In this document: piece after piece, positions 1 through 64,000 of the stretch | Layout of the letters: each line of letters starts with the position of its first letter | How positions within the stretch are numbered: the stretch's first letter is position 1 | Assembly: GCF_000745015.1 (NCBI RefSeq) | Contig: NZ_JQNA01000001.1 | Coordinates: forward strand, 1,116,001-1,180,000 | Direction: 5' to 3' | From: Burkholderia sp. 9120 | GTDB lineage: Bacteria > Pseudomonadota > Gammaproteobacteria > Burkholderiales > Burkholderiaceae | DNA: 64,000 nt | Notes under the pieces: model-generated | The model's database searches: none | What the model was told of the DNA's origin: nothing | The model's input: only the letters and a program-made list of their open reading frames with translations | Position numbers and translations under genes: made by a program

Positions 1-186
1 TTCGTCCAATTTGCTGAAACGTTGGAACAAAAGCGCAGCCACCGCGCAATTTAGGACGGAATCGCCGAGAAACTCGAGCCGTTCGTTATGCGTGGAGCTA
101 TGACTGCGGTGCGTTAAAGCCTGGCGCAACAATTCCGTATTGCGAAATTCGTAGCGCAGACGGCTTTCCAACGGAGATAGGGGCAT
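1..186 (-). CDS. rnc: Ribonuclease III, N-terminal part (cut by window edge)
   Basis: Only the first 62 codons are inside the window; the gene runs off the left edge. The translation from the ATG at 186 contains [11 protein letters not shown] (about residues 38-48), the signature helix of RNase III that carries catalytic acidic residues. RNase III cleaves double-stranded RNA in rRNA and mRNA processing. It lies downstream of lepA and lepB on the same strand, the usual lepA-lepB-rnc order of Burkholderiales. The family assignment is firm although the dsRNA-binding domain cannot be seen. Confidence 0.93.
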
Positions 187-360
187 GGGCAGAGTATAAC
201 GCGGGCGCCAGACCCGGCGAAAACGCGGGGCGGCCTGCGGAAAAAGCGTGGTGAAGCGACGTTACCGCGTGTTCTTAAAGTAGCGTGATAACACGCCGCG
301 ACTAACCTGACCTCAGTGGGGTCACGCGCGCGGCGTGCTGTGCAATCGCTGCACGCGAAC

Positions 361-1254
361 TCAGTGGAATGAGCCGATGCGTTTCAGATTGCTAAAGTTC
401 ATCCAGATAAAAAACGCGCGGCCGACGACATTCTTGTCCGGCGCAAAACCCCAGTACCGGCTGTCCGCGCTGTTGTCGCGGTTGTCGCCCATCATGAAGT
501 AGTTACCCGGCGGCACCTTGCAGATCACGCCGCGTGCGTTGTACGTGCAGTTATCGCGATACGGATAATCTTCCGCACCGACGATAAACGGCGGCACTGC
601 GGGATTGTTCAGAATCGCGTTCTTGCGGCCGCCCAGATCTTCTTCGAACTGCTTCGCATAGCCCATGCGTTCGTCGTCGAGGTAATCGGGCAGCGCCGTC
701 TCCGGCACCGGCTTGCCGTTGATCGTCAGTTGCTTGTCTTGATAAGCGATCGTGTCGCCCGGCAGGCCGATCACGCGCTTGATGTAGTCGACCGACTCGT
801 CTTTCGGATAGCGGAACACCACCACGTCGCCGCGTTCGAGCGGACGGCCCTCGGTGATCTTCGTGTTGGTGATCGGCAGGCGAATGCCGTACTCGAATTT
901 ATTGACGAGGATGAAGTCGCCCACCAGCAGCGTCGGCACCATCGAACCCGACGGAATCTTGAACGGCTCGACCACGAAAGAGCGCACCACGAACACCACC
1001 AGGATCACCGGGAAGAAGCTCGCCGAATACTCGAGCCACCACGGCTGACGCAGCTTGTCGTCACGCAGACGGGCGCGCGTTTGCGCCGCGTTTTCGTCGG
1101 CGAAACGCTCGCCGACGCGTGCCTGCTGGCGGTCAAACTCGGCGACCACGGCTTCCGCCGCGCGCCGCCGTTGCGGCAGGAAAACCAGTTTGTCTGCGAC
1201 CCATGCGACGCCCGTCAAAATGACGAGCACAAAAAGAATCAGCGCAAAATTCAT
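361..1254 (-). CDS. lepB: Signal peptidase I
   Basis: Inner-membrane serine protease that removes signal peptides from exported proteins. Two hydrophobic segments are visible (about residues 3-20 and 79-93). The catalytic serine is in PSGSMVPT (Ser104) and the general-base lysine is in YIKRVIGLPGD (Lys159). The C-terminal GDNRDNSADSRYWG box is intact, and 297 residues is normal for the betaproteobacterial family. It follows lepA after 18 bp and precedes rnc, so it is probably cotranscribed with both. Confidence 0.97.
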   Translation of the reverse strand: MNFALILFVLVILTGVAWVADKLVFLPQRRRAAEAVVAEFDRQQARVGERFADENAAQTRARLRDDKLRQPWWLEYSASFFPVILVVFVVRSFVVEPFKIPSGSMVPTLLVGDFILVNKFEYGIRLPITNTKITEGRPLERGDVVVFRYPKDESVDYIKRVIGLPGDTIAYQDKQLTINGKPVPETALPDYLDDERMGYAKQFEEDLGGRKNAILNNPAVPPFIVGAEDYPYRDNCTYNARGVICKVPPGNYFMMGDNRDNSADSRYWGFAPDKNVVGRAFFIWMNFSNLKRIGSFH

Positions 1255-1272
1255 AGGGTTCCGTTGTTCGTC

Positions 1273-3066
1273 TTATTTGTCTTCGACACGCAGAATCGCG
1301 AGGAAAGCTTCTTGCGGAATCTCGACCGAGCCCACCTGCTTCATTCGCTTCTTGCCTGCCTTTTGCTTTTCCAGCAGCTTCTTCTTCCGGGAGATATCGC
1401 CGCCGTAGCATTTTGCCAGCACGTTCTTACGCAACGCTTTAATGTTTTCGCGCGCAATGATGTTCGCGCCGATGGTGGCCTGAATCGCCACGTCGTACAT
1501 TTGCCGCGGAATCAGTTCGCGCATTTTCGCCGCCACTTCGCGGCCGCGATACTGGCTTTGCGAACGGTGCACGATGACCGACAGCGCGTCCACCTTGTCG
1601 CCGTTGATCAGCATGTCGACCTTCACGACGTCCGCCGCGCGGTATTCCTTGAACTCGTAATCCATCGACGCATAGCCGCGCGAAATCGACTTCAGACGAT
1701 CGAAGAAATCGAGCACGACTTCGCCCATCGGGATTTCGTATGTGAGCTGAACCTGACGGCCGTGGTACTGCATGTTGATCTGATTGCCGCGCTTTTGCGT
1801 GCACAGCGTGATCACCGCGCCGACGTAGTCTTGCGGCATGTACAGATTCACGGTGACGATCGGCTCGCGCACTTCTTCGATCTTGGACGGCTCCGGCATC
1901 TTGGCCGGATTTTCGACCATCAGGATCGTGTTGTCGCGTTGCAGGACTTCGTACACCACGGTCGGCGCCGTGGTGATCAGGTCCATGTCGAACTCACGCT
2001 CGAGACGTTCCTGCACGATTTCCATATGCAGCAGCCCGAGGAAGCCGCAACGGAAACCGAAACCGAGCGCCTGCGACACTTCCGGCTCGTACTGCAGCGA
2101 CGCGTCGTTCAGCTTGAGCTTTTCGAGCGAGTCGCGCAGCGCGTCGTACTGGTTGGCTTCGACCGGATAGAGGCCGGCGAACACCTGCGGCTTCACTTCC
2201 TTGAAACCGGGCAGCGGCTCGGTTGCGGGACGATTCACCAGCGTGACGGTGTCGCCCACCTTCGCCGCGGCCAATTCCTTGATGCCGGCGATGATGAAAC
2301 CCACCTGCCCGGCCGACAACGATTCAAGATTCTTCGACTTCGGCGTGAACACGCCGATATGCTCGACCGGGTACTGCGCGCCGGTCGCCATCATGCGGAT
2401 CTTGTCTTTCGGACGCAGCGTGCCGTTGACGATACGCACCAGCATCACGACGCCGACGTAGTTGTCGAACCACGAGTCGATGATCAGCGCCTGCAGCGGC
2501 GCTTCCGTATCGCCCTTGGGCGGCGGTACTTTCAGGATCAGCGCTTCGAGTACGTCTTCGACGCCGAGACCGGTCTTTGCGCTGCAATGCGTAGCGTCCG
2601 TCGCGTCGATACCGATCACGTCTTCGATTTCGGCGATCGCGTTTTCGGGGTTCGCGGCCGGCAAGTCGATCTTGTTCAACACGGGAATCACGTCGACGCC
2701 GAGTTCGATCGCCGTATAGCAGTTGGCGACGGTTTGCGCCTCTACGCCTTGGCTCGCGTCGACGACCAGCAGCGCGCCTTCACACGCGGACAGCGAGCGG
2801 CTGACTTCATACGAGAAGTCGACGTGGCCCGGCGTGTCGATCATGTTCAGGTTGTAGACCTGACCGTCACGCGCCTTGTACGTCAGCGCGGCGGTTTGTG
2901 CCTTGATGGTGATGCCGCGCTCGCGCTCGAGATCCATCGAGTCGAGCACTTGAGATTCCATCTCGCGATCGGACAGGCCGCCGCAAATCTGGATGATGCG
3001 ATCGGCGAGCGTCGACTTGCCATGGTCGATGTGCGCAATGATCGAGAAGTTACGAATATGATCCAT
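1273..3066 (-). CDS. lepA: Elongation factor 4 (LepA), translational GTPase
   Basis: Ribosome-associated GTPase of 597 residues, the usual length. The G1 loop [10 protein letters not shown] is at about residues 11-20, switch [10 protein letters not shown] and the NKID guanine-recognition motif follow, and the C-terminal LepA-specific domain extends to the end. The start [16 protein letters not shown] matches family starts. It is followed by lepB after 18 bp. The 203 bp upstream, up to the glutaredoxin-like gene, contains a small hairpin but no clear terminator, so readthrough from the sigma-E operon is possible. Confidence 0.98.
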
Positions 3067-3269
3067 TCAGTACCGATCAAGCGAAAAAGGCGCGCTCGGA
3101 CAATAGCGGAGCACGCCTTGTAAGTAGGTGAAAAACCTATCTATTTTAGCCGAAAAGGCCATCGCCCGGCGCATCTTGCGAAGTCCGGGCGGAAAAGACG
3201 GCTTGAGAGAGACGTGAAACCTGGTGTGAATGGCGCCCGTTGGCGCCCTGTTTGAAGCCCCGAGCGAAC

Positions 3270-3542
3270 TCAGGGCGTCGCTGGCGTGCGTGTGATCCGT
3301 GCAGCCAGCGCCTCGCGAACCCGTGTGACGTCGAGGTGATAGTGGCACAGTTCGACGCCATCGCAGAGCAGAACCGGCACCAGTTCGTTGTAACGCGCTT
3401 CCAGCACCGGATCGCTATCGACATCGACCACTGCTACCTGCGCCCCGAACTCAGCTAGCAACGGCTCGAGCGCGGCGCGCATATCGTCGCACAGGTGGCA
3501 CCACGCGCGCCCATAGAGCGTGAGTGGTGCCGCCTTCGTCAT
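3270..3542 (-). CDS. Glutaredoxin-family thiol-disulfide protein
   Basis: A 90-residue protein with a thioredoxin-like start (LTLYGRAWCHLCDDM) holding a C15-x-x-C18 redox motif, consistent with the DUF836/glutaredoxin-like family. No signal peptide is seen, so it should be cytoplasmic. Its ATG overlaps the stop codon of the upstream mucD gene (ATGA), implying translational coupling to the periplasmic protease of the envelope-stress operon. The substrate cannot be told from sequence. Confidence 0.85.
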   Translation of the reverse strand: MTKAAPLTLYGRAWCHLCDDMRAALEPLLAEFGAQVAVVDVDSDPVLEARYNELVPVLLCDGVELCHYHLDVTRVREALAARITRTPATP

Positions 3543-5065
3543 TTCTGGGCGCTGCTGCGCGGACGGACCGGCACGAACTGCGTGTTCTCGCCGCGACGAA
3601 CCAGCAGCGCGACCATCTTCGACGGATCGAGGTGCGCGCTCAGATCGTCGAACTGCTTCGCGCTCGTGATGTCCGTATCGCCCACCCGCAGAATGATGTC
3701 GCCCTTCTGCAGGCCGACGCGCGCGGCCGGACCGTCAGCCGCATCGACCTGCACGCCGTTGTGCAGCTTCAGCGACTTCAACTGGTCGGCCGGGATATCG
3801 CTGACGGCCAGACCCAGCACGTTGGTCGCGCGCTGCTTCGGCGGCTGCGGCTTCTTCTCATCCGCCTTGGTGGTCTTGTCCGGCTGCATCTCGGCGATCG
3901 TGACCGGCAGGTCGCGCGTCTGACCCTTGCGCCAGATCGTGATCGTGGATTTAGTGCCCGGCTTGGTGTCGCCGACCATGCGCGGCAGATCCGTAGCCGT
4001 ATCCACCGAATGGCCGTTGAACTTCAGGATGATGTCGCCCGGCTGCACGCCGGCCTTGTCCGCCGGGCCGCCCGGCTCGACGCTGCTGACCAGCGCGCCT
4101 TGCGCCTTCGGCAGTCCGAGCGAGTCGGCGACGTCTTTGGTCACTTCGCCGATCGCCACCGCGATCCGGCCGCGCACCACTTTGCCTGACGTCTTCAACT
4201 GGTCGGCCACGCGCATCGCCTCGTCGATCGGAATCGCGAACGAAATGCCCATGAAACCGCCGGTGCGGCTGTAGATCTGCGAGTTGATGCCGATCACTTC
4301 GCCTTGCATGTTGATCAGCGGACCGCCCGAATTGCCCGGATTGACGGCCACGTCGGTCTGGATGAACGGCAGATAGTCGCCCGTATCGCGTCCCTTGGCG
4401 CTGACGATACCGGCCGTCACCGTATTCTCGAGACCGAACGGCGAACCGATCGCGACGACCCACTCGCCGACGCGGACCTTGTTCGAATCGCCGATCGTGA
4501 TGGTCGGCAAATTGGCGGCGCTGATCTTGACGACGGCGACGTCGGTCCGATCGTCCACGCCGATCAGCTTGGCTTTGAATTCGCGCTTGTCGGTGAGCGT
4601 GACGTAGATGGTGTCCGCGTCGTCGACGACGTGCGCGTTGGTCATCACATAGCCGTCCGCCGACAGGATAAAGCCCGAGCCGACGCCGCTGTTCTGTTCC
4701 GGATCACTGTTATCCGGCGTGTCCTGGCTACCGCCACTGCCGCCGCTGCCACCGTTGTCGCCACCGCGCGGCGAACCCGGCGATTGTGGCGACTGCGGCA
4801 GCGGAATGCCGAAAAAGCGGCGGAAGAACTCCGACATATCGCCGTCGTCCATACCCGGCGGCAAACCGCCGCGGGCGCTGCCGCTATTGGACACGCGCGT
4901 GGTCGTGCGAATGTTGACGACCGCCGGGCCGACCTTGTCGACGAGATCAGTGAAGTCGGGCAGATTGGCCGCGGCAGGAGCCGCCGACGCCGTGTGCGGC
5001 ATGAGCGGCAAACACGCCGCTACAACCGCGGCCGCGAGGAATTTGCGCACCGAGAAAGTCGTCAT
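3539..5065 (-). CDS. mucD: Periplasmic serine protease, Do/DegQ (MucD) family
   Basis: Envelope quality-control protease. A signal peptide ends near TASAAP (about residue 29). The trypsin-like triad is visible: His145 in TNAHVVDD, Asp175 in DDRTDVAV and Ser246 in NPGNSGGPL. Two PDZ domains follow (about 280-370 and 410-495). Residues 90-127 form a Gly/Ser/Asp-rich linker between the N-terminal helix and the protease core, a common variable loop. It is the fourth gene of the rpoE-rseA-rseB-mucD cluster, so induction by sigma-E is expected; that is inference from synteny with the Pseudomonas algU-mucABD operon. Confidence 0.95.
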   Translation of the reverse strand: MTTFSVRKFLAAAVVAACLPLMPHTASAAPAAANLPDFTDLVDKVGPAVVNIRTTTRVSNSGSARGGLPPGMDDGDMSEFFRRFFGIPLPQSPQSPGSPRGGDNGGSGGSGGSQDTPDNSDPEQNSGVGSGFILSADGYVMTNAHVVDDADTIYVTLTDKREFKAKLIGVDDRTDVAVVKISAANLPTITIGDSNKVRVGEWVVAIGSPFGLENTVTAGIVSAKGRDTGDYLPFIQTDVAVNPGNSGGPLINMQGEVIGINSQIYSRTGGFMGISFAIPIDEAMRVADQLKTSGKVVRGRIAVAIGEVTKDVADSLGLPKAQGALVSSVEPGGPADKAGVQPGDIILKFNGHSVDTATDLPRMVGDTKPGTKSTITIWRKGQTRDLPVTIAEMQPDKTTKADEKKPQPPKQRATNVLGLAVSDIPADQLKSLKLHNGVQVDAADGPAARVGLQKGDIILRVGDTDITSAKQFDDLSAHLDPSKMVALLVRRGENTQFVPVRPRSSAQK

Positions 5066-5100
5066 ATCGTAGCAAGCCGAGGGATTCAGGATTCGGAGGA

Positions 5101-6147
5101 TTACTTCGGAGCTTTGTATTCTATGGCAGACGCAAATTGCTGCAATGTGGTCTGGGGCACTTCACCAAGCAGAGTAATCCAGAAGTCGCCACGGCGCTTC
5201 ACCAGTACATGGGTGGCGCCGCTACTGCCCGCGCCTTCCTTGCGCGTGTTGTTCTCGACCGGCTCGACGAACACCGAAATGGCCGCGAGGCCGTCGGAGA
5301 ACACCGCCTGATCCACCGGAATGGTCGGCTGGCCCGCGTCGCGCGCGGCCATGGGGCGGCGCAATTCACGAATCTTGCGGAAGCCCGGCACGGGCGGCGT
5401 GATCTGCCAGCCTTGCGCGGCCATGTCGACCGGCTCGACCGGCGGACGCACCACGGTCCACCCCGCCAGATTACGAATGCCGTTGACAATCCCGGCCTTA
5501 TCCAACGGCACGCCGATGCGAATCTGCGAGAACGACAGTTGCTCGAGCACCTGACCGCTCGGATCGAGGGTCTGCGCGCGCAGCAACAGGCCGGTTTTCT
5601 TGTCGGCCCACAGCTTGTACGCAAAGCGATAGGCGTCTTTCGGATCGAGCTCGATCACCTGACTATCGACGCCCGCGACGCGATCGTCGCCCAGCAGCTT
5701 CGGCTCATAAACCGTCAGCACCTGTTCGCCGCTGACTGCCAGCAGCGCCGGGAACGAGTCTTTGTTCTGACGCTTTTCGACCACACACAGATGCCGCTCC
5801 GGCACGAACGTGTAGAGATCTTCGTTATGGCGCAGCATTTTGCGCGGCTTGCCGTCGAGGCTTTCGAGCTGCTCGAATTCGCCGTCATTGCGGGTCGCGT
5901 AATGCGCGATCCGCGACGTCTGCACGAAATTGCCGCGCTGATAGACGAACGCGCCCTCGTAGTTTTGCTGCTGGGCGGCCTGATGGATGCGATCGAGCAG
6001 ATCCGCGGCCGTGCGACGGGCGACGAGCGGATCGTCGGTTTGTGCAAAAACCCGCGGTGTAGCGGACAACAATACGGCTGCGCAGAACAGAAATGCCGGC
6101 AGCCGCCCCCAGATAGTCGTTTTATTCAACCGCGGAGTCTGCATCAA
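5101..6147 (-). CDS. rseB: Periplasmic sigma-E regulator RseB/MucB
   Basis: A 348-residue exported protein with a signal peptide ending at about residue 35 (PRVFAQTDD). The MucB/RseB two-domain architecture is recognisable from GAFVYQRG, DGEFEQLESLDGKPRKMLRH and the C-terminal GEVPQTTLQQFASAIEY. In the known system RseB binds the periplasmic part of RseA and senses mislocalised lipoproteins or lipopolysaccharide. It follows rseA with a gap of one base and precedes mucD by 35 bp. Confidence 0.93.
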   Translation of the reverse strand: MMQTPRLNKTTIWGRLPAFLFCAAVLLSATPRVFAQTDDPLVARRTAADLLDRIHQAAQQQNYEGAFVYQRGNFVQTSRIAHYATRNDGEFEQLESLDGKPRKMLRHNEDLYTFVPERHLCVVEKRQNKDSFPALLAVSGEQVLTVYEPKLLGDDRVAGVDSQVIELDPKDAYRFAYKLWADKKTGLLLRAQTLDPSGQVLEQLSFSQIRIGVPLDKAGIVNGIRNLAGWTVVRPPVEPVDMAAQGWQITPPVPGFRKIRELRRPMAARDAGQPTIPVDQAVFSDGLAAISVFVEPVENNTRKEGAGSSGATHVLVKRRGDFWITLLGEVPQTTLQQFASAIEYKAPK

Positions 6148-6148
6148 A

Positions 6149-6781
6149 CTATTGGCCTTGCGTAGAAACTGCGGCAGCGCGAATCAGCGGCATCGAGCCC
6201 GGCATGACCGGTTGTTGCGCGAATTGCTGGTGAGCTTCCAGATACTGGTCGAGACTGGCGTCGCGGATGATATTGGCGTCTTGCGCGACCGGCTGAACCG
6301 TCGCGGCCGGCACCGAAGCCATGGCCACGCGTTGCAGCGAGTCGCCATGTGACTGGACCGACGCGAACTGCCCCGCGCCCGAGCCGCCCGGCACGCCTTG
6401 CAGTTGGGGCACGACGATCCAAGTCAACGTAGCGGCGGCGGCCGCCACCGCGAAGGCCGGCACCACACGGCGGCGCAGCGCCAGCAAACGGCGCGCAACC
6501 GGCATGGCCGCGGGCGCGAGCACGTGCGGCTCGCTCTCGAGACGCGCGGCGAAACCGCTGAGGAACGCGCTGCTCGTCGCCGGGCTGACCGCCAGATCGT
6601 CGGAACGCAATGCGTCGCCGATCAGGTGATAGCTCGACCACGCGGTGCGATCCTCGCTATTTAGCCCGGAAAGAAACGCGTTCAGATTCAGATGCTCTTC
6701 GCCGAACAACTCACCGTCGACAAAAGCGGAAACACGCTCGCCGCGCGAGCTGACTTGCGATTGCACCGAGACCGACCCCAT
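6149..6781 (-). CDS. rseA: Anti-sigma-E factor RseA/MucA
   Basis: Inner-membrane anti-sigma factor of 210 residues from the chosen ATG, which has GGGGAG about five bases upstream. In-frame starts at 6793 (ATG) and 6820 (GTG) are possible but less well placed. The cytoplasmic N-terminus reads ERVSAFVDGELFGEEHLN, typical of RseA-type sigma-binding domains. One membrane segment lies near residues 103-122 (PAFAVAAAAATLTWIVVPQL), with a periplasmic tail of about 85 residues. It sits between rpoE and rseB, as expected for a regulated-proteolysis anti-sigma. Confidence 0.93.
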   Translation of the reverse strand: MGSVSVQSQVSSRGERVSAFVDGELFGEEHLNLNAFLSGLNSEDRTAWSSYHLIGDALRSDDLAVSPATSSAFLSGFAARLESEPHVLAPAAMPVARRLLALRRRVVPAFAVAAAAATLTWIVVPQLQGVPGGSGAGQFASVQSHGDSLQRVAMASVPAATVQPVAQDANIIRDASLDQYLEAHQQFAQQPVMPGSMPLIRAAAVSTQGQ

Positions 6782-6864
6782 GATGCTCCCCATCTTACAA
6801 ATACCCCGTAGTGACACCACTAATCCAGATATTGCACCCGTGCCCCGTACGGCCCGGCTGGTGT

Positions 6865-7464
6865 TTACCAGCGCTTGCCTTCAGGTGTGTCAAGCAACGG
6901 ACGCAATTTTGCCGCAATGGCTTCGCGAGCGCGGAAAATTCGTGATCTGACTGTGCCAATTGGGCAACCCATCATCTCAGCGATTTCCTCGTAACTCAAA
7001 CCTTCAATTTCACGAAGAGTAATGGCGGTGCGCAACTCTTCCGGCAAAACCGCCATCGCAGCATTGACCGTCTCAGCGATCTGCTTGCTCATCAACATCG
7101 ACTCAGGCGTGTTGATATCCCTTAGTTGGTCCGCGTCCGAGAAAGTTTCAGCTTCTTCAGCATCTGCTTCGGTCGATGTCGGCGCGCGCCGCCCTTGGGT
7201 CGCAAGGTAGTTCTTTGCCGTGTTGACCGCAATCCGGTACAACCACGTATAAAAGGCCGAATCGCCACGAAACTGCGGCAATGCCCGATACGCCTTGATA
7301 AAGGCGTCCTGGGCAACGTCTTCCACTTCGGCGGGGTCCCGCACGAGGCGCGAGATCAGCCGGAGAATCTTGCGGTGGTATTTGGTGACCAGAAGCTCGA
7401 ACGCGGCCTTGTCGCCCTTCTGGACGCGCTCGACCAGCACCTGATCAATTTCTTTTTCGCTCAC
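6865..7464 (-). CDS. rpoE: RNA polymerase sigma-E (ECF/RpoE-AlgU) factor
   Basis: 199-residue extracytoplasmic-function sigma factor. Region 2 includes DVAQDAFIKAYRALPQFRGDSAFYTWLYRIAVN, with its -10-recognition helix around residues 50-90. Region 4 contains the LREIEGLSYEEIAEMMGCPIG helix-turn-helix segment near residues 145-165. The length and order upstream of rseA-rseB-mucD match RpoE/AlgU. The gap to the upstream gene holds a four-fold 9-bp repeat (see separate entry) that may be part of its control region. Confidence 0.97.
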   Translation of the reverse strand: MSEKEIDQVLVERVQKGDKAAFELLVTKYHRKILRLISRLVRDPAEVEDVAQDAFIKAYRALPQFRGDSAFYTWLYRIAVNTAKNYLATQGRRAPTSTEADAEEAETFSDADQLRDINTPESMLMSKQIAETVNAAMAVLPEELRTAITLREIEGLSYEEIAEMMGCPIGTVRSRIFRAREAIAAKLRPLLDTPEGKRW

Positions 7465-7531
7465 CTGATAAATCCGTTAACTTTAGGGCGCATGGCGGGG
7501 GACCATTGTAGCGTCCCCATCAACAATGAGA

Positions 7532-7567
7532 CGTTACTCCGGTAACAGCGGTTACAGTCGTTACAGT
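7532..7567. repeat. Four tandem 9-bp repeats upstream of rpoE
   Basis: Plus-strand units CGTTACTCC, GGTAACAGC, GGTTACAGT and CGTTACAGT follow each other without gaps. All share the core GTTAC or its inverted form GTAAC. The array begins 67 bp upstream of the rpoE start codon and ends at the stop codon of the upstream gene. Whether it binds a regulator is unknown; the spacing of under one helical turn would not put repeated sites on one helix face. Confidence 0.7.
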
Positions 7568-8052
7568 CACGCGCCCGCGGCACGCCGGCCCAACACCGCC
7601 AGTTTGCGGAAAACGGGACGTGGAAGCGCGTCGGCGCCAAGCAGTAACGTGGCTTCGCGCCCCGGCTCCGGGACGAGCACCAGAATAAGTAGGCGATCGC
7701 TCCAATGCGCACAGCCGGCAATGCGCCTCTGCGCGGACGCACTCCCGCTGCGATCCCAGACGGATAGCCCACACGGCCCGATTTTCAGCGCGACGGGCTG
7801 CGCCCACTCATGTCTGATTGCGCCAAGCATGAGCAGCACGCACACCGCGAGCGTCAACGGCATGGCCGTCGCTGCGCCAAGATGCGAGGCGGCGCACGCA
7901 TGAACAGCCCACGTCGCAGTCAGGATGAACACCCCCAACGCAGCGCGCATAACAAAAGAACGCCGCAACGTAATCCGTTGCGGCGCTCCGTCAGGCGTAG
8001 CCGATTCGGGGGAAACCGCCGGACGAACCGGCGGTGTCGACTGGCGTATCAC
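7567..8052 (-). CDS. Small membrane protein, possibly YgfX/CptA-like
   Basis: About 161 residues. The start is uncertain (GTG at 8052 or TTG at 8055; no clear ribosome site). Two adjacent hydrophobic stretches are seen at about residues 35-55 (MRAALGVFILTATWAVHACA) and 62-80, followed by a soluble domain containing PCGLSVWDRSG and RLLILVLVPEPGR. The two membrane helices followed by a small beta-rich domain resemble the YgfX family, but I cannot confirm homology. It sits between fabF and rpoE, 15 bp after fabF. Confidence 0.6.
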   Translation of the reverse strand: MIRQSTPPVRPAVSPESATPDGAPQRITLRRSFVMRAALGVFILTATWAVHACAASHLGAATAMPLTLAVCVLLMLGAIRHEWAQPVALKIGPCGLSVWDRSGSASAQRRIAGCAHWSDRLLILVLVPEPGREATLLLGADALPRPVFRKLAVLGRRAAGA

Positions 8053-8067
8053 CAAACGATCAGACGA

Positions 8068-9306
8068 TCACGCGCGCTTGAAAACCAGCGTGCCGTTCGT
8101 GCCGCCGAACCCGAACGAGTTCTTCAGCGCGACGTCGATCTTCATCTCCCGCGCGGTGTTGGCGCAGTAGTCCAGATCGCAGGCCGGGTCCTGATTGAAG
8201 ATGTTGATCGTCGGCGGCGACACCTGATGGTGCACGGCCAGCACGGTGAACACCGACTCCAGACCGCCGGCGCCGCCCAACAGGTGACCCGTCATCGACT
8301 TGGTCGAGTTCACGACCATGTCTTTGGCGTGATCGCCGAAAGCGCGCTTGATGCCGGTGGTTTCAGCCAGGTCGCCGAGCGGCGTGGAGGTGCCGTGCGC
8401 GTTCAGGTAATTCACCTGATCGGCATTGATGCCCGCGTTCTTCAACGCAGCCAGCATGCAGCGGCGTGCGCCGTCGCCGTCTTCCAGCGGTGCGGTCATG
8501 TGATAGGCGTCGCCGCTCATCCCATAGCCGCTGACTTCGGCGTAAATCTTCGCGCCGCGCGCCTTCGCATGTTCGTACTCTTCGAGCACCATCACGCCGG
8601 CGCCCTCACCCAGCACGAAACCATCGCGATCCTTGTCCCACGGACGGCTCGCCGTTGCCGGATCGTCATTGCGTTGCGACAGCGCGCGCGCCGCCGCAAA
8701 GCCGCCGATACCCAGCGGCGACACGGTGGATTCCGCACCGCCCGCGATCATCACGTCGGCGTCACCGTATTCGATCAGGCGCGAAGCCTCGCCGATACAG
8801 TGCAGACCCGTGGTACATGCGGTGACGATCGCCAGATTCGGACCCTTGATGCCGAACTTGATCGACAGATGGCCGGAGATCATGTTGATGATCGACGCCG
8901 GCACGAAAAACGGCGAAATGCGGCGCGGGCCGCGATTCGCGTATTCCGTTTGCGTAGCTTCGATCATCGGCAGACCGCCAATGCCCGAACCGACCACCAC
9001 ACCGATACGCTCCGAATTCTCGTCGGTCACTTCGAGGCCGCTGTCCTGCATCGCCTGGATGCCTGCAGCCACGCCGTAATGGATAAACGTATCCATATGG
9101 CGCGCCTCCTTACCGGGGATGTAGTCCTCGATATTGAAGCCCTTCACCTCGCCGGCGAAACGAGTCGAGAAGTTCGACGCATCGAACTTCGTGATATTGG
9201 CAATACCCGACTTGCCGGCGACCAGATTGGCCCAGCCGTCGGCAACATTATTGCCAACAGGCGAAATCAGCCCCAGGCCTGTAACAACAACACGACGGCG
9301 GCTCAC
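8068..9306 (-). CDS. fabF: Beta-ketoacyl-ACP synthase II
   Basis: Elongating condensing enzyme of type II fatty-acid synthesis. 412 residues from the GTG at 9306, which is preceded by an AAAAAGGGG stretch; that length is standard, so a longer in-frame extension to 9558 is rejected. The thiolase-fold nucleophile is Cys164 in [10 protein letters not shown]. The two catalytic histidines are in [11 protein letters not shown] and [13 protein letters not shown]. It is the last gene of the rpmF-plsX-fabHDG-acpP-fabF cluster and lies 300 bp downstream of acpP. Confidence 0.97.
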
Positions 9307-9606
9307 GGTAACCCCTTTTTCATAGATGACAAAAGCAAAAGCCACAGCGGCCACAGGAACGTGCCCTGTATGCCCTGTGGCTGTTAACCGCCCCCGAATC
9401 TGGTGCTTCGCACCAGCCCCCCGAAGGGAACGCAAGAAAACTTGGGGCGGCCCGGTGTTTTCTTGAAAGTCGCCAATCGCGCGAAAAGTTGCGCTGTCAA
9501 CATCGCTGGCTCCTGCACGGCAAAAAGCGCCAACCCTGCTGGCGTCGGCAACCGACACGGCAGGGCGTCATACGCCACCAACGCAGAAACGCAGGCGCGA
9601 ATGACC
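9307..9606. other. acpP-fabF intergenic gap, no gene seen
   Basis: A 300 bp spacer between acpP and fabF on the minus strand. I see no open frame with coding features, no clear hairpin terminator and no convincing promoter hexamers. The acpP-fabF gap is often a site where acpP mRNA ends, but nothing in the sequence proves that here. Confidence 0.5.
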
Positions 9607-9846
9607 TTAGGCCTTGACGTTCGCGCGAGCGTAGTCGATCGCTTGCTGAACGGTAGTGATCTTCTCGGCTTCTTCATCCGGAATTTCCATGCCGAATTCG
9701 TCTTCGAGGGCCATCACGAGTTCAACAGTGTCGAGCGAGTCGGCGCCGAGGTCGTTCACGAACGAAGCTTCGTTCTTGATCTCAGCTTCTGCAACGCCCA
9801 GTTGTTCTGCGACGATCTTCTTGACGCGCTGTTCGATATTGTCCAT
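9607..9846 (-). CDS. acpP: Acyl carrier protein
   Basis: A 79-residue acidic protein with the phosphopantetheine site [19 protein letters not shown]; the modified residue is Ser37. It carries growing acyl chains for all Fab enzymes. The start MDNIEQRV is the family start and has AGGGG upstream (ttgGAGGGGtaATG on the coding strand); an in-frame extension to 9891 is rejected. It lies 151 bp after fabG, so a separate strong promoter is likely. Confidence 0.98.
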
Positions 9847-9997
9847 TACCCCTCCAAGGGAAAAGAAGTTCAAAAATACAGGTGCGCGCATTTTATCAGG
9901 TTTGACCCGGCAAAAAAGCGGCGCATCGGGTTGCTGTCAAGGCATGCGCCTTACGCTTTTGCAAACGCATCAAGGCGCGGATAGTAACCGAATTTGG

Positions 9998-10747
9998 TTA
10001 CGACATGTACATTCCGCCGTTCACATGCAAAGTCGTGCCGGTGATATAGCCCGCTTGGGGCGATGCCAGGAACACGACAGCGTGCGCGATATCTTCCGGG
10101 CTGCCCAGACGGCCGAGCGGAATTTGCGCCTTCAGCGCCGTTTGCTGCTCTTCCGGCAGGGTCTTGGTCATGTCGGTATCGATGAAGCCCGGCGCGACGC
10201 AATTCACGGTGATGCCGCGGCTGCCGATCTCGCGTGCCAGCGCGCGCGTCATGCCCGCCACGCCCGCTTTCGCGGCCGCGTAGTTGACCTGCCCCGCGTT
10301 GCCGGCCGAGCCGACCACCGACGTGATGTTGATGATGCGGCCACCTCGCGCCTTCATCATGGGGCGCAGCACCGCGCGCGACAAACGGAAGACCGACTTG
10401 AGGTTCGTGTCGACCACCGCGTCCCAATCGTCGTCCTTCATACGCATGGCCAGCTGGTCCTGCGTGATGCCGGCGTTGTTCACCAGCACGTGCAGCGCGC
10501 CGAACTCCTTCACCGTGCCGTCGATCAGCGCTTCGGCCGCGGCCGCGTCATTGACGTTGAGCACCGCGCCACGACCGTTCACGCCGGCCGCGTTAAACGC
10601 TTCCGTGATCGCGGCCGCGCCGCTTTCGCTGGTCGCCGTGCCGATGACCGTCGCGCCCTGGCGCGCCAGTTCCATCGCGATCGCACGGCCGATGCCGCGC
10701 GATGCGCCCGTCACGATTGCGATCTGCTTGTCGAGAGTCTTTTCCAT
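9998..10747 (-). CDS. fabG: 3-oxoacyl-ACP reductase
   Basis: NADPH-dependent short-chain dehydrogenase that reduces beta-ketoacyl-ACP. 249 residues. The nucleotide loop is TGASRGIGRA (residues 13-22), the NAG motif is at 91-93, and the catalytic set is Ser143, Tyr156 and Lys160 (VNYAAAKAG). It sits between fabD and acpP, the canonical order. Confidence 0.97.
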   Translation of the reverse strand: MEKTLDKQIAIVTGASRGIGRAIAMELARQGATVIGTATSESGAAAITEAFNAAGVNGRGAVLNVNDAAAAEALIDGTVKEFGALHVLVNNAGITQDQLAMRMKDDDWDAVVDTNLKSVFRLSRAVLRPMMKARGGRIINITSVVGSAGNAGQVNYAAAKAGVAGMTRALAREIGSRGITVNCVAPGFIDTDMTKTLPEEQQTALKAQIPLGRLGSPEDIAHAVVFLASPQAGYITGTTLHVNGGMYMS

Positions 10748-10847
10748 CTGTCAGTCCGAATGCCCTTCGGAGGGCTGATTGATTGCTGATGCAGCGTCCT
10801 GATGCCGCGCTTCGGCGCCCGTTGCCGGGCAACTTGCGAAGCGGCGT

Positions 10848-11783
10848 TCAGCCTGCCGTCACGAGCTTGAGCGTTTCTTCGAGCGAAGCCGGATCGAACA
10901 CCGAAGCGCCGATCAGATTGCCGTCAATACGCTTGGTCAAACCCGCAAGGACCTTGCCAGGACCGCATTCGATCACATGCGTGACGCCCTGAGCCGCGAT
11001 CGCCTGTACGCTTTCGACCCAGCGCACCGCACCAGCCGCCTGGCGCACCAGCGCATCTTTGATCTGAGCCGGCTCGTTGACGATGGCGACGTCGACGTTA
11101 TTGATGACCGGAATCGCCGGCACCAGCACGTTGACGCTGGCCAGATACTCGCGCAGTTGGTCCGAAGCCGGCTTGAGCAGCGACGAGTGGAACGGCGCCG
11201 ACACCGGCAGCGGCAACGCACGCTTGGCGCCCTTCGCCTTGGCGACTTCGCAGGCCTTCTCGACCGCCGCCTTGTGGCCCGCGATCACGACTTGCGACGG
11301 CGCGTTGAAATTGACCGCTTCCACGACACCCGCAATCGACGCTTCGGCGCACACTGTGCGAACCGTGTCGTCGTCGAGGCCGAGAATCGCGGCCATGCCG
11401 CCTTCGCCGACCGGCACCGCCGTTTGCATGGCTTGCGCGCGGAAGCGCACGAGCGGCACGGCGTCGCGGAACGCGAGCGCGCCGGCAGCAACCAGCGCCG
11501 TATATTCGCCGAGGCTATGACCGGCGACGATCGCCGGCTGCGGGCCGCCCGCCTGCTGCCACGCGCGATAAATCGCGTATGCGGCGGTCAGCATGACCGG
11601 CTGGGTATTGGTGGTGAGATTCAGATCTTCGACCGGGCCTTCGGCGATCAGCTTGCCGAGGTCCTGATTGAGCGCGTCGGAGGCTTCCTGAACCGTCTCG
11701 CGCACGATCGCGTGATCGGCGAATGCGTTGAGCATGCCGACCGTCTGCGAACCCTGCCCAGGAAAAACGAACGCAAATTTCAT
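10848..11783 (-). CDS. fabD: Malonyl-CoA:ACP transacylase
   Basis: Loads malonyl groups onto ACP. 311 residues, with FPGQGSQTVGML at the N-terminus, the nucleophile elbow AGHSLGEYTAL (Ser90) and the catalytic histidine in SAPFHSSLLKP near residue 200. It lies between fabH and fabG on the same strand. Confidence 0.97.
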   Translation of the reverse strand: MKFAFVFPGQGSQTVGMLNAFADHAIVRETVQEASDALNQDLGKLIAEGPVEDLNLTTNTQPVMLTAAYAIYRAWQQAGGPQPAIVAGHSLGEYTALVAAGALAFRDAVPLVRFRAQAMQTAVPVGEGGMAAILGLDDDTVRTVCAEASIAGVVEAVNFNAPSQVVIAGHKAAVEKACEVAKAKGAKRALPLPVSAPFHSSLLKPASDQLREYLASVNVLVPAIPVINNVDVAIVNEPAQIKDALVRQAAGAVRWVESVQAIAAQGVTHVIECGPGKVLAGLTKRIDGNLIGASVFDPASLEETLKLVTAG

Positions 11784-11896
11784 AACGTCCCCAAAATCGA
11801 TTGAGTCAGATGTGGGTGGCGCGCGGCGCGGACATCAAACGATATCGCGCCGGCGCACTCGGGCGCCACTAGCGGCGCCCCGGCGTGTCGCCGCTA

Positions 11897-12886
11897 TCAG
11901 TAGCGAATGACCGACGCGCCCCACGTAAAGCCGCCGCCGACGCCTTCGATCAGCACGTTCTGGCCGCGCTTGATGCGGCCGTCGCGCACCGCAACGTCGA
12001 ATGCGAGCGGAATGGACGCAGCCGACGTATTGCCGTGCTCGCCCACCGTGACGACCATGCGTTCCTGCGGCAAGCCGAGCTTGCGGCAAGTGCTTTGCAT
12101 GATGCGGATATTGGCCTGGTGCGGAATCAGCCAATCGATCTGCTCGGCCGACAGATTCGCCTTGGCGAGCGCCTCGACCGCGACCTTTTCGAGCACGTTG
12201 ACGGCGAGCTTGAACACCGCCTGGCCGTCCATGTGCAGAAACGCGCTGCCTTCGATCACGCCGCCGTTCACATTGCCCGGCGTGCAGAGAATGTTCGAAT
12301 GGCTGCCGTCGGCGTGCAAGGCGCTAGCCAGCACGCCCGGTTCGTCGGACGCCTGCAGGATCACCGCGCCGGCGCCGTCGCCGAACAGCACGCAGGTGGT
12401 GCGGTCCTTGAAATCGAGAATGCGCGAGAAGGTCTCGGCGCCGATCACCAGCGCCGTGCGATGCTGGCCGCTGCGAATGAAGCTGTCTGCCGTGGCGACC
12501 GCGTAGGCGAAGCCGGAACAGACCGCCTGCACGTCGAACGCCGCGCCGTGGTTCTTGATGCCGAGCTTGTTCTGCAACAGACACGCCGTGCTCGGAAACA
12601 CGAAGTCAGGCGTGGAAGTGGCAACGATGATCAGGTCGATGGATTGCGGATCGACGTCCGCCGCTTCGATCGCGCGCTGTGCGGCGATCAGCGCGAGGTC
12701 GCTGGTGGCCACATCGGGCTCGGCGAAGTGACGCGCATGGATGCCCGTACGGGCGACGATCCATTCGTCGCTGGTCTCGACGCCTTGGCGGGCGAGACGT
12801 TCAGCCAGATCCTGATTGGTGACGCGCCCGGGCGGCAGGTAGCTGCCGGTGCCCAGCACGCGGGAATAAATTGTCGATTGAGCCAT
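11897..12886 (-). CDS. fabH: Beta-ketoacyl-ACP synthase III
   Basis: Initiates fatty-acid synthesis by condensing acetyl-CoA with malonyl-ACP. 329 residues. The nucleophile is Cys123 in [10 protein letters not shown]; the catalytic His is in [10 protein letters not shown] and the Asn in [10 protein letters not shown]. Its ATG shares one base with the plsX stop codon, so the two are translationally coupled. Confidence 0.97.
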
Positions 12887-13992
12887 TATGCCTTCGAGGA
12901 TTGCGCAGCGTAGGGCTCGGCCGGCTGGCCTGCGATCGGGCTTGCGTGACCCGCACCACTCGCGTCGCGCGCCGCCTGTTCGAGAGAACCCGCGTTCTCT
13001 TCCATTGCTCGCGCAAGGCGTTCCAGCACGCCGTTTTTGACGGCATCATACCCGCGTTTGATAGCCCACTCAAACCCGTAGGCGTCAGCCGACCCGTGAC
13101 TTTTTATCACAAGGCCACGCAGGCCGAGCAGCGCGGCGCCGTTGTACTGCCGGTGATCCACGCGCTTCTTGAAGCGCATCAATACCGGCAAAGCGAGCAC
13201 TGCCATCACCTTGGTGAGCCACGAACGGCCGAACTCTTCCTTGATGATGTCGTTGAGCATCTGTGCGAGGCCTTCCGACGTCTTCAACGCGACGTTACCC
13301 ACGAAACCATCGCAGACGATCACGTCGACCGTGCCCTTGAAGATGTCGTTGCCTTCCACGTTACCGTGAAAGTTGAGTGTACTCGCGCGCAACAGTTCGC
13401 CGGCACGCTTGATGGTGTCGTTGCCCTTGATGACTTCTTCGCCGATGTTGAGCAGCCCGATGGTAGGCCGCTCCTTGCCTTCGAGCGCCGACACGAGCGC
13501 GTGCCCCATCTCCGCGAACTGCAGCAGATGCTGCGGTTCGCAGTCGACGTTGGCGCCCAGGTCGAGCATCGTCGTATAGCCGTCGGGGTTGGGCAGAGCA
13601 AACGCGATGGCCGGGCGTTCAATGCCCGACAGCGTTTTCAGCACATAGCGCGAGACCGCCATCAGTGCGCCGGTGTTGCCGGCGGAAACGCAGGCTTGCG
13701 CCTCGCCTTCCTTGACGCGGTTCAGCGCAACGCGCATGGATGAATCTTTTTTCTTGCGCAGCGCGACTTCAACCGAATCGTCCATGGCGACGATTTCGGA
13801 AGCGGGGACGACGGTCAGCGCCGGCAGGTCTTGTGCCTTCAACTTCTTCAACTGCGCACGAATCGCACCTTCAATGCCAACGAGCAGCAGTTGCGCGTCG
13901 GGATGCGAACGAACGAAGTTAACGGCAGCGGGAACGGTCACGGACGGGCCGTGGTCGCCTCCCATGCAATCTATCGTGAGCTTTACTGTCAT
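12886..13992 (-). CDS. plsX: Phosphate acyltransferase PlsX
   Basis: Converts acyl-ACP to acyl phosphate, the first step of glycerophospholipid synthesis in the PlsX/Y pathway. 368 residues starting [16 protein letters not shown], the family signature. The alanine-rich C-terminal tail of about 20 residues is unlike E. coli but common in Burkholderia. It is followed directly by fabH (TAATG overlap) and preceded by rpmF, matching the conserved rpmF-plsX-fab arrangement. Confidence 0.97.
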
Positions 13993-14063
13993 GGAGTGCG
14001 ACGAATTTCAGGCGCCCTGCATGGGATCGCAGAAAGCACTAAAGCGCCAGGTGCGACCGACGC

Positions 14064-14093
14064 AAAAAAGCGGCAGTTGAATGCCGCCTTTTT
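14064..14093 (-). terminator. Hairpin with T-tract between rpmF and plsX
   Basis: GCGGCA (70-75) pairs with TGCCGC (82-87) around a six-base loop. It is flanked by six A on the left and five T on the right, so it reads as an intrinsic terminator on both strands. On the minus strand it would stop or attenuate rpmF transcripts before plsX. Confidence 0.6.
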
Positions 14094-14163
14094 GCCGAGC
14101 CGGGAAAATGTCAAGCGAGCCGATCGCCACGCGAAACGCCGAAGGGCGCAACGCAGTGAACGA

Positions 14164-14343
14164 TTAGTCGTTCTTCGTCTTGACGACTTTCTTGCCGCGA
14201 TAGTAGCCGTTCGGGCTAACGTGGTGACGCAGATGCACTTCGCCCGTGCTCGGTTCCACGGCCAGCGGCGCTGCCGTCAGGAAATCGTGCGAACGGTGCA
14301 TGCCGCGCTTCGACGGCGACTTCTTGTTTTGCTGAACTGCCAT
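14164..14343 (-). CDS. rpmF: 50S ribosomal protein L32
   Basis: A 59-residue basic protein, [20 protein letters not shown] at its N-terminus and [14 protein letters not shown] at its C-terminus. This is the L32 pattern without zinc cysteines. It sits between the YceD-like gene and plsX as in most proteobacteria. A TTAGGAG ribosome site precedes the ATG. Confidence 0.97.
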
Positions 14344-14444
14344 GACTAACTCCTAAAAATTTTCCGAATTCTAACACAGCCCGATCGGGTCTCCGCCACT
14401 GGCCGAATGGCCAATGCGCCCGCATCGCGCAACCACGCAACTGT

Positions 14445-15089
14445 TTAGTGCTTCTTGTCGTCCGGCTCACCGCGCTTGAGACTTTCGAGCGCCGCGAACG
14501 GATTGGGCCGCTCAGGCTCATCGCCCTCGCCAGCCTCGTCCGACTCGGCTTCGTTGCCCTCGCCTTCTGCTCCGGCCACACCAGAGACGAGGCTCTCGTG
14601 CACTTCGGGGCAGACTTCGTGCTTGGGCACGACCGGCAACGAAAGCAGCAACTCGTCTTCGATCAAGTCGATGAGATCGAACTGGCGCGAACCCACGATC
14701 ACTTCGACTTCATCCTCGTCGAGCGGAAACTCTTCGGCTTCCGCCTCAGTGTTGACGATCCGATAAGTTGCGTCGACGTCGAATGCCTGCAAATACGGTG
14801 TCATGCACCGCTGACATTCGAGCCATGCGGCGCCGTGAATCGCCAACCTCAGATAAGGCTGCGGACCCTCGGTGCCGTCGTCCTGCAATTCCGGCTGCGT
14901 CGTGCCTTCGGCTTGCCAGGTGAACGCGGTGTCGCGGTCTGGCGCTTCTGCCGGGACTTCGTTTAACATGCGCGGCAGTTGCGAGACGCGCACGACACCC
15001 GCGGCCTGACGCCCACTCCGCGCAAATTCGAACAGATCGAGATCGTGCGGGTCGGACAGACCAGCAGGGTTGCCAGGATGTTGAGTCAT
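14445..15089 (-). CDS. yceD: YceD/DUF177 large-subunit rRNA accumulation protein
   Basis: 214 residues from the ATG at 15089, which has AGGAG eight bases upstream; an upstream in-frame extension lacks support. The DUF177 pattern includes LECQRCMTPYLQAFDV near residue 95 and a strongly acidic second half with an EVCPEVHESLVSG segment. DUF177 proteins affect 23S rRNA abundance and are almost always encoded next to rpmF, as here (101 bp gap). Confidence 0.88.
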   Translation of the reverse strand: MTQHPGNPAGLSDPHDLDLFEFARSGRQAAGVVRVSQLPRMLNEVPAEAPDRDTAFTWQAEGTTQPELQDDGTEGPQPYLRLAIHGAAWLECQRCMTPYLQAFDVDATYRIVNTEAEAEEFPLDEDEVEVIVGSRQFDLIDLIEDELLLSLPVVPKHEVCPEVHESLVSGVAGAEGEGNEAESDEAGEGDEPERPNPFAALESLKRGEPDDKKH

Positions 15090-15324
15090 GTGCGCTCCTG
15101 CGTCGGCAAGGATTTCGCCGGGGTAAATCGGTTCGCAAACAGCCTGTAAGCACTGGAGATTCGTACACACAAGTTGTACGCACCCAGCCCCACCCAGCGC
15201 AAGCATACCGATGAAAAGCCGGAAATCATATCCGTTTTGTCTTTTCGAGTCAAACACTTAAGCCCGTACCTGCGCACATTTCGCGCAACCCCGTACGCCC
15301 CGCCTCCCTAGCCGTTGATTGACC

Positions 15325-15939
15325 ATGTCAAATTCCCTCAATCGCCCGCCACGCCTGATTCTGGCGTCGAGTTCGCCGTACCGTCGCGAGTTGCTCGAAC
15401 GCCTGCGCGTGCCGTTCGACGTCGTCGTGCCCGCCATCGACGAGACGCCGCTTGCCGGCGAAACGCCCGAAGTCACCGCGCTGCGACTCGCCGAAGCCAA
15501 GGCTCGCGCGGTAGCCGACAAGCTCGGCGCGAATGAAGCCGCGCTCGTGATCGGCTCCGACCAGGTCGCCACTTACGACGGCCTGCAGATCGGCAAGCCC
15601 GGCACGCACGACAAGGCGCTCGCCCAATTACAGGCGATGCGCGGCCGCGAAGTGCTATTTCATAGCGCGTTGTGCCTGTTCGACAACCGCTCGGGCGCGG
15701 CGCAAGCGCTCGACGTCATCACCCGCGTGCAATTCCGCGACTTGCCGGACGCTTCGCTGGAAGCGTATCTGCGCGCCGAAACGCCGTACGACGTCGCCGG
15801 CAGCGCCAAATCCGAAGGGCTCGGCATTGCCTTGCTCGAATCCATCCACTCCGACGACCCTACCGCGCTCGTCGGCTTGCCATTAATTGCACTGTCGCGC
15901 ATGTTGCTCGCAGCGGGCTATCCACTTCTGGGGGCATAA
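15325..15939 (+). CDS. maf: Maf-like nucleotide pyrophosphatase (YceF type)
   Basis: House-cleaning nucleoside triphosphate pyrophosphatase of 204 residues. The N-terminal Maf signature LILASSSPYRRELLERL and the central VIGSDQVATYDG are intact, as are KPGTHDKA and the SAKSEGLGI motif. The association with rpmF/yceD suggests the YceF subfamily acting on m7GTP. It is divergent from yceD, and its stop is immediately followed by the ATG of the next gene. Confidence 0.92.
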   Translation: MSNSLNRPPRLILASSSPYRRELLERLRVPFDVVVPAIDETPLAGETPEVTALRLAEAKARAVADKLGANEAALVIGSDQVATYDGLQIGKPGTHDKALAQLQAMRGREVLFHSALCLFDNRSGAAQALDVITRVQFRDLPDASLEAYLRAETPYDVAGSAKSEGLGIALLESIHSDDPTALVGLPLIALSRMLLAAGYPLLGA

Positions 15940-16659
15940 ATGAGCGGCACGCTCTACCTGATTCCGAACACCCTGGGCGAAGGCGACGCCGACGCACTCG
16001 ACGCCGTCCTGCCCGCGCCCGTCAGGGCTCGCGCGGCGGCGCTTCAGTATTACATCGGCGAAAACGCGAAAACGACTCGCGCTTTCCTGAAGAAGGTCGG
16101 CACGGAACGGCCGATCCAGGACATCGAGATTCGCGAACTGAACGTCAACACGCCGGCCGGCGAGATCGACAAGCTGCTCGCGCCGCTGCTGGCCGGCACC
16201 GACGCGGGTCTCGTCTCCGAGGCCGGCTGCCCGGCGGTCGCGGATCCCGGCGCACTGCTGGTGCGGCGCGCGCATGAGCGCGGCGTCAAGGTGGTGCCGT
16301 TTGTCGGACCCAGTTCGATATTGCTGGCGCTGATGGCGTCGGGGCTCAATGGTCAGAGTTTTGCGTTTCACGGCTATCTGCCGGTCGACGCCGTTGAGCG
16401 GGCGAAACGTCTGCGTGAGCTGGAACAGCAGTCGCGCAAGGGCAAGCAGACGCAGATTTTTATCGAGACGCCGTATCGGAATCGTGCCCTGCTGGACACG
16501 TTACTCGCGACTTGCGCGCCGTCCACCCTGGTTTGCGTGGCGGTCGATCTGACGCTGGAGACGGAAACCATTGCCAGTCGAAGCGTGGCCGACTGGAAGA
16601 AGAAGCCCGCGCTCGATTTGCACAAGCGACCGGCTATTTTTCTGATTCTGGCCGTTTGA
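15940..16659 (+). CDS. RsmI-like SAM-dependent methyltransferase
   Basis: 239 residues of the tetrapyrrole-methylase/RsmI fold: GTLYLIPNTLGEG at the N-terminus, DAGLVSEAGCPAVADPGALLVRRAH (the RsmI SDAGtPxisDPG region) near residues 86-110, and VVPFVGPSSILLALMASGL. RsmI methylates C1402 ribose in 16S rRNA. This shorter paralog lacks the RsmI C-terminal region, so its exact target is uncertain. The ATG directly abuts the maf stop, implying one transcript. Confidence 0.8.
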   Translation: MSGTLYLIPNTLGEGDADALDAVLPAPVRARAAALQYYIGENAKTTRAFLKKVGTERPIQDIEIRELNVNTPAGEIDKLLAPLLAGTDAGLVSEAGCPAVADPGALLVRRAHERGVKVVPFVGPSSILLALMASGLNGQSFAFHGYLPVDAVERAKRLRELEQQSRKGKQTQIFIETPYRNRALLDTLLATCAPSTLVCVAVDLTLETETIASRSVADWKKKPALDLHKRPAIFLILAV

Positions 16660-16703
16660 TCCGCAACCGATAAAGCGGCAAACGCTCGCTGCAAACCCAC
16701 CAC

Positions 16704-16750
16704 ACAAAAAAAACCCCGCACGATCAGCATTCGATCGTGCGGGGCTTTTC
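16704..16750 (-). terminator. Strong intrinsic terminator of the rluC-sppA operon
   Basis: A perfect 12-bp stem, CCCCGCACGATC (16714-16725) with GATCGTGCGGGG (16733-16744), and a seven-base loop. Eight A on the left become U8 on the minus strand, giving a near-ideal terminator 38 bp after sppA. On the plus strand the tract is only TTTT, so it may also weakly terminate the methyltransferase transcript. Confidence 0.9.
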
Positions 16751-16787
16751 ACATCACATCGCACCGCTGGGCATCGCAAACGGCCGA

Positions 16788-17792
16788 TCAGCGCAGGCTC
16801 ATCTTCCCACCAAGCGCCATGGCATGCACCGCGCCACTACCCACCGCCGCGCCGAACTTGCGCGCAACGCGGTCCGTAATGCTCTCTTTCACCGTGTAGT
16901 CGACGATATCCGGCGCCTTGAAGAGATCGCGGGCGACGTAATCCGCGTCGCCGAAACCATCCGCCAAGCCTAGCTCCACGCTTTTTTGCCCGGTCCAGAA
17001 CAGACCCGAGAACATATCCGGCGTTTCATGCAGGCGCTTGCCGCGCCCTTGGCGCACGGCGTCGATGAATTGCGCGTGAATCTGATCGAGCATGTCTTGC
17101 GCATGTTCGTCCATCTTCGGCGTTTCCGGTGAGAACGGGTCGAAAAAGCCCTTGTTCTCACCCGATGTGTGCAGGCGCCGCTGAATCCCCAGCTTATCCA
17201 TCAGACCCGTGAAACCAAAGCTGTCCATCAGCACGCCAATCGAACCGACGATGCTTGCCTTGTCGACATAAATCTTGTCGGCGGCCGCGGCAGCGTAATA
17301 GCCACCCGACGCACACATGTCGCCGACCACCACGTACAGCGGAATCGACGGGTATTTAGCGCGCAACCGACGGATCTCGTTGTAGATAATGCCCGCCTGC
17401 ACCGGGCTGCCGCCCGGGCTATTGCAGCGCAGAATCACGCCCGCGGTGCCGGCGTCGTCGAACGCGCTTTCCAGCGCCGTGTTGATATCTTCGGCATTCG
17501 CGTTGGTATCAGCCGAGATTTCGCCGTCAAGCGCCACCATCGCCGTATGACGGCCGGTGGTCGCGACCTTGTCGCCGGAGAAATCGATCGCGCCCCAGAC
17601 CACCAGCAGCAGCACGATCAGAAACACGAACCGGAAAAAGATTTTCCAGCGCCGCGCCGCGCGCTGTTCGTTGATCGCCGCCAGCGCGATGCGCTCGAGC
17701 GCCGCGCGTTCCCAGCCGGGTTCATCGGCAGGCGATCGGGGGCGGCCTGTCAGGGACGGTTCCTTCGGCTCAGGAGTCAAATTGTCGGACAT
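16788..17792 (-). CDS. sppA: Signal peptide peptidase SppA-like S49 protease
   Basis: Membrane-anchored S49 serine protease of 334 residues, the short (36K) type. One membrane segment is at about residues 50-70. The catalytic serine is in DMCASGGYYAA (Ser162) and the likely lysine in SGENKGFFDPFSP (Lys214), the Ser-Lys dyad arrangement. It degrades cleaved signal peptides in the known systems. It is the last gene of a minus operon after rluC, a HAD phosphatase and a Rieske protein. Confidence 0.93.
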   Translation of the reverse strand: MSDNLTPEPKEPSLTGRPRSPADEPGWERAALERIALAAINEQRAARRWKIFFRFVFLIVLLLVVWGAIDFSGDKVATTGRHTAMVALDGEISADTNANAEDINTALESAFDDAGTAGVILRCNSPGGSPVQAGIIYNEIRRLRAKYPSIPLYVVVGDMCASGGYYAAAAADKIYVDKASIVGSIGVLMDSFGFTGLMDKLGIQRRLHTSGENKGFFDPFSPETPKMDEHAQDMLDQIHAQFIDAVRQGRGKRLHETPDMFSGLFWTGQKSVELGLADGFGDADYVARDLFKAPDIVDYTVKESITDRVARKFGAAVGSGAVHAMALGGKMSLR

Positions 17793-17822
17793 GCGGTGCA
17801 GTGGAAAGGTCGAAGAGGAAAG

Positions 17823-18221
17823 TCAGGGTGCGGCCGGACGCAGTTCGCCGTCGGGCAGCCAGAATACGGTGCGGCCTTCCGGCGTATCGCGTTCGTCCAC
17901 CTGGACGGCGCGCAATCTGCCGCCGCGGCACGGACCACCCATGCATTTGCCGGTATCAGGCGCGTAAATCGCGCCGTGCGTAGCGCACATCAAGTATAAA
18001 CCCGACGATTCGAAGAACTGCCCTTCGGCCCAGTCGAGTTCCATCGGCACATGCGCGCAGCGGTTCAGGTAGCCGTATGCCCGGCCATCATAGCGAACAA
18101 AAAACACCACGACGTCGCCACCGCCCAGCCTGGCGGCACGTCGCACGCCAATACCGCCGTCGACCAGTTCCTCGGACGCGCAAATGCGCACCGCGTCCGT
18201 TGCGGTGCCGACCGTGCTCAT
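17823..18221 (-). CDS. Rieske [2Fe-2S] protein
   Basis: 132 residues carrying the two Rieske ligand boxes: C-x-H in NRCAHVPMELDW and C-x-x-H in LMCATHGAIYAPDTG, 43-48 residues apart in order. No other domain is present, so it is a stand-alone ferredoxin-like Rieske protein rather than an oxygenase. Its start overlaps the HAD stop by four bases and sppA follows after 30 bp. The electron partner is unknown. Confidence 0.88.
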   Translation of the reverse strand: MSTVGTATDAVRICASEELVDGGIGVRRAARLGGGDVVVFFVRYDGRAYGYLNRCAHVPMELDWAEGQFFESSGLYLMCATHGAIYAPDTGKCMGGPCRGGRLRAVQVDERDTPEGRTVFWLPDGELRPAAP

Positions 18222-18877
18222 GCGTTCTCTCGTAGCCAGCCGGACAGCGCGCCCACGCTCGATGCGACGAACTTCGGCTCCAGCGCAGTCAACGAAGCCG
18301 CAGGATGCGCGCCATACGTGACACCAATACCGGCGACGCCCGCGTTGATCGCCATCTGCAGATCGTGCGTCGTATCGCCCACCATCACTGTCCGCGCCGG
18401 GTCCTGCCCCAGTTCGCGCGTCAGTTCATGCAGCATGGCCGGATGCGGCTTCGAGAACGTCTCGTCGGCGCAGCGGGTGCCGTCGAACAGGCTGGTGAGG
18501 CGCGACTGGTCGAGCGCGCGGTTCAGCCCGACGCGGCTTTTGCCCGTCGCCACGGCCAGCAGATAACCCTGATCGCGCAACTCCTGCAACATTTCGCGCA
18601 CGCCGACGAACAACTCGGTGGTCTGATCCTTCACCAGATAGTGGAAGCGATAGCGCTCGGCGAGCCGCGGGTAATCCGCCGGATCGAGCGTGGGCGCGGC
18701 GATCTGCAGCGCGTCGCGCAGGCCGAGGCCGATCACGTAGCTGGCGGCTTCGTCGGCGGGAACCGGCAGGCCGAGATCGCGGCAGGCGGACTGGATGCTG
18801 CGCGTGATGTGCGCGGTCGAATCCATCAACGTCCCGTCCCAGTCGAAGACGATCAGATCAAATTGCTCTCTAGCCAT
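18218..18877 (-). CDS. HAD-IA family hydrolase, phosphoglycolate-phosphatase-like
   Basis: 219 residues from the ATG at 18877, which overlaps the end of rluC by eight bases. All four HAD motifs are present: FDWDGTLMDST, VATGKSR, KPHPAM and MVGDTTHDLQMA. This organisation is typical of the Gph/HAD-IA group found after rluC in betaproteobacteria. The substrate is not determined; phosphoglycolate phosphatase activity is inference. Confidence 0.87.
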   Translation of the reverse strand: MAREQFDLIVFDWDGTLMDSTAHITRSIQSACRDLGLPVPADEAASYVIGLGLRDALQIAAPTLDPADYPRLAERYRFHYLVKDQTTELFVGVREMLQELRDQGYLLAVATGKSRVGLNRALDQSRLTSLFDGTRCADETFSKPHPAMLHELTRELGQDPARTVMVGDTTHDLQMAINAGVAGIGVTYGAHPAASLTALEPKFVASSVGALSGWLRENA

Positions 18878-19895
18878 GCGGTGTCGTCTCCGGGTTTGAC
18901 CCATTTCGTAATTCGTTGAGCTGCGCGACGAAGCTGCGGCACTCGGCCGGCAACGGCGCCTCGAACTGAATCGACTCGCCGGTTGCCGGGTGCGTAAGCT
19001 TCAGCCGGTAGGCGTGCAGGAACATGCGCTTGAGGCCCGGCTTCGCGTTGGCGCGCGCCAGCGCCTTGTTCAGCGCGAAATCGCCGTATTTGGCATCGCC
19101 GACGATCGGCAGTTCCAGATGCTGCAAATGGACGCGAATCTGGTGCGTGCGGCCAGTCTTGAGTTCCGCCTCGAGCAGCGCGTACTCCAGCCAGCGGTCG
19201 ATCAGATTGAACACCGTATGCGACGCCAGGCCGTCCGCCTGCACGCGCACGCGGCGCTCGCCGTCCGCGGTCAGATACTTGTGCAGCGGCTCCTTGACCG
19301 CCCGGCGACGGCCCCAATCGCTCGCCCACTCACCGTGAACGCAAGCATAGTAGCGCTTATCCATCTTGTTCTCGCGAATCTGCTCATGCAGGTTGACGAG
19401 CGCCGTGCGCTTCTTGGCCAGCATCAGAATGCCGGACGTTTCGCGATCCAGGCGATGCACCAGTTCGAGGAATTTCGCTTGCGGCCGCGCCGAACGCATC
19501 TGCTCGATCACGCCGAAGGCCACGCCGCTGCCGCCGTGGACCGCCACGCCGGCCGGTTTATCGATCACGAGCATGTGCTCGTCTTCAAAAATGATCTTGA
19601 AGTCCGCGCTCGGCACCGGCGCGTGAGCCGCCGCCTCGTTCGGCTGAGCAACGCGAATGGGCGGCACGCGCACCAGATCGCCAAGCTCGAGACGGTACTG
19701 CGCGTCTATCCGGCCCTTATTCACACGCACTTCCCCGCTGCGCAGGATGCGATAAATATGGCTTTTTGGCACGCCTTTACAGACGCGCAACAGGAAGTTG
19801 TCGATGCGCTGTCCGGCCGCGCTGTCGTCGATCTCGATCATCGAGACCTGGTCGCTTGCGACCGATTTCTGGGATATTTTGCCTAACTCTTTCAT
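18870..19895 (-). CDS. rluC: 23S rRNA pseudouridine(955/2504/2580) synthase
   Basis: 341-residue pseudouridine synthase with an N-terminal S4 domain (about residues 25-85, IDNFLLRVCKGVPKSHIYRILR) and the catalytic-aspartate motif VHRLDRETSGILMLAKK near residue 145. The tail GRTHQIRVHLQHL matches RluC/RluD. The location opposite rne is the same as in E. coli (rne-rluC divergent), which supports RluC over RluD. Confidence 0.94.
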   Translation of the reverse strand: MKELGKISQKSVASDQVSMIEIDDSAAGQRIDNFLLRVCKGVPKSHIYRILRSGEVRVNKGRIDAQYRLELGDLVRVPPIRVAQPNEAAAHAPVPSADFKIIFEDEHMLVIDKPAGVAVHGGSGVAFGVIEQMRSARPQAKFLELVHRLDRETSGILMLAKKRTALVNLHEQIRENKMDKRYYACVHGEWASDWGRRRAVKEPLHKYLTADGERRVRVQADGLASHTVFNLIDRWLEYALLEAELKTGRTHQIRVHLQHLELPIVGDAKYGDFALNKALARANAKPGLKRMFLHAYRLKLTHPATGESIQFEAPLPAECRSFVAQLNELRNGSNPETTPHG

Positions 19896-20625
19896 TCTGA
19901 ATATAATTTGCCCAGCAGTCTGCGGCGGCCGGCGCAGTGTCCGAGTTCGGGCGGATTGCGCAGGTGCAAGCTTGAAACCGTTATTTTACTTGCGCCGGGG
20001 TCTGGTTGCTCACCCTGAAAATGAGATGCAACAAGTTGCACGCACGAAGTCAGTGCCCGGCAGGGACGGCGCCCACAGGCGCGTTCGGTCAAGGTCGGCT
20101 TCGACGGTAACGGAATTTTGGTAAAAAAGAATTTAACTTTCAGCTTCGGTATCGGGCGGTAGACGCCCTGCTGTACGAAGCTGCAGGTTGCGAAAATACG
20201 GCGTGCGCCCGAGGCGTCTTGTAGAAAGTGCAAGACATGGCGACGTCAAAATGAGGCGAGACACCCCCAGCTGGAAAAGACGCGCCGACTGCGCGAACTT
20301 CCCGCTGCGGCATGACCGCAGCCTTCGACCCTCCGGTCACGCGCCCACCCGGCGCACCGGCGCGAGTGGACGAAGGCTTATGAAGGTCTGCTGGCAGAAC
20401 CCGCGGCGTGTCGGGTCGTTATTTGAAGCCGTGTTCGCATGTGCCCTGCGGCACCGTGCCCCTTTTTTGATGGGCCGGGCCCTTCCAGGCAATTCTCCCG
20501 CCATTTTTCCCGCTCCAGCGTGCTTGTGAAAACACAATAAGGCGCGGCATGCCTTTGCCCGCAACGCTTTCGCGACTGACAACCGCGCGAGCGTTGGGGT
20601 GGCTAAGCCGCTCTGGAGCCGTTCA
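19896..20625 (+). promoter_or_regulatory. Long rne leader / rluC-rne divergent region
   Basis: 730 bp without a supported gene between the rluC start and the rne start. It holds the inverted repeat TGCAACAAGTTGCA (20027-20040), an A/T-rich patch near 20110-20135 and several GC-rich stems. In Enterobacteria RNase E represses its own mRNA through a long 5' leader; a similar role is possible here but is inferred from position only. I could not fix a promoter with confidence. Confidence 0.45.
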
Positions 20626-23600
20626 ATGAAACGAATGTTGTTCAACGCGACGCAGCAGGAAGAACTGCGCGTCGCCATCGTCGATGGGCAAAAACTCATC
20701 GATATCGACATCGAAACCGCCGGGCGCGAACAGCGCAAAGGCAATATTTACAAAGGCATCATTACTCGCATCGAGCCGTCGCTCGAAGCCTGTTTCGTCA
20801 ACTACGGCGAAGACCGCCACGGTTTTCTGCCGTTCAAGGAAGTCGCCCGCCAGTATTTCCGTGACGGCGTCGACATGCGTTCCGCGCGCATCCAGGACGC
20901 GCTGCGCGAAGGTCAGGAACTGATCGTTCAGGTCGAAAAAGAAGAGCGCGGCAACAAGGGCGCAGCCCTCACCACGTTCATCTCGCTCGCCGGCCGTTAT
21001 CTGGTCCTGATGCCGAACAACCCGCGCGGCGGCGGCGTGTCGCGCCGGATCGAAGGCGACGACCGCCAGGAACTGCGCGAAACCATGGCGCAACTGCAAT
21101 TGCCGGAAGGCATGAGCATCATCGCGCGCACGGCCGGTATCGGTCGCAGCGCCGAAGAGCTGCAGTGGGACCTGAACTACCTGATGCAACTGTGGCGCGC
21201 GATTGAAGCCGCGTCGCAAAGCGGTTCGAGCGGTCAGCCGATGCTGATTTATCTCGAATCGAGCCTGGTGATCCGCGCGATTCGCGACTATTTCCAGCCG
21301 GATATCGGCGAAATTCTGATCGACACCACCGAAATCCATGACCAGGCCCGCGCCTTCATGGACATCGTGATGCCGGACAATGTCAGCAAGGTGAAGCGGT
21401 ATCACGACGACGTGCCGCTCTTCTCGCGCTTCCAGATCGAACACCAGATCGAAACGGCTTACTCGCGCACGGTGCCGCTGCCCTCGGGCGGCGCAATCGT
21501 GATCGACCACACCGAAGCGCTGGTCGCGATCGACGTGAACTCGGCCCGCGCCACCAAGGGCGCCGACATCGAAGAAACGGCCGCGCGAACCAATCTCGAA
21601 GCCGCCGACGAAGTGGCCCGCCAGTTGCGTCTGCGCGACCTGGGTGGCCTGATCGTGATCGACTTCATCGACATGGAATCGGCCAAGAGTCAGCGCGAAG
21701 TCGAACAACGCCTGAAAGACGCGCTCAAGCACGACCGTGCGCGCGTCCAGATGGGCAAGATTTCGCGCTTCGGCCTGATGGAACTGTCGCGTCAGCGTCT
21801 GCGTCCGGCGCTGTCGGAAGGCAGCCACGTGACCTGCCCGCGCTGTAACGGCACGGGCCACATTCGCGATACCGAATCGTCCGCGCTGCAAGTGCTGCGG
21901 ATCATTCAGGAAGAAGCGATGAAGGAAAACACCGCGGCGATCCATTGCCAGGTGCCGGTCGAAGTGACCGCCTTCCTGCTGAACGAGAAGCGCGCCGAAA
22001 TCAACAAGATCGAATCGCGTTTCAGGGTCAATGTCGTTCTGATCCCGAACAAGCATCTCGATACGCCGCACTACAAGCTGGAGCGTCTGCGTCACGACGA
22101 TGCCCGCCTGGACGAACCGCGCGCTTCGTGGAAGATGGCCGAAGAAGCGGCCCGCGAAATGGAGTCGGAAACCGGCTACAGCAAGCGTGCTGAAGAAGTG
22201 AAGCCGAAGCAGGAAGCGGCGGTCAAGGGCATCACGCCTGAAAAACCGGCGCCGAGCGCACCGGTTCGCGCAACGGCAACCCCGGCTCCGGTCGCGGTTA
22301 CGCCGGCGAGCGGTGGTTTCATCGGCTGGTTGAAGAATCTGTTCGGCATGCAACCGGCTGCTCCGGCACCGGTCGCACCGGCCTCGACGGAAAAGCAGAC
22401 CCGTCCGCAACGCGGCGAACGCACGGAGCGCGGTGAGCGCACCGGCGAACGCGGCGGCGATCGCAACCGCAATCGCCGTGGCGGCGCAGGCGGCCGTGAC
22501 GCAGCAGGACGTGCCGAAGGTACGAATGGCGCACGTCAGGGCCAAGCTCAGGGTCAAGGCCAGCAGCCGTCGTCGCAACGTCGCGAGGAACGCGAACCGC
22601 GTGAAGGCCGCGAGGTGCGTGAAGCACGCGAAGGTCGTGAACCGCGCGAGGCTCGTGAAGGCCGCGAACCGCGTGGCGCTCGTGAATCGCGTGAGCCGCG
22701 TGAAGGCCGCGAAGGCCGTGAACCACGCGAGGCTCGCGAGCCGCGTGAAGGTCGTGAGCCGCGTGAGAACCGCGATCGCGACAACCGTGGCGAGCGCGCT
22801 GAAACTGCCGAAGCCGCACCGCGTGGTGAGCGTCAGGAACGCGGCGAGCGCCGTGAACGTGGCGAGCGTACGGAGCGCGGCGGTCGCAAGCCGCAAGCTG
22901 AAACCGCGGACGCGCTGACGCAAGGCGAAACGCAAACGGCGGAAGAACTGGCGCAAAACCAGGCCGCTTTGGGCGAAAACGGCATGCCGATCGATCAGGA
23001 AGCCGTGGCGCGCGAAGGCGAAGAGCGTCGTCGTCGCCGTCGTGGCCGTCGTGGTGGCCGTCGTGAGCGTGAAGAAGACGTGAACGGCAACCTGGCTGCG
23101 GATGTAGCGGAAGCCGAAGGCGACAGCACCAATGTGAACGACGAAGCCCCGGTGCGCACCGCGCATCAGCCGGTCGAGCACAAGGCTGAGGTCAACGAGG
23201 CGAGCGAAGTGAAGCCGGTGGAAGTGGTCGTCGCAGCTGTCGCGACTGAAACCGCCGTGGTCACCGAACTGCACGCAGCGACCGAAACGCCGGTTCTGGC
23301 CGTCGAGAAAGCGGTGACGACTGAAGCCGTCGTGCCGGCTGCGGAAGCACCGGCAGCACCGGTTGCGGTCGAGCCGGTGGTGGAAGCGCCGGTTGCGCAA
23401 GCAGCGGCAGTGCCGGTCGAAGCAGCGCAAGCGGCTCCGGCTGCCAGCGAAACGGTTTCGCTGGTTGAACCGGTCGCGCATGTCGAAGCGCCGGCTCACA
23501 CGCACGTCGAAGCCCCGGCAGTTGCTGCTGCGGTCGAAACGGTCGAATCGGTCGAATCGGCACAAGCCGCTCCCGCTCCGGTCGAACCCGCTGCTCCGGC

Positions 23601-23994
23601 TGTCGTAGCCGAAGCACCGGTTGTTCAGCCCGCACCGCAAGTCGAAATCGTCGAGCCGCAACCCGTCGTGGCAGCCGCCGCACCGGCAGCGGAACCGGCG
23701 GCGATCGAGCGGTCGGAGTCGGCGCCTGTCGCCGCCGCACCGCAAGTGCAAGCTCAGGCGCCTCAGGCCGCACAAGCGCCGCGTAACAGCGGCGTCTCGG
23801 CCGAAGCCCTGAAGCCGGTGCTGGAACAAGCCGGTCTCGTCTGGGTGAACACCGACGCCGACAAGCTGCGTGCCGCGCAGGAAACCGCTGCGCAGACCGT
23901 CAAGCCGGCCCGCGTAGTGCGTGAGCGCAAGCAGTTGTCGCCGGTTGACAGCGCGCCGATGCAACAGGTGGAAACGGGCAAGCACACGCAGTAA
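20626..23994 (+). CDS. rne: Ribonuclease E
   Basis: Endoribonuclease of 1122 residues from the ATG at 20626; an in-frame GTG at 20599 would add nine non-conserved residues. The N-terminal half has the S1 domain (about 35-120), the 5' sensor/DNase-I-like catalytic region with [13 protein letters not shown] and [13 protein letters not shown], and the Zn-link CPRCNGTGH near residue 404. From about residue 540 the protein is low complexity: a basic R/G tract, a run of R-E dipeptides (about 655-730), [12 protein letters not shown], then a very long Ala/Pro/Val/Glu tail. That tail is expected to scaffold a degradosome. A strong terminator follows. Confidence 0.97.
22585..22790 (+). repeat. Arg-Glu dipeptide repeat tract inside rne
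   Basis: Roughly 200 bp encodes a nearly pure R-E/G-R-E/P-R-E series (for example [16 protein letters not shown]). The codons vary between CGC/CGT and GAA/GAG, so selection acts on the peptide rather than only on replication slippage. It lies between the catalytic half and the Ala/Pro tail. Confidence 0.85.
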
Positions 23995-24017
23995 GCTGCC
24001 TCGCCTCCTCCTCGAAA

Positions 24018-24046
24018 AGCCCGCCTTCACCGGCGGGCTTTTTTTT
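24018..24046 (+). terminator. Intrinsic terminator of rne
   Basis: Eight-base stem AGCCCGCC (24018-24025) with GGCGGGCT (24032-24039), six-base loop, followed by eight T. It is 24 bp after the rne stop. Confidence 0.92.
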
Positions 24047-24201
24047 GCGGCTCAGGGACGAAAACGAAACCGCGAGCCACCCGTTCAGCGTTATGCCGCT
24101 CCCCGTATACCCCGACTGGCCCCCAGGCCCGGCTGCCGGCACAGGCATTTCCGCTAGAATGAATATCTGGCTTTATTTTCAAGCACTAACCGAAGCATTT
24201 C

Positions 24202-25311
24202 ATGTCCCGACGCATCATCCCTGTTGCCGATTTCAGCGCGGCGCCGGTCATTGCCGGCCCCGTGCAGACGCCCATCGGCGTGCTGCACGACACGCTGGCG
24301 CGCCCGCTGCGCGATTTGCGCATCTCGGTGACGGATCGTTGCAATTTCCGCTGCGTCTACTGCATGCCCCGCGCGGTGTTCGACAAGGACTACACGTTCT
24401 TGCCGCACAGCGCCTTGCTCAGCTTCGAAGAAATCGAACGACTGGCGCGACTGTTCGTCGCACATGGCGTGGAGAAAATCCGCCTGACGGGCGGCGAGCC
24501 GCTGCTGCGTAAAAATCTGGAATTCCTGATCGAACGGCTCGCGCAGCTCACCACGCCGGCCGGCCGGCCGCTCGACCTGACTCTGACCACCAACGGTTCG
24601 CTGCTGGCGCGCAAGGCGCGTAGCCTGAAAGACGCCGGCCTGACCCGCGTCACCGTCAGTCTCGACGCGCTCGACGACAGCCTGTTCCGCCGCATGAACG
24701 ACGCCGACTTCGCGGTCGCCGACGTACTGGACGGCATTGCCGCGGCGCACGCGGTGGGGCTGGCACCGGTCAAGGTCAACATGGTCGTCAAGCGCGGCAC
24801 GAACGACTGTGAAATCGTGCCGATGGCGCGCCATTTCAAAGGTTCGGGCGCGGTGCTGCGCTTCATCGAATATATGGATGTCGGCACCTCGAACGGCTGG
24901 AACATGACCGAGGTACTCCCATCCGCCGAGGTGGTCACCCGCATCGCCGAACATTTCCCGCTGGCCCCGCTCGACGCGCACAGCGCCGCCGAGACCGCGC
25001 AGCGCTGGGGCTATGTGGACGGCAGCGGCGAGATCGGCGTGATTTCGAGCGTGACGCGCGCGTTTTGCGGCAGTTGCACGCGGGCGCGTCTGTCGACCGA
25101 GGGCAAGCTGTACCTGTGCCTGTTCGCGTCGGCCGGTCACGACTTACGGGCGTTGTTGCGCAGTGGCGCGAACGACGCGGGCATCGCCACCGCCGTCGCC
25201 GAAATCTGGCAGGGCCGCGGCGACCGCTATTCGCAACTGCGCGGCAGCAGCGCCGCCGAGACGCGCGTGCTGGACAGCCGGCGCGTCGAAATGTCGTACA
25301 TCGGCGGCTGA
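24202..25311 (+). CDS. moaA: GTP 3',8-cyclase MoaA (molybdopterin synthesis)
   Basis: Radical-SAM enzyme that starts molybdenum-cofactor synthesis by rearranging GTP. 369 residues. The N-terminal 4Fe-4S cluster motif is [10 protein letters not shown] (Cys47, Cys51, Cys54) and the second cluster site is [21 protein letters not shown] near residue 288. The protein ends in ...RVEMSYIGG, the conserved GG tail essential in MoaA. It heads a moaA-mobA-moeA cluster on the plus strand. Confidence 0.97.
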
Positions 25312-25330
25312 ACGACCGGCGCATGACAGC

Positions 25331-25945
25331 ATGAAACCGACACGCGAACACATCACCGGTCTGGTGCTCGCGGGCGGCCGCGGCATGCGCATGGGCGGCG
25401 TCGACAAAGGCCTGCAAACACTGCACGGCGAACCGCTCGCCGCCCACGTACTGAAGCGCCTCGCACCGCAGTGCGGCGCCCTGCTGATCAGCGCCAATCG
25501 TCATCCGGAAATCTACGCGGCGCTCGGTGCGCCGTTCGGTGCCACGATCGTGGCCGATACCCTCCCCGGCTTCCCCGGCCCGCTAGCCGGCTTGCTCGCC
25601 GGGCTGCGCACCGCGCGCACCGCCTACCTGCTCAGCGCGCCGTGCGACACGCCCGGCCTGCCTGCCGATCTGGCCATGCGCCTCGCGCACGCCATGGACG
25701 CGAACCAGGCTGACATCGCCACCGTCACGACTGCCGACGCCCAGGGCGAAGTCTCGCTGCACCCGGTCTTCGCGCTGCTGCGCACGACGCTCGCGGACGA
25801 CCTGGCGGCCTTTCTGGACGCGGGTGAGCGCAAAGTTCGCGCGTGGTACGCACGCCACAAGACGGTGGAAGTCACCTTTACCGACGAGCGCGCGTTTTAC
25901 AATATCAATTCGTTACAAGAACTCTCCGACCTCGAGCGCGCTTGA
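25331..25945 (+). CDS. mobA: Molybdenum cofactor guanylyltransferase
   Basis: Attaches GMP to molybdopterin to form the MGD cofactor. 204 residues with the nucleotidyltransferase start LVLAGGRGMRMGGVDKGLQ and the PGFPGPLAGLLAGL and APCDTPGLP segments. The ATG at 25331 lies 19 bp after moaA; an in-frame extension into moaA is rejected because it duplicates moaA coding sequence. Confidence 0.95.
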   Translation: MKPTREHITGLVLAGGRGMRMGGVDKGLQTLHGEPLAAHVLKRLAPQCGALLISANRHPEIYAALGAPFGATIVADTLPGFPGPLAGLLAGLRTARTAYLLSAPCDTPGLPADLAMRLAHAMDANQADIATVTTADAQGEVSLHPVFALLRTTLADDLAAFLDAGERKVRAWYARHKTVEVTFTDERAFYNINSLQELSDLERA

Positions 25946-26028
25946 GGCCCCGGTGAAATCCCGCTCCGGCCACACGGCACACGCCGCGCGTTTCCACTCC
26001 GGCCACCGGTCGCGACGCCCAGCCCTTC

Positions 26029-27330
26029 ATGACCACGCTTAACGACTTTTCCCGCTGCGTCGCGCAGTACGATCCTCACGCGCTGCCCGTCAAGGCGGCT
26101 CAGGCGATTGTTCGTCAATGGGCCGCGCCGGTCGCGGCAGTTGAACGCGTGGCATTGCGCGATGCGCTCGACCGCGTGCTAGCCGTCGACATCGTGTCGC
26201 CGATCGCCGTGCCGTCGCACGACAATTCGGCCATGGACGGCTACGCGTTCCGGCGCGCCGCATTGGCGGGCGATACGGCAACCGTCGAGTTGACGATCGT
26301 CGGCAAGGCGCTGGCCGGGCATCCATACGAAGGCGGCGTCGCGACGACGCAATGCGTGCGCGTGATGACCGGCGCCTGCATGCCGGCAGACTGCGACACC
26401 GTGGTGCCGCAGGAACGGGTCGAACGCAATGCCGAATGCACGTCGATCCGCTTTGCCGGCCACGCGGTAGCGCCGGGCGCCAACCGGCGTCTCGCCGGCG
26501 AAGACCTCGCTCGCGGCCACGTGGCTTTGCGGGCCGGCCGTGTCATGCGCGCGTCGGACCTGGGCTTGCTGGCTTCGCTCGGTATCGGCGAGGTGAATGT
26601 GCGGCGGCGTTTGCGCGTTGCCTTCTTCTCGACCGGCGACGAATTGCGTTCGCTCGGCGAGCCGCTCGACCCGGGCTCGGTGTACGACAGCAACCGCTAC
26701 ACGCTGTTTGCCATGCTGCGGCGCCTGAACGTCGACACGCTCGACCTCGGCGTAGTGCGCGACGAACCGGCCGCGCTGGAAGCCGCATTGCGCAGCGCCG
26801 CGGCCAATGCCGACATGGTGCTAACCTCCGGCGGCGTCTCGGTCGGCGAGGCCGATTTCACCAAGCAATTGCTGCAAACATTCGGCGACGTCGCGTTCTG
26901 GAGCCTCGCCATGCGCCCCGGTCGACCGCTCGCTTTTGGCCGCGTCTGGTCGGGCGAGCGCCCGGGTCTCGGACTTCCCGCGCTATTCTTCGGGTTGCCG
27001 GGCAACCCGGTGGCCGTGATGGTGACGTTCTATCAGATCGTGCGCGAGGCGCTGCTGCTCATGTCGGGCGCCACGCCACAGCCGCTGCCGGTGATTCGCG
27101 CCACGAGCCGCCAGGCCATCCGCAAACGCGCCGGCCGTACGGAATTCCAGCGCGGCGTGGCGGTTCAGAGCGAGCAAGGAGAATGGCACGTCACGCCAAC
27201 CGGTTCGCAAAGCTCCGGCGTGCTGAGTTCCATGAGCGAAGCCAATTGTTTCATCGTGCTCGATCACGATGAGGGCGAGATCGCCCAAGGGCAACAAGTG
27301 GCTATCATGCCGTTCGACGGCCTCATCTGA
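26029..27330 (+). CDS. moeA: Molybdopterin molybdenumtransferase MoeA
   Basis: Inserts molybdate into adenylylated molybdopterin. 433 residues with the MoeA motifs PSHDNSAMDGYAF near residue 64, GAxxP-type EDxARG region (AGEDLARGHVALRAG), FFSTGDELRSLGEPLDPGSVYDSN and TSGGVSVGEADF. The C-terminal domain IV is intact. It follows mobA by 83 bp and completes the Mo-cofactor operon. Confidence 0.96.
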   Translation: MTTLNDFSRCVAQYDPHALPVKAAQAIVRQWAAPVAAVERVALRDALDRVLAVDIVSPIAVPSHDNSAMDGYAFRRAALAGDTATVELTIVGKALAGHPYEGGVATTQCVRVMTGACMPADCDTVVPQERVERNAECTSIRFAGHAVAPGANRRLAGEDLARGHVALRAGRVMRASDLGLLASLGIGEVNVRRRLRVAFFSTGDELRSLGEPLDPGSVYDSNRYTLFAMLRRLNVDTLDLGVVRDEPAALEAALRSAAANADMVLTSGGVSVGEADFTKQLLQTFGDVAFWSLAMRPGRPLAFGRVWSGERPGLGLPALFFGLPGNPVAVMVTFYQIVREALLLMSGATPQPLPVIRATSRQAIRKRAGRTEFQRGVAVQSEQGEWHVTPTGSQSSGVLSSMSEANCFIVLDHDEGEIAQGQQVAIMPFDGLI

Positions 27331-27409
27331 CGCTTCGGCGCCCCGCGCCTACTCTGGCGACTAGTTGCAGCTTCACCCATTACCACTACGACTCACGGGT
27401 TTGACTTAC

Positions 27410-27685
27410 ATGAAAAAACAGATCTCGTTCATCGCACCGGGACAGACGGCCAAAGCACTGATCCTCGTGTATTTGACGTTCTCGGTGCCGCTCGTGCTGC
27501 TCGGCGTGCTGGTCGCGTTCTTCCGTTACGGCTCGGTGGAATTGAGCACCGTGTTCAGCGCGCTGCTGCTGAACGCGATTCTCGGCTTCATCCTGCTGTG
27601 GATCGCGTGCCACGCGTACAACTGGGTGGCGTCACGCTTCGGCGGTATTGAAATCCAGTTGAGCGACGCGCCGGAAGAAGCCTGA
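27410..27685 (+). CDS. Small two-helix membrane protein, unknown function
   Basis: 91 residues from ATG 27410. Two hydrophobic segments are clear (about residues 13-36 and 44-67) with a charged C-terminus. No enzymatic motif is present. Its stop overlaps the ATG of the following acetyltransferase (TGATG), so the two are coupled. I do not recognise the family beyond a conserved hypothetical membrane protein. Confidence 0.75.
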   Translation: MKKQISFIAPGQTAKALILVYLTFSVPLVLLGVLVAFFRYGSVELSTVFSALLLNAILGFILLWIACHAYNWVASRFGGIEIQLSDAPEEA

Positions 27686-28173
27686 TGCCGGCAGCGATCC
27701 GCGCCGCCACGCCCGCGGACACCAGCGCGATCTTCGCGCTGACGTACGAACTGGCGGAGTTCGAAAGCCTCACACACGTGTTTGTCGCGACCGAAGACGG
27801 TCTGCGCGACGCGCTGTTCGGCACGCGGCCGTCGATCGAAGCGTTGGTCGCGGAACAGGAAGGGCGCATCGTCGGCTATGCGCTGTTCTTCCACAATTAT
27901 TCGAGTTTTGTCGGCACGCGCGGACTGTATCTGGAAGACGTCTACGTGCAGCCGAGCCGGCGCGGCAGCGGACTGGGCAGTGCTTTACTGCAGCGCCTCG
28001 CGGCGTTGGCGGTGGAGCGCCAATGCGGACGCTTCGAGTGGACCGTGCTGGACTGGAATCAGCCGGCCATCAACTTCTACGAAAAGATGGGCGCAACCGT
28101 GATGCCGGATTGGCGCGTAGTGCGTCTGACAGGCGACGCGCTAGCAAAGCTGGCTGCGGGCACGGGCGCCTGA
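27685..28173 (+). CDS. GNAT acetyltransferase, SSAT-like
   Basis: 162 residues with the acetyl-CoA loop VQPSRRGSGLGSALLQRL (motif A, near residue 90) and ERQCGRFEWTVLDWNQPAINFYEKMGA (motif B). The GRFEWxVLDWNxPAIxFY segment is characteristic of spermidine/spermine N1-acetyltransferase-like GNATs. The substrate (polyamine or thialysine) is inference. Confidence 0.85.
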   Translation: MPAAIRAATPADTSAIFALTYELAEFESLTHVFVATEDGLRDALFGTRPSIEALVAEQEGRIVGYALFFHNYSSFVGTRGLYLEDVYVQPSRRGSGLGSALLQRLAALAVERQCGRFEWTVLDWNQPAINFYEKMGATVMPDWRVVRLTGDALAKLAAGTGA

Positions 28174-28197
28174 GTGGCGCGCGCCCCACGTTCCGCC

Positions 28198-29655
28198 CTA
28201 TTCACCCAATTGCTCGTCAGGCTCCACGCCAGATAGCGCATCGCCGAGCAAGCCGCTCGCCGCTTCGCCCGGCAACGCTTCGACATCGCGCAGCTTGCGG
28301 TTCATCACCCGCGTGCGCGTTTCGGCGGCTTCGATTGAACGCGTAACGGTTTCCAGTTGCGCCTTGGTCTTGGCCAGCACGTCGCCGAATTTGCCGAACT
28401 CCGTTTTCACCGCGCCAAGCACCTGCCACACCTCGCTCGAGCGCTTCTCGATCGCGAGCGTGCGGAAACCCATCTGCAAACTATTGAGCAACGCGGTCAG
28501 CGTAGTCGGACCGGCGATCGTCACGCGATAGTCGCGTTGCAGCATGTCGGTGAGACCCGGCCGACGCAGCACTTCCGCGTAGAGCCCTTCGGTCGGCAGG
28601 AACAGCAGCGCGAAGTCGGTGGTATGCGGCGGCGCCACGTACTTCTCCGCGATTGTGCGAGCCTCGGCGCGAATCCGCGCTTCCAGCGCGCGCGACGCTT
28701 CTTCCACCGCGACCGGATCGGCGCGCTCCTGCGCTTCGATCAAGCGCTCGTAATCTTCGCGCGGGAATTTGGCGTCGATCGGCAGCCATACGGGCGTGGC
28801 CGTGCTGCCTTGCTCCGCGCGACCCGGCAGCTTGATCGCGAATTCGACGCGCTCGGTGCTCTTCGGCACCGTCGCGACGTTCTTCGCGTATTGATCGGCG
28901 GTGAGCAGTTGGTCGAGCAACGCTTCCAGTTGCACTTCGCCCCATGTGCCGCGCGTCTTGACGTTGGTGAGCACCTTCTTCAGATCGCCGACACCGGCCG
29001 CCAATGTCTGCATCTCGCCCAATCCGCGATGCACCTGTTCGAGCCGGTCGGACACCAGCTTGAACGACTCGCCGAGGCGTTGTTCGAGCGTGGCGTGCAG
29101 CTTTTCGTCGACGGTGCGGCGCATTTCCTCGAGCTTGGCCGAGTTATTCGCCTCGATGTCCTTGAGCCGCTGCTCGATGGTCGCGCGCACTTCGGTGAAG
29201 CGGCGATCGTTCGCTTCGGTCAGTTGCCCCAGTTGCAGGCTCAGCGTATCGCCGAACTGCTTGAGCGAACGACCCTGCTCGTCACGCGCCTGCTGCGCCT
29301 GCTGCTGCAAGCTGTGACGCACGGCGTCGAGCTGCTGCGCGAAACCGTCGATCTTGCCGCCCTGCACCGTGGTCATGCTGCTGAACTGCGCCGCGAGCGT
29401 CTGCTGAAAATGCGCGAAGCCGCTGCTCTGCTCGGTGCGCGACACGCGCGCCGTCTCGGCGATGTCATTGCGCAGTTGCCGCTCGAGGCGTTCATACGCA
29501 TGGGCTTGCGCGTCGGCCGCCGCGTCGATGCGCTCGTTGACCAGTTCGAACGGCTCGCTGTCCTCCGCGCGGCCGGAGCCGCGCAGCAACACGGCCAACG
29601 CGATAAGCAAGGCGACCGCCAGCACCGCGACGGCCGCCACCAGAATCAGGGTCAT
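28198..29655 (-). CDS. rmuC: DNA recombination protein RmuC
   Basis: 485 residues: one N-terminal membrane helix (about 2-24), a long coiled coil rich in Gln/Arg/Glu (about 45-220) and the RmuC domain (about 230-440) with TWGEVQLEALLDQLL and LPIDAKFPREDYERL. The RmuC family contains a putative nuclease domain limiting inversions at short repeats. Its ATG overlaps the upstream dehydrogenase stop by four bases. Confidence 0.93.
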   Translation of the reverse strand: MTLILVAAVAVLAVALLIALAVLLRGSGRAEDSEPFELVNERIDAAADAQAHAYERLERQLRNDIAETARVSRTEQSSGFAHFQQTLAAQFSSMTTVQGGKIDGFAQQLDAVRHSLQQQAQQARDEQGRSLKQFGDTLSLQLGQLTEANDRRFTEVRATIEQRLKDIEANNSAKLEEMRRTVDEKLHATLEQRLGESFKLVSDRLEQVHRGLGEMQTLAAGVGDLKKVLTNVKTRGTWGEVQLEALLDQLLTADQYAKNVATVPKSTERVEFAIKLPGRAEQGSTATPVWLPIDAKFPREDYERLIEAQERADPVAVEEASRALEARIRAEARTIAEKYVAPPHTTDFALLFLPTEGLYAEVLRRPGLTDMLQRDYRVTIAGPTTLTALLNSLQMGFRTLAIEKRSSEVWQVLGAVKTEFGKFGDVLAKTKAQLETVTRSIEAAETRTRVMNRKLRDVEALPGEAASGLLGDALSGVEPDEQLGE

Positions 29656-30641
29656 GAACGCGCCCGGCCGATGACCTCGGGGTTGATCGGATTCGGCGGA
29701 CGACCGGCGCGCGGTCCTTCGCCCAACGCGGCAATCAGGTTATCTGCGGCGAGGTTCGCCATGGCGCGGCGCGTGGCTTCGGTCGCGCTGGCAATGTGCG
29801 GCGTCAGCACGATATTCGGCACGGTGAGCAGATCCGGATTGAGCTTCGGCTCGCCTTCGAACACGTCCAGCCCCGCGGCGGCGATCTGCTTCGAGCGCAG
29901 CGCGTGGACCAGCGCGGCGTCGTCGACAATACCGCCGCGCGCGATATTGGTCAGCGTCGCGCTCGGTTTCATCAAGGCGAATTCGGCGGCGCCGATCGTG
30001 TGGTGGTTTTCCTTGGTGTACGGCAAGACCAGCACGACATGATCGGCACGCCGCAACAGGTCCTGCTTCGACACGTATTCGGCGTTCAGTTCGGCTTCGA
30101 TCTCCGGCGCGACACGCGAGCGGTTGTGATAAATCACCTGCATATTGAAACCCTTCGCGCGACGCGCCAGCGCCTGGCCGATCCGGCCCATGCCGAGTAC
30201 GCCGAGCGTCGAGCCATACAGGTCGCTGCCGAGAAAACCGTCGTACGCCCACTTCTGCCATTGACCCGCGCGCAACCAATGCTCCGATTCAGCGAGACGG
30301 CGCGCGGCCGCCATCATCAGCGCCCAGCCGAAGTCCGCGGTCGACTCGTTCAGCACGTCCGGCGTATTGGTGGCGAGCACGTTCGACGCATTGAACGCGG
30401 CCATGTCGAAGTTGTTGTAACCCACGGCCATGTTCGACACCACGCGCAAACGCGGCGCCGCCGCGAGGGCGGCCACGCCGACCGGATCGCCCGCGGTCAG
30501 CGCGCCGTCTTTGTCCGCCAGACGACGCGTCAGGTCGTCGGCGGCCATGACCTCGCCCTGATTCCAGTCGACGTCGAAATACTGTTTGAGCCGTTCGATC
30601 ACATCGGGAAAAATCGGACGGGCGACGAGGATCTTTTGCAT
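29652..30641 (-). CDS. D-2-hydroxyacid dehydrogenase (glyoxylate/hydroxypyruvate reductase-like)
   Basis: 329 residues from the ATG at 30641, which has GGAG seven bases upstream (the ATG at 30647 is too close to it). The NAD(P) loop is GVLGMGRIGQALARR near residue 150. The catalytic Arg is in TNIARGGIVDDAALV, Glu in LDVFEGEPK and His in LTPHIASAT. It best fits the glyoxylate/hydroxypyruvate/gluconate reductase group. rmuC follows with a four-base overlap, an odd pairing that appears to be only translational coupling. Confidence 0.88.
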   Translation of the reverse strand: MQKILVARPIFPDVIERLKQYFDVDWNQGEVMAADDLTRRLADKDGALTAGDPVGVAALAAAPRLRVVSNMAVGYNNFDMAAFNASNVLATNTPDVLNESTADFGWALMMAAARRLAESEHWLRAGQWQKWAYDGFLGSDLYGSTLGVLGMGRIGQALARRAKGFNMQVIYHNRSRVAPEIEAELNAEYVSKQDLLRRADHVVLVLPYTKENHHTIGAAEFALMKPSATLTNIARGGIVDDAALVHALRSKQIAAAGLDVFEGEPKLNPDLLTVPNIVLTPHIASATEATRRAMANLAADNLIAALGEGPRAGRPPNPINPEVIGRARS

Positions 30642-30723
30642 TGCCATTCTCCGTATAGCGCGTCGAGCTGGTTTGCCTCGGCGATAAAGGTCGGTTCGGG
30701 TCGGGTTGGTTCGAAACTGTGCG

Positions 30724-32157
30724 TTAAAAGAACAGCCAGCCGGTCACGAGAAACAGCGGCAGTAACACCGTGCAAGACCAGCCGAGATATGCGAAGAAAC
30801 TCGGCATACGCACGCCGCGCGATTCCGCGATCGCTTTCACCATGAAGTTCGGCGCATTGCCGATATACGTATTCGCGCCCATGAACACCGCGCCTGCCGA
30901 GATGGCGGCGAGCGTGGTGGCCCCGGTGGTCATCAGGGTCTGCGCGTCGCCGCCGGCCAGATTGAAGAACACGAGATAGGTCGGCGCATTGTCGAGAAAC
31001 GACGACAGCAGGCCGGTGGCCCAGAAGTACATCGCGTCGTGCGGCTGGCCCGACGCGTGGTTGACCAGATCGACGATGCCCGCGAACGCGCCCTCGCGGC
31101 CGGCGCGCAGGATCGTGATGACCGGCGCGATCGTCACGAAGATGCCGGCGAACAGCTTGGCCACTTCTTCGATCGGCGCCCAGTTGAAATCGTTGCCGGC
31201 GCGCGCCGTGCGCGGCGTCAACACCAGCGAGAGCAACGTCACGCCGATCAGCGCGAGATCGCGCACGGCGTTCTGCAACGCCACGTGCGTACCGAACACG
31301 TCGAACTCGATGCCCGGCTTCCACAACCCGCTCATCAACACCAAGCCGATTACCGCGCCGAGCAGCAGAAAATTGATCTTGCCGTCGATACCGAGCGACG
31401 GCGAGTCCGGCGTCGGATCGAGAAAGCGCGAACGCTCTTCTTCGCGCCGATGAAAGTAATACGAGTCCAACGCGTAGAACCCGCCGAGCAGCACCGCACA
31501 GACAAACAGCATGGGCAGCGCGAGATGCGTGGTGGTCCAGAAGAAACTGACGCCTTGCAGGAAACCGAGGAACAGCGGCGGATCGCCCAACGGCGAGAGC
31601 GAACCACCGGCATTCGCCACCAGAAAAATGAAGAACACGACCACGTGGACCACGTGCTTGCGGTTGTCGTTGGCGCGCAGCAACGGACGGATCAACAGCA
31701 TGGCCGCGCCGGTCGTGCCCATGATGCTCGCCAGCAAGGTGCCGAGCGCGAGGATGCCGGTATTCAGGCGCGGCGTGCCGTGCAGATTACCGCGCACGCA
31801 GATGCCACCCGCCACGGTATAGAGCGCCGTGAGCAGCACGATGAACGGAATGTATTCCTCGAGCAACGCATGCACGAGCGCGCCGAACGCCACGCCGGTT
31901 CCGAACGTGAGCGCGAACGGCACGAGGAACAGCAGCGCCCACGCTGCCGCGATCTTGCCGAAATGGTGATGCCAGAACGCCGGCGCCACCAGCGGGAACA
32001 CCGCGATGGACAGCAGCACGCCGGCGAACGGCAAGCCCCACAGCGCGGACAAGGTCGCGCCGTCCAGCGTCGCGGCAGCGGCCGGTTGAGACCAACCCGC
32101 CAACGTCGATGCAACAATGGCGAGCGCCATGCTCGCCCAACCGGCGTGCCCTTTCAT
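30724..32157 (-). CDS. Sodium:proton antiporter, CitMHS-like
   Basis: A polytopic membrane protein of 477 residues with an apparent signal-like first segment (ends near AAAAT) and about 11-12 hydrophobic helices. The segments ALWGLPFAGVLLSIAVFPLVAPAFWHHH and LSPLGDPPLFLGFLQG match the CitMHS_2/putative Na+/H+ antiporter group found widely in Burkholderia. The transported ion is inferred from family annotation. It is downstream of the LUD-domain gene, 62 bp apart. Confidence 0.78.
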   Translation of the reverse strand: MKGHAGWASMALAIVASTLAGWSQPAAAATLDGATLSALWGLPFAGVLLSIAVFPLVAPAFWHHHFGKIAAAWALLFLVPFALTFGTGVAFGALVHALLEEYIPFIVLLTALYTVAGGICVRGNLHGTPRLNTGILALGTLLASIMGTTGAAMLLIRPLLRANDNRKHVVHVVVFFIFLVANAGGSLSPLGDPPLFLGFLQGVSFFWTTTHLALPMLFVCAVLLGGFYALDSYYFHRREEERSRFLDPTPDSPSLGIDGKINFLLLGAVIGLVLMSGLWKPGIEFDVFGTHVALQNAVRDLALIGVTLLSLVLTPRTARAGNDFNWAPIEEVAKLFAGIFVTIAPVITILRAGREGAFAGIVDLVNHASGQPHDAMYFWATGLLSSFLDNAPTYLVFFNLAGGDAQTLMTTGATTLAAISAGAVFMGANTYIGNAPNFMVKAIAESRGVRMPSFFAYLGWSCTVLLPLFLVTGWLFF

Positions 32158-32219
32158 ATTCTTGAAGTCCTTGTTATTACGGTGGCCGCGATGGCCAAAG
32201 ACACCGATGCGCGCGCTGC

Positions 32220-32882
32220 TCAGGCGCCTTGCACGACGATCACATGCACCCGGTAAGGCCCATGCGCGCCGAGCACGATGGTCTGTTCGATATCGCCGGT
32301 GCGCGATGGCCCGGAGACGAAATTGACCGCGCGCGGCAATTCGCCGCGCTCGCTGCGAATCAGGTCGAAAGCCTCTTCATGACCTGCGACGATGCGCGAA
32401 GCCGGCACGATCGCGACGTGCGTTTCCGGCAGCAGACCGGCCGACGCATACGTCTGCGGACCGGACAGCAAAACCAGCGTGCCGGTTTCGGCCGTTGCGC
32501 AGAAGCAGCCGGTGAGACCCACCACGTCGCCGTCTCGCGGCTTGCGGAATTCGACGCTGAGGCCGGCTTCGGCCCACTGCAGGTCCTGCAGCGTTTGCCA
32601 GGCAATGGCTTGCAACGGCAAAGCGTGCTGCGTGAGATAGCGATGCGCGGCGGCCGGCACCTCGCTCATTGCCTGAACCTGCTCCACCGTGGTCGCCATT
32701 TTCTGGGCTTCTTCGATGAAGCGCGCGCTCAGATCGGCCGACATCTCCGGTCGCGGACCCGGCGGATGACGCGCCACGTAATCGGCGGCAGCCTCGCGTT
32801 CGGCAGCGGACGGCTCGGGCTCACGCCCTTGCGCTGCGCGGATGCGCGCCAGGATGTTGCGGCGGGCAATCGATGTGTCCAT
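32220..32882 (-). CDS. lutC: LUD-domain protein, LutC-like
   Basis: 220 residues. The C-terminal LUD region contains ETGTLVLLSGPQTYASAGLLPETHVAIVPAS and FVSGPSRTGDIEQTIVLGAHGP, the LutC/YkgG signature. LutABC oxidise L-lactate; LutC is the accessory subunit. No lutA or lutB neighbour is in the window, so this copy is solitary here or its partners are elsewhere. Confidence 0.85.
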   Translation of the reverse strand: MDTSIARRNILARIRAAQGREPEPSAAEREAAADYVARHPPGPRPEMSADLSARFIEEAQKMATTVEQVQAMSEVPAAAHRYLTQHALPLQAIAWQTLQDLQWAEAGLSVEFRKPRDGDVVGLTGCFCATAETGTLVLLSGPQTYASAGLLPETHVAIVPASRIVAGHEEAFDLIRSERGELPRAVNFVSGPSRTGDIEQTIVLGAHGPYRVHVIVVQGA

Positions 32883-33043
32883 ATGCGAAATCCTCGTGTC
32901 GACAGCCGTGCAATGTGACGAGGATTATACCGGCCACCCTGCGCGCGAACACCCTGGCCGAACGGCCTATTGCGGGCCGCCGGACGCACGGGCAAAGTAA
33001 CGGCAACGCAAGACCGGCAGCGGACAGCCGCAGACGAAGCGGC

Positions 33044-34240
33044 TTACTTCGACACCTCTTCCTCAGGCTGCGCGATGCCGAACACCTGGCGCAGATACGC
33101 CAGATAGGCCTTGTCTTCGCACATGTTCTTGCCCGGCGAATCCGACAGCTTGGCCACGGGCTGACCATTGCAGCGAACCATCTTGATGACGATCTGCAGC
33201 GGGTTGTAGCCGAGGTCGTTGGTCAGGTTGGTGCCCACGCCGAAGGCCAGTTTGCAGCGGCCGCGGAATCGTTCGTACAACTGCAGCACCTTGGGAATAT
33301 CAAGGGCGTCGGAGAACACGAGGATCTTGGTGCGCGGGTCGCAGCGATTCTCTTCGTAATGCTTGAGCAGGCGCTCGCCCCAGTCGAACGGATCGCCGGA
33401 ATCGTGGCGCGCGCCGTCGAACAGCTTGCAGAAGTACATGTCGAAGTCGCGCAGGAAAGCCTGCATGCCGTACACGTCGGAGAGCGCAATCCCCAGGTCG
33501 CCGCGATATTCCTTGGCCCACATTTCGAAGCCGAAGATCTGCGAGTCACGCAACCGTGGACCGAGCGCCTGGCAAGCCTGCAGGTATTCGTGCGCCATCG
33601 TGCCGAGCGGCGTGAGGCTGTGCTTCATCGCGTAGAAGACGTTGCTGGTGCCGGCGAACTGCTCGCCCAGGCCGTCTTTGAGCGTGAGGATCACTTCCTC
33701 GTGCCATTGTTTCGAGAAGCGGCGGCGGGTGCCGTAGTCGGCGATCTTGCAGTCGGCGAATTCCGGGCGGGCGCCCAGCAACTGGATCTTCTCGACAAGA
33801 CGGCCGCGCCCTTCGCTGTAGTCGGGCTTCTGCTGCGTGTTGCGGAAATAGACTTCGTTGACGATCGCGAGCATCGGGATCTCGAACAGGATCGTATGCA
33901 GCCACGGTCCTTTGATCTCGATGTCGATTTCGCCATTGCCCTTCGGCGATGGCTCAATCGAAATGTATTTCTCGTTCAGATGGAACAGCGCGAGAAACTC
34001 GATGAAGTCGCCCTTGATGAAGCGCATGCGCCGCAGGTAGTCGAGCTCGTCGTCGGTAAAGCGCAGATCGCACAGCTTGCGCACTTCGTCGCGAATCTCG
34101 GCGATATACGGCACGAGATCGACATTCGGCGTACGGCAGCGGAAGCGATATTCCACGTTCGCGGCGGGAAAGTGATGCAACACCACTTGCATCATCGTGA
34201 ACTTGTACAGATCGGTGTCGAGCAGCGAAGTAATAATCAT
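33044..34240 (-). CDS. pncB: Nicotinate phosphoribosyltransferase
   Basis: NAD salvage enzyme making nicotinate mononucleotide from nicotinate and PRPP. 398 residues from the ATG at 34240 ([18 protein letters not shown], the typical PncB start). [14 protein letters not shown] and the phosphoribose-binding [39 protein letters not shown] are intact. It is divergent from fdxA. Confidence 0.95.
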
Positions 34241-34507
34241 GATGGTGCGAACTGGACCGCAGGAAGAACGGAAGGCCTGACTCAACCTATGCGCATGCGG
34301 CGTGCCCCATGGCCGCCGACCTGACGCATGTTACCCGAATGCACGCGAATTCCGCGTGCCGAAGGACGGCTGTTCAGCCCACCATAAACTAATCACGAAA
34401 ACGTATAAAAGCCGTAGCCCGATGCTGCAACCGCCTCTTGACGTTACGTTACAATAGCGCTTTTGGCGTATTCGCCTTCCCTGATTCTGCATGCAGGAGC
34501 TGCCTGA

Positions 34508-34831
34508 ATGACTCACGTTGTGACCGAAAGCTGCATTAAGTGCCGCTATACCGACTGCGTCGATGTGTGTCCCGTGGACTGCTTTCGCGAAGGTCCCAAC
34601 TTCCTCGCGATCGACCCCGACGAATGCATCGACTGCGCCGTGTGCGTGGCCGAGTGCCCGGTGAATGCCATTTATGCCGAAGAAGACGTGCCGGGCGACC
34701 AGCAGAACTTCATCGAGCTGAACGCCGACCTGGCGAAAAACTGGCCGAGCATCACCAAGACCAAGGCTCCGCTGCCGGAAGCCGACGAGTTCAAGGACAT
34801 TAAGGAAAAGCTCGAGCTGCTCGCTCGCTGA
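34508..34831 (+). CDS. fdxA: Ferredoxin, 3Fe-4S/4Fe-4S (FdxA type)
   Basis: 107 residues. The first cluster region reads [18 protein letters not shown] and the second [16 protein letters not shown], the seven-iron ferredoxin arrangement of the FdxA family, with the acidic C-terminal extension usual for it. AGGAG lies about seven bases upstream of the ATG. The electron partner is not evident from the neighbours. Confidence 0.95.
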
Positions 34832-34900
34832 GCGTGACCGCCTGTCCCCTCGGTTCGGATCTCATGGGTCGATTCAAGTGAAAACGAGCCGCGCAGGGTA

Positions 34901-34929
34901 TTGACAGGCGCTTAAGCTGCTTCTACAAT
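34901..34929 (+). promoter_or_regulatory. Consensus sigma-70 promoter of the tRNA-Asn pair
   Basis: TTGACA (34901-34906), exactly 17 bases, then TACAAT (34924-34929). The first tRNA begins 29 bases after the -10 box. The second tRNA has no comparable promoter of its own. Confidence 0.85.
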
Positions 34930-34957
34930 TTCGCTTCTCTGCTGTTTGTTGTTCTGT

Positions 34958-35033
34958 TCCTCGATAGCTCAGTTGGTAGAGCGCCGGACTGTTAATCCGT
35001 AGGTCCCTGGTTCGAGCCCAGGTCGAGGAGCCA
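34958..35033 (+). tRNA. tRNA-Asn (anticodon GTT), copy 1
   Basis: 76 bases including encoded CCA. The seven-base acceptor stem TCCTCGA pairs with TCGAGGA. The D-arm AGCTCAGTTGGTAGAGC, the anticodon loop CTGTTAA (anticodon GTT at 34991-34993) and the T-arm GGTTCGAGCCC are all standard. Confidence 0.98.
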
Positions 35034-35041
35034 AGAATTTC

Positions 35042-35070
35042 AAAAGCCCGTTAACCAATACGGGCTTTTT
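35042..35070 (+). terminator. Hairpin with T-run after tRNA-Asn copy 1
   Basis: AAAAGCCCG (35042-35050) pairs with CGGGCTTTT (35061-35069) around a ten-base loop, followed by T's. It would partly terminate transcription between the two tRNA copies. Confidence 0.75.
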
Positions 35071-35095
35071 TATGTAGATCAAGTTGCACTGCTGT

Positions 35096-35171
35096 TCCTC
35101 GATAGCTCAGTTGGTAGAGCGCCGGACTGTTAATCCGTAGGTCCCTGGTTCGAGCCCAGGTCGAGGAGCCA
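35096..35171 (+). tRNA. tRNA-Asn (anticodon GTT), copy 2
   Basis: Identical over all 76 bases to the copy 138 bp upstream, including CCA and four preceding bases (CTGT). Anticodon GTT at 35129-35131. This is a recent or homogenised tandem duplication. Confidence 0.98.
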
Positions 35172-35180
35172 AAAAATTTG

Positions 35181-35208
35181 AAAGGCCCGCATTCGTGCGG
35201 GCCTTTTT
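35181..35208 (+). terminator. Intrinsic terminator after tRNA-Asn copy 2
   Basis: GGCCCGCA (35184-35191), loop TTCG, TGCGGGCC (35196-35203), then five T. A stable UUCG-type tetraloop terminator. Confidence 0.9.
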
Positions 35209-35418
35209 GTTTTTCGACGTGCATTTTGCGAGCCACGCTTCGCTCATCGATCTCAAGATCGCCAACCGCCGCAACCTCCAGCGCTCCAGCACGCCAGCCC
35301 ATTTGCACCAGCCCTTTCACGGGCGCGCCGTTATACGATGGCGACTTCTGCGCGCGCACTTCGCATCCAACTCGCACGCCTTGTCGCGCTCAACTCACGT
35401 GCTCACTTCCGGCAACCC

Positions 35419-35895
35419 ATGAAACCCACCTCGTTGAGCTTCGCCCTTGCAACCGCTGCCGCCCTGCTACTGCCCTCCGCGCACGGCGAAGAAGTCGGCA
35501 GCGTCAATACCAACTTCCGCATCACCGGTTCCGATCGCGTCGTGGTCGAAGCGTACGACGATCCGATCGTCCAGGGCGTGACCTGCTATGTGTCGCGAGC
35601 GCGAACCGGTGGCGTCAAGGGCACGCTCGGTATCGCCGAAGATCCGACCGAGGCGTCCATCGCCTGCCGTCAGGTCGGCGCGATCCATTTCACCGGACCG
35701 CTCAAGCAACAGGCCGATGTGTTCTCGGTGAGCATGTCGCTGATCTTCAAATCGCTGCACGTGGTGCGGGTGGTCGACGCGAAGCGCAATACGCTGGTGT
35801 ATCTCACGTACAGCGACCGGGTGGTCAGCGGCAGCGCGAAAAACAGCGTGAGCGCCGTGCCGATGCCGGCCGGCACCACGATCCCGCTCAAGTAG
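35419..35895 (+). CDS. creA: CreA family exported protein
   Basis: 158 residues with a signal peptide cleaved near SAHGEE (residue 22). The CreA pattern is VGSVNTNFRITGSDRVVVEAYDDPIVQGVTCYVSRARTGG followed by ACRQVGAIHF. CreA is a conserved periplasmic protein of unknown role (E. coli CreA is not needed for CreBCD signalling). It lies alone after the tRNA terminator. Confidence 0.9.
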   Translation: MKPTSLSFALATAAALLLPSAHGEEVGSVNTNFRITGSDRVVVEAYDDPIVQGVTCYVSRARTGGVKGTLGIAEDPTEASIACRQVGAIHFTGPLKQQADVFSVSMSLIFKSLHVVRVVDAKRNTLVYLTYSDRVVSGSAKNSVSAVPMPAGTTIPLK

Positions 35896-35995
35896 CCCGC
35901 CGTCCTACGGCAAAACGCGATCGGCCGACGCGCTGTCAGATTGGGCGGCCGCGCTCACGTCGCGCTACACTGAACGGCCCCGCCGAAGATTCATC

Positions 35996-36826
35996 ATGAC
36001 CGCCGCCCATCGCTTCCAGAATTCCGCCCGCTACTGGCGCACGCCGCTTTTGCCCGGCGCGGATCTGGTCACCGCCGAATATCACGACCACGAGTTCGCG
36101 CCGCATTGGCACGACGCGTACACGATCCCGGTGATCGTCGCGGGCGCCGAGGGCTATCGGTATCGCGGCGCCTACCATGTGGCCGAGGCCGGCACCGTGC
36201 CGATCATCAATCCCGGTGAACTGCATACCGGTTCGAAGGCGATCGAGGCCGGCTGGCGCTATCGCGTGATCTATGCGCCGGTGGATTTCATTCACGACCT
36301 CGCGAACGAAGTCACCGGCAAGCCGCAGGCGTTGCCATGGTTCGAGCCGGGCGTGATCCGCGATCCCGATCTGGCGAGACGGCTCGCGCAAGCGCATCGT
36401 TTGCTCGAAGCGGGCAGCGACCCACTCGCCGCCGAAGCCGCCATGCTCGACGCCGTGTCCATGCTGCTGGTTCGCTACTCGCAAACGCAAGCGGGGCCCG
36501 CACGCCTCGCTACCGACGACACTCGCGTCGCGCTCATGAAAGAGCGTCTGACAGGAGACCTCGTCGAGGCCGTCGCGCTCGCCGACCTGGCGCGCGCGGC
36601 GGGGCTTTCGCCGTTTCACGCGGCGCGCCTGTTCACGCAGACCACTGGCCTGCCGCCCCATGCATGGCGCAATCAGGTGCGCTTGCAGCGCGCGCTGGCA
36701 CCGTTGCGCGCGGGCGTGTCGGTCACGGATGTCGCCGCGGCCAGCGGCTTTACCGATCAGAGCCATTTCACGCGGCACTTCCGGCGCATGTTCGGCGTGC
36801 CGCCCGGACGCTGGCAAGGCGTTTGA
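35996..36826 (+). CDS. AraC-family transcriptional regulator
   Basis: 276 residues: an N-terminal cupin-like sensing domain (EYHDHEFAPHWHDAYTIPVIVAG, PIINPGELHTG) and a C-terminal double helix-turn-helix (LARAAGLSPFHAARLFTQTTGLPPHAWRNQVRLQRA, VAAASGFTDQSHFTRHFRRMFGVPPG). It is 161 bp upstream of azlCD on the same strand, suggesting it controls that exporter. The ligand may be an amino acid, by inference. Confidence 0.9.
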   Translation: MTAAHRFQNSARYWRTPLLPGADLVTAEYHDHEFAPHWHDAYTIPVIVAGAEGYRYRGAYHVAEAGTVPIINPGELHTGSKAIEAGWRYRVIYAPVDFIHDLANEVTGKPQALPWFEPGVIRDPDLARRLAQAHRLLEAGSDPLAAEAAMLDAVSMLLVRYSQTQAGPARLATDDTRVALMKERLTGDLVEAVALADLARAAGLSPFHAARLFTQTTGLPPHAWRNQVRLQRALAPLRAGVSVTDVAAASGFTDQSHFTRHFRRMFGVPPGRWQGV

Positions 36827-36987
36827 GCGTAACGGCAGCGACAGCGGCTCACCGGCCGGGCTAACCGTCTCACCGCTTCAGCCTCCGTCACGCCGTTCCA
36901 CCTTTTGCATAAGGCGCCCCCGCCGCAAGAACGTACAAGCCCCACCCACCCGCCTCCCGCTATGCTTCCCGCACCAAGGAGGCAAGA

Positions 36988-37749
36988 TTGACCCATTCCA
37001 CCCCGGCCCAGCCCACCCGCACAGGCCATTTCAAAGCATTCATCGCCGGCGCGCGCGACATCATTCCGATGATGGTCGGCGCCGCGCCCTTCGGCGTCAT
37101 TTTCGGCACGCTCGTCGCCTCCGGCCCGCTGCATCTGTGGCACGGCCAGTTGATGTCGCTAGTCGTGTTCGCCGGCTCCGCGCAGTTCATCGCGCTTGGC
37201 CTGATCGCCGGTCATGCGAGTTTCGCGGTGATCTGGGCGACCACCCTGGTCGTCAATCTGCGTCACGTGCTGTATAGCGCGACGCTCGCGCCGCACGTCG
37301 CGCATCTGTCGACACGCTGGCGCTGGGCGCTCGGTGCGCTGCTCACGGACGAAGTCTTCGCGGTCGCGTGGGAGCACTACCGCCATAAGGAACCCGGCAC
37401 CGTCGGTCCGCACTACTTCTTCGGCGCCGGTCTCGCGATGTACCTGAACTGGCAGCTCTGGACCGCCGCCGGCCTGCTGTTCGGCGCGGCATTCCCCGGC
37501 CTGCAATCGCTCGGGCTCGATTTCGCGATGGTCGCCACCTTCATCGCGATCGTCGTGCCACAGCTCGTCGCACTGCGCTACATCGCCGCCGCCGTCACGG
37601 CGGGCACGCTGGCCTTCTTCTGGCAGGCATGGCCGTACAAGCTCGGCCTGCTCGGCGCCGTATTCGCGGGCGTCGCGGTCGGCGTGCTGCTGTCAATGCC
37701 GCGTCCCAACCCGCGCGGCACACGCGGCAACGCGGAGGCGTCGCGATGA
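36988..37749 (+). CDS. azlC: Branched-chain amino acid exporter large subunit AzlC
   Basis: 253 residues with seven or so hydrophobic helices. The AzlC/YgaZ signature is GARDIIPMMVGAAPFGVIFGTL and AGSAQFIALGLI. The start is TTG at 36988, chosen because AAGGAGG lies six bases upstream. Its stop overlaps azlD's ATG. With AzlD it forms an efflux pump for branched-chain amino acids or analogues in known systems. Confidence 0.93.
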   Translation: MTHSTPAQPTRTGHFKAFIAGARDIIPMMVGAAPFGVIFGTLVASGPLHLWHGQLMSLVVFAGSAQFIALGLIAGHASFAVIWATTLVVNLRHVLYSATLAPHVAHLSTRWRWALGALLTDEVFAVAWEHYRHKEPGTVGPHYFFGAGLAMYLNWQLWTAAGLLFGAAFPGLQSLGLDFAMVATFIAIVVPQLVALRYIAAAVTAGTLAFFWQAWPYKLGLLGAVFAGVAVGVLLSMPRPNPRGTRGNAEASR

Positions 37750-38069
37750 ACTACGTCGCCCTGATCCTCGGCATGGCGCTCATCACGTGGGTGATCCGCG
37801 CCGCCGTCTTCGTGCTCGGCGACCGGCTGGTGTTTCCGCCGCTCGTGCGCACCGCCCTCGGCTTCGTACCGGTGACGGTGCTGACCGCGATCATCGTGCC
37901 GATGGCGGTTTCGCCGCACGGCACCCAGGCCGAACTGAGCTGGCGCAATCCGCAACTGGTCGGCGCACTCGCCGCCGTCCTGGTGAGCGCGCTGACACGG
38001 CGCCCGCTCCTGACCATCGCGGTCGGGCTGGCGGTCTTTTTTGTCTGGCAATTGGTCGTGCTTAAATAG
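37746..38069 (+). CDS. azlD: AzlD family small exporter subunit
   Basis: 107 residues with four hydrophobic helices; GMALITWVIRAAVFVLGDRLVFPPLVRTALGFVP is the AzlD/YgaH pattern. The ATG overlaps the azlC stop (ATGA). A longer in-frame start inside azlC is rejected. Confidence 0.92.
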   Translation: MNYVALILGMALITWVIRAAVFVLGDRLVFPPLVRTALGFVPVTVLTAIIVPMAVSPHGTQAELSWRNPQLVGALAAVLVSALTRRPLLTIAVGLAVFFVWQLVVLK

Positions 38070-38288
38070 CCGGGCGCCGCCGTCGAGCCCGCATTGACGA
38101 CGGTGGCTTGCCTGTCGAACGATCGAGTGCCCAGCGCCATGACGCCTTTGCCGCGAACGGCACCGGCAGGGAAGTACGGCAATCCGACACGGCAACCCAG
38201 GCGCAGCAAAGCACGCACGGCAAACGTCGGGCATGAACGGGTTGGGCGATGCTTCCTTCTAATGCCGGCTCCCATCGGCCGTATACCC

Positions 38289-38315
38289 TTAAGTTTCCCC
38301 TGAATCCGCCGATAT
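38289..38315 (+). promoter_or_regulatory. Sigma-28 (FliA) type promoter
   Basis: TTAAGTTT (38289-38296), 11 bases, then GCCGATAT (38308-38315). The FliA consensus is TAAAGTTT-N11-GCCGATAA, so there is one mismatch in each half and the spacing is exact. It points at the unknown gene starting 157 bp downstream. Confidence 0.75.
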
Positions 38316-38471
38316 GAAGTCGAGGTCCGCACATCGGGATATGACGTCCCGCTGGTGACGCGGCAACAGGCAGGAAGCAATCGCGCCGGCATCACGGGTC
38401 GCGTCTCACCCGGTCCATGGGCGGCCGGATGACACGACGAAGCCGCGCGGCAGGACCAAACGGGATAACAC

Positions 38472-39239
38472 ATGGGTCAAATCACCCTCACGCTCAAAGA
38501 CGAGACCATTGCGACGCTGCGCAAGGATTTCGACGCTTTTCTGCGGGTTTCGCTGAAGCTCGATCCGCAGTTCGCGACGCCATCTTTCGAGGATTTCTTA
38601 CGCGCCAAGTTGCTCGACAACATGGTGCCGCTGACCGAACACGCCGTGCAGCGGATGCTGCAAGGCGGCCAGTACGCATGGGCCAAACGCACGCTGGACA
38701 AGGAATTCCCGGATGTCGTCGCGATTCTGATGCGGCAGGCGGGCGAATTCGGCTTCGGCTTCGCGGCGCGTTCGGAATGGACGCCGGAAGAGCTCGCCAA
38801 GCAGTGCCGCGACTGGGCGGCGGCGATCGTCAAGGAAGCTGAAGGCGATGCCGCGCTGATCGATCCGCTCGCGGCGCAGATCAAGAGCGCCGCGCAGGAC
38901 ATTCAGGCGCTGGAAGAAGTGATGCAAACGCCGGCCTGGCGGTTGGTGGAATCGCTGCGTCAGCGCGTGTACGAAGCGAAGGTGGCGTGCGAAACCGGCG
39001 TGGGCAGCACGGCACGCGAGAAGCTCGGCGAACTGCGTGGGCTGCTGCGGCTGGGCATTTCGCACGGCTCGTTCCAGAAGCAGGAAGCGCAGCAGATCAT
39101 GGAATATTTGCGCCTGCTCAAGCCGGAGATTTTCGTCGAAGAGCCGTATGACGTGTTTTCGCGGCTGGCGGCCTGGCTGCGCAATTTCTTCGTGCCGCCG
39201 CGTCCGGCGCCGCAACAGCAGCAACGGCAGTCGCGCTAA
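38472..39239 (+). CDS. Conserved hypothetical protein behind a FliA-type promoter
   Basis: 255 residues, mostly predicted helical, with no signal peptide or membrane segment. The N-terminus reads MGQITLTLKDETIATLRKDF, with a long charged central region (helices at about 95-180, DIQALEEVMQTPAWRLVESLRQR) and a short Pro/Gln-rich C-terminus (PPRPAPQQQQRQSR). I do not recognise the family. The only functional clue is the FliA-type promoter upstream, which would place it in the flagellar/chemotaxis regulon. Confidence 0.8.
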   Translation: MGQITLTLKDETIATLRKDFDAFLRVSLKLDPQFATPSFEDFLRAKLLDNMVPLTEHAVQRMLQGGQYAWAKRTLDKEFPDVVAILMRQAGEFGFGFAARSEWTPEELAKQCRDWAAAIVKEAEGDAALIDPLAAQIKSAAQDIQALEEVMQTPAWRLVESLRQRVYEAKVACETGVGSTAREKLGELRGLLRLGISHGSFQKQEAQQIMEYLRLLKPEIFVEEPYDVFSRLAAWLRNFFVPPRPAPQQQQRQSR

Positions 39240-39448
39240 GGGTTGGTGGCGGTTTGGGGCCGATGGGCTAACGGCTCAAACCGCCAAATACAGGAGGCCG
39301 GCCGTTAGCGGCCTGCGCCGGCCGCCCGAGGTATCAAGCCTCGGGCCACGGCCTAAGGCATCAGGCCTCACCAGATGGCAGCGGACAAAATAGGCCGTCG
39401 TCACGAGGCCCACCAGTCAGCTGCGCCAAAGAGCGCACCTCAGCGCCC
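39240..39448. other. Structured convergent intergenic region
   Basis: Between a plus gene and the minus helicase gene lie several hairpins: GGCGGTTT (39248-39255) with AAACCGCC (39278-39285), CCCGAGG (39325-39331) with CCTCGGG (39339-39345), and GGCCT/AGGCC near 39350-39367. They lack T-runs. They may act as bidirectional terminators or be remnants of repeat elements; no gene is seen. Confidence 0.5.
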
Positions 39449-41668
39449 TCAATCCCACATCTTCCTCAGCTTCGCCCCAATCTCGATCTTCGCCAGCGCT
39501 GCGGCGGCGAGCCCCGCCGCCGTGGGCGCGCTCGGGATCGCCACACGCGGCCACGCATAGGCATCGAACAGCGGCATCAGATGCGCGGGGATGAAGCGCG
39601 TGCGCGACGCCCACACGTGACGGTCGCCCATATGCGTCTGGTTGTGCACGTAGAAACGCTGCGGCACGACGATATGCAGATCCTCTTTCGCCCGCGTCAT
39701 CGCCACGTAAAGCAGGCGCCGCTCTTCGTCGATTTCCTCTTCGCTGCCAGTGCCGAGATCGGACGGAATGCAACCGTCGACGCCGTTCAGCACGAACACA
39801 TTGCGCCATTCCTGCCCCTTCGCCGAATGAATCGTCGATAGGATCAGATAGTCTTCGTCGAGCAGCGGGACGCCGGATTCACCGCTGGTGGCGTCGGGCG
39901 GGTCGAGCGTCAACTCGGTCAGAAAGCGTTCTCGCGACGGATACGTGCCCGCGATGCTCTCCATCTGCAACACATCCGCGTGACGGATCGCTGCGTCCTC
40001 GTGATTGCGCTCCAGATGCGGCTCGTACCAGCGCCGCACCATTTCGAATTCGGACGGCCACGGCGTCTGGCGACCGTACACGCTCGACATCAGTTTCACG
40101 AACGGATGCCAGTCTTCCTGCGCGCGAGCCGGCGCGGTGAACGCGGCCAGCGCGCCGCCGGCGGTGTCGGCGGGATTGCCGGCGCCCGCGCGCGCGGCGA
40201 TCTCGTCGAGCACTTTCGCGGCGGTGGCCGGCCCGACGCCGGGCAGCAACTGCACGACGCGGAACCCGGCGACGCGGTCGCGCGGATTCTCCGCCCAGCG
40301 CAGCACCGCGAGCACGTCCTTGACGTGGACCGAATCGAGAAACTTCAGGCCGCCGAACTTCACGAACGGAATGTTGCGTCGGGTCAGTTCGATCTCCAGC
40401 GCGGCGCTGTGGTGTGCGGCGCGGAACAGCACCGCCTGGGATTTGAGCTTCATGCCCTGCTCGCGCGCGTCGAGCACCTGTTCGACGATGTAGCGCGCCT
40501 GATCGGCTTCGTCGGCGACCGTGACGAGGCGCGGGCGTTGCGCCGACGCCTTGTCGGTCCACAGATTCTTCGTGTAGCGCTCGCTGGCCAGCTCGATCAC
40601 CGCATTCGACGCCGCGAGAATCGGCGCGGTCGACCGGTAGTTGCGTTCGAGCGTGACCTGACGCGCCGGTGGATCGAATTGCGCCGGAAAGTCGAGAATA
40701 TTGAGCACGGTCGCGCCGCGAAACGAATAGATCGACTGGGCGTCGTCACCGACCACGGTCAGGCCGCGGCCGTCAGGCTTCAGGGCGAGCAGGATCGACG
40801 CCTGCAGACGGTTGGTGTCCTGATACTCGTCGACCAGCACGTGATCGAAGCGCCCCGACAGATCCGCCGCGATGGCCGGCTCGGCGGCCATATGCGCCCA
40901 GTAGAGCAACAGATCGTCGTAATCGAGCACGCTCTGCTTCTGTTTCGCGTCGACGTAAGCGGCGAACAGCCGGCGCAGATCGTCCTCCCACTCGCGGCAC
41001 CAAGGAAACGCGCTATCGAGCACATGCGCCAACGACGCGCCGGTGTTCACCACACGCGAATAAATGGCGAAACAGGTGCCTTTGGCCGGGAAACGCCGCT
41101 CTTTCGCGGATAACCCGAGCTCGTGGCGCACCAGATTCATCAGGTCGGCGGAATCCTCGCGGTCGTTGATCGTGAAGGCCGGCGCGAGGCCGATCAGATC
41201 CGCGTATTCGCGCAGCAGCCGCGCGCCGACGCTGTGGAACGTGCCCGACCACGTCAGCCCTTGCGCGAGCGCGGCGCGAGCACCGAGTGCCGCGCCGGCA
41301 ATGCGTGTGACCCGGCGCGTCATTTCGAGCGCCGCCCGGCGGGAAAAGGTCAGCAGCAGAATGCGGCGCGGATCGGCGCCTTTCACGACGAGGTTGGCAA
41401 CGCGGTGCGCGAGCGTGTTGGTCTTGCCGGAGCCCGCGCCTGCGATCACCAGTAACGCGCCCGGCGGCGCATCAGGCGTGTCGGCGCCATGTTCGACGGC
41501 TTCGCGCTGCGCGTCGTTGAGCTTGGCCAGCCAGGCGGCGGCATCCGCTGCGTCGGATGAACCGGACGCTGCGGACGTATCGGACGGCGGCGGAGAGTCG
41601 GCGACGGAGAGCACGTGGATTCGGGCGCTGAAGTGAATGGAGGATGGCGACGCATACTGTATATCCAT
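39449..41668 (-). CDS. UvrD/Rep-family superfamily 1 DNA helicase
   Basis: 739 residues with all core helicase motifs: Q-motif LNDAQREAVEHG, Walker A VIAGAGSGKTNTLAHR, Walker B VDEYQDTN, motif III GDDAQSIYSFRGA, motif IV ERNYRST, motif V STIHSAKGQEW and motif VI VAMTRAKEDLHIVV. The N-terminal 45 residues are Ser/Ala-rich and the start could be a later codon. It resembles a stand-alone UvrD-like helicase of Burkholderia, not the main UvrD; the role in repair is inferred. Confidence 0.9.
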   Translation of the reverse strand: MDIQYASPSSIHFSARIHVLSVADSPPPSDTSAASGSSDAADAAAWLAKLNDAQREAVEHGADTPDAPPGALLVIAGAGSGKTNTLAHRVANLVVKGADPRRILLLTFSRRAALEMTRRVTRIAGAALGARAALAQGLTWSGTFHSVGARLLREYADLIGLAPAFTINDREDSADLMNLVRHELGLSAKERRFPAKGTCFAIYSRVVNTGASLAHVLDSAFPWCREWEDDLRRLFAAYVDAKQKQSVLDYDDLLLYWAHMAAEPAIAADLSGRFDHVLVDEYQDTNRLQASILLALKPDGRGLTVVGDDAQSIYSFRGATVLNILDFPAQFDPPARQVTLERNYRSTAPILAASNAVIELASERYTKNLWTDKASAQRPRLVTVADEADQARYIVEQVLDAREQGMKLKSQAVLFRAAHHSAALEIELTRRNIPFVKFGGLKFLDSVHVKDVLAVLRWAENPRDRVAGFRVVQLLPGVGPATAAKVLDEIAARAGAGNPADTAGGALAAFTAPARAQEDWHPFVKLMSSVYGRQTPWPSEFEMVRRWYEPHLERNHEDAAIRHADVLQMESIAGTYPSRERFLTELTLDPPDATSGESGVPLLDEDYLILSTIHSAKGQEWRNVFVLNGVDGCIPSDLGTGSEEEIDEERRLLYVAMTRAKEDLHIVVPQRFYVHNQTHMGDRHVWASRTRFIPAHLMPLFDAYAWPRVAIPSAPTAAGLAAAALAKIEIGAKLRKMWD

Positions 41669-41731
41669 ACAACCGTCACAGACAAGCGACCCTTATTTCG
41701 GGTCGCCTCCCTCAACGCCGAAGCGCGCCAG

Positions 41732-42004
41732 TTACTGCTTCTTCGCGTCCTTCACGTTAGCGTCGGCATTCGCCTTATCGGCGTCGGCCTGCGCGTCGGT
41801 TTTCTTCTTGTCCGCCTTGGCTTGCGCGACGGACGCCTTCTTGTCCGCCTTCGATTGTTCTTTCGCAGCCTTCTTGTCGGCATGCGTCACGGGCGCGGCG
41901 GCCGGATCGCTCGCCTGCGCGAACGCCACGGACGCCATGGACGACAGGCACCCCGCGATCAGCGCGGCGTAGATCTGTTTTCTGGTCGATTGGGCAATGC
42001 TCAT
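41732..42004 (-). CDS. Small Lys/Ala-rich exported protein
   Basis: 90 residues from the ATG at 42004, which has GGAGG nine bases upstream. A signal peptide ends at VAFAQA (about residue 30). The mature part is almost entirely A, K, D, Q and S (ADKKAAKEQSKADKKASVAQAKADKKK-type), predicted to be a single helix or coiled coil. Function unknown. It is the second of two such genes in tandem, separated by a terminator. Confidence 0.75.
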   Translation of the reverse strand: MSIAQSTRKQIYAALIAGCLSSMASVAFAQASDPAAAPVTHADKKAAKEQSKADKKASVAQAKADKKKTDAQADADKANADANVKDAKKQ

Positions 42005-42116
42005 TCGATACCTCCGTACAACGGGATTTGAGTCATCGTGGCCATCAATCTGGCCACGATGCCCTGCGGCAGAATCTGCCTGGCCAAAGCCCGGTGATTC
42101 AAAATTTAAAAACCGA

Positions 42117-42163
42117 AGCGGCCGGGCGCGACAGCGGAAAACGCCGCCGCCCGGCCGCTTCTT
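42117..42163 (-). terminator. Terminator between the two Lys/Ala-rich genes
   Basis: A 14-bp perfect stem, GAAGCGGCCGGGCG (42117-42130) with CGCCCGGCCGCTTC (42150-42163). On the minus strand it is followed by GGTTTTTAAATTTT. It ends transcription of the 42208-42645 gene. Confidence 0.88.
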
Positions 42164-42207
42164 CACCAAGCCCGACCAACCTGGCGAGTTAGCGACTTAG
42201 TGGTGAC

Positions 42208-42645
42208 TTAGTGCTTCACATCGCTGCCATCGGACTGATCGCCCGTCTGGCCTTGCATGTTCATCTTCATTTCGTTGTTGGCGGTTTGCTTATCCGCCTT
42301 CTGGTTGATCTTGGCGTCGCGCACCTGATCTTTGTACTGCGCCTTGGCGGCCTTCTGCTGATCCTTCAGCTCCGTCTTGGACGCCTTCTTCGACGCACGG
42401 TATTCGGCGTTCGCCTTGGCGTTGGCATCGCGCTTCTGCACCAGCGGATCGGTCGAGCCCGGCGCGGTCAGACGGGTCGGCGCCGGCGTCACCGGCTGCA
42501 CGCCGGCGGCGGCGGGCGCTGCTTGCATCTGCATCTGAGCCTGGCCGTCCGCACCTGCGGCCGGCTGCGCGGTCTGCGCGACAGCGGCAGTCGCGGCGAA
42601 AGCAGTCAGGGCGGTACCGATCAGAAGTGTACGAATCTGGGTCAT
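42208..42645 (-). CDS. Exported Lys/Ala/Gln-rich protein, unknown
   Basis: 145 residues with a signal peptide ending near AAVAQT (residue 24). A Gln/Met/Pro/Ala segment follows (about 25-65), then a K/A/D-rich helix-forming region (KANAEYRASKKASKTELKDQQKAAKAQYKDQ) and an M/Q/N-rich tail. It resembles the 90-residue neighbour in composition but not clearly in sequence. An AGAGAGG ribosome site precedes the ATG. Function unknown. Confidence 0.78.
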   Translation of the reverse strand: MTQIRTLLIGTALTAFAATAAVAQTAQPAAGADGQAQMQMQAAPAAAGVQPVTPAPTRLTAPGSTDPLVQKRDANAKANAEYRASKKASKTELKDQQKAAKAQYKDQVRDAKINQKADKQTANNEMKMNMQGQTGDQSDGSDVKH

Positions 42646-42971
42646 GGCTAAATCCTCTCTAAAGTTGTTGTGACCGGACGTCTTATCTGGCTTCGCGCCG
42701 TGCCAACCCGTCGTGACGGATCTTTCGCGCAAAAACCTATGCTTCGGCCGGCCTTCTCGTTGCGGGACAAATCCAGCAAGCTTCCCTACTGAGATCCACT
42801 TTACGAGTGAAATTCGTAATCCGCGAACGCTGTTACGGAACGTTTCACTTTCCGACAATTACATAACATCTGCTTGCAAAAACCTACACAAGGCCCGCGT
42901 ACAGCGCGGGCTTCATCCAGGGCAAGCTTCTGGCTTATGATGCGAACCCTTTGCCTGAAGGTGCAAACGCC
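42646..42971. other. Divergent intergenic region, no gene seen
   Basis: 326 bp between the Lys/Ala-rich gene (minus) and the S4 gene (plus). It contains the small inverted repeat ACGAgtgaaaTTCGT near 42807 and a hairpin GCCCGCG (42893-42899)/CGCGGGC (42905-42911) upstream of the S4 gene. I see no coding frame or certain promoter. Confidence 0.45.
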
Positions 42972-43190
42972 ATGCCCAACCTCGATTTCACGCTCACCGG
43001 CGATTACGTCGAATTGCACAATCTCCTGAAGATAACGGGCTTGGCGGAGAGCGGCGGGCAAGCCAAAATGATGGTCGGCGACGGCGCGGTTACTGTCGAT
43101 GGACGGGTCGAGACGCGTAAAACCTGCAAAATCCGCGCAGGCCAGGTGGTGCTGTTCGGCGACACACGCATCGCGGTTCACGAAGCCTGA
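42972..43190 (+). CDS. Small S4-domain RNA-binding protein (YbcJ-like)
   Basis: 72 residues consisting only of an S4 fold: YVELHNLLKITGLAESGGQAKMMVGDGAVTVDGRVETRKTCKIRAGQVV. This matches the YbcJ/YaaA-like stand-alone S4 family that binds structured RNA. The ATG at 42972 is preferred over an upstream TTG. The target RNA is unknown. Confidence 0.88.
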   Translation: MPNLDFTLTGDYVELHNLLKITGLAESGGQAKMMVGDGAVTVDGRVETRKTCKIRAGQVVLFGDTRIAVHEA

Positions 43191-43434
43191 CGACTCCCTC
43201 TTCGTTATCCACGGTCCACGGTCCGGAAATTCGGAGGGCCGTACGCACCAAAATTGTGCTTCTTTGATCGACAGCGCCGCGCCTAAGCAATAAGCTGTCA
43301 GATTCGACAGACAACAAACGGCTGGCTAGCCGAGCCGCCGCTCCTCGCCGTTTGGTCACCGCCCGCCCCGCTCGCGAACGCTGCAGCGCGCGCCGGCCGT
43401 GACCCGGTCGCCACTTTCGCCGCCAGGCGCTTCC

Positions 43435-44844
43435 ATGACTCAGTCCAGCTTCACCCGGGTGGCCTCCCGGCCGCCGACGCTTTCCCGCCATGCCGCCGAC
43501 ACCGCCCGGCTCGCCGCGCCGCTCGCGATCTCCCAGCTCGCGCAAATGGCCATGGCGGTCACCGATACGATCCTGCTCGGCTCGCTCGGCCCCGACGCGC
43601 TCGCCGCCGGCGGCCTCGGCGCGAACCTGTTTTTCGTCGTGGTCACGCTGTTGCAAGGCGTGCTGACCTCCGTCAGCGTGAGCGTGTCGCATGCGCGCGG
43701 CGCTCAGGACGAAAGCCGCGTGCCGCATATCTACTGGACCGGCCTCGTGCTGTCGGTGCTGCTGTCGGTGCCGGCGTTCTTTCTGCTGTCGTTCGCCACG
43801 CCGATCCTGCTGGCGTTCGGCGAGCCCACGCTGCTCGCGCACAACGTCGGCGAATATGCGTCCGTATTGCGCTGGGGCTCGCTCGGCAGCCTGATCGGCG
43901 TCGGCCTGATGCGCTCGTTCCTGCCGGCGATCGGCGCGGCGAAGCGGCTGCTGTGGGTGTCGCTCGTGAGCGTCGTCGTGAACGGCTTTCTCAACTACGG
44001 CTTGATCCACGGCGCCTACGGTTTGCCGCGGCTCGGCTTTCTCGGCTCGGCGGCCGCGACCTCGATCACCGTCTGGCTGAGCGCGCTGGTGCTGATGGCG
44101 CTGCTGCATTTGCGGCCGCGCTACCGTCACTTCGTCGTCGCGACACGGCCGAACGTACCGTTGATGGGTGAACTGTTCGGCATCGGCTGGCCGGTGGCGA
44201 TCACCTACGGCGTCGAGTCGACGCTGTTTCTCGCCACGGGTCTGATGGTCGGCCTGCTGGGCGAATCGCAACTGGCCGCGCATCAGATCGCGCTGAACGT
44301 GGCGTCGGTGGCCTTCATGGTGCCGCTCGCAATCGGCCAGGCGGGCAACGTGCGGGTCGGCTTCTGGTCCGGCGCCGGGCAGCCGCTCGCCGCGCGTCAC
44401 GCCGGGTTCGTCGCGCTGGCGCTCGGCGTGGGCTTCATGACGCTGTCGGGCATCGTGCTGATCGCGGCGCCGCATTGGATCGTCGGTCTGTATCTGCATC
44501 TCGACGATCCGGCCAACGCGGCCACGGTCAAACTGGCGAGTTCGCTGCTCGGCGTAGCGGCGATCTTCCAGATCGTCGACGGCATGCAGACGGTCGGCTC
44601 CGGCTGTCTGCGCGGGCTGAAGGACACGCGCGTGCCGATGATCGCCGCGGCGTTCGGCTACTGGGTGATCGGTTTTCCGACCGGCTACACGCTGGCGTTT
44701 CACTTCGGGCTCGGCGCGCTTGGCCTGTGGTGGGGACTGGCGGCGGGGCTCGCGAGCGTCGCCTTGCTGATGACGCTGCGCTTTCATAAGCTGAGCTTGC
44801 GGCAGGTGCCGGTTGAAGCGGGGACGACGGGTCCATCCGCTTAA
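43435..44844 (+). CDS. MATE-family multidrug/cation efflux transporter
   Basis: 469 residues from ATG 43435 (a GTG at 43399 would add 12). Twelve hydrophobic helices are visible in two bundles. The MATE signature is PLAISQLAQMAMAVTDTILLGSLGPDALAAGGLG, and the second half begins near VAITYGVESTLFLATGLMVGLLGESQLAAHQIALN. NorM-like Na+- or H+-coupled efflux is expected from the family; the substrate is unknown. Confidence 0.92.
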   Translation: MTQSSFTRVASRPPTLSRHAADTARLAAPLAISQLAQMAMAVTDTILLGSLGPDALAAGGLGANLFFVVVTLLQGVLTSVSVSVSHARGAQDESRVPHIYWTGLVLSVLLSVPAFFLLSFATPILLAFGEPTLLAHNVGEYASVLRWGSLGSLIGVGLMRSFLPAIGAAKRLLWVSLVSVVVNGFLNYGLIHGAYGLPRLGFLGSAAATSITVWLSALVLMALLHLRPRYRHFVVATRPNVPLMGELFGIGWPVAITYGVESTLFLATGLMVGLLGESQLAAHQIALNVASVAFMVPLAIGQAGNVRVGFWSGAGQPLAARHAGFVALALGVGFMTLSGIVLIAAPHWIVGLYLHLDDPANAATVKLASSLLGVAAIFQIVDGMQTVGSGCLRGLKDTRVPMIAAAFGYWVIGFPTGYTLAFHFGLGALGLWWGLAAGLASVALLMTLRFHKLSLRQVPVEAGTTGPSA

Positions 44845-45150
44845 GTTGATGTCGCGCGGCTGGTTGCACGCGCAACCATCGCCGCGCGAAAACCCCGCGG
44901 TAAAAGGTAAAATGCGCGCTCGGCCGCGTCCGCGCACACCCACGCCTACGCGCCGCTAATCTGCCCGCGCGCCTCACGAAGGCCCGCGCCGCCCGCCAGC
45001 GCCTCACCCGCTTTCAGCGGCTCGCCGTAACACCCGCGGCCGACATCCGCCTGCACGCCGCAATCACGGCGCGCCGCCCGACCGATCTCGCTGCTCGCCA
45101 TAAAACACGCCATTACCCGCGCCATAAAACACAATCAAGGACCACCCGTC

Positions 45151-46110
45151 ATGCTCGCCCGCGTCACCCGTCTCTTTCCGCTCTGGGCCGTGTTCGTGTC
45201 GATCGCCGCATACAGTTCGCCCGCGTCGTTCGCCGGCATCGCGCCGCACGTCACCACGCTGCTCACCATCATCATGCTGGCCATGGGCGTCACGCTTTCC
45301 GTCGCCGATTTCCAGCGCGTTTTCACGCGGCCTGCGCCGGTGGTGGCCGGTATCGTGCTGCACTATCTCGTGATGCCGCTCGCCGCCTGGGTCATCGCGA
45401 AGGCCTTGCGCATGCCGCCCGATCTGACCGCCGGCATGGTGCTGGTCGGTAGCGTGGCGAGCGGCACGGCGTCGAACGTGATGATTTATCTGGCGCGCGG
45501 CGACGTCGCGTTGTCGGTGACGATCAGCGCGCTGTCGACCCTCGTCGGCGTGTTCGCGACGCCGCTGCTCACGCGTCTGTATGTGGACGCGTCGATCGTC
45601 GTCGATGTGCACGGCATGCTGATGAGCATCCTGCAGATCGTCGCGCTGCCGATCGTGATCGGCCTCGTCGTCAATCATCTGTTCGGCAAGGTCGTGCGCA
45701 AGATCGAACCGATCCTGCCGCTGATCTCGATGGTCGCGATCATCCTGATCATCGGCGCGGTGGTGGGCGGCACGCAGAAGAGCATTGCGTCGGTCGGCCT
45801 CGTGGTGATGCTGGGCGTGGTGCTGCATAACGGCATCGGCCTGCTCGGCGGCTATTGGGGCGGGCGTCTGCTCGGCTTCGATGAAGCCGTCTGCCGTACG
45901 CTCGCAATCGAAGTCGGCATGCAGAATTCCGGCCTCGCGGCCACGCTCGGCAAGCTGTATTTCACGCCGATCGCCGCGCTGCCCGGCGCGCTGTTTTCGG
46001 TGTGGCACAACCTCTCCGGCTCACTGCTCGCGGGCTATTGGGCAGGACGTCCGGCGAAGGGTTCGACGCATCCGGATGGCGAACGCGTGCTGAACGCCGA
46101 ACGCGGCTAA
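45151..46110 (+). CDS. Bile acid:sodium symporter family (BASS/PanS-like) transporter
   Basis: 319 residues with nine to ten hydrophobic helices. [33 protein letters not shown] and [24 protein letters not shown] are the BASS family motifs, the last forming the crossed-helix substrate/sodium site. Bacterial members move pantoate, keto acids or other organic anions; the substrate here is unknown. The preceding 306 bp hold no gene. Confidence 0.9.
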
Positions 46111-46237
46111 TCCCCTCGCCGGCATGCGGGCGAACCAGGCCCAGGCCCGCAATTCCCCTTAGAATGCATTTCTCGACAGCGCAGGCCAACGCCTGCGCTG
46201 TCGCCATGAGAAGCCTGCGTTCAAGGGAGAAGCCAGC

Positions 46238-47932
46238 GTGCCGTGGCATCAAAAACAGAAGCAGAACCAGAACCCAAGCCCGACCGCACCGCAACGCCAG
46301 CAAGCGTCGAGCACCTCCCACAGAAAATCGGCGTGGGCGGCAAGCGGGCATTTCTTCCTGCTGTGCTTCGCAACGGCATTCCTGACCGCTTGCGCCACCA
46401 AGCCTCCCGCCACCGCGTTCGACCGTCAGGTCACTCACGCGCTCCCCGTCACCGAAACCACACCGCTGCATACCGCGCTTGCGCCGCTCGAAGCCGCGCA
46501 TCCGAACGAGTCCGGTTTTCGCGTGCTGTCGAGCGGCACCGACGCATTGCAGATGCGCATCGCACTCGCGCGCGCGGCGACGAAAACGCTCGACATGCAG
46601 TACTACATCGCCAACGAGGACACCACCGGCAAGCTGTTGCTCGGCGCCGCACTGTACGCGGCGGACCATGGCGTGCGCGTGCGCATGCTGGTCGACGATC
46701 TGAACTTCAAGGACATCGATCAGGTCATGGCGGGTTTGAACTCGCACGACAACATCGAGATTCGCGTGTTCAATCCGTTCGGCAGCGCGCAGCAAGGCGT
46801 GTTCGAACGCACAACGAACCTGTTCACGCAGATCGGCCACTTCACGCGCCGCATGCATAACAAGGCGATGATCGCGGACAACCAGCTGGCGATCGTCGGC
46901 GGCCGCAATCTCGGCGACGAATACTTCAGCGCCAGCGAAACGCTGCAATTCCGCGATCTCGACGTGCTCGCCGCGGGCCCGATCACCGCCGACGTCTCCG
47001 CCAGTTTCGACGACTACTGGAACAGCAGCATTGCCTATCCGCTGCGCGCGCTGAACCATCAGAAGTTCGACGCGAAAGAACTCGACGAGACGCGCGACGA
47101 CTTGCGTCAGCACTGGCGCGAGAACGCCGATCCGTACAACGCGAAGCCGCTGAACGCAACGCCGCTCGCCACGCAAATCGCCAACGACCAGCTCGGTCTG
47201 ACGTGGGCGCCGGCCGAATTCAAGGCGGATTTGCCGGAGAAAATCGTGCACCCGTCGCCGGACTATGTGAGCCCGCCGATGCAACGCCTCACCGAACTGA
47301 TGCACGACGCGCAGAAAGATTTTCTGATCATTTCGCCGTACTTCGTGCCGCACGAATCCGGCGTCGAGGCGGCGGGCGTGCTGACGCATCGCGGCGTGCG
47401 GATCGCCGTGCTGACGAACTCGCTAGCCGCCACCGACGCGGTCGCCGTGCAAGCCGGCTACAGTCCGTTTCGCGTGCCGCTGCTGCAGCAAGGCGTCGAA
47501 CTGTACGAATTCAAACCGCAGCAGAAAACGCCGCGCGCGGGGATTGCCGGGTCGCGTTCGCGCGCCAGCCTGCATGCCAAAACCTACGTGATCGATCACA
47601 AGATTCTGGTGATCGGCTCGATGAATCTCGACCCGCGGTCGGCCAATCTGAACACCGAACTGGCGCTGGTGATTCATAGCGCGCCGCTCGCCGAACAGGT
47701 CGCGCAAATCTTCGAGCGCGCCATCGCGCCCGAGGTCAGTTACCGCGTGACGCTGGCCGATAGCGCGCAGCTCGCGTATCTGCGTTCGATCGGCGCGCCG
47801 CTGTCGCCGCTGGTGTGGACCGATGTCGAAAACGGCACACGCCGCACCTACATTTTCGATCCGCAAGCGGGTTTGTACCGGAACGCGCTAACGGGTCTAT
47901 TCTCCCTATTGCCTGTCAACGCAGAACTTTGA
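46238..47932 (+). CDS. clsC: Phospholipase D family lipoprotein, cardiolipin synthase C-like
   Basis: 564 residues from GTG 46238, chosen because AAGGGAG lies about eight bases upstream. A lipobox FLTACA (Cys52) follows a hydrophobic stretch. Two HKD phospholipase D motifs are intact: HNKAMIADNQLAIVGGRN (near residue 207) and HAKTYVIDHKILVIGSMN (near 446). This is the layout of ClsC/YmdC-like enzymes that make cardiolipin from phospholipids. It is followed by fumC after 15 bp. Confidence 0.85.
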   Translation: MPWHQKQKQNQNPSPTAPQRQQASSTSHRKSAWAASGHFFLLCFATAFLTACATKPPATAFDRQVTHALPVTETTPLHTALAPLEAAHPNESGFRVLSSGTDALQMRIALARAATKTLDMQYYIANEDTTGKLLLGAALYAADHGVRVRMLVDDLNFKDIDQVMAGLNSHDNIEIRVFNPFGSAQQGVFERTTNLFTQIGHFTRRMHNKAMIADNQLAIVGGRNLGDEYFSASETLQFRDLDVLAAGPITADVSASFDDYWNSSIAYPLRALNHQKFDAKELDETRDDLRQHWRENADPYNAKPLNATPLATQIANDQLGLTWAPAEFKADLPEKIVHPSPDYVSPPMQRLTELMHDAQKDFLIISPYFVPHESGVEAAGVLTHRGVRIAVLTNSLAATDAVAVQAGYSPFRVPLLQQGVELYEFKPQQKTPRAGIAGSRSRASLHAKTYVIDHKILVIGSMNLDPRSANLNTELALVIHSAPLAEQVAQIFERAIAPEVSYRVTLADSAQLAYLRSIGAPLSPLVWTDVENGTRRTYIFDPQAGLYRNALTGLFSLLPVNAEL

Positions 47933-47947
47933 AAAGCGGAGTTGAAC

Positions 47948-49348
<1,401 letters not shown>

Positions 49349-49354
49349 GCGGCC

Positions 49355-49383
49355 GCCCACGCGAACGCCCTGTTCGTGTGGGC
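49355..49383. terminator. Hairpin between convergent fumC and thioesterase genes
   Basis: GCCCACGCGAAC (49355-49366) pairs with GTTCGTGTGGGC (49372-49383) with one G-U pair around a five-base loop. There is no T-run, so it may need Rho or act only as a 3' end stabiliser. Confidence 0.5.
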
Positions 49384-49417
49384 AGCTCAGCGCGCCGGCA
49401 ATCTCAGCCGGCGCCCG

Positions 49418-49924
49418 TTAAACCTTCCCCTGCGCCACTTCTTCCGGCTTCAGCTCGACGATCGCGTCGAGCGCTTCCTTCACGTCGATCGCGTACTTCG
49501 CGAGGCGCTTCTGCTCGTCCGTCTCCGGCACGAAGGCCGGCACCGGCACCGGATGACCGTTCTCGTTGACGGCGACCATCACGACCAGGCAGTCGGTGGT
49601 TTGCATCAGCTCGCCGCCCTTCGGGTCGCCGGCCTGCACGGACACGTGAATGTGCATGCTGGTGCGGCCCGTCGCTACGACCCGCGCGCGCAATTCGACG
49701 AGGTTGCCGACCAGAATCGGCCGACGGAAACGGATATTGCCCACGCTGACCGTCACGCAGTAGCGGCCCGACCACACCGCCGAGCACGCGTACGCGGTCT
49801 CGTCGATCCACTTCATCAGCGCGCCGCCGTGCACCTTGCCGCCGAAGTTGACCGAACTGGGTTCGGCGAGAAAGCGGAAAGTGGTTTCGGAACGGTCAAA
49901 CGGGGCTGCGGGAGGGGTGCTCAT
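49418..49924 (-). CDS. Acyl-CoA thioesterase, hotdog fold (YciA/BFIT-like)
   Basis: 168 residues from the ATG at 49924. The hotdog core VNFGGKVHGGALMKWIDETAYACSAVWSG with the N-G-G-H-G-G catalytic region is followed by VSVGNIRFRRPILVGNLVELRARV and DCLVVMVAV. These match acyl-CoA thioesterases of the YciA/cytosolic type. Convergent with fumC. The preferred chain length is unknown. Confidence 0.88.
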   Translation of the reverse strand: MSTPPAAPFDRSETTFRFLAEPSSVNFGGKVHGGALMKWIDETAYACSAVWSGRYCVTVSVGNIRFRRPILVGNLVELRARVVATGRTSMHIHVSVQAGDPKGGELMQTTDCLVVMVAVNENGHPVPVPAFVPETDEQKRLAKYAIDVKEALDAIVELKPEEVAQGKV

Positions 49925-50134
49925 GTTGACTCCGGTCAATCGGATGCATTGAAAGGAGGCGATTATACGAGCGCAATATTGACAGCGTCGTGGGTTCGGC
50001 GCTGTTGGAGAGGTGAATTGTTGCGGGAATCGGCTGAGGCTTTCGGCGAGCTTTCCGTTGGCGCGAGGCTTGCGCGAAGGTAACGCCAGGCTAGTGTCGG
50101 CAGCACTCGCACGACCCAGGCCGTTGCCCGTCGC

Positions 50135-50275
50135 TCATTTATGCACGGTGACGCCTTCGTCGATCGTGCCGTACATCGTGATGCTGCCGGTGCCCGCCCC
50201 CGACGAATCCGCACCGCCGTGCGCGCACGCGCCGAGCAGCAGCGCCGCGACCAGCACGGCAAGAAGAGTTTTCAT
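50135..50275 (-). CDS. Small lipoprotein of 46 residues
   Basis: Encoded by a short frame starting at the ATG at 50275. Residues 1-17 form a lipoprotein signal (MKTLLAVLVAALLLGAC, lipobox LGAC, Cys17). The mature part is about 30 residues (Gly/Ser-rich, then ITMYGTIDEGVTVHK). No homology is recognisable to me; similar mini-lipoproteins are common in Burkholderia. The intact lipobox and codon composition support it as real. Confidence 0.65.
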   Translation of the reverse strand: MKTLLAVLVAALLLGACAHGGADSSGAGTGSITMYGTIDEGVTVHK

Positions 50276-50502
50276 GACTGCGTGTTCCTGCAAAGACAGA
50301 CTTTGATTCTAGCCTGGCGAATCGCGCCGGCTCAGGAGCCACAAGCGCTCCGCCTCGCCGGCCGGGTTTTCGTAGCGCCTGCACGCCACGTTTCACGCTA
50401 AGCTGAAACATAGAATGCCGTGGATCGGTACATTGATTCGTATGGCGCCCCGGCGGCGCCGCCAACGGCAACCAGGTTGCCCGGGACCCGAAGGAGACAC
50501 CC

Positions 50503-51216
50503 ATGACGCTCAAGCTCGCCGACGAACAGAACCATTTCCCCGGCTTGAGCCGGATCGGCTCGCTGCTTGCCGATCCCGGCCGCGCCGCGATGCTGTGGGC
50601 ACTGATGGACGGCAGCGCCCGCCCCGCCGGCGAACTGACGATCATCGCCGGGCTCTCGCCGTCGGCGGCGAGCGCGCATCTCGCCCGCCTGACCGACGGC
50701 GGGCTGCTCGCGCTCGAGGTGCGCGGCCGGCATCGCTACTTCCGGATCGCGTCGCCGGATATCGCCGCCTCTATCGAAGCGCTCGCCAACGTCGCGCAAA
50801 TTAGCGCGCCGCAGCGGTCCGTGCCGCGTCCGGTGCGCACCGTGCCGCTCGACATGCGCTACGCCCGCACCTGCTACGACCATATGGCGGGCGGGCTTTC
50901 CGTGCGCGTGCTGGAGCGGCTGGTCCAGCGCGGGCTGCTGACGCTGGACGGCACCTCGCTGGAAGCGACCGAAGACGGCGCCAGCCGCTTCGCCGAATGG
51001 GGCATCGACCTGTCGGCGCAGAAAAGCCGTCGGCGCCGCTTTGCCTGCACCTGCCCCGACTGGAGCGAACGGCGGCCGCATCTGGGCGGCGCGCTCGGCG
51101 CCGCGTTGCTCGACTCGTGGTCCGCGCACGGTTGGGTCGAGCGGACCGAGCGGCCGCGTATCCTGCGTATCACGCCGGCGGGTCAGCAACATTTCGATGC
51201 GTTTCTGGCGGCCTGA
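50503..51216 (+). CDS. ArsR-family winged-helix regulator
   Basis: 237 residues with a wHTH at about residues 10-75 (PGRAAMLWALMDGSARPAGELTIIAGLSPSAASAHLARLTDGGLLAL). The second half contains CYDHMAGGLSVRVLERLVQRGLL and a Cys/Asp-containing FACTCPDWSERRPHL segment. AAGGAG is eight bases upstream of the ATG. The longer C-terminal domain suggests a non-metal ArsR type; the targets are unknown. Confidence 0.87.
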   Translation: MTLKLADEQNHFPGLSRIGSLLADPGRAAMLWALMDGSARPAGELTIIAGLSPSAASAHLARLTDGGLLALEVRGRHRYFRIASPDIAASIEALANVAQISAPQRSVPRPVRTVPLDMRYARTCYDHMAGGLSVRVLERLVQRGLLTLDGTSLEATEDGASRFAEWGIDLSAQKSRRRRFACTCPDWSERRPHLGGALGAALLDSWSAHGWVERTERPRILRITPAGQQHFDAFLAA

Positions 51217-51420
51217 ACGATGGCGGCGCCGGCCACCCGCGGCGCTGCTAAGCATCTGAAACGATTACAAAAATTCTCCAATCTGCTTACGAAATGCCTT
51301 ATCGAGACCTTTTGTTACACGCCGGTGAGGTGGCCTTACAAAAGTGGGGTCTTGAAACATACGCGGCAGGTAAAGTGAACTCCGGATGAAGCAAAATGCC
51401 GCGTCCGCCGGAGATAAATC

Positions 51421-53904
51421 ATGAGAACACTCACCAAAGATCAACACTCAAACCGCCGCATTACGGGCTACACCCTTATCGCGGCCGCCGCGTTCCTGTT
51501 CGCCGCCCAAGCCGGCATCGCGCAGGAAGTGCAGCCCGCTCCCCAGGTCGCCTCGACGCAGAACACCGATCCGCCGGGACGCGTTGCGCGTCTGAACTAC
51601 ATGGCCGGCACGGTAACCACCGAACCGGCCGGCGCGACCGACTGGTCGTACGCGCAGGTCAACCGCCCGCTCACCACCGGCGATCAGCTCTGGAACGATC
51701 AGAATTCGCGCTCGGAGCTGCACATCGGCTCGACCGCGGTGCGCCTCGATCAGTCCACCAGCCTCGACATCCTGAATCTCGACGACAACAGCGCGCAGCT
51801 CAAAGTCGCGCAAGGCACCTTGTCGACGCGGGTGCGCGAACTGGCGCCGGGGTCATCGTATGAAATCGACACGCCGAATCTTGCGCTTGGGCTGAACGGC
51901 CCCGGCGACTATCGCGTCGACGTCGCGCCGGACGGCAGCAGCACCAGCGTGACCGTGCGCAGCGGCAGCGCGACCGTGTACGGCGACAGCGGGCAGGTGC
52001 AAATCTCGCCGGGCCAGCAGGTCCGCTTCGGCGGCACCAACCTGCAACAGGTCGCCGACAACGGCGTGCCGGGCCTCGACGGCTTCGACCAATGGGCCGC
52101 CGCGCGCGATGCCGCCGAAGACCGCTCGGTGTCGGCGCGCTACGTGTCGCGCGACGTGCCCGGTTACGAAGACCTCGACGCCAACGGCACATGGCGCAGC
52201 AGCCCGCAATACGGCGAGGTGTGGGTGCCGCGCGCCACGCCGGTCGGCTGGGCGCCGTATCACGAAGGCCATTGGGTCTGGCAGGCGCCGTGGGGCTGGA
52301 CGTGGGTCGACGACGCACCGTGGGGCTTCGCGCCCTACCACTACGGCCGCTGGGCCCAGGTCGACGACGCGTGGGCGTGGGTGCCGGGTCCGATCGTGGT
52401 CAGCGCGCCGCCGGTCTACGCGCCGGCGCTGGTCGCCTTCGTGGGCGGCGGCGGTGGCGGCGGCATCAACTGGGGCGTGAGTCTGGCGATCGGCGGCGCG
52501 GTGGCAGCGGGCGTCGCGTGGTTCCCGCTCGGCCCCGGCGAGCCGTGGCATCCGCAGTGGGGTGGCGGTCACGATCACTGGAGCCCGGGTTACTACAACC
52601 GCGTCAACCAGACGACGATCGTCAACAACTACAACCACAACGTGACGAATGTGAATGTGACCAACATTCACAACACGTACATCAACTATCGCGCGCCGGG
52701 TGCTGTTACCGCAGTGCCGGCGACGGCCTTCGTGCACGGTCAGCCGGTCGCGCGCTTCGCGCAGAAGGTCGATCCGCGGCAATGGCGCAACGCGCAGATC
52801 AACCCGGGCGGTGTGGGTATCGCGCCGGTCAAGGAAAGCTTCGGGCCGGGTCTGCGCAACGCGAATTACCGGCCGCCGGCGGGTGTCGCGGCGCGTCCGG
52901 TGGTGGCCACGCGCAGTGCGGCCATGCCGGCCGCCTATCACGACACCCTCGCTCAGCGTTTCGCGCAAAGCGGTGGACGGGTGCCGGGCGCGGGTCAGCC
53001 GATCGTGCGGACTTCGGTGCCGGCGCATATGGCGGGCGGTCCGGGCGCGTTGCCGGTGCAGAACGTGCGGGTCGTGCAGTCGCATATGCCGGGACGCACG
53101 CCGGGGGCGGCGCCGGGCGCGCCTGGTGCGCCGGGTGGGATGCAGCAGGCAGGACAGCGTCCGGGTGCCATGCCCGGCGCGGCGCCCGGCCAGCCGCAAC
53201 GTGGCGAACAGGCGCAGGCTCGTCCGGGCACGCCGCAGCCGATGGCCAACGAACGCCAGCAGCCCGGCGAAGCGGGACATCCGGTGAATGGCGTGCCGCG
53301 TCCGCCGCAAGCGAACGGCGGCAACCCGCAGGCCAACGCGCAGCAGCACGGCATGCCGCAGCAAGCTGGTCAGCAGCCGGGCGCGAACGAGCGCCACGAG
53401 CCGGCATGGACGCAGCCGCATACGCCGATGGCCCAGCAGGCGCAACAGCATGGCGGCCCGCAGGAACCGGCGCGGCAGGCGGAAGCTCGTCCGCAGCAGC
53501 CGCAGCAGGCTGAGCGTCAGCCGGAAGCGCCGCGTGACGTGCAACATGAAGCGCAACGGCCGCAAGAGGCCCATCCGCAACCGATGCCGCAGGCGCAACA
53601 ACAGCCGCGTGAAGAATCTCATCCGCAGCCGGCGCAGCAGGCGCAGCAGCCGCGTCAGGAGGCACGTCCGGAACAGATGCAGCAGCCTCGCCCGGAGCCG
53701 CGTCCTCAGCAGGTTCAGCAGCCCCGTCAGGAACCGCGTCCGCAACAGGTGCAACAGCCTCGTCCGGAGCCGCGTCCGCAACCGGCACAGCAGCCGCACC
53801 CGGAACCGCATCCGCAGCAGGCGCAGCGTCCCGAGCCGCATCCGCAGCAACACGAGGAGCAACACTCAGCCGGCGGCAACCACGACGAGCATCACAAGAG
53901 CTAA
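51421..53904 (+). CDS. FecR/DUF6600 exported protein with Pro/Gln-rich repeat tail
   Basis: 827 residues. A signal peptide ends near GIAQEV (residue 37). Residues about 60-205 resemble a FecR-type domain (AGTVTTEPAG, TGDQLWNDQNSRSELHIGSTAVRLDQSTSL). Residues about 240-345 form a Trp/Tyr/Pro-rich DUF6600 block (GWAPYHEGHWVWQAPWG). A Gly-rich hydrophobic patch and an N-rich segment follow, and from about 560 to the end it is P/Q/R/A low complexity with a four-fold 12-residue repeat. No enzymatic site is seen; a cell-envelope structural role is inference. A terminator follows. Confidence 0.8.
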   Translation: MRTLTKDQHSNRRITGYTLIAAAAFLFAAQAGIAQEVQPAPQVASTQNTDPPGRVARLNYMAGTVTTEPAGATDWSYAQVNRPLTTGDQLWNDQNSRSELHIGSTAVRLDQSTSLDILNLDDNSAQLKVAQGTLSTRVRELAPGSSYEIDTPNLALGLNGPGDYRVDVAPDGSSTSVTVRSGSATVYGDSGQVQISPGQQVRFGGTNLQQVADNGVPGLDGFDQWAAARDAAEDRSVSARYVSRDVPGYEDLDANGTWRSSPQYGEVWVPRATPVGWAPYHEGHWVWQAPWGWTWVDDAPWGFAPYHYGRWAQVDDAWAWVPGPIVVSAPPVYAPALVAFVGGGGGGGINWGVSLAIGGAVAAGVAWFPLGPGEPWHPQWGGGHDHWSPGYYNRVNQTTIVNNYNHNVTNVNVTNIHNTYINYRAPGAVTAVPATAFVHGQPVARFAQKVDPRQWRNAQINPGGVGIAPVKESFGPGLRNANYRPPAGVAARPVVATRSAAMPAAYHDTLAQRFAQSGGRVPGAGQPIVRTSVPAHMAGGPGALPVQNVRVVQSHMPGRTPGAAPGAPGAPGGMQQAGQRPGAMPGAAPGQPQRGEQAQARPGTPQPMANERQQPGEAGHPVNGVPRPPQANGGNPQANAQQHGMPQQAGQQPGANERHEPAWTQPHTPMAQQAQQHGGPQEPARQAEARPQQPQQAERQPEAPRDVQHEAQRPQEAHPQPMPQAQQQPREESHPQPAQQAQQPRQEARPEQMQQPRPEPRPQQVQQPRQEPRPQQVQQPRPEPRPQPAQQPHPEPHPQQAQRPEPHPQQHEEQHSAGGNHDEHHKS
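53665..53808 (+). repeat. Four tandem 36-bp repeats (12-residue QQPRPEPRPQxV unit)
   Basis: The four units begin at 53665, 53701, 53737 and 53773 and encode RPEQMQQPRPEP, RPQQVQQPRQEP, RPQQVQQPRPEP and RPQPAQQPHPEP. Third-position differences between units show the array is not brand new. Copy number could vary among strains. Confidence 0.9.
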
Positions 53905-54015
53905 GCGCTGCGGAACGCGGGTCAGTGAGACGTATCTGACTCGCAATAAAGCAACCTACGACTCACGTTGCACGCGTTCCCACGGAACGTTAGTGAAGCG
54001 GGCTTGATCCGCAGA

Positions 54016-54048
54016 ATCCCGCCATCTTCGCGATGGCGGGATTTTTTT
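54016..54048 (+). terminator. Terminator of the FecR/DUF6600 gene
   Basis: An 11-bp stem ATCCCGCCATC (54016-54026) with GATGGCGGGAT (54032-54042), loop TTCGC, then seven T. It lies between the 51421-53904 gene and the convergent fic gene. Confidence 0.92.
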
Positions 54049-54107
54049 AAACCAGGCGGATTGCCGGGCACATAGACGCTGCCGCTCCCAGACTAAACGG
54101 CTCGAAC

Positions 54108-55724
54108 TCACAGTCCAGTGGCGCCCGGTGGTGCAGTCCACTCGCCCGACTCCGGACGTTGGGTAATACGCTCCAGCGGCTGTGCCGCCTGAGACGCCAC
54201 AAGTCCGCCAATCAGGTCGGCAAAAGGGACGATATTTCCGTAAGTGCTCGCCTGCTCAAGCGCGGCCAGATAAAGTCTGCGCGACTGGACCGTCACGATC
54301 GTCCACGGATACCCGCCGGTCGTCAGCATGCAGTTCATCAGGAATCGGCTAAGCCGGCCGTTTCCGTCCATGTACGGATGGATAAAAACAAAAATGAAAT
54401 GACCCAGCACCGCGCGCACGCCCGGATGTTCTTCGGCGACCAGCAGATCGAATAACGCAGGCATGCAGTCCCTCACGGCTTCAGGTCCGAGCGGCACATG
54501 CAACGCATTCCGAATGAATACCTGGCTGCTGCGGTATCCGGCAAGATCGGCCGGCTTGAGAATGCCGGCAGCAACACTGGGCGAAAACAGCGTCACATAC
54601 CATTGGAAGAAATCACGCCTCAGCGCCTCGGCCGGGTTGTCGGAAGCGGTCACGACCTGTCGGATCAGATCGCGAATACGTTTGTGAGTGTCCGCATAGC
54701 CTTTGGCTGCCATGGCTTCCTGAGTCTCTTTGTCCTCCGGATGGGTCAGCGGACTCCAGTTGCCGTTACGCACTTTCTCGATGAGCAAGGCATTCACCCG
54801 ATACCCCTCGATGGACAGCGAGTGATACGCATCCGCCACGTAACGTGCGGAAATATCGTCGATCAAAGCGTCCACGTCGCGAGGAGCTTGCTGGGGTATG
54901 TCGGCAAAGCGGTCAACTACCGCGTTTCGCATGGCAGCCCACATTGCCTGTATGCGTTGCACGTACGGCGACTCGTTGCGCCGCCCCGAGATCGCCACCA
55001 AAGACTGCTCGAACGGATTGCTCTCGCTGACGACGTAGTCCGCCGCCTTCAAGGTGGCGACGAGTTGACTGGCATCGTCGTCACGCCCTACCGCTCTCAG
55101 CGCGCCCGCCATCCGTCCGCCAATCACACTATGGCCGCCGGCAAGCAGCGCGGAAATAAGGTCCGTCAGATCGACCTGACGCATTGCAATCTGCGCAGCA
55201 AGCGGCTGCTTTTCGAAGAACGACGCGCCCACCCGAACCAGTGCCTCTGATACAGGAATCAGAAGAAGGCCGCTTGCGCTCGGTATCCGGCGCGCCGTCG
55301 ACGCTCGACGCTTCACCTGATAAAGAAAAACCGAGCAGCCGTGGGGAAGCTGCAAAAGCTGATTGTTCGCGTTCGCCGCATGAATCACGATCTGCGTGCC
55401 GATGCTGGTATAGCCGCTATGCCGAAGCAATGAAAACTCTGGATTGACCTCCCATTCGCTGCCGAAGCGGGCATTCGCATAGGCTGACACGAACGCCTCC
55501 ATGCTCGCGTACCAGAGGGTCGAGTCACCCGCGTCATCGGCGGGATTGTTGGCCATATACCATCCCGGGATGACGGCTTTCAGGAAATTGGCCCGCACCA
55601 GCCTTTCCCGATGGACACGGGTTAGCTCGGGCAGTGCACTGGCCTGAAAAACGCTCACGCCGCGGTCCTGGATCTGCTTCAACACCGACAGCGAGGCTGC
55701 GAGTTTTTCGTTGGTGGTCGGCAT
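54108..55724 (-). CDS. Fic-domain AMPylator with N-terminal AbiEi-like winged helix
   Basis: 538 residues. The Fic active-site loop is HPYMDGNGRLSR (His449), a good match to HPFx[D/E]GNGRxxR. The upstream inhibitory motif S-x-x-x-E-G is present as SLSIEG (Ser302, Glu306), so this is a class II autoinhibited Fic enzyme. The first ~110 residues (LKQIQDRGVSVFQASALPELTRVHRERLVRANFLKAVIPGWY-type) match the winged-helix start of AbiEi-family antitoxin/regulator proteins. The fusion suggests DNA-binding self-control. No separate antitoxin gene lies beside it. The gene is preceded by iterons. Target proteins are unknown. Confidence 0.87.
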   Translation of the reverse strand: MPTTNEKLAASLSVLKQIQDRGVSVFQASALPELTRVHRERLVRANFLKAVIPGWYMANNPADDAGDSTLWYASMEAFVSAYANARFGSEWEVNPEFSLLRHSGYTSIGTQIVIHAANANNQLLQLPHGCSVFLYQVKRRASTARRIPSASGLLLIPVSEALVRVGASFFEKQPLAAQIAMRQVDLTDLISALLAGGHSVIGGRMAGALRAVGRDDDASQLVATLKAADYVVSESNPFEQSLVAISGRRNESPYVQRIQAMWAAMRNAVVDRFADIPQQAPRDVDALIDDISARYVADAYHSLSIEGYRVNALLIEKVRNGNWSPLTHPEDKETQEAMAAKGYADTHKRIRDLIRQVVTASDNPAEALRRDFFQWYVTLFSPSVAAGILKPADLAGYRSSQVFIRNALHVPLGPEAVRDCMPALFDLLVAEEHPGVRAVLGHFIFVFIHPYMDGNGRLSRFLMNCMLTTGGYPWTIVTVQSRRLYLAALEQASTYGNIVPFADLIGGLVASQAAQPLERITQRPESGEWTAPPGATGL

Positions 55725-55751
55725 GGTTTCAGATCGTGTGATTTAGCATCG

Positions 55752-55847
55752 CAATAATTTGATGCTTTACTATAACAATAGTCTGATGCTTTATCAAAGC
55801 AATAGTTTGACGTCATTCGATCGCAATAATGCGATGCTGTATCGCAG
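55752..55847. repeat. Four 24-bp iterons in the fic promoter
   Basis: Direct repeats begin at 55752, 55776, 55800 and 55824 at exact 24-bp spacing. On the plus strand each starts CAATA and has the common pattern CAATA-N-T-N2-GA-N-G. The first two share CAATA-N-T-N-TGATGCTTTA. A fifth, more decayed unit (GATTTA core) may precede at about 55728. They end 28 bp from the fic start codon. Confidence 0.85.
55769..55797 (-). promoter_or_regulatory. Promoter of fic, inside the iterons
   Basis: Minus strand: TTGATA (at 55797-55792), 17 bases, TATAGT (55774-55769). Both boxes differ by one base from sigma-70 consensus. The -35 box lies in the second iteron and the -10 box in the first, so any iteron-binding protein would occlude RNA polymerase. 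Confidence 0.75.
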
Positions 55848-55907
55848 CCACATAGGGCGCTTCGCTCCGCGAACGCCGATGTCTTCGCTGGCGTGTCCGC
55901 CAAAAGC

Positions 55908-55941
55908 AAATCCCCCGAGACCGAAGGTCGTCGGGGGATTT
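55908..55941 (-). terminator. Hairpin downstream of thyA
   Basis: An 11-bp perfect stem AAATCCCCCGA (55908-55918) with TCGGGGGATTT (55931-55941), with GACC/GGTC pairing continued inside the loop. On the minus strand it is followed by a T-rich GATTTGCTTTT. It would terminate thyA 88 bp after its stop. Confidence 0.7.
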
Positions 55942-56028
55942 AGGAAACGTCGGTGGCAGCTCTCCGCCAGGCGGAAAAGGGCCGATTCACCTCCTGGTTC
56001 GCTTCGCCACTCTGGTGGCCGCCCTCGC

Positions 56029-57000
56029 TCAGACCGCCATCGGCGCGGTCAACGGCTCGTGATGCCGGTAACCCACCAGCGAAAAGTCCGACGGCTCGAT
56101 CTTCTCCAGCCACTCCGGTTCATACACGCCGGTCTTCGCGTAGTCCGGCACCCGGTCCGAAATCGCGAACGCCGGGCTCTCATACGGCTCACGCGTCAAC
56201 TGCTGCTGCAACATATCGAGCTGGTTCTCGTAGATGTGCGCGTCGCCGATAAAGTACGTGAACCAGCGCGGCGTATAGCCCGTCAAGCGGCCCACCAGAT
56301 GCAGCAACGCCGCGCCTTCGGTCAGATTGAACGGCGTGCCGAGCCCAACGTCGTTACTGCGAATGTACAGACACAGCGAAATTTCGCGCCGCGCGACGTT
56401 CGGCAGGAACTGATACAGCAGATGGCAAGCCGGCAACGCAATCTGATCCAGCACAGCGGGGTTCCATGCATGAAACAGAATTCGCCGGTCGGCGGGATTC
56501 TGCATGATCGTGTCCAGACATTGCCGCAACTGGTCGATCGCCTTGTAGAGCAGCACTTTGGGGCTGCCGTTCTCGTCGAATTCGGTCACCACCTGGAAGC
56601 CACGCGACTGCGCGTCGGCCAACTGCGCGCTCGCGCCCGCGTCGAGCACCTTGTAGGCCGGCCACTGGCGCCACTGCACGCCGTACACGTCGCCGAGATC
56701 GTCCGGCCCTTCGCGATACGGATTGGCCAGCCACTGCGGATTCTGGTTCGCGTTCGCGTCCCATACCTTGCAGCCGAGGTCGCGAAAATCCGCGGCGCTA
56801 CGCGACGCGCGCAAAAATCCAACCAGTTCGCCGACCGCCGACTTGAACGCCAGCTTTTTCGTGGTGACAGCGGGAAAACCTTGCTGGAGGTCGAAGCGCA
56901 ACATCGCGCCCGGCATGCTGATGGTGCGGATGCCGGTACGGTTCTCCTGCCATGTGCCGGTGTCGAGAATCGTGCGGACGAGGTCCAGATACTGTTTCAT
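56029..57000 (-). CDS. thyA: Thymidylate synthase
   Basis: 323 residues from the ATG at 57000 ([15 protein letters not shown]). Makes dTMP from dUMP with methylene-THF. The nucleophile is in [40 protein letters not shown] and [13 protein letters not shown] are intact, as is the C-terminal ...TAPMAV in place of the usual APVAV. Slightly longer than the E. coli protein, with an extra region between about 85 and 150, normal in Burkholderia. A 26-residue upstream extension is rejected. Confidence 0.96.
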
Positions 57001-57180
57001 GCGGGTTCCTTCGACGACGCGCGCGGCGCAACAGCGAGACGCGCCACGGAAATTGAGCGGAAAACCCGATTTTAACAAGCGCGGCCGAACGACGCCGGAG
57101 CGCGGTATGAAGCGGAGAAAATAGTGATACCCGCCTTCCGCCCGGCCCGCGACACTCGCGAGGTCGGTCGAAAGCCGAGC

Positions 57181-58573
57181 CTAGAGATGCGGCACCGACG
57201 CCGGCAATTCGCCGTGCGGCGCGGCGAGCGGCTCGCCTTCCATATGCCGCATGCCATGCGAGCACAACAGGCGGTACAACGTGACGCGCGAAATACCGAG
57301 TTCCTGGGCGGCGTCGCCGAGACGGCCGCGATGGCGCAGCAACGCCAGTTCGATGGCCTGACGCTCGGCCGCCTCGCGTGCCTGCGCGAGCGACACGGGC
57401 ACGATCTCGACATACTCGGCCAGTTCCAGATCGCGCGCCGTGATCGCGCGCCCTTCCGACATCACGATCGCGCGCCGCACCCGGTTGATCAGTTCGCGCA
57501 CATTGCCCGGCCAGCCATAGTTATGCAGCGCCGCGATCGCATCCGGCGCAAAGCCGCGCAGACGGCGGCTCGCATCTTTCTTGAAACGTTCCAGCATGTG
57601 CCGCGCAAGCAGTTCGATATCCTTACCGCGCGCGCAGCGGTGGCTCGTCGATCTGCAGCACGCACAGACGGTGATACAGATCGGAGCGAAAGCGCCCTTC
57701 GATCATCGCGGCGGTCATATCCACGTGCGTGGCCGAGATGATGCGCACGTCGACGTCGATCGCACCATGGCCGCCGAGCCGCTCGACCTTGCGTTCCTGC
57801 AGAAAGCGCAGCAGGCTCGCCTGGCTTTCGAGCGGCAGATCGCCGATTTCATCGAGAAACAAGGTGCCGCCATTGGCGGCTTCCACGCGGCCGATCTTGC
57901 GCTGATTCGCGCCCGTGAACGCGCCGCGCTCATAACCAAATAGTTCGGATTGCAACAGATGCGGGGGAATCGCACCGCAGTTGATCGGCACGAACGGCGC
58001 GTTGCGCCGTGCCGAGCGTTCGTGAATCGCGACCGCCGTCAATTCCTTGCCGGTGCCCGATTCACCGGAGATGAACACCGGCGCGTCGGTCATGGCCACT
58101 TTGCGGATGGAGCGGAACAGCGCGAGCATGGCGTCGCACGAGCCGACCATTTCGCCTTCGGCGCCTTGCGATGCATCGTTCGAAGCGGGTTCGCCCAGCG
58201 AGATCATGCCGTACGCGTGACCGACCGAATCGACGATGCGGTCGCCCGAATACGGCACCGTCACATAGTCGAAACAGTAGTCGCGCACGAGCCGGCGCAA
58301 AGCGGCGTCCTGTAACTGGCCGGGCAACGTGGCCGCGACCCAGCCGACGTTCGGCATGGTCAGGCAGGATTCGAAGGCGGCAATTTCATGCGGCTGGAAG
58401 TCGCTGCACAGATCGAGCAGGCCGCCCGCCGCCATTCCGGCGCGAACCGCCCGGCGCACGTCGCGCGCCGATCCCACCACTTCGACATGCCAGCCACGCT
58501 GATGAAAGCGTGTGTTCAGCTCCGCGCTCGGGTCGCGTGAAACATAAATCAGTTGCCGCGTTGCGGGTTCCAT
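57181..58573 (-). pseudogene. VpsR-like sigma-54 activator, frameshifted
   Basis: One gene split into two frames by two missing bases. The first part (58573-57623) has an N-terminal receiver-like domain (residues 1-140), Walker A GESGTGKE (170-177), GAFTGA (217-222), Walker B LFLDE (238-242) and the DLYHRL arginine-finger region, then ends at PPLRAR-stop. The second part (57597-57181) starts inside the AAA+ lid (GWPGNVRELIN) and ends in a Fis-type HTH (LGDAAQELGISRVTLYRLL). Adding CG to the tract at 57627-57635 restores PPLRARGKDIELLARHMLERF-type continuity, giving about 464 residues. It is divergent from the Fap-like operon. Confidence 0.9.
57627..57635. repeat. CG dinucleotide tract at the frameshift
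   Basis: CGCGCGCGC lies inside the coding sequence of the sigma-54 activator, immediately before the premature TAA (57625-57623 on the minus strand). One more CG unit restores the AAA+ domain frame. Confidence 0.9.
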
Positions 58574-58738
58574 TATTCAGATCCTCTCGTCAACGAACGT
58601 TAAGGATGACGCACGCACCTGAACCAAGATTCAGACACGCTGACTCGTTCGGGATTCGCGCAATAGCAAAAACCGAACGGCCATTCCATTCCGTGCGGAC
58701 AGCTGATCCCCAAGAAAGCGGCGTGTGTGTTTGAGACG

Positions 58739-58758
58739 GCCCGTTAGCGGGCTTTTTT
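58739..58758 (+). terminator. Intrinsic terminator with no plus-strand gene upstream
   Basis: GCCCG (58739-58743), loop TTAG, CGGGC (58748-58752), then six T. It is oriented with the plus strand, while the only nearby upstream gene is on the minus strand. It may end a small RNA or an antisense transcript (see findings). Confidence 0.6.
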
Positions 58759-58975
58759 AAATCTGAAGCTCTTTTTCGAGAGCTTACTATACGCGCGTCG
58801 CTTGGAAAACAATTATGCGAATTTAATCGCAAATCCCATACCCAGTAAGGTTTAGCGGGCGATCCACCGAGATTAAGCCGACAAATAAAAGACGAGTGGA
58901 AGCGCTTTTCCTAGCGTAGACCCGAAGGTACTTCGTACCGCCGCAATTAACAAATTATAGGTATTTTCTGCCTGC

Positions 58976-58993
58976 CGTTTCAGCGCTGAAACG
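58976..58993. promoter_or_regulatory. 18-bp perfect palindrome, candidate activator site
   Basis: CGTTTCAGCGCTGAAACG is a perfect inverted repeat centred about 84 bp upstream of the -24 element. That is within the normal enhancer distance for sigma-54 activators. Binding by the divergent VpsR-like protein is inference. Confidence 0.6.
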
Positions 58994-59067
58994 TTTTTGT
59001 CCGATTTGTCGAGGCTGACTCCGGGGTATGCGGGTCGCATCCAGATGCACCAATGGATTGCGAGTGA

Positions 59068-59082
59068 TGGCACACGTTTCGC
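59068..59082 (+). promoter_or_regulatory. Sigma-54 (-24/-12) promoter
   Basis: TGGCAC (59068-59073), five bases, then TCGC (59079-59082); the invariant GG and GC are exactly ten bases apart. The consensus is TGGCAC-N5-TTGC, so one base differs. The predicted start at about 59094 leaves a 17-base leader carrying AAGGAG before the ATG at 59111. Confidence 0.75.
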
Positions 59083-59110
59083 TAAATGCTGTGCACCAAG
59101 GAGACACATC

Positions 59111-59617
59111 ATGCGACTCGCTTTCCGCACCGAACTGAGCAGCCTCGCATCTTGCGCCGCACTGTGCGCCGCAGCCGCTCTGTTCGTGCTGCCCGCCGGC
59201 GTCCGCGCTCAACAGGCTGTCCAGGCGCAAACCGCCACGCTGGCCGATTCCGCCGACTCGAACGACAGCGGCTTCGCCTCGTTCACGAACGCGACGCTCC
59301 GCGTTAAGGCCGCGCCCGACTGGGCGACCTCGATGGCCAGCGAATTCCGCCTGCTCGCCGGCAACGTGCTGAGCCTTCCGGTCGATGGTGCATCGGTGAA
59401 CGATTTTTCGCTCGACGACCAGGTCTTGTCGCGGCAACGCGGCGGCGCGGTCGGCATGTTGATGGTCGCGGCGACGCCGCAGTTGATGCGTGGCAACGGC
59501 AACGGTAACGGCGTGACGCTGTGGGACGAAATCGCCCCGCCCTCGTCGCCGCTGCCGATTCCGGTCGACGCCGCGCGTTCCGCGCAAGGCAACGTGGCCA
59601 ATTACCAAAGAAAGTAA
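59111..59617 (+). CDS. Exported protein with double-glycine-like motif, first gene of Fap-like operon
   Basis: 168 residues from ATG 59111 (AAGGAG about ten bases upstream). A signal peptide ends near GVRAQQA (residue 33). The mature part is hydrophilic with a Gly/Asn run (RGNGNGNG). Residues 101-112 read LDDQVLSRQRGG, with hydrophobic at -12, Leu at -7 and Gly-Gly at -2/-1 relative to a C39-type cleavage site. Two other proteins of the operon have the same pattern. It is not related to any family I recognise; by position it may be an accessory like FapA, by inference only. Confidence 0.75.
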   Translation: MRLAFRTELSSLASCAALCAAAALFVLPAGVRAQQAVQAQTATLADSADSNDSGFASFTNATLRVKAAPDWATSMASEFRLLAGNVLSLPVDGASVNDFSLDDQVLSRQRGGAVGMLMVAATPQLMRGNGNGNGVTLWDEIAPPSSPLPIPVDAARSAQGNVANYQRK

Positions 59618-59700
59618 CCGAACAGATTAACGACGCATACCGGCGACGGTGACGCGCACAGCGCGCCACCCGCTCACAGAGACGAAGGCAAGGGACCGAA

Positions 59701-60240
59701 ATGACTATCTCAACCCGCATGCCGTACGCGCACAGGTCGCCGCAGGCGACCTCGCACCCGGCCCGCCGTCCCGCCGCCCTGGCCGCACTAGCCGGAGCCG
59801 CCCTGCTCGCCGCATGTTTCAGCGTCTGCGCCAACGCGCAACAGACCGTCAATCCTGGCGACATCATCGTTGAACGCACGGTCACGCCGCGTGACGCGTT
59901 CATCCCGGTGCCGAAAGATCAGGATCCGGTCGCCGTACGCGCCACCACTTTCCCGGCCAATTCCTTCAATCCGGCAATCGCCCAACTCGTGGGCGATACC
60001 GATCTGACGAATGCGCACGGGTCCAGCGGCGTCGCCGACGGCGGCGTGCTCGGCGGCACCGGCATGCAGGCGGTCACGCAAATCCTGAGCGGCAAGTCGA
60101 CCGGCAACAACGTCGCGCTGAACGCGGGCGGCATCGGCCTGCCCGGCCCGGGGATCGGCGGCACGATCACCTCGTCGGTCACCGGCGCGCTGGCACCGCT
60201 GTCGAACGCGCTGAGCGGCTCGCTCGGAGGTTTGAAATGA
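59701..60240 (+). CDS. Exported Gly-rich protein of Fap-like operon
   Basis: 179 residues. A signal peptide with a long basic N-region ends at CANAQQ (about residue 47). The central motif VGDTDLTNAHGS (97-108) fits the double-glycine-like pattern (V at -12, L at -7, G at -2). The C-terminal 50 residues are small and Gly/Leu/Ser-rich (GGIGLPGPGIGGTITSS), as in secreted structural proteins. Its last codons overlap the next gene (ATGA). Function unknown. Confidence 0.75.
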   Translation: MTISTRMPYAHRSPQATSHPARRPAALAALAGAALLAACFSVCANAQQTVNPGDIIVERTVTPRDAFIPVPKDQDPVAVRATTFPANSFNPAIAQLVGDTDLTNAHGSSGVADGGVLGGTGMQAVTQILSGKSTGNNVALNAGGIGLPGPGIGGTITSSVTGALAPLSNALSGSLGGLK

Positions 60241-60881
60241 ACCCGCTCAACTCGCGTTCACCGCGCTTTCGTTCGCTGCATACCGCGCTGTGCCTGTGCT
60301 TTGGCGGCGTGGCGCTGCTGGCCGGCCAGGCGCATGCGCAAGCCGTGCCGACCGTCGGCGCCAATGCGACCATCGGCAACGGCGCCGGCGCGGGTGTCAC
60401 CGGCGCGTTCGCGGTCAATGAAACGGCCGGCCTCGACAACGCGCAGGCCAATCAGATCACGCTCACAAACGGTGGCTCGGTCGGCAATGCCAACGTCAGC
60501 ACGCAAAGCGCGAGCGTCGCCGCGAAGGTCACGACGGCGCGGGCGTCGATCGAAGCCAATGCTTTTTCGAATACATCCGGCGCGGTACTGGTGAACCAGT
60601 CCGCCGGAGCAGGGAATCTGCAGCGCAACAGCACCCAGATCGGGACCGCCGCTGTGCTCGGAGTCGAGACCGTCTCGGATGGGGAGCTATCCGCGACGGC
60701 CCCGAAAAACGGAAGTCTGGGTCAATCCATCGGGGTTCATAGCGTCCGCGAAGCCAACATCTCCAGCGATGCCTTCAGGAACGTCGGCGGGATCGTGCAG
60801 ATCAACCAGACAGCCGGCGCCGGTAATGCCACGGCAAACAGTTTTGTGCTCCGTCCCCCGGCGGGCACTTTTTTTAACTGA
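60237..60881 (+). CDS. FapB-like repeat protein, candidate minor amyloid subunit
   Basis: 214 residues. A signal peptide ends at QAHAQA (residue 34). Three imperfect repeats follow: TGAFAVNETAGLDNAQANQI (55-74), SGAVLVNQSAGAGNLQRNST (114-133) and GGIVQINQTAGAGNATANSF (184-203). The G-x-hydrophobic-x-h-N-x-[ST]AG-x2-N pattern with N/Q ladders resembles repeats of FapB/FapC functional amyloids. The linkers are about 40-50 residues. The ATG overlaps the preceding stop. Amyloid formation is inference. Confidence 0.75.
   Translation: MNPLNSRSPRFRSLHTALCLCFGGVALLAGQAHAQAVPTVGANATIGNGAGAGVTGAFAVNETAGLDNAQANQITLTNGGSVGNANVSTQSASVAAKVTTARASIEANAFSNTSGAVLVNQSAGAGNLQRNSTQIGTAAVLGVETVSDGELSATAPKNGSLGQSIGVHSVREANISSDAFRNVGGIVQINQTAGAGNATANSFVLRPPAGTFFN
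60846..60875 (+). terminator. Possible attenuator at the end of the FapB-like gene
   Basis: GTGCTC (60846-60851) pairs with GGGCAC (60863-60868, one G-U) with seven T following at 60869-60875, inside the last codons of the gene. It is a weak stem, but it is placed to reduce readthrough into the downstream FapC-like gene. Confidence 0.4.
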
Positions 60882-60907
60882 CCACACTTAAAGTATCGGA
60901 GCGAATC

Positions 60908-62299
60908 ATGAAGCGCACTCTTATTGCCGCAGCCGTCCTCGTTGCCGCATCCGGCAGCGCCTTTGCCGCACCGCAAAAGGTCTACCTGTTCAATGCCACG
61001 CTGGTGGGTGAAGCGGTCGGCGTCGAAGGTCTGGTTGGCCTGTACGGTTGCGTGCACGTGTCCAGCACGGCCGGCGCGGTGATCAACAACAGCCAGATGG
61101 TCAGCGTCAACGCGTCGCTCGACCCGCAAGCCCAGAGCTACACGAGCGGCCACGTGACGACGTCGGTGAATAACAACTCGTCGTCGGTCGTCGGCGGCGG
61201 CGTCGCGTACGCCGTGCTGACGCAAAGCCATTCGTCGAAATCGTCCAGCTCGCAAGGCGCTCAGGCGTCGGCCGGTTATGTGTACGGCAGCCAGAGCAGC
61301 GCGGTGCAAGGCGGCGGCTATTCGTTCAGCCAGCAGGCAGCCGGTATTGAAGGCGGCTTCAGCCACACCAGCCAGAACGCCGGCGGCCATATCGCGGCCG
61401 GCGGCTCGATCGGCGGCAGCTACAACTATCAGGGCTTCAATACGCCGTTCTTCGGCGAAGGCTCGGCGCATGCAAGCGGCGGTTTCTCGGCCGGCTACAA
61501 CGAATCGAGCTATGCCAACTCGGCGGGTGTAGCGGGCGGCTTCGAAGCCAGCGAAGGTTCGGGACAAGGCAAGGTGTGGGGCTACAAGGCTAGCCAGGGC
61601 TCCGGCTACGCCGCGGTCGGCGAACAGTCGTCCAGCTATTCGAAGAGCTCCTCGTCTTCCACCGACGCCTACGGCGCAGCCTGGGGTATCGACGCCAGCC
61701 TCGCCACGACCGACGTGACGACCAAAGGCTCCGTGACGCAGCACATCAACACGCAAGCCGCCGGCACGCTCACCGCCACGACCGGCAACGGCGCCGCCAA
61801 CGGTGTCTCGGGCAACCTCGGCATCAACATCACGGAAGGTATCGACAACGCTCAAAGCAACGACGTGTCGCTCGCTTCGGTCGACGTCGGCAACGTGTTC
61901 GGCAATGCGCAGATCTTCAACGCGCAAAGCTCGGCCGGCACCGCCAAGATCAACAACTTCAATCTGAACGCGTCGATCGGCGACAACTCGCTGCAAAGCG
62001 TGTCGGGCAATGTCGGGGTGAACGTCTCGTCGGGTATCGGCAACGTGCAGAACAACAGCCTCGCCGGTGCAGTGACGACGACCACGCCGATGAATGCCGA
62101 AACCACGGCAATGGTCGCCACGGATGACAACTCGCAATCCGCCAACATGTCGGTCAAGGGTCAATTCCAGGGCACCGCGATGCTGGGCGCAGGCGCTTTG
62201 ATGAACGCGTCGGGCAACATCGGCGTGAACATTGCCGGCGGCGCGGGCAACCTGCAACACAACGGCCTCGCGATCGCAGCGCTGAACAGCGGTCACTAA
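60908..62299 (+). CDS. FapC-like repeat protein, candidate major amyloid subunit
   Basis: 463 residues with a signal peptide ending at SAFAAP (residue 21). Residues 100-260 are Ser/Gly/Tyr/Gln/Ala low complexity with no other structure (QSSSYSKSSSSSTDAYG). Then come three 18-residue repeats at 301-318 (SGNLGINITEGIDNAQSN), 366-383 (SGNVGVNVSSGIGNVQNN) and 435-452 (SGNIGVNIAGGAGNLQHN). The linkers are of unequal length. The S-G-N-x-G-x-N-[IV]-x2-G-x2-N-x-Q-x-N unit fits the Fap-subunit class. GGAG lies nine bases upstream of the ATG. Amyloid assembly is inference. Confidence 0.8.
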   Translation: MKRTLIAAAVLVAASGSAFAAPQKVYLFNATLVGEAVGVEGLVGLYGCVHVSSTAGAVINNSQMVSVNASLDPQAQSYTSGHVTTSVNNNSSSVVGGGVAYAVLTQSHSSKSSSSQGAQASAGYVYGSQSSAVQGGGYSFSQQAAGIEGGFSHTSQNAGGHIAAGGSIGGSYNYQGFNTPFFGEGSAHASGGFSAGYNESSYANSAGVAGGFEASEGSGQGKVWGYKASQGSGYAAVGEQSSSYSKSSSSSTDAYGAAWGIDASLATTDVTTKGSVTQHINTQAAGTLTATTGNGAANGVSGNLGINITEGIDNAQSNDVSLASVDVGNVFGNAQIFNAQSSAGTAKINNFNLNASIGDNSLQSVSGNVGVNVSSGIGNVQNNSLAGAVTTTTPMNAETTAMVATDDNSQSANMSVKGQFQGTAMLGAGALMNASGNIGVNIAGGAGNLQHNGLAIAALNSGH

Positions 62300-62404
62300 G
62301 CTGACAGCACCGCGACAGCGGGTAGAAGAAGCCAGAAAAGCAGCAGGGAGGAAGCGCCGGCCGCCATCGAAGCGGCCGGCGCGACCACAAAGCAGGAGAC
62401 CAGC

Positions 62405-63118
62405 ATGTCCGGGTTCAAGGGGTTCCCGGCGCTACGCTTCGCCGTAGCGTTGGCAAGCTGCACGCTGTGCGTGGACCAGACTTACGCGCAGGCGAGCATC
62501 GACACGTCCACCTTCGCGGGCGTGCCGTTGACGAAGACGGTTCGTTCGATGAAGGACATCCGTTACAGCCACATCGTCAATCAGCAGTTCGACTACAGCT
62601 GCGGTGCGGCAGCGCTTGCGACCCTCCTCAAATTCGGCTACGGCATCGACATTCCGGAGACCGAACTGATCCGCCGGATGATGGTGTTCTCCACGCCCGA
62701 AGTGGTGGTCAAGAATGGCTTCTCGATGCTCGACATGAAGAAGTTCGTCGAGACCATCGGCATGCGCGGCCGCGGCTTCCGGGTCACCGTCGACGCACTC
62801 CAGCATTTACAGATTCCCGTGATGGTGTTGATGAACATCGACGGGTACGAACACTTCGTGATCGTCAAGCACGCCGAGCAAGGCCGCATCTTCATTGCGG
62901 ATCCGGCGCTGGGCAATCGCATCGTGATGCAGGAGGACTTCGCGAAGACCTGGAACGGTCTCGTCTTCGCGGTCCTCGGCAAACCCTTCAGGGAGGATTC
63001 ACCGCTCTTGCAGGACAACGAGTCGCTTGCGCTGAAGCTGCGCGCCAACGCGCTGGCTAACGGCACCGCGGCGACTCCCTTTGTCGAGTACGGCTTGATC
63101 AAGGCAGACCTGTTCTGA
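62405..63118 (+). CDS. Exported C39-family cysteine peptidase (FapD-like)
   Basis: 237 residues with a signal peptide ending near QTYAQA (residue 29). The C39 catalytic set is complete: Gln60 and Cys66 in NQQFDYSCGAAALATLL, His150 in DGYEHFVIVKH and Asp166 in FIADPALG. C39 peptidases normally cleave double-glycine leaders inside ABC exporters; stand-alone exported C39 proteins occur in Fap operons as FapD. It lies between the FapC-like gene and the last gene. AGGAG is about nine bases upstream of the ATG. Confidence 0.88.
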   Translation: MSGFKGFPALRFAVALASCTLCVDQTYAQASIDTSTFAGVPLTKTVRSMKDIRYSHIVNQQFDYSCGAAALATLLKFGYGIDIPETELIRRMMVFSTPEVVVKNGFSMLDMKKFVETIGMRGRGFRVTVDALQHLQIPVMVLMNIDGYEHFVIVKHAEQGRIFIADPALGNRIVMQEDFAKTWNGLVFAVLGKPFREDSPLLQDNESLALKLRANALANGTAATPFVEYGLIKADLF

Positions 63119-63125
63119 CTCAACC

Positions 63126-63935
63126 ATGAAGCAACAGCTCACTCAGCTCGGGCTCGCCATCTGCACCTTGATGTGCGGCCTGACCAGCAGCGCCCATGCG
63201 GCACAAGGCACCGGCTCGCCACCGGTGCCTGAATTTCTCGCCGCTCACGATACCGACGCTGCAGCCCTCAAGGTGCAGATGGTCGGCGACGACGTACTCG
63301 CGACCCAGACCGGCAAATACGCCGGCGGCACGATGATTTCCGGCTTCGTGCTGAACGTCATTTCGCAATGGCAGTTGCCCAACGGCGTGACCGCCCTCGC
63401 CCAGGGCACGCTGTCGGCGGTGCAGAACGCCGTCGGACAGGTCACCACCGCCGTCAATTCGATGGCGAGCGTGACGGGAGGCAACGGCGGCAATGCAGGC
63501 AACACGGGCGCCAACCCGAATGCTCAAGCCACGGGCGGACAAAACATTTCGGTCAACGGGGTGTCGCAAGTCACCCAGGTCGCGGGCGATAAGAACACGG
63601 GTTCCAACTCGGCAGTCATCGATTTCAATAATAACGCCGTGATTCTGGGGGGCGCCGCCAATGTCCCGTCAGCAGCGGCCAGCAATTCGACCGGCTCAGT
63701 GAAAGCCGGCATCACGTTCGGCAGCAATGGCATTAGCGTCGCATTACAAACACCGGCTGGGCTCGCCACCCAGACCATCACGCCAGGCAACGGGCAGATC
63801 GCCCAGTTACTACAGATTGCAGGCAATAACCAGCAAGTCGCCAACGCATTGCAGTTGAGTTTGCAGACGCAGCAAATGTCAGCCGCGATGATCCGTCAGT
63901 TAGGCGTACTACAAGCGCTGCAAAACCGGAGATGA
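63126..63935 (+). CDS. Exported Gly/Asn/Gln-rich protein, last gene of Fap-like operon in window
   Basis: 269 residues with a signal peptide ending near SAHAAQ (residue 26). Residues 53-64 read VGDDVLATQTGK, the same spacing as in the 59111 and 59701 proteins (V -12, L -7, G -2), followed by YAGGTMISGFVLNVISQWQ. The middle is Gly/Asn-rich (VTGGNGGNAGNTGANPN) with a Fap-like ISVNGVSQVTQVAGDKN segment. The C-terminus is Gln-rich and helical. Likely an accessory or subunit of the same system; FapE-like is a guess. Confidence 0.75.
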   Translation: MKQQLTQLGLAICTLMCGLTSSAHAAQGTGSPPVPEFLAAHDTDAAALKVQMVGDDVLATQTGKYAGGTMISGFVLNVISQWQLPNGVTALAQGTLSAVQNAVGQVTTAVNSMASVTGGNGGNAGNTGANPNAQATGGQNISVNGVSQVTQVAGDKNTGSNSAVIDFNNNAVILGGAANVPSAAASNSTGSVKAGITFGSNGISVALQTPAGLATQTITPGNGQIAQLLQIAGNNQQVANALQLSLQTQQMSAAMIRQLGVLQALQNRR

Positions 63936-64000
63936 CGCGGCGGGCCGCCACCCGCCAACCGTAGGACCAGCAGTAAAGATACGGCAGCGCGCCGCCCGGC
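63936..64000. other. End of window after the last operon gene
   Basis: 65 bp with no feature. An outer-membrane porin such as FapF, which closes Pseudomonas fap operons, is not visible and would have to lie beyond the right edge. Confidence 0.5.

Follow-up and report, generated by a model that had tools for sequence, protein, structure and literature searches.

The 64,000-nucleotide stretch of Burkholderia sp. 9120 DNA analysed here (the window) almost certainly carries, to judge from its sequence, a Fap operon, the bacterial machinery for amyloid fibres in biofilms, in the form fapX-fapABCDEF. Two of its exported products, FapE and FapX, contain a 12-residue motif that resembles the C39 double-glycine leader, with a hydrophobic residue at -12, leucine at -7 and glycine at -2 (Table 1). 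The whole is probably best explained as a sigma-54-driven Fap operon whose own C39 peptidase, FapD, would cut FapE and FapX at this motif. With a conserved site of 12 residues located both in FapE and in an additional protein of the operon, the question of the FapD target can be tested directly; the motif also connects the making of amyloid in the periplasm with the way in which bacteriocin exporters recognise leaders, and offers a route to substrates beside other periplasmic C39 genes.

Table 1. Features of the fap locus, with positions in the window
Feature	Positions	Strand	Remarks
Reg1, C-terminal piece	57181-57597	-	AAA lid and Fis-type HTH; separate frame in this genome
Reg1, N-terminal piece	57623-58573	-	PF20161 (VpsR) 2e-19; PF00158 (sigma-54 activation AAA+) 3e-68; GAFTGA seen in the translation
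Palindrome CGTTTCAGCGCTGAAACG	58976-58993	strandless	Candidate activator binding site; conserved
Sigma-54 -24/-12 promoter-like element TGGCACACGTTTCGCT	59068-59083	+	GG-N10-GC; in 41/41 loci with small changes
fapX (name coined here)	59111-59617	+	168-aa exported protein without known family; first operon gene
Motif LDDQVLSRQRGG in FapX, residues 101-112	59411-59446 (codons)	+	
fapA	59701-60240	+	NF058617 7.6e-10, below curated cut-off
fapB	60237-60881	+	Three repeats; NF058557 3.2e-20, below cut-off
fapC	60908-62299	+	Three repeats (residues about 282-457) behind a long N-terminal region; NF058558 1.9e-12, below cut-off
fapD	62405-63118	+	Exported C39 peptidase; NF058616 8.7e-64, 215 bits vs cut-off 330
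fapE	63126-63935	+	NF058559 5.5e-10, below cut-off
Motif VGDDVLATQTGK in FapE, residues 53-64	63282-63317 (codons)	+	

The genes fapABCDEF lie on one strand in canonical order, with fapX as the single extra gene ahead of them, and the NCBIfam models for FapA to FapE match in that order, all below their curated cut-offs. The fapF gene follows directly after fapE, just beyond the window edge; its product, a predicted beta-barrel pore, matches a FapF crystal structure chain by sequence (E 4.6e-81), with an NCBIfam score that is likewise below the cut-off. FapD (237 aa) matches Peptidase_C39 (PF03412, 8e-23), and its Cys66, His150 and Asp166 stay unchanged throughout an alignment of 10 sequences, four distant C39 paralogues among them. 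Three N/Q-G repeats each can be read from the translations of FapB (214 aa) and FapC (463 aa), and residues 282-457 of the latter align with solved FapC chains (PDB 9u4u, E 2e-13). All six ORFs have a signal-peptide-like start, as judged by reading the translations rather than by a prediction program; that of fapX was listed from an earlier TTG at 58997, its ATG being at 59111. An Rfam search of 57000-64000 gave zero matches.

A sequence-only reading of this DNA had already described six plus-strand ORFs with signal-peptide-like starts, the repeats in the 214- and 463-residue proteins, the exported C39 peptidase with its triad and a Fap-like operon, all of which we find at the positions in Table 1. 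The FapB, FapC and FapD profiles that it proposed did match the intended proteins, and the FapF-like pore gene predicted downstream was found. Its view that the gene order differs from that of Pseudomonas was mistaken, as only one gene has been added in front, and of its three extra exported proteins two are FapA and FapE, leaving fapX as truly extra. An undescribed variant fibre system with its own gene order, as that reading supposed, is extremely improbable: it could draw on the sub-threshold NCBIfam scores of every Fap protein and on the additional first gene, but it is refuted by the identities and order of the six Fap genes, and a Burkholderia fapABCDEF has already been published (PMC3792158, in the part of the text available).

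In fact, the available text of that paper (Dueholm 2013) reports that Burkholderia frequently carries fap, with a single fapABCDEF operon as the rule, and with Fap in Burkholderia on record since 2013, there is nothing unusual in the operon as such. What stands out more are fapX, the control elements (a conserved sigma-54 promoter and a palindrome, together with VpsR-domain activators on both sides of the operon) and the C39-leader-like motif; the system of Dueholm 2013 is the same one, and the text available makes no mention of the extra first gene, the activators or the leader motif. The conservation of fapX, the sigma-54/VpsR-type control and the motif are also observations beyond the sequence-only reading. 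The fap systems of Pseudomonas (FapF 5o65, FapC 9u4u/9nqd) share the six genes and their order, the C39 triad, the three repeats in both FapB and FapC and a FapF with an N-terminal extension, and in the fap/BrfA system of P. fluorescens PF07, too, the promoter is of the sigma-54 type and a sigma-54 activator is encoded next to it, according to the accessible portion of PMC9207406. In contrast to Pseudomonas, the operon here begins with a conserved fapX, has about 260 residues ahead of the first FapC repeat, is flanked by two VpsR-domain activators (a possible difference from BrfA) and stays under all curated NCBIfam cut-offs.

The layout is not a product of chance, since the same gene row, thyA-Reg1-X-fapABCDEF-Reg2-folA, was found in 40 of the 40 loci examined, with the extra first gene present in every one of these relatives. 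The loci represent 40 of the 94 other fapD-positive genomes of the genus, in which 95 of the 117 genomes searched (this one included) gave a fapD match with E no higher than 6e-110. In 38 of 41 loci the inner 16 bases of the palindrome fit GTTTC[AG]N4[TC]GAAAC and lie 74-75 bp ahead of the -24 element; in the remaining three they lie 75 bp ahead of it and deviate at one base. Reg1, which is divergent, and Reg2 (516 aa, open), which lies downstream of the operon, are VpsR-type activators, each with a VpsR domain (PF20161) and a sigma-54 AAA+ domain containing GAFTGA. Among known regulators they come close to V. cholerae VpsR and to BerB from B. cenocepacia (GAFTGA is also reported for BerB in the available part of PMC5552954), but their likely target is fap rather than exopolysaccharide or vpsT. 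We consider it very likely that the fap operon is under sigma-54/VpsR-type control, with the promoter-like element presumably in use. Reg1 is frame-disrupted in this genome, with two frames in place of the single ORF of 461-465 aa seen in 40 of 40 relatives, and one might suppose that the operon is silent in this strain; this is very unlikely, as the second activator gene is open, the structural genes are open and the split could be an assembly error. The palindrome was discarded as the definition of a regulon, with just 4 sites in the genome; the two that were read among the three other sites showed no obvious biofilm operon and had transposase- and integrase-like genes (named by eye) nearby.

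In FapX, whose N-terminal half is variable, L101, D102, D103, L106, Q109, R110, G111 and G112 are invariant among 14 sequences, and the motif, with hydrophobic residues at -12 and -7 and GG at -2/-1, is found in 41 of 41 fapD-positive loci, being among the best conserved parts of the protein; the -1 residue, G here, varies to R or T in other genera. At locus L213, the FapX upstream of fapA reads LDDGQLGRARGR, and a second FapX-like ORF beyond fapF reads ISDVALAAAHGT. In FapE, the pattern [LIV]xxxx[LM]xxxRG[KR] was found in 16 of 16 copies (15 other genomes had a match among 369), and the FapE at locus L180 carries LTDGELSGMRGR. At -1, in place of G, A or S, the window FapE has K and all 16 other copies have K or R, 15 of these copies having been picked out by a pattern that demanded K or R there; at -3, T or S stands instead of R in the FapE of Paraburkholderia. 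A motif matrix built solely from the FapE of other genomes and scored on 387 six-frame ORFs of the window placed FapE first (16.1) and FapX second (11.9), followed by the next ORF at 9.4, and these scores were reached by 0 of 5000 shuffles for FapE and 9 of 5000 for FapX. FapA, in which VGDTDLTNAHGS looks similar by eye, was rejected as a carrier, 3158 of 5000 shuffles reaching its score. The structure models of FapX and FapE are of low confidence (pLDDT 51 for both).

Of 12 FapX-like proteins read from genomes without fapD, 11 lack the motif or have it in altered form, and it is missing from 8 of 8 short FapX-like exported proteins in genomes where no fapD was found (L204, L205, L206, L208 and L234-L237); one genome without fapD (L232) keeps it, and L207, an additional FapX-like copy from a genome that does have fapD, is without it. 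Since motif-less FapX-like proteins persist without fapD, the C-terminal part of FapX (VTLWDE) probably has a Fap-independent role. This persistence and the L207 copy would also suit a FapX that is an accessory protein with its own function, its RGG motif being incidental and no FapD site, but this seems quite unlikely given the conservation of the motif in the fapD-positive loci and the second rank of FapX with a matrix derived from FapE alone. On balance, we lean towards FapX being a substrate that FapD would cleave.

In the mechanism that we envisage, a single sigma-54 promoter controlled by VpsR-type activators would drive fapX-fapABCDEF of a Paraburkholderia, Sec would export every operon product, and FapB and FapC would exit via FapF to form the fibre. 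Periplasmic FapD would read the type of leader (a hydrophobic residue at -12, L at -7, G at -2) that C39 domains recognise in ABC exporters, using a site that lies in FapE and, within the Burkholderiaceae, in FapX too; the cut would fall directly at the RG(G/K/R) or TGK step or beside it and free a C-terminal part needed for secretion. The exact scissile bond is ambiguous, since -1 is K or R in FapE and G in FapX, compared with the GG, GA or GS endings that the accessible text of PMC6363468 gives for exporter leaders, along with a consensus of Leu(-12)-X3-Glu(-8)-Leu(-7) ahead of the double-Gly motif. FapD is a C39 enzyme like the proteases of these exporters (LahT 6mpz, ComA, PCAT1; profile match to 6mpz, 1e-10), and the motif shares its anchors at -12, -7 and -2 with their leaders, but FapD is a free periplasmic enzyme, and its substrates would be Sec-exported, with the leader inside the chain and often K or R at -1.

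The target of FapD is left undecided in the available parts of the 2017 and 2018 papers (PMC5557850, PMC6173800), and a 2025 review, in its accessible text, states that FapD is "thought to" process FapE and FapF (PMC12822426). Among the papers listed on FapD/FapE cleavage or leaders, no title or abstract opening describes such a motif. As far as the available text of PMC5557850 goes, FapC secretion in an E. coli assay required the active-site Cys of FapD, the first ~70 residues of FapE were unseen by MS, and FapA to FapD showed no processing in the MS work. The motif could instead serve for docking only, with FapE and FapX binding FapD (or FapF) and FapD acting as a chaperone or cutting another protein, such as FapF. 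In its favour, type 1 secretion has C39-like domains without catalytic activity, the same portion of PMC5557850 judges the FapF linker (residues 60-100) potentially processed by MS, and in two Lysobacter loci (L157, L161) the ORF that takes the place of FapF contains the motif as well. We regard docking alone as unlikely, because FapD retains its triad, secretion needs the catalytic Cys and the part of FapE missing by MS is its N-terminus; a FapD cleavage site in FapE is the probable reading of the motif.

A broader proposal, which to us could equally well hold or fail, is that Fap and Fap-like fibre systems put the double-glycine code of exporter leaders to a second use: once Sec has exported the proteins, the periplasmic C39 peptidases would act on neighbours that bear an internal second leader (a hydrophobic residue at -12, L at -7, frequently R at -3, and G at -2). 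FapE would then be the general substrate and FapX a second, Burkholderiaceae-specific one, and the FapD cut would be a switch licensing FapC secretion. In support also of the narrower reading of FapD, signal-like ORFs near periplasmic C39 genes contained the motif in 14 of 14 type-2 loci and in 19 of 30 other loci, several of which are close relatives; it occurred in 23 of 166 neighbour ORFs, against a shuffle mean of 5.0 (maximum 13 in 200). As 13 of the 30 loci had been seen before the motif was fixed, this was not a blind test; matches were obtained in 8 of these 13 and in 11 of the 17 not yet looked at. By eye, in a post-hoc count, nine of the 11 missed loci (L156, L158, L159, L162, L164, L172, L175, L199 and L203) carry the motif or a one-position variant; of the other two, L197 shows a weak form and L202 lacks it. 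In five of the 19 matching loci (L157, L160, L161, L174 and L198) the motif lies in a gene other than the one right after the C39 gene.

The sequence-only reading proposed a Fap-like amyloid operon, perhaps a variant fibre system, at 59111..63935, and it located all six genes correctly. Its two repeat proteins, of 214 and 463 residues, match the FapB and FapC models, its exported C39 peptidase of 237 residues matches FapD and retains the complete Cys66, His150 and Asp166, and the pore gene it predicted downstream is found as the next gene, fapF. NCBIfam models name five genes in the order FapA to FapE, but every score lies below the curated cut-off, and we therefore regard these proteins as divergent members. 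Solved FapC chains align to residues 282-457 of FapC (9u4u, 2e-13; 9nqd, 1e-12), and by sequence comparison residues 178-478 of FapF match the chain of the FapF crystal structure (4.6e-81). By identity, this is an ordinary Fap operon; according to the available text of a 2013 paper, Fap occurs in Beta-, Gamma- and Deltaproteobacteria, Burkholderia being named, with the usual order fapABCDEF (PMC3792158). Its control and a conserved extra first gene, fapX, whose product matched no Pfam or NCBIfam family, set it apart as a new variant.

Features of the fap operon and its surroundings (window coordinates unless a contig, C1, of the genome itself, G000, or L002, a stretch of it that runs past the window edge, is named)
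Feature	Position	Strand	Match or remark
827-aa protein	51421-53904	+	exported-looking
538-aa protein	54108-55724	-	contains HPYMDGNGR
thyA (presumed)	56029-57078	-	one operon flank
Reg1	57181-58573		divergent; VpsR domain (PF20161)
palindrome	58976-58993		GTTTCAnnnnTGAAAC
-24/-12-like element	59068-59083		TGGCACACGTTTCGCT
fapX	59111-59617	+	168 aa
fapA	59701-60240	+	NCBIfam FapA 7.6e-10
fapB	60237-60881	+	NCBIfam FapB 3.2e-20
fapC	60908-62299	+	NCBIfam FapC 1.9e-12
fapD	62405-63118	+	NCBIfam FapD 8.7e-64
fapE	63126-63935	+	NCBIfam FapE 5.5e-10
fapF	G000:C1:1180040-1181476 = L002:7541-8977		NF058560 3.6e-105, below cut-off; outside window
Reg2	after fapF		516 aa; VpsR domain (PF20161)
folA (presumed)	L002:10641-11141		other operon flank

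The operon is of interest chiefly because it suggests a specific place at which FapD might cut. Across 41 loci, the first 90 residues of FapX are almost unconserved and strong conservation begins at LDDQxLSxQRGGxxGM; in FapE, residues 53-64 keep the pattern VxDxVLAxQTGK. The C39 leader pattern, as given in the available text of PMC6363468, is Leu(-12)-X3-Glu(-8)-Leu(-7) ahead of a double-glycine step; both proteins agree with it at the -12 and -7 anchors, whereas Glu(-8), found in the majority of FapE copies from other genomes, is missing from FapX. A class-wide search of 369 genomes gave FapE in 15 other genomes. Fifteen copies were picked out by a pattern requiring [RTS]G[KR], which leaves only -12 and -7 independent of that choice in them; a sixteenth copy, missed by the pattern, also carries the motif (LTDGELSGMRGR), and [LIV]xxxx[LM]xxxRG[KR] fits 16/16. 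In the window and the downstream stretch, 387 ORFs in six frames reach 60 aa, most of them not genes. A matrix from the 15 copies ranked the window's FapE first among these (16.1), FapX second (11.9) and an unrelated ORF third (9.4), and shuffles reached the observed score in 0/5000 cases for FapE and 9/5000 for FapX. FapA is not counted as a carrier because 3158 of 5000 shuffles reach its score. The FapX proteins of five other genera with Fap (5/5 read) have LDDQVLSRQRGG (L214), LDDRVLSNQHGR (L215), LNDQVLANQRGT (L216), IDEDTLNQQRGR (L211) and LDDGQLGRARGR (L213). Beyond fapF in this last genome lies a second FapX-like ORF (ISDVALAAAHGT, then KLWDEILPP; L213:50-502, +).

In the available text of a 2017 study, FapC secretion requires FapD and its Cys, no peptides were found for the first ~70 residues of FapE, FapA-FapD gave no sign of processing, the target of FapD is called unclear, and Fap proteins are said to be without canonical C39 sequences (PMC5557850). 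A 2025 review, from the part available, has FapD thought to process FapE and FapF (PMC12822426). Among literature titles and abstract openings, a scope outside which most subscription papers fall, we found no description of fapX or of the C39-leader-like motif. In the most likely scheme, the operon would be turned on by sigma-54 together with the VpsR-type activators, and all its products would be exported by Sec. FapD would recognise a helical leader in FapE and in FapX and cleave next to RG(G/K/R) or TGK, and the C-terminal parts so freed would then open or prime FapF, allowing FapB and FapC to be secreted and to form fibres. Low-confidence models place a short helix at the FapE motif (55-61) ahead of a beta-rich body from residue 69, and only one helix (103-110) in the C-terminal half of FapX.

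Of the 299 genomes of the family, FapD (E up to 1e-40) is present in 91, a FapX match (at least 48 bits) in 57 and both in 52; FapX is thus not universal in Fap operons, since in 39 genomes FapD occurs with no FapX match at that level. Five have FapX without a FapD match. Two of these lack G at -2 (L212, VDAGVFARQRER; L230, LAGHTLTRHGRS), a third has R(-3) replaced with GG kept (L231), a fourth keeps the motif beside fapA/C/F remnants (L232), and the last has the motif at a contig end, where fapD is unknowable (L233). Eight further fapD-less Burkholderiaceae loci (L204, L205, L206, L208, L234-L237) still have thyA, Reg1 and folA, together with a short, exported protein resembling FapX beside Reg1; in 8/8 this protein has no motif but retains VTLWDE. 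Overall, 11 of the 12 fapD-less loci read lack the motif or have it in changed form; L209 and L210, which gave short, odd ORFs, are left out of this count. The motif is likewise missing from an additional FapX-like copy found in a genome that has fapD (L207).

A second C39 gene, with 33-38% identity to FapD, occurs in 26/117 genomes of the genus, near a FapF-like barrel in 14/14 fetched loci. These loci (L073-L086) hold a second fibre-like cluster of Gly-rich exported proteins, a small RGG-motif protein, the C39 peptidase, a larger RGG-motif protein and the barrel. L075, the sole such cluster scanned, gave only weak FapD/FapF/FilB/FilC-type matches (C39, NF058616 3.6e-41; barrel, NF058560 2.1e-42).

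We searched for [LIVMF]x4[LIVMF]x3RG[GKRAS] in same-strand ORFs, signal-like by our own hydrophobicity rule, lying no more than 4 kb from a periplasmic C39 gene. It occurs at 14/14 second-type loci and at 19/30 loci from other taxa. Several of these 30 are closely related to one another (7 Lysobacter, 6 Halothiobacillus/Guyparkeria-like), and some are related to members of the FapE training set. Nor was the test blind, since 13 loci had been inspected before the motif was fixed (8 positive); the 17 unseen gave 11 positives. At the 30 loci, 23/166 ORFs carry the motif, whereas 200 shuffles averaged 5.0 and never exceeded 13. For all loci together, the count is 51/256 near ORFs against 18/902 others, a rough control because the latter lie at least 5 kb away, with no signal filter, or are signal-like on the other strand. 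The carrier starts 460-735 bases past the C39 match start, the fapE position, at 14/30 loci and elsewhere at the other five positives (L157, L160, L161, L174, L198). In two Lysobacter loci (L157, L161), an ORF at the FapF position also has the motif, near residue 63. Eleven of the 30 gave no match in the test; by eye, nine of these show the motif, intact or with one position changed (L156, L158, L159, L162, L164, L172, L175, L199, L203), L197 a weak form and L202 none.

Two sigma-54 activators flank the operon, and the full row thyA-Reg1-X-fapABCDEF-Reg2-folA is found in 40/40 loci. These loci represent 40 of the 94 other genomes in which fapD is matched at E 6e-110 or better, among 117 members of the genus searched, this one included. 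Reg1 is a single ORF of 461-465 aa in 40/40 relatives and two pieces (316 and 138 aa) here, where the spacing is 2 bases less than that of the relative L033; this is either a true frame disruption or an assembly error. The change of frame falls at 57598-57622. All 41 loci have the -24/-12-like element, with minor changes, 42-45 bases upstream of the picked fapX start in 38 and 148-156 bases in three (L046, L047, L056), where the picked start is further downstream. A palindrome lies 74-75 bp upstream of the element, and its inner 16 bases read GTTTC[AG]N4[TC]GAAAC in 38/41 loci, with one mismatch in the other three. Three further copies are present in the genome (G000:C1:1407045, C2:1695317, C2:1810317), one identical to the fap site. 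In P. fluorescens PF07, fapA has an RpoN promoter and the fap genes require the adjacent activator BrfA, according to the available text of PMC9207406; BerB of B. cenocepacia is described in the available part of PMC5552954 as a c-di-GMP binder acting with RpoN. The operon here may be under c-di-GMP control.

Two other genes lie on the thyA side of the operon. The 827-aa protein has a long Pro/Gln-rich C-terminal region, and the HPYMDGNGR of the 538-aa protein resembles the Fic motif.
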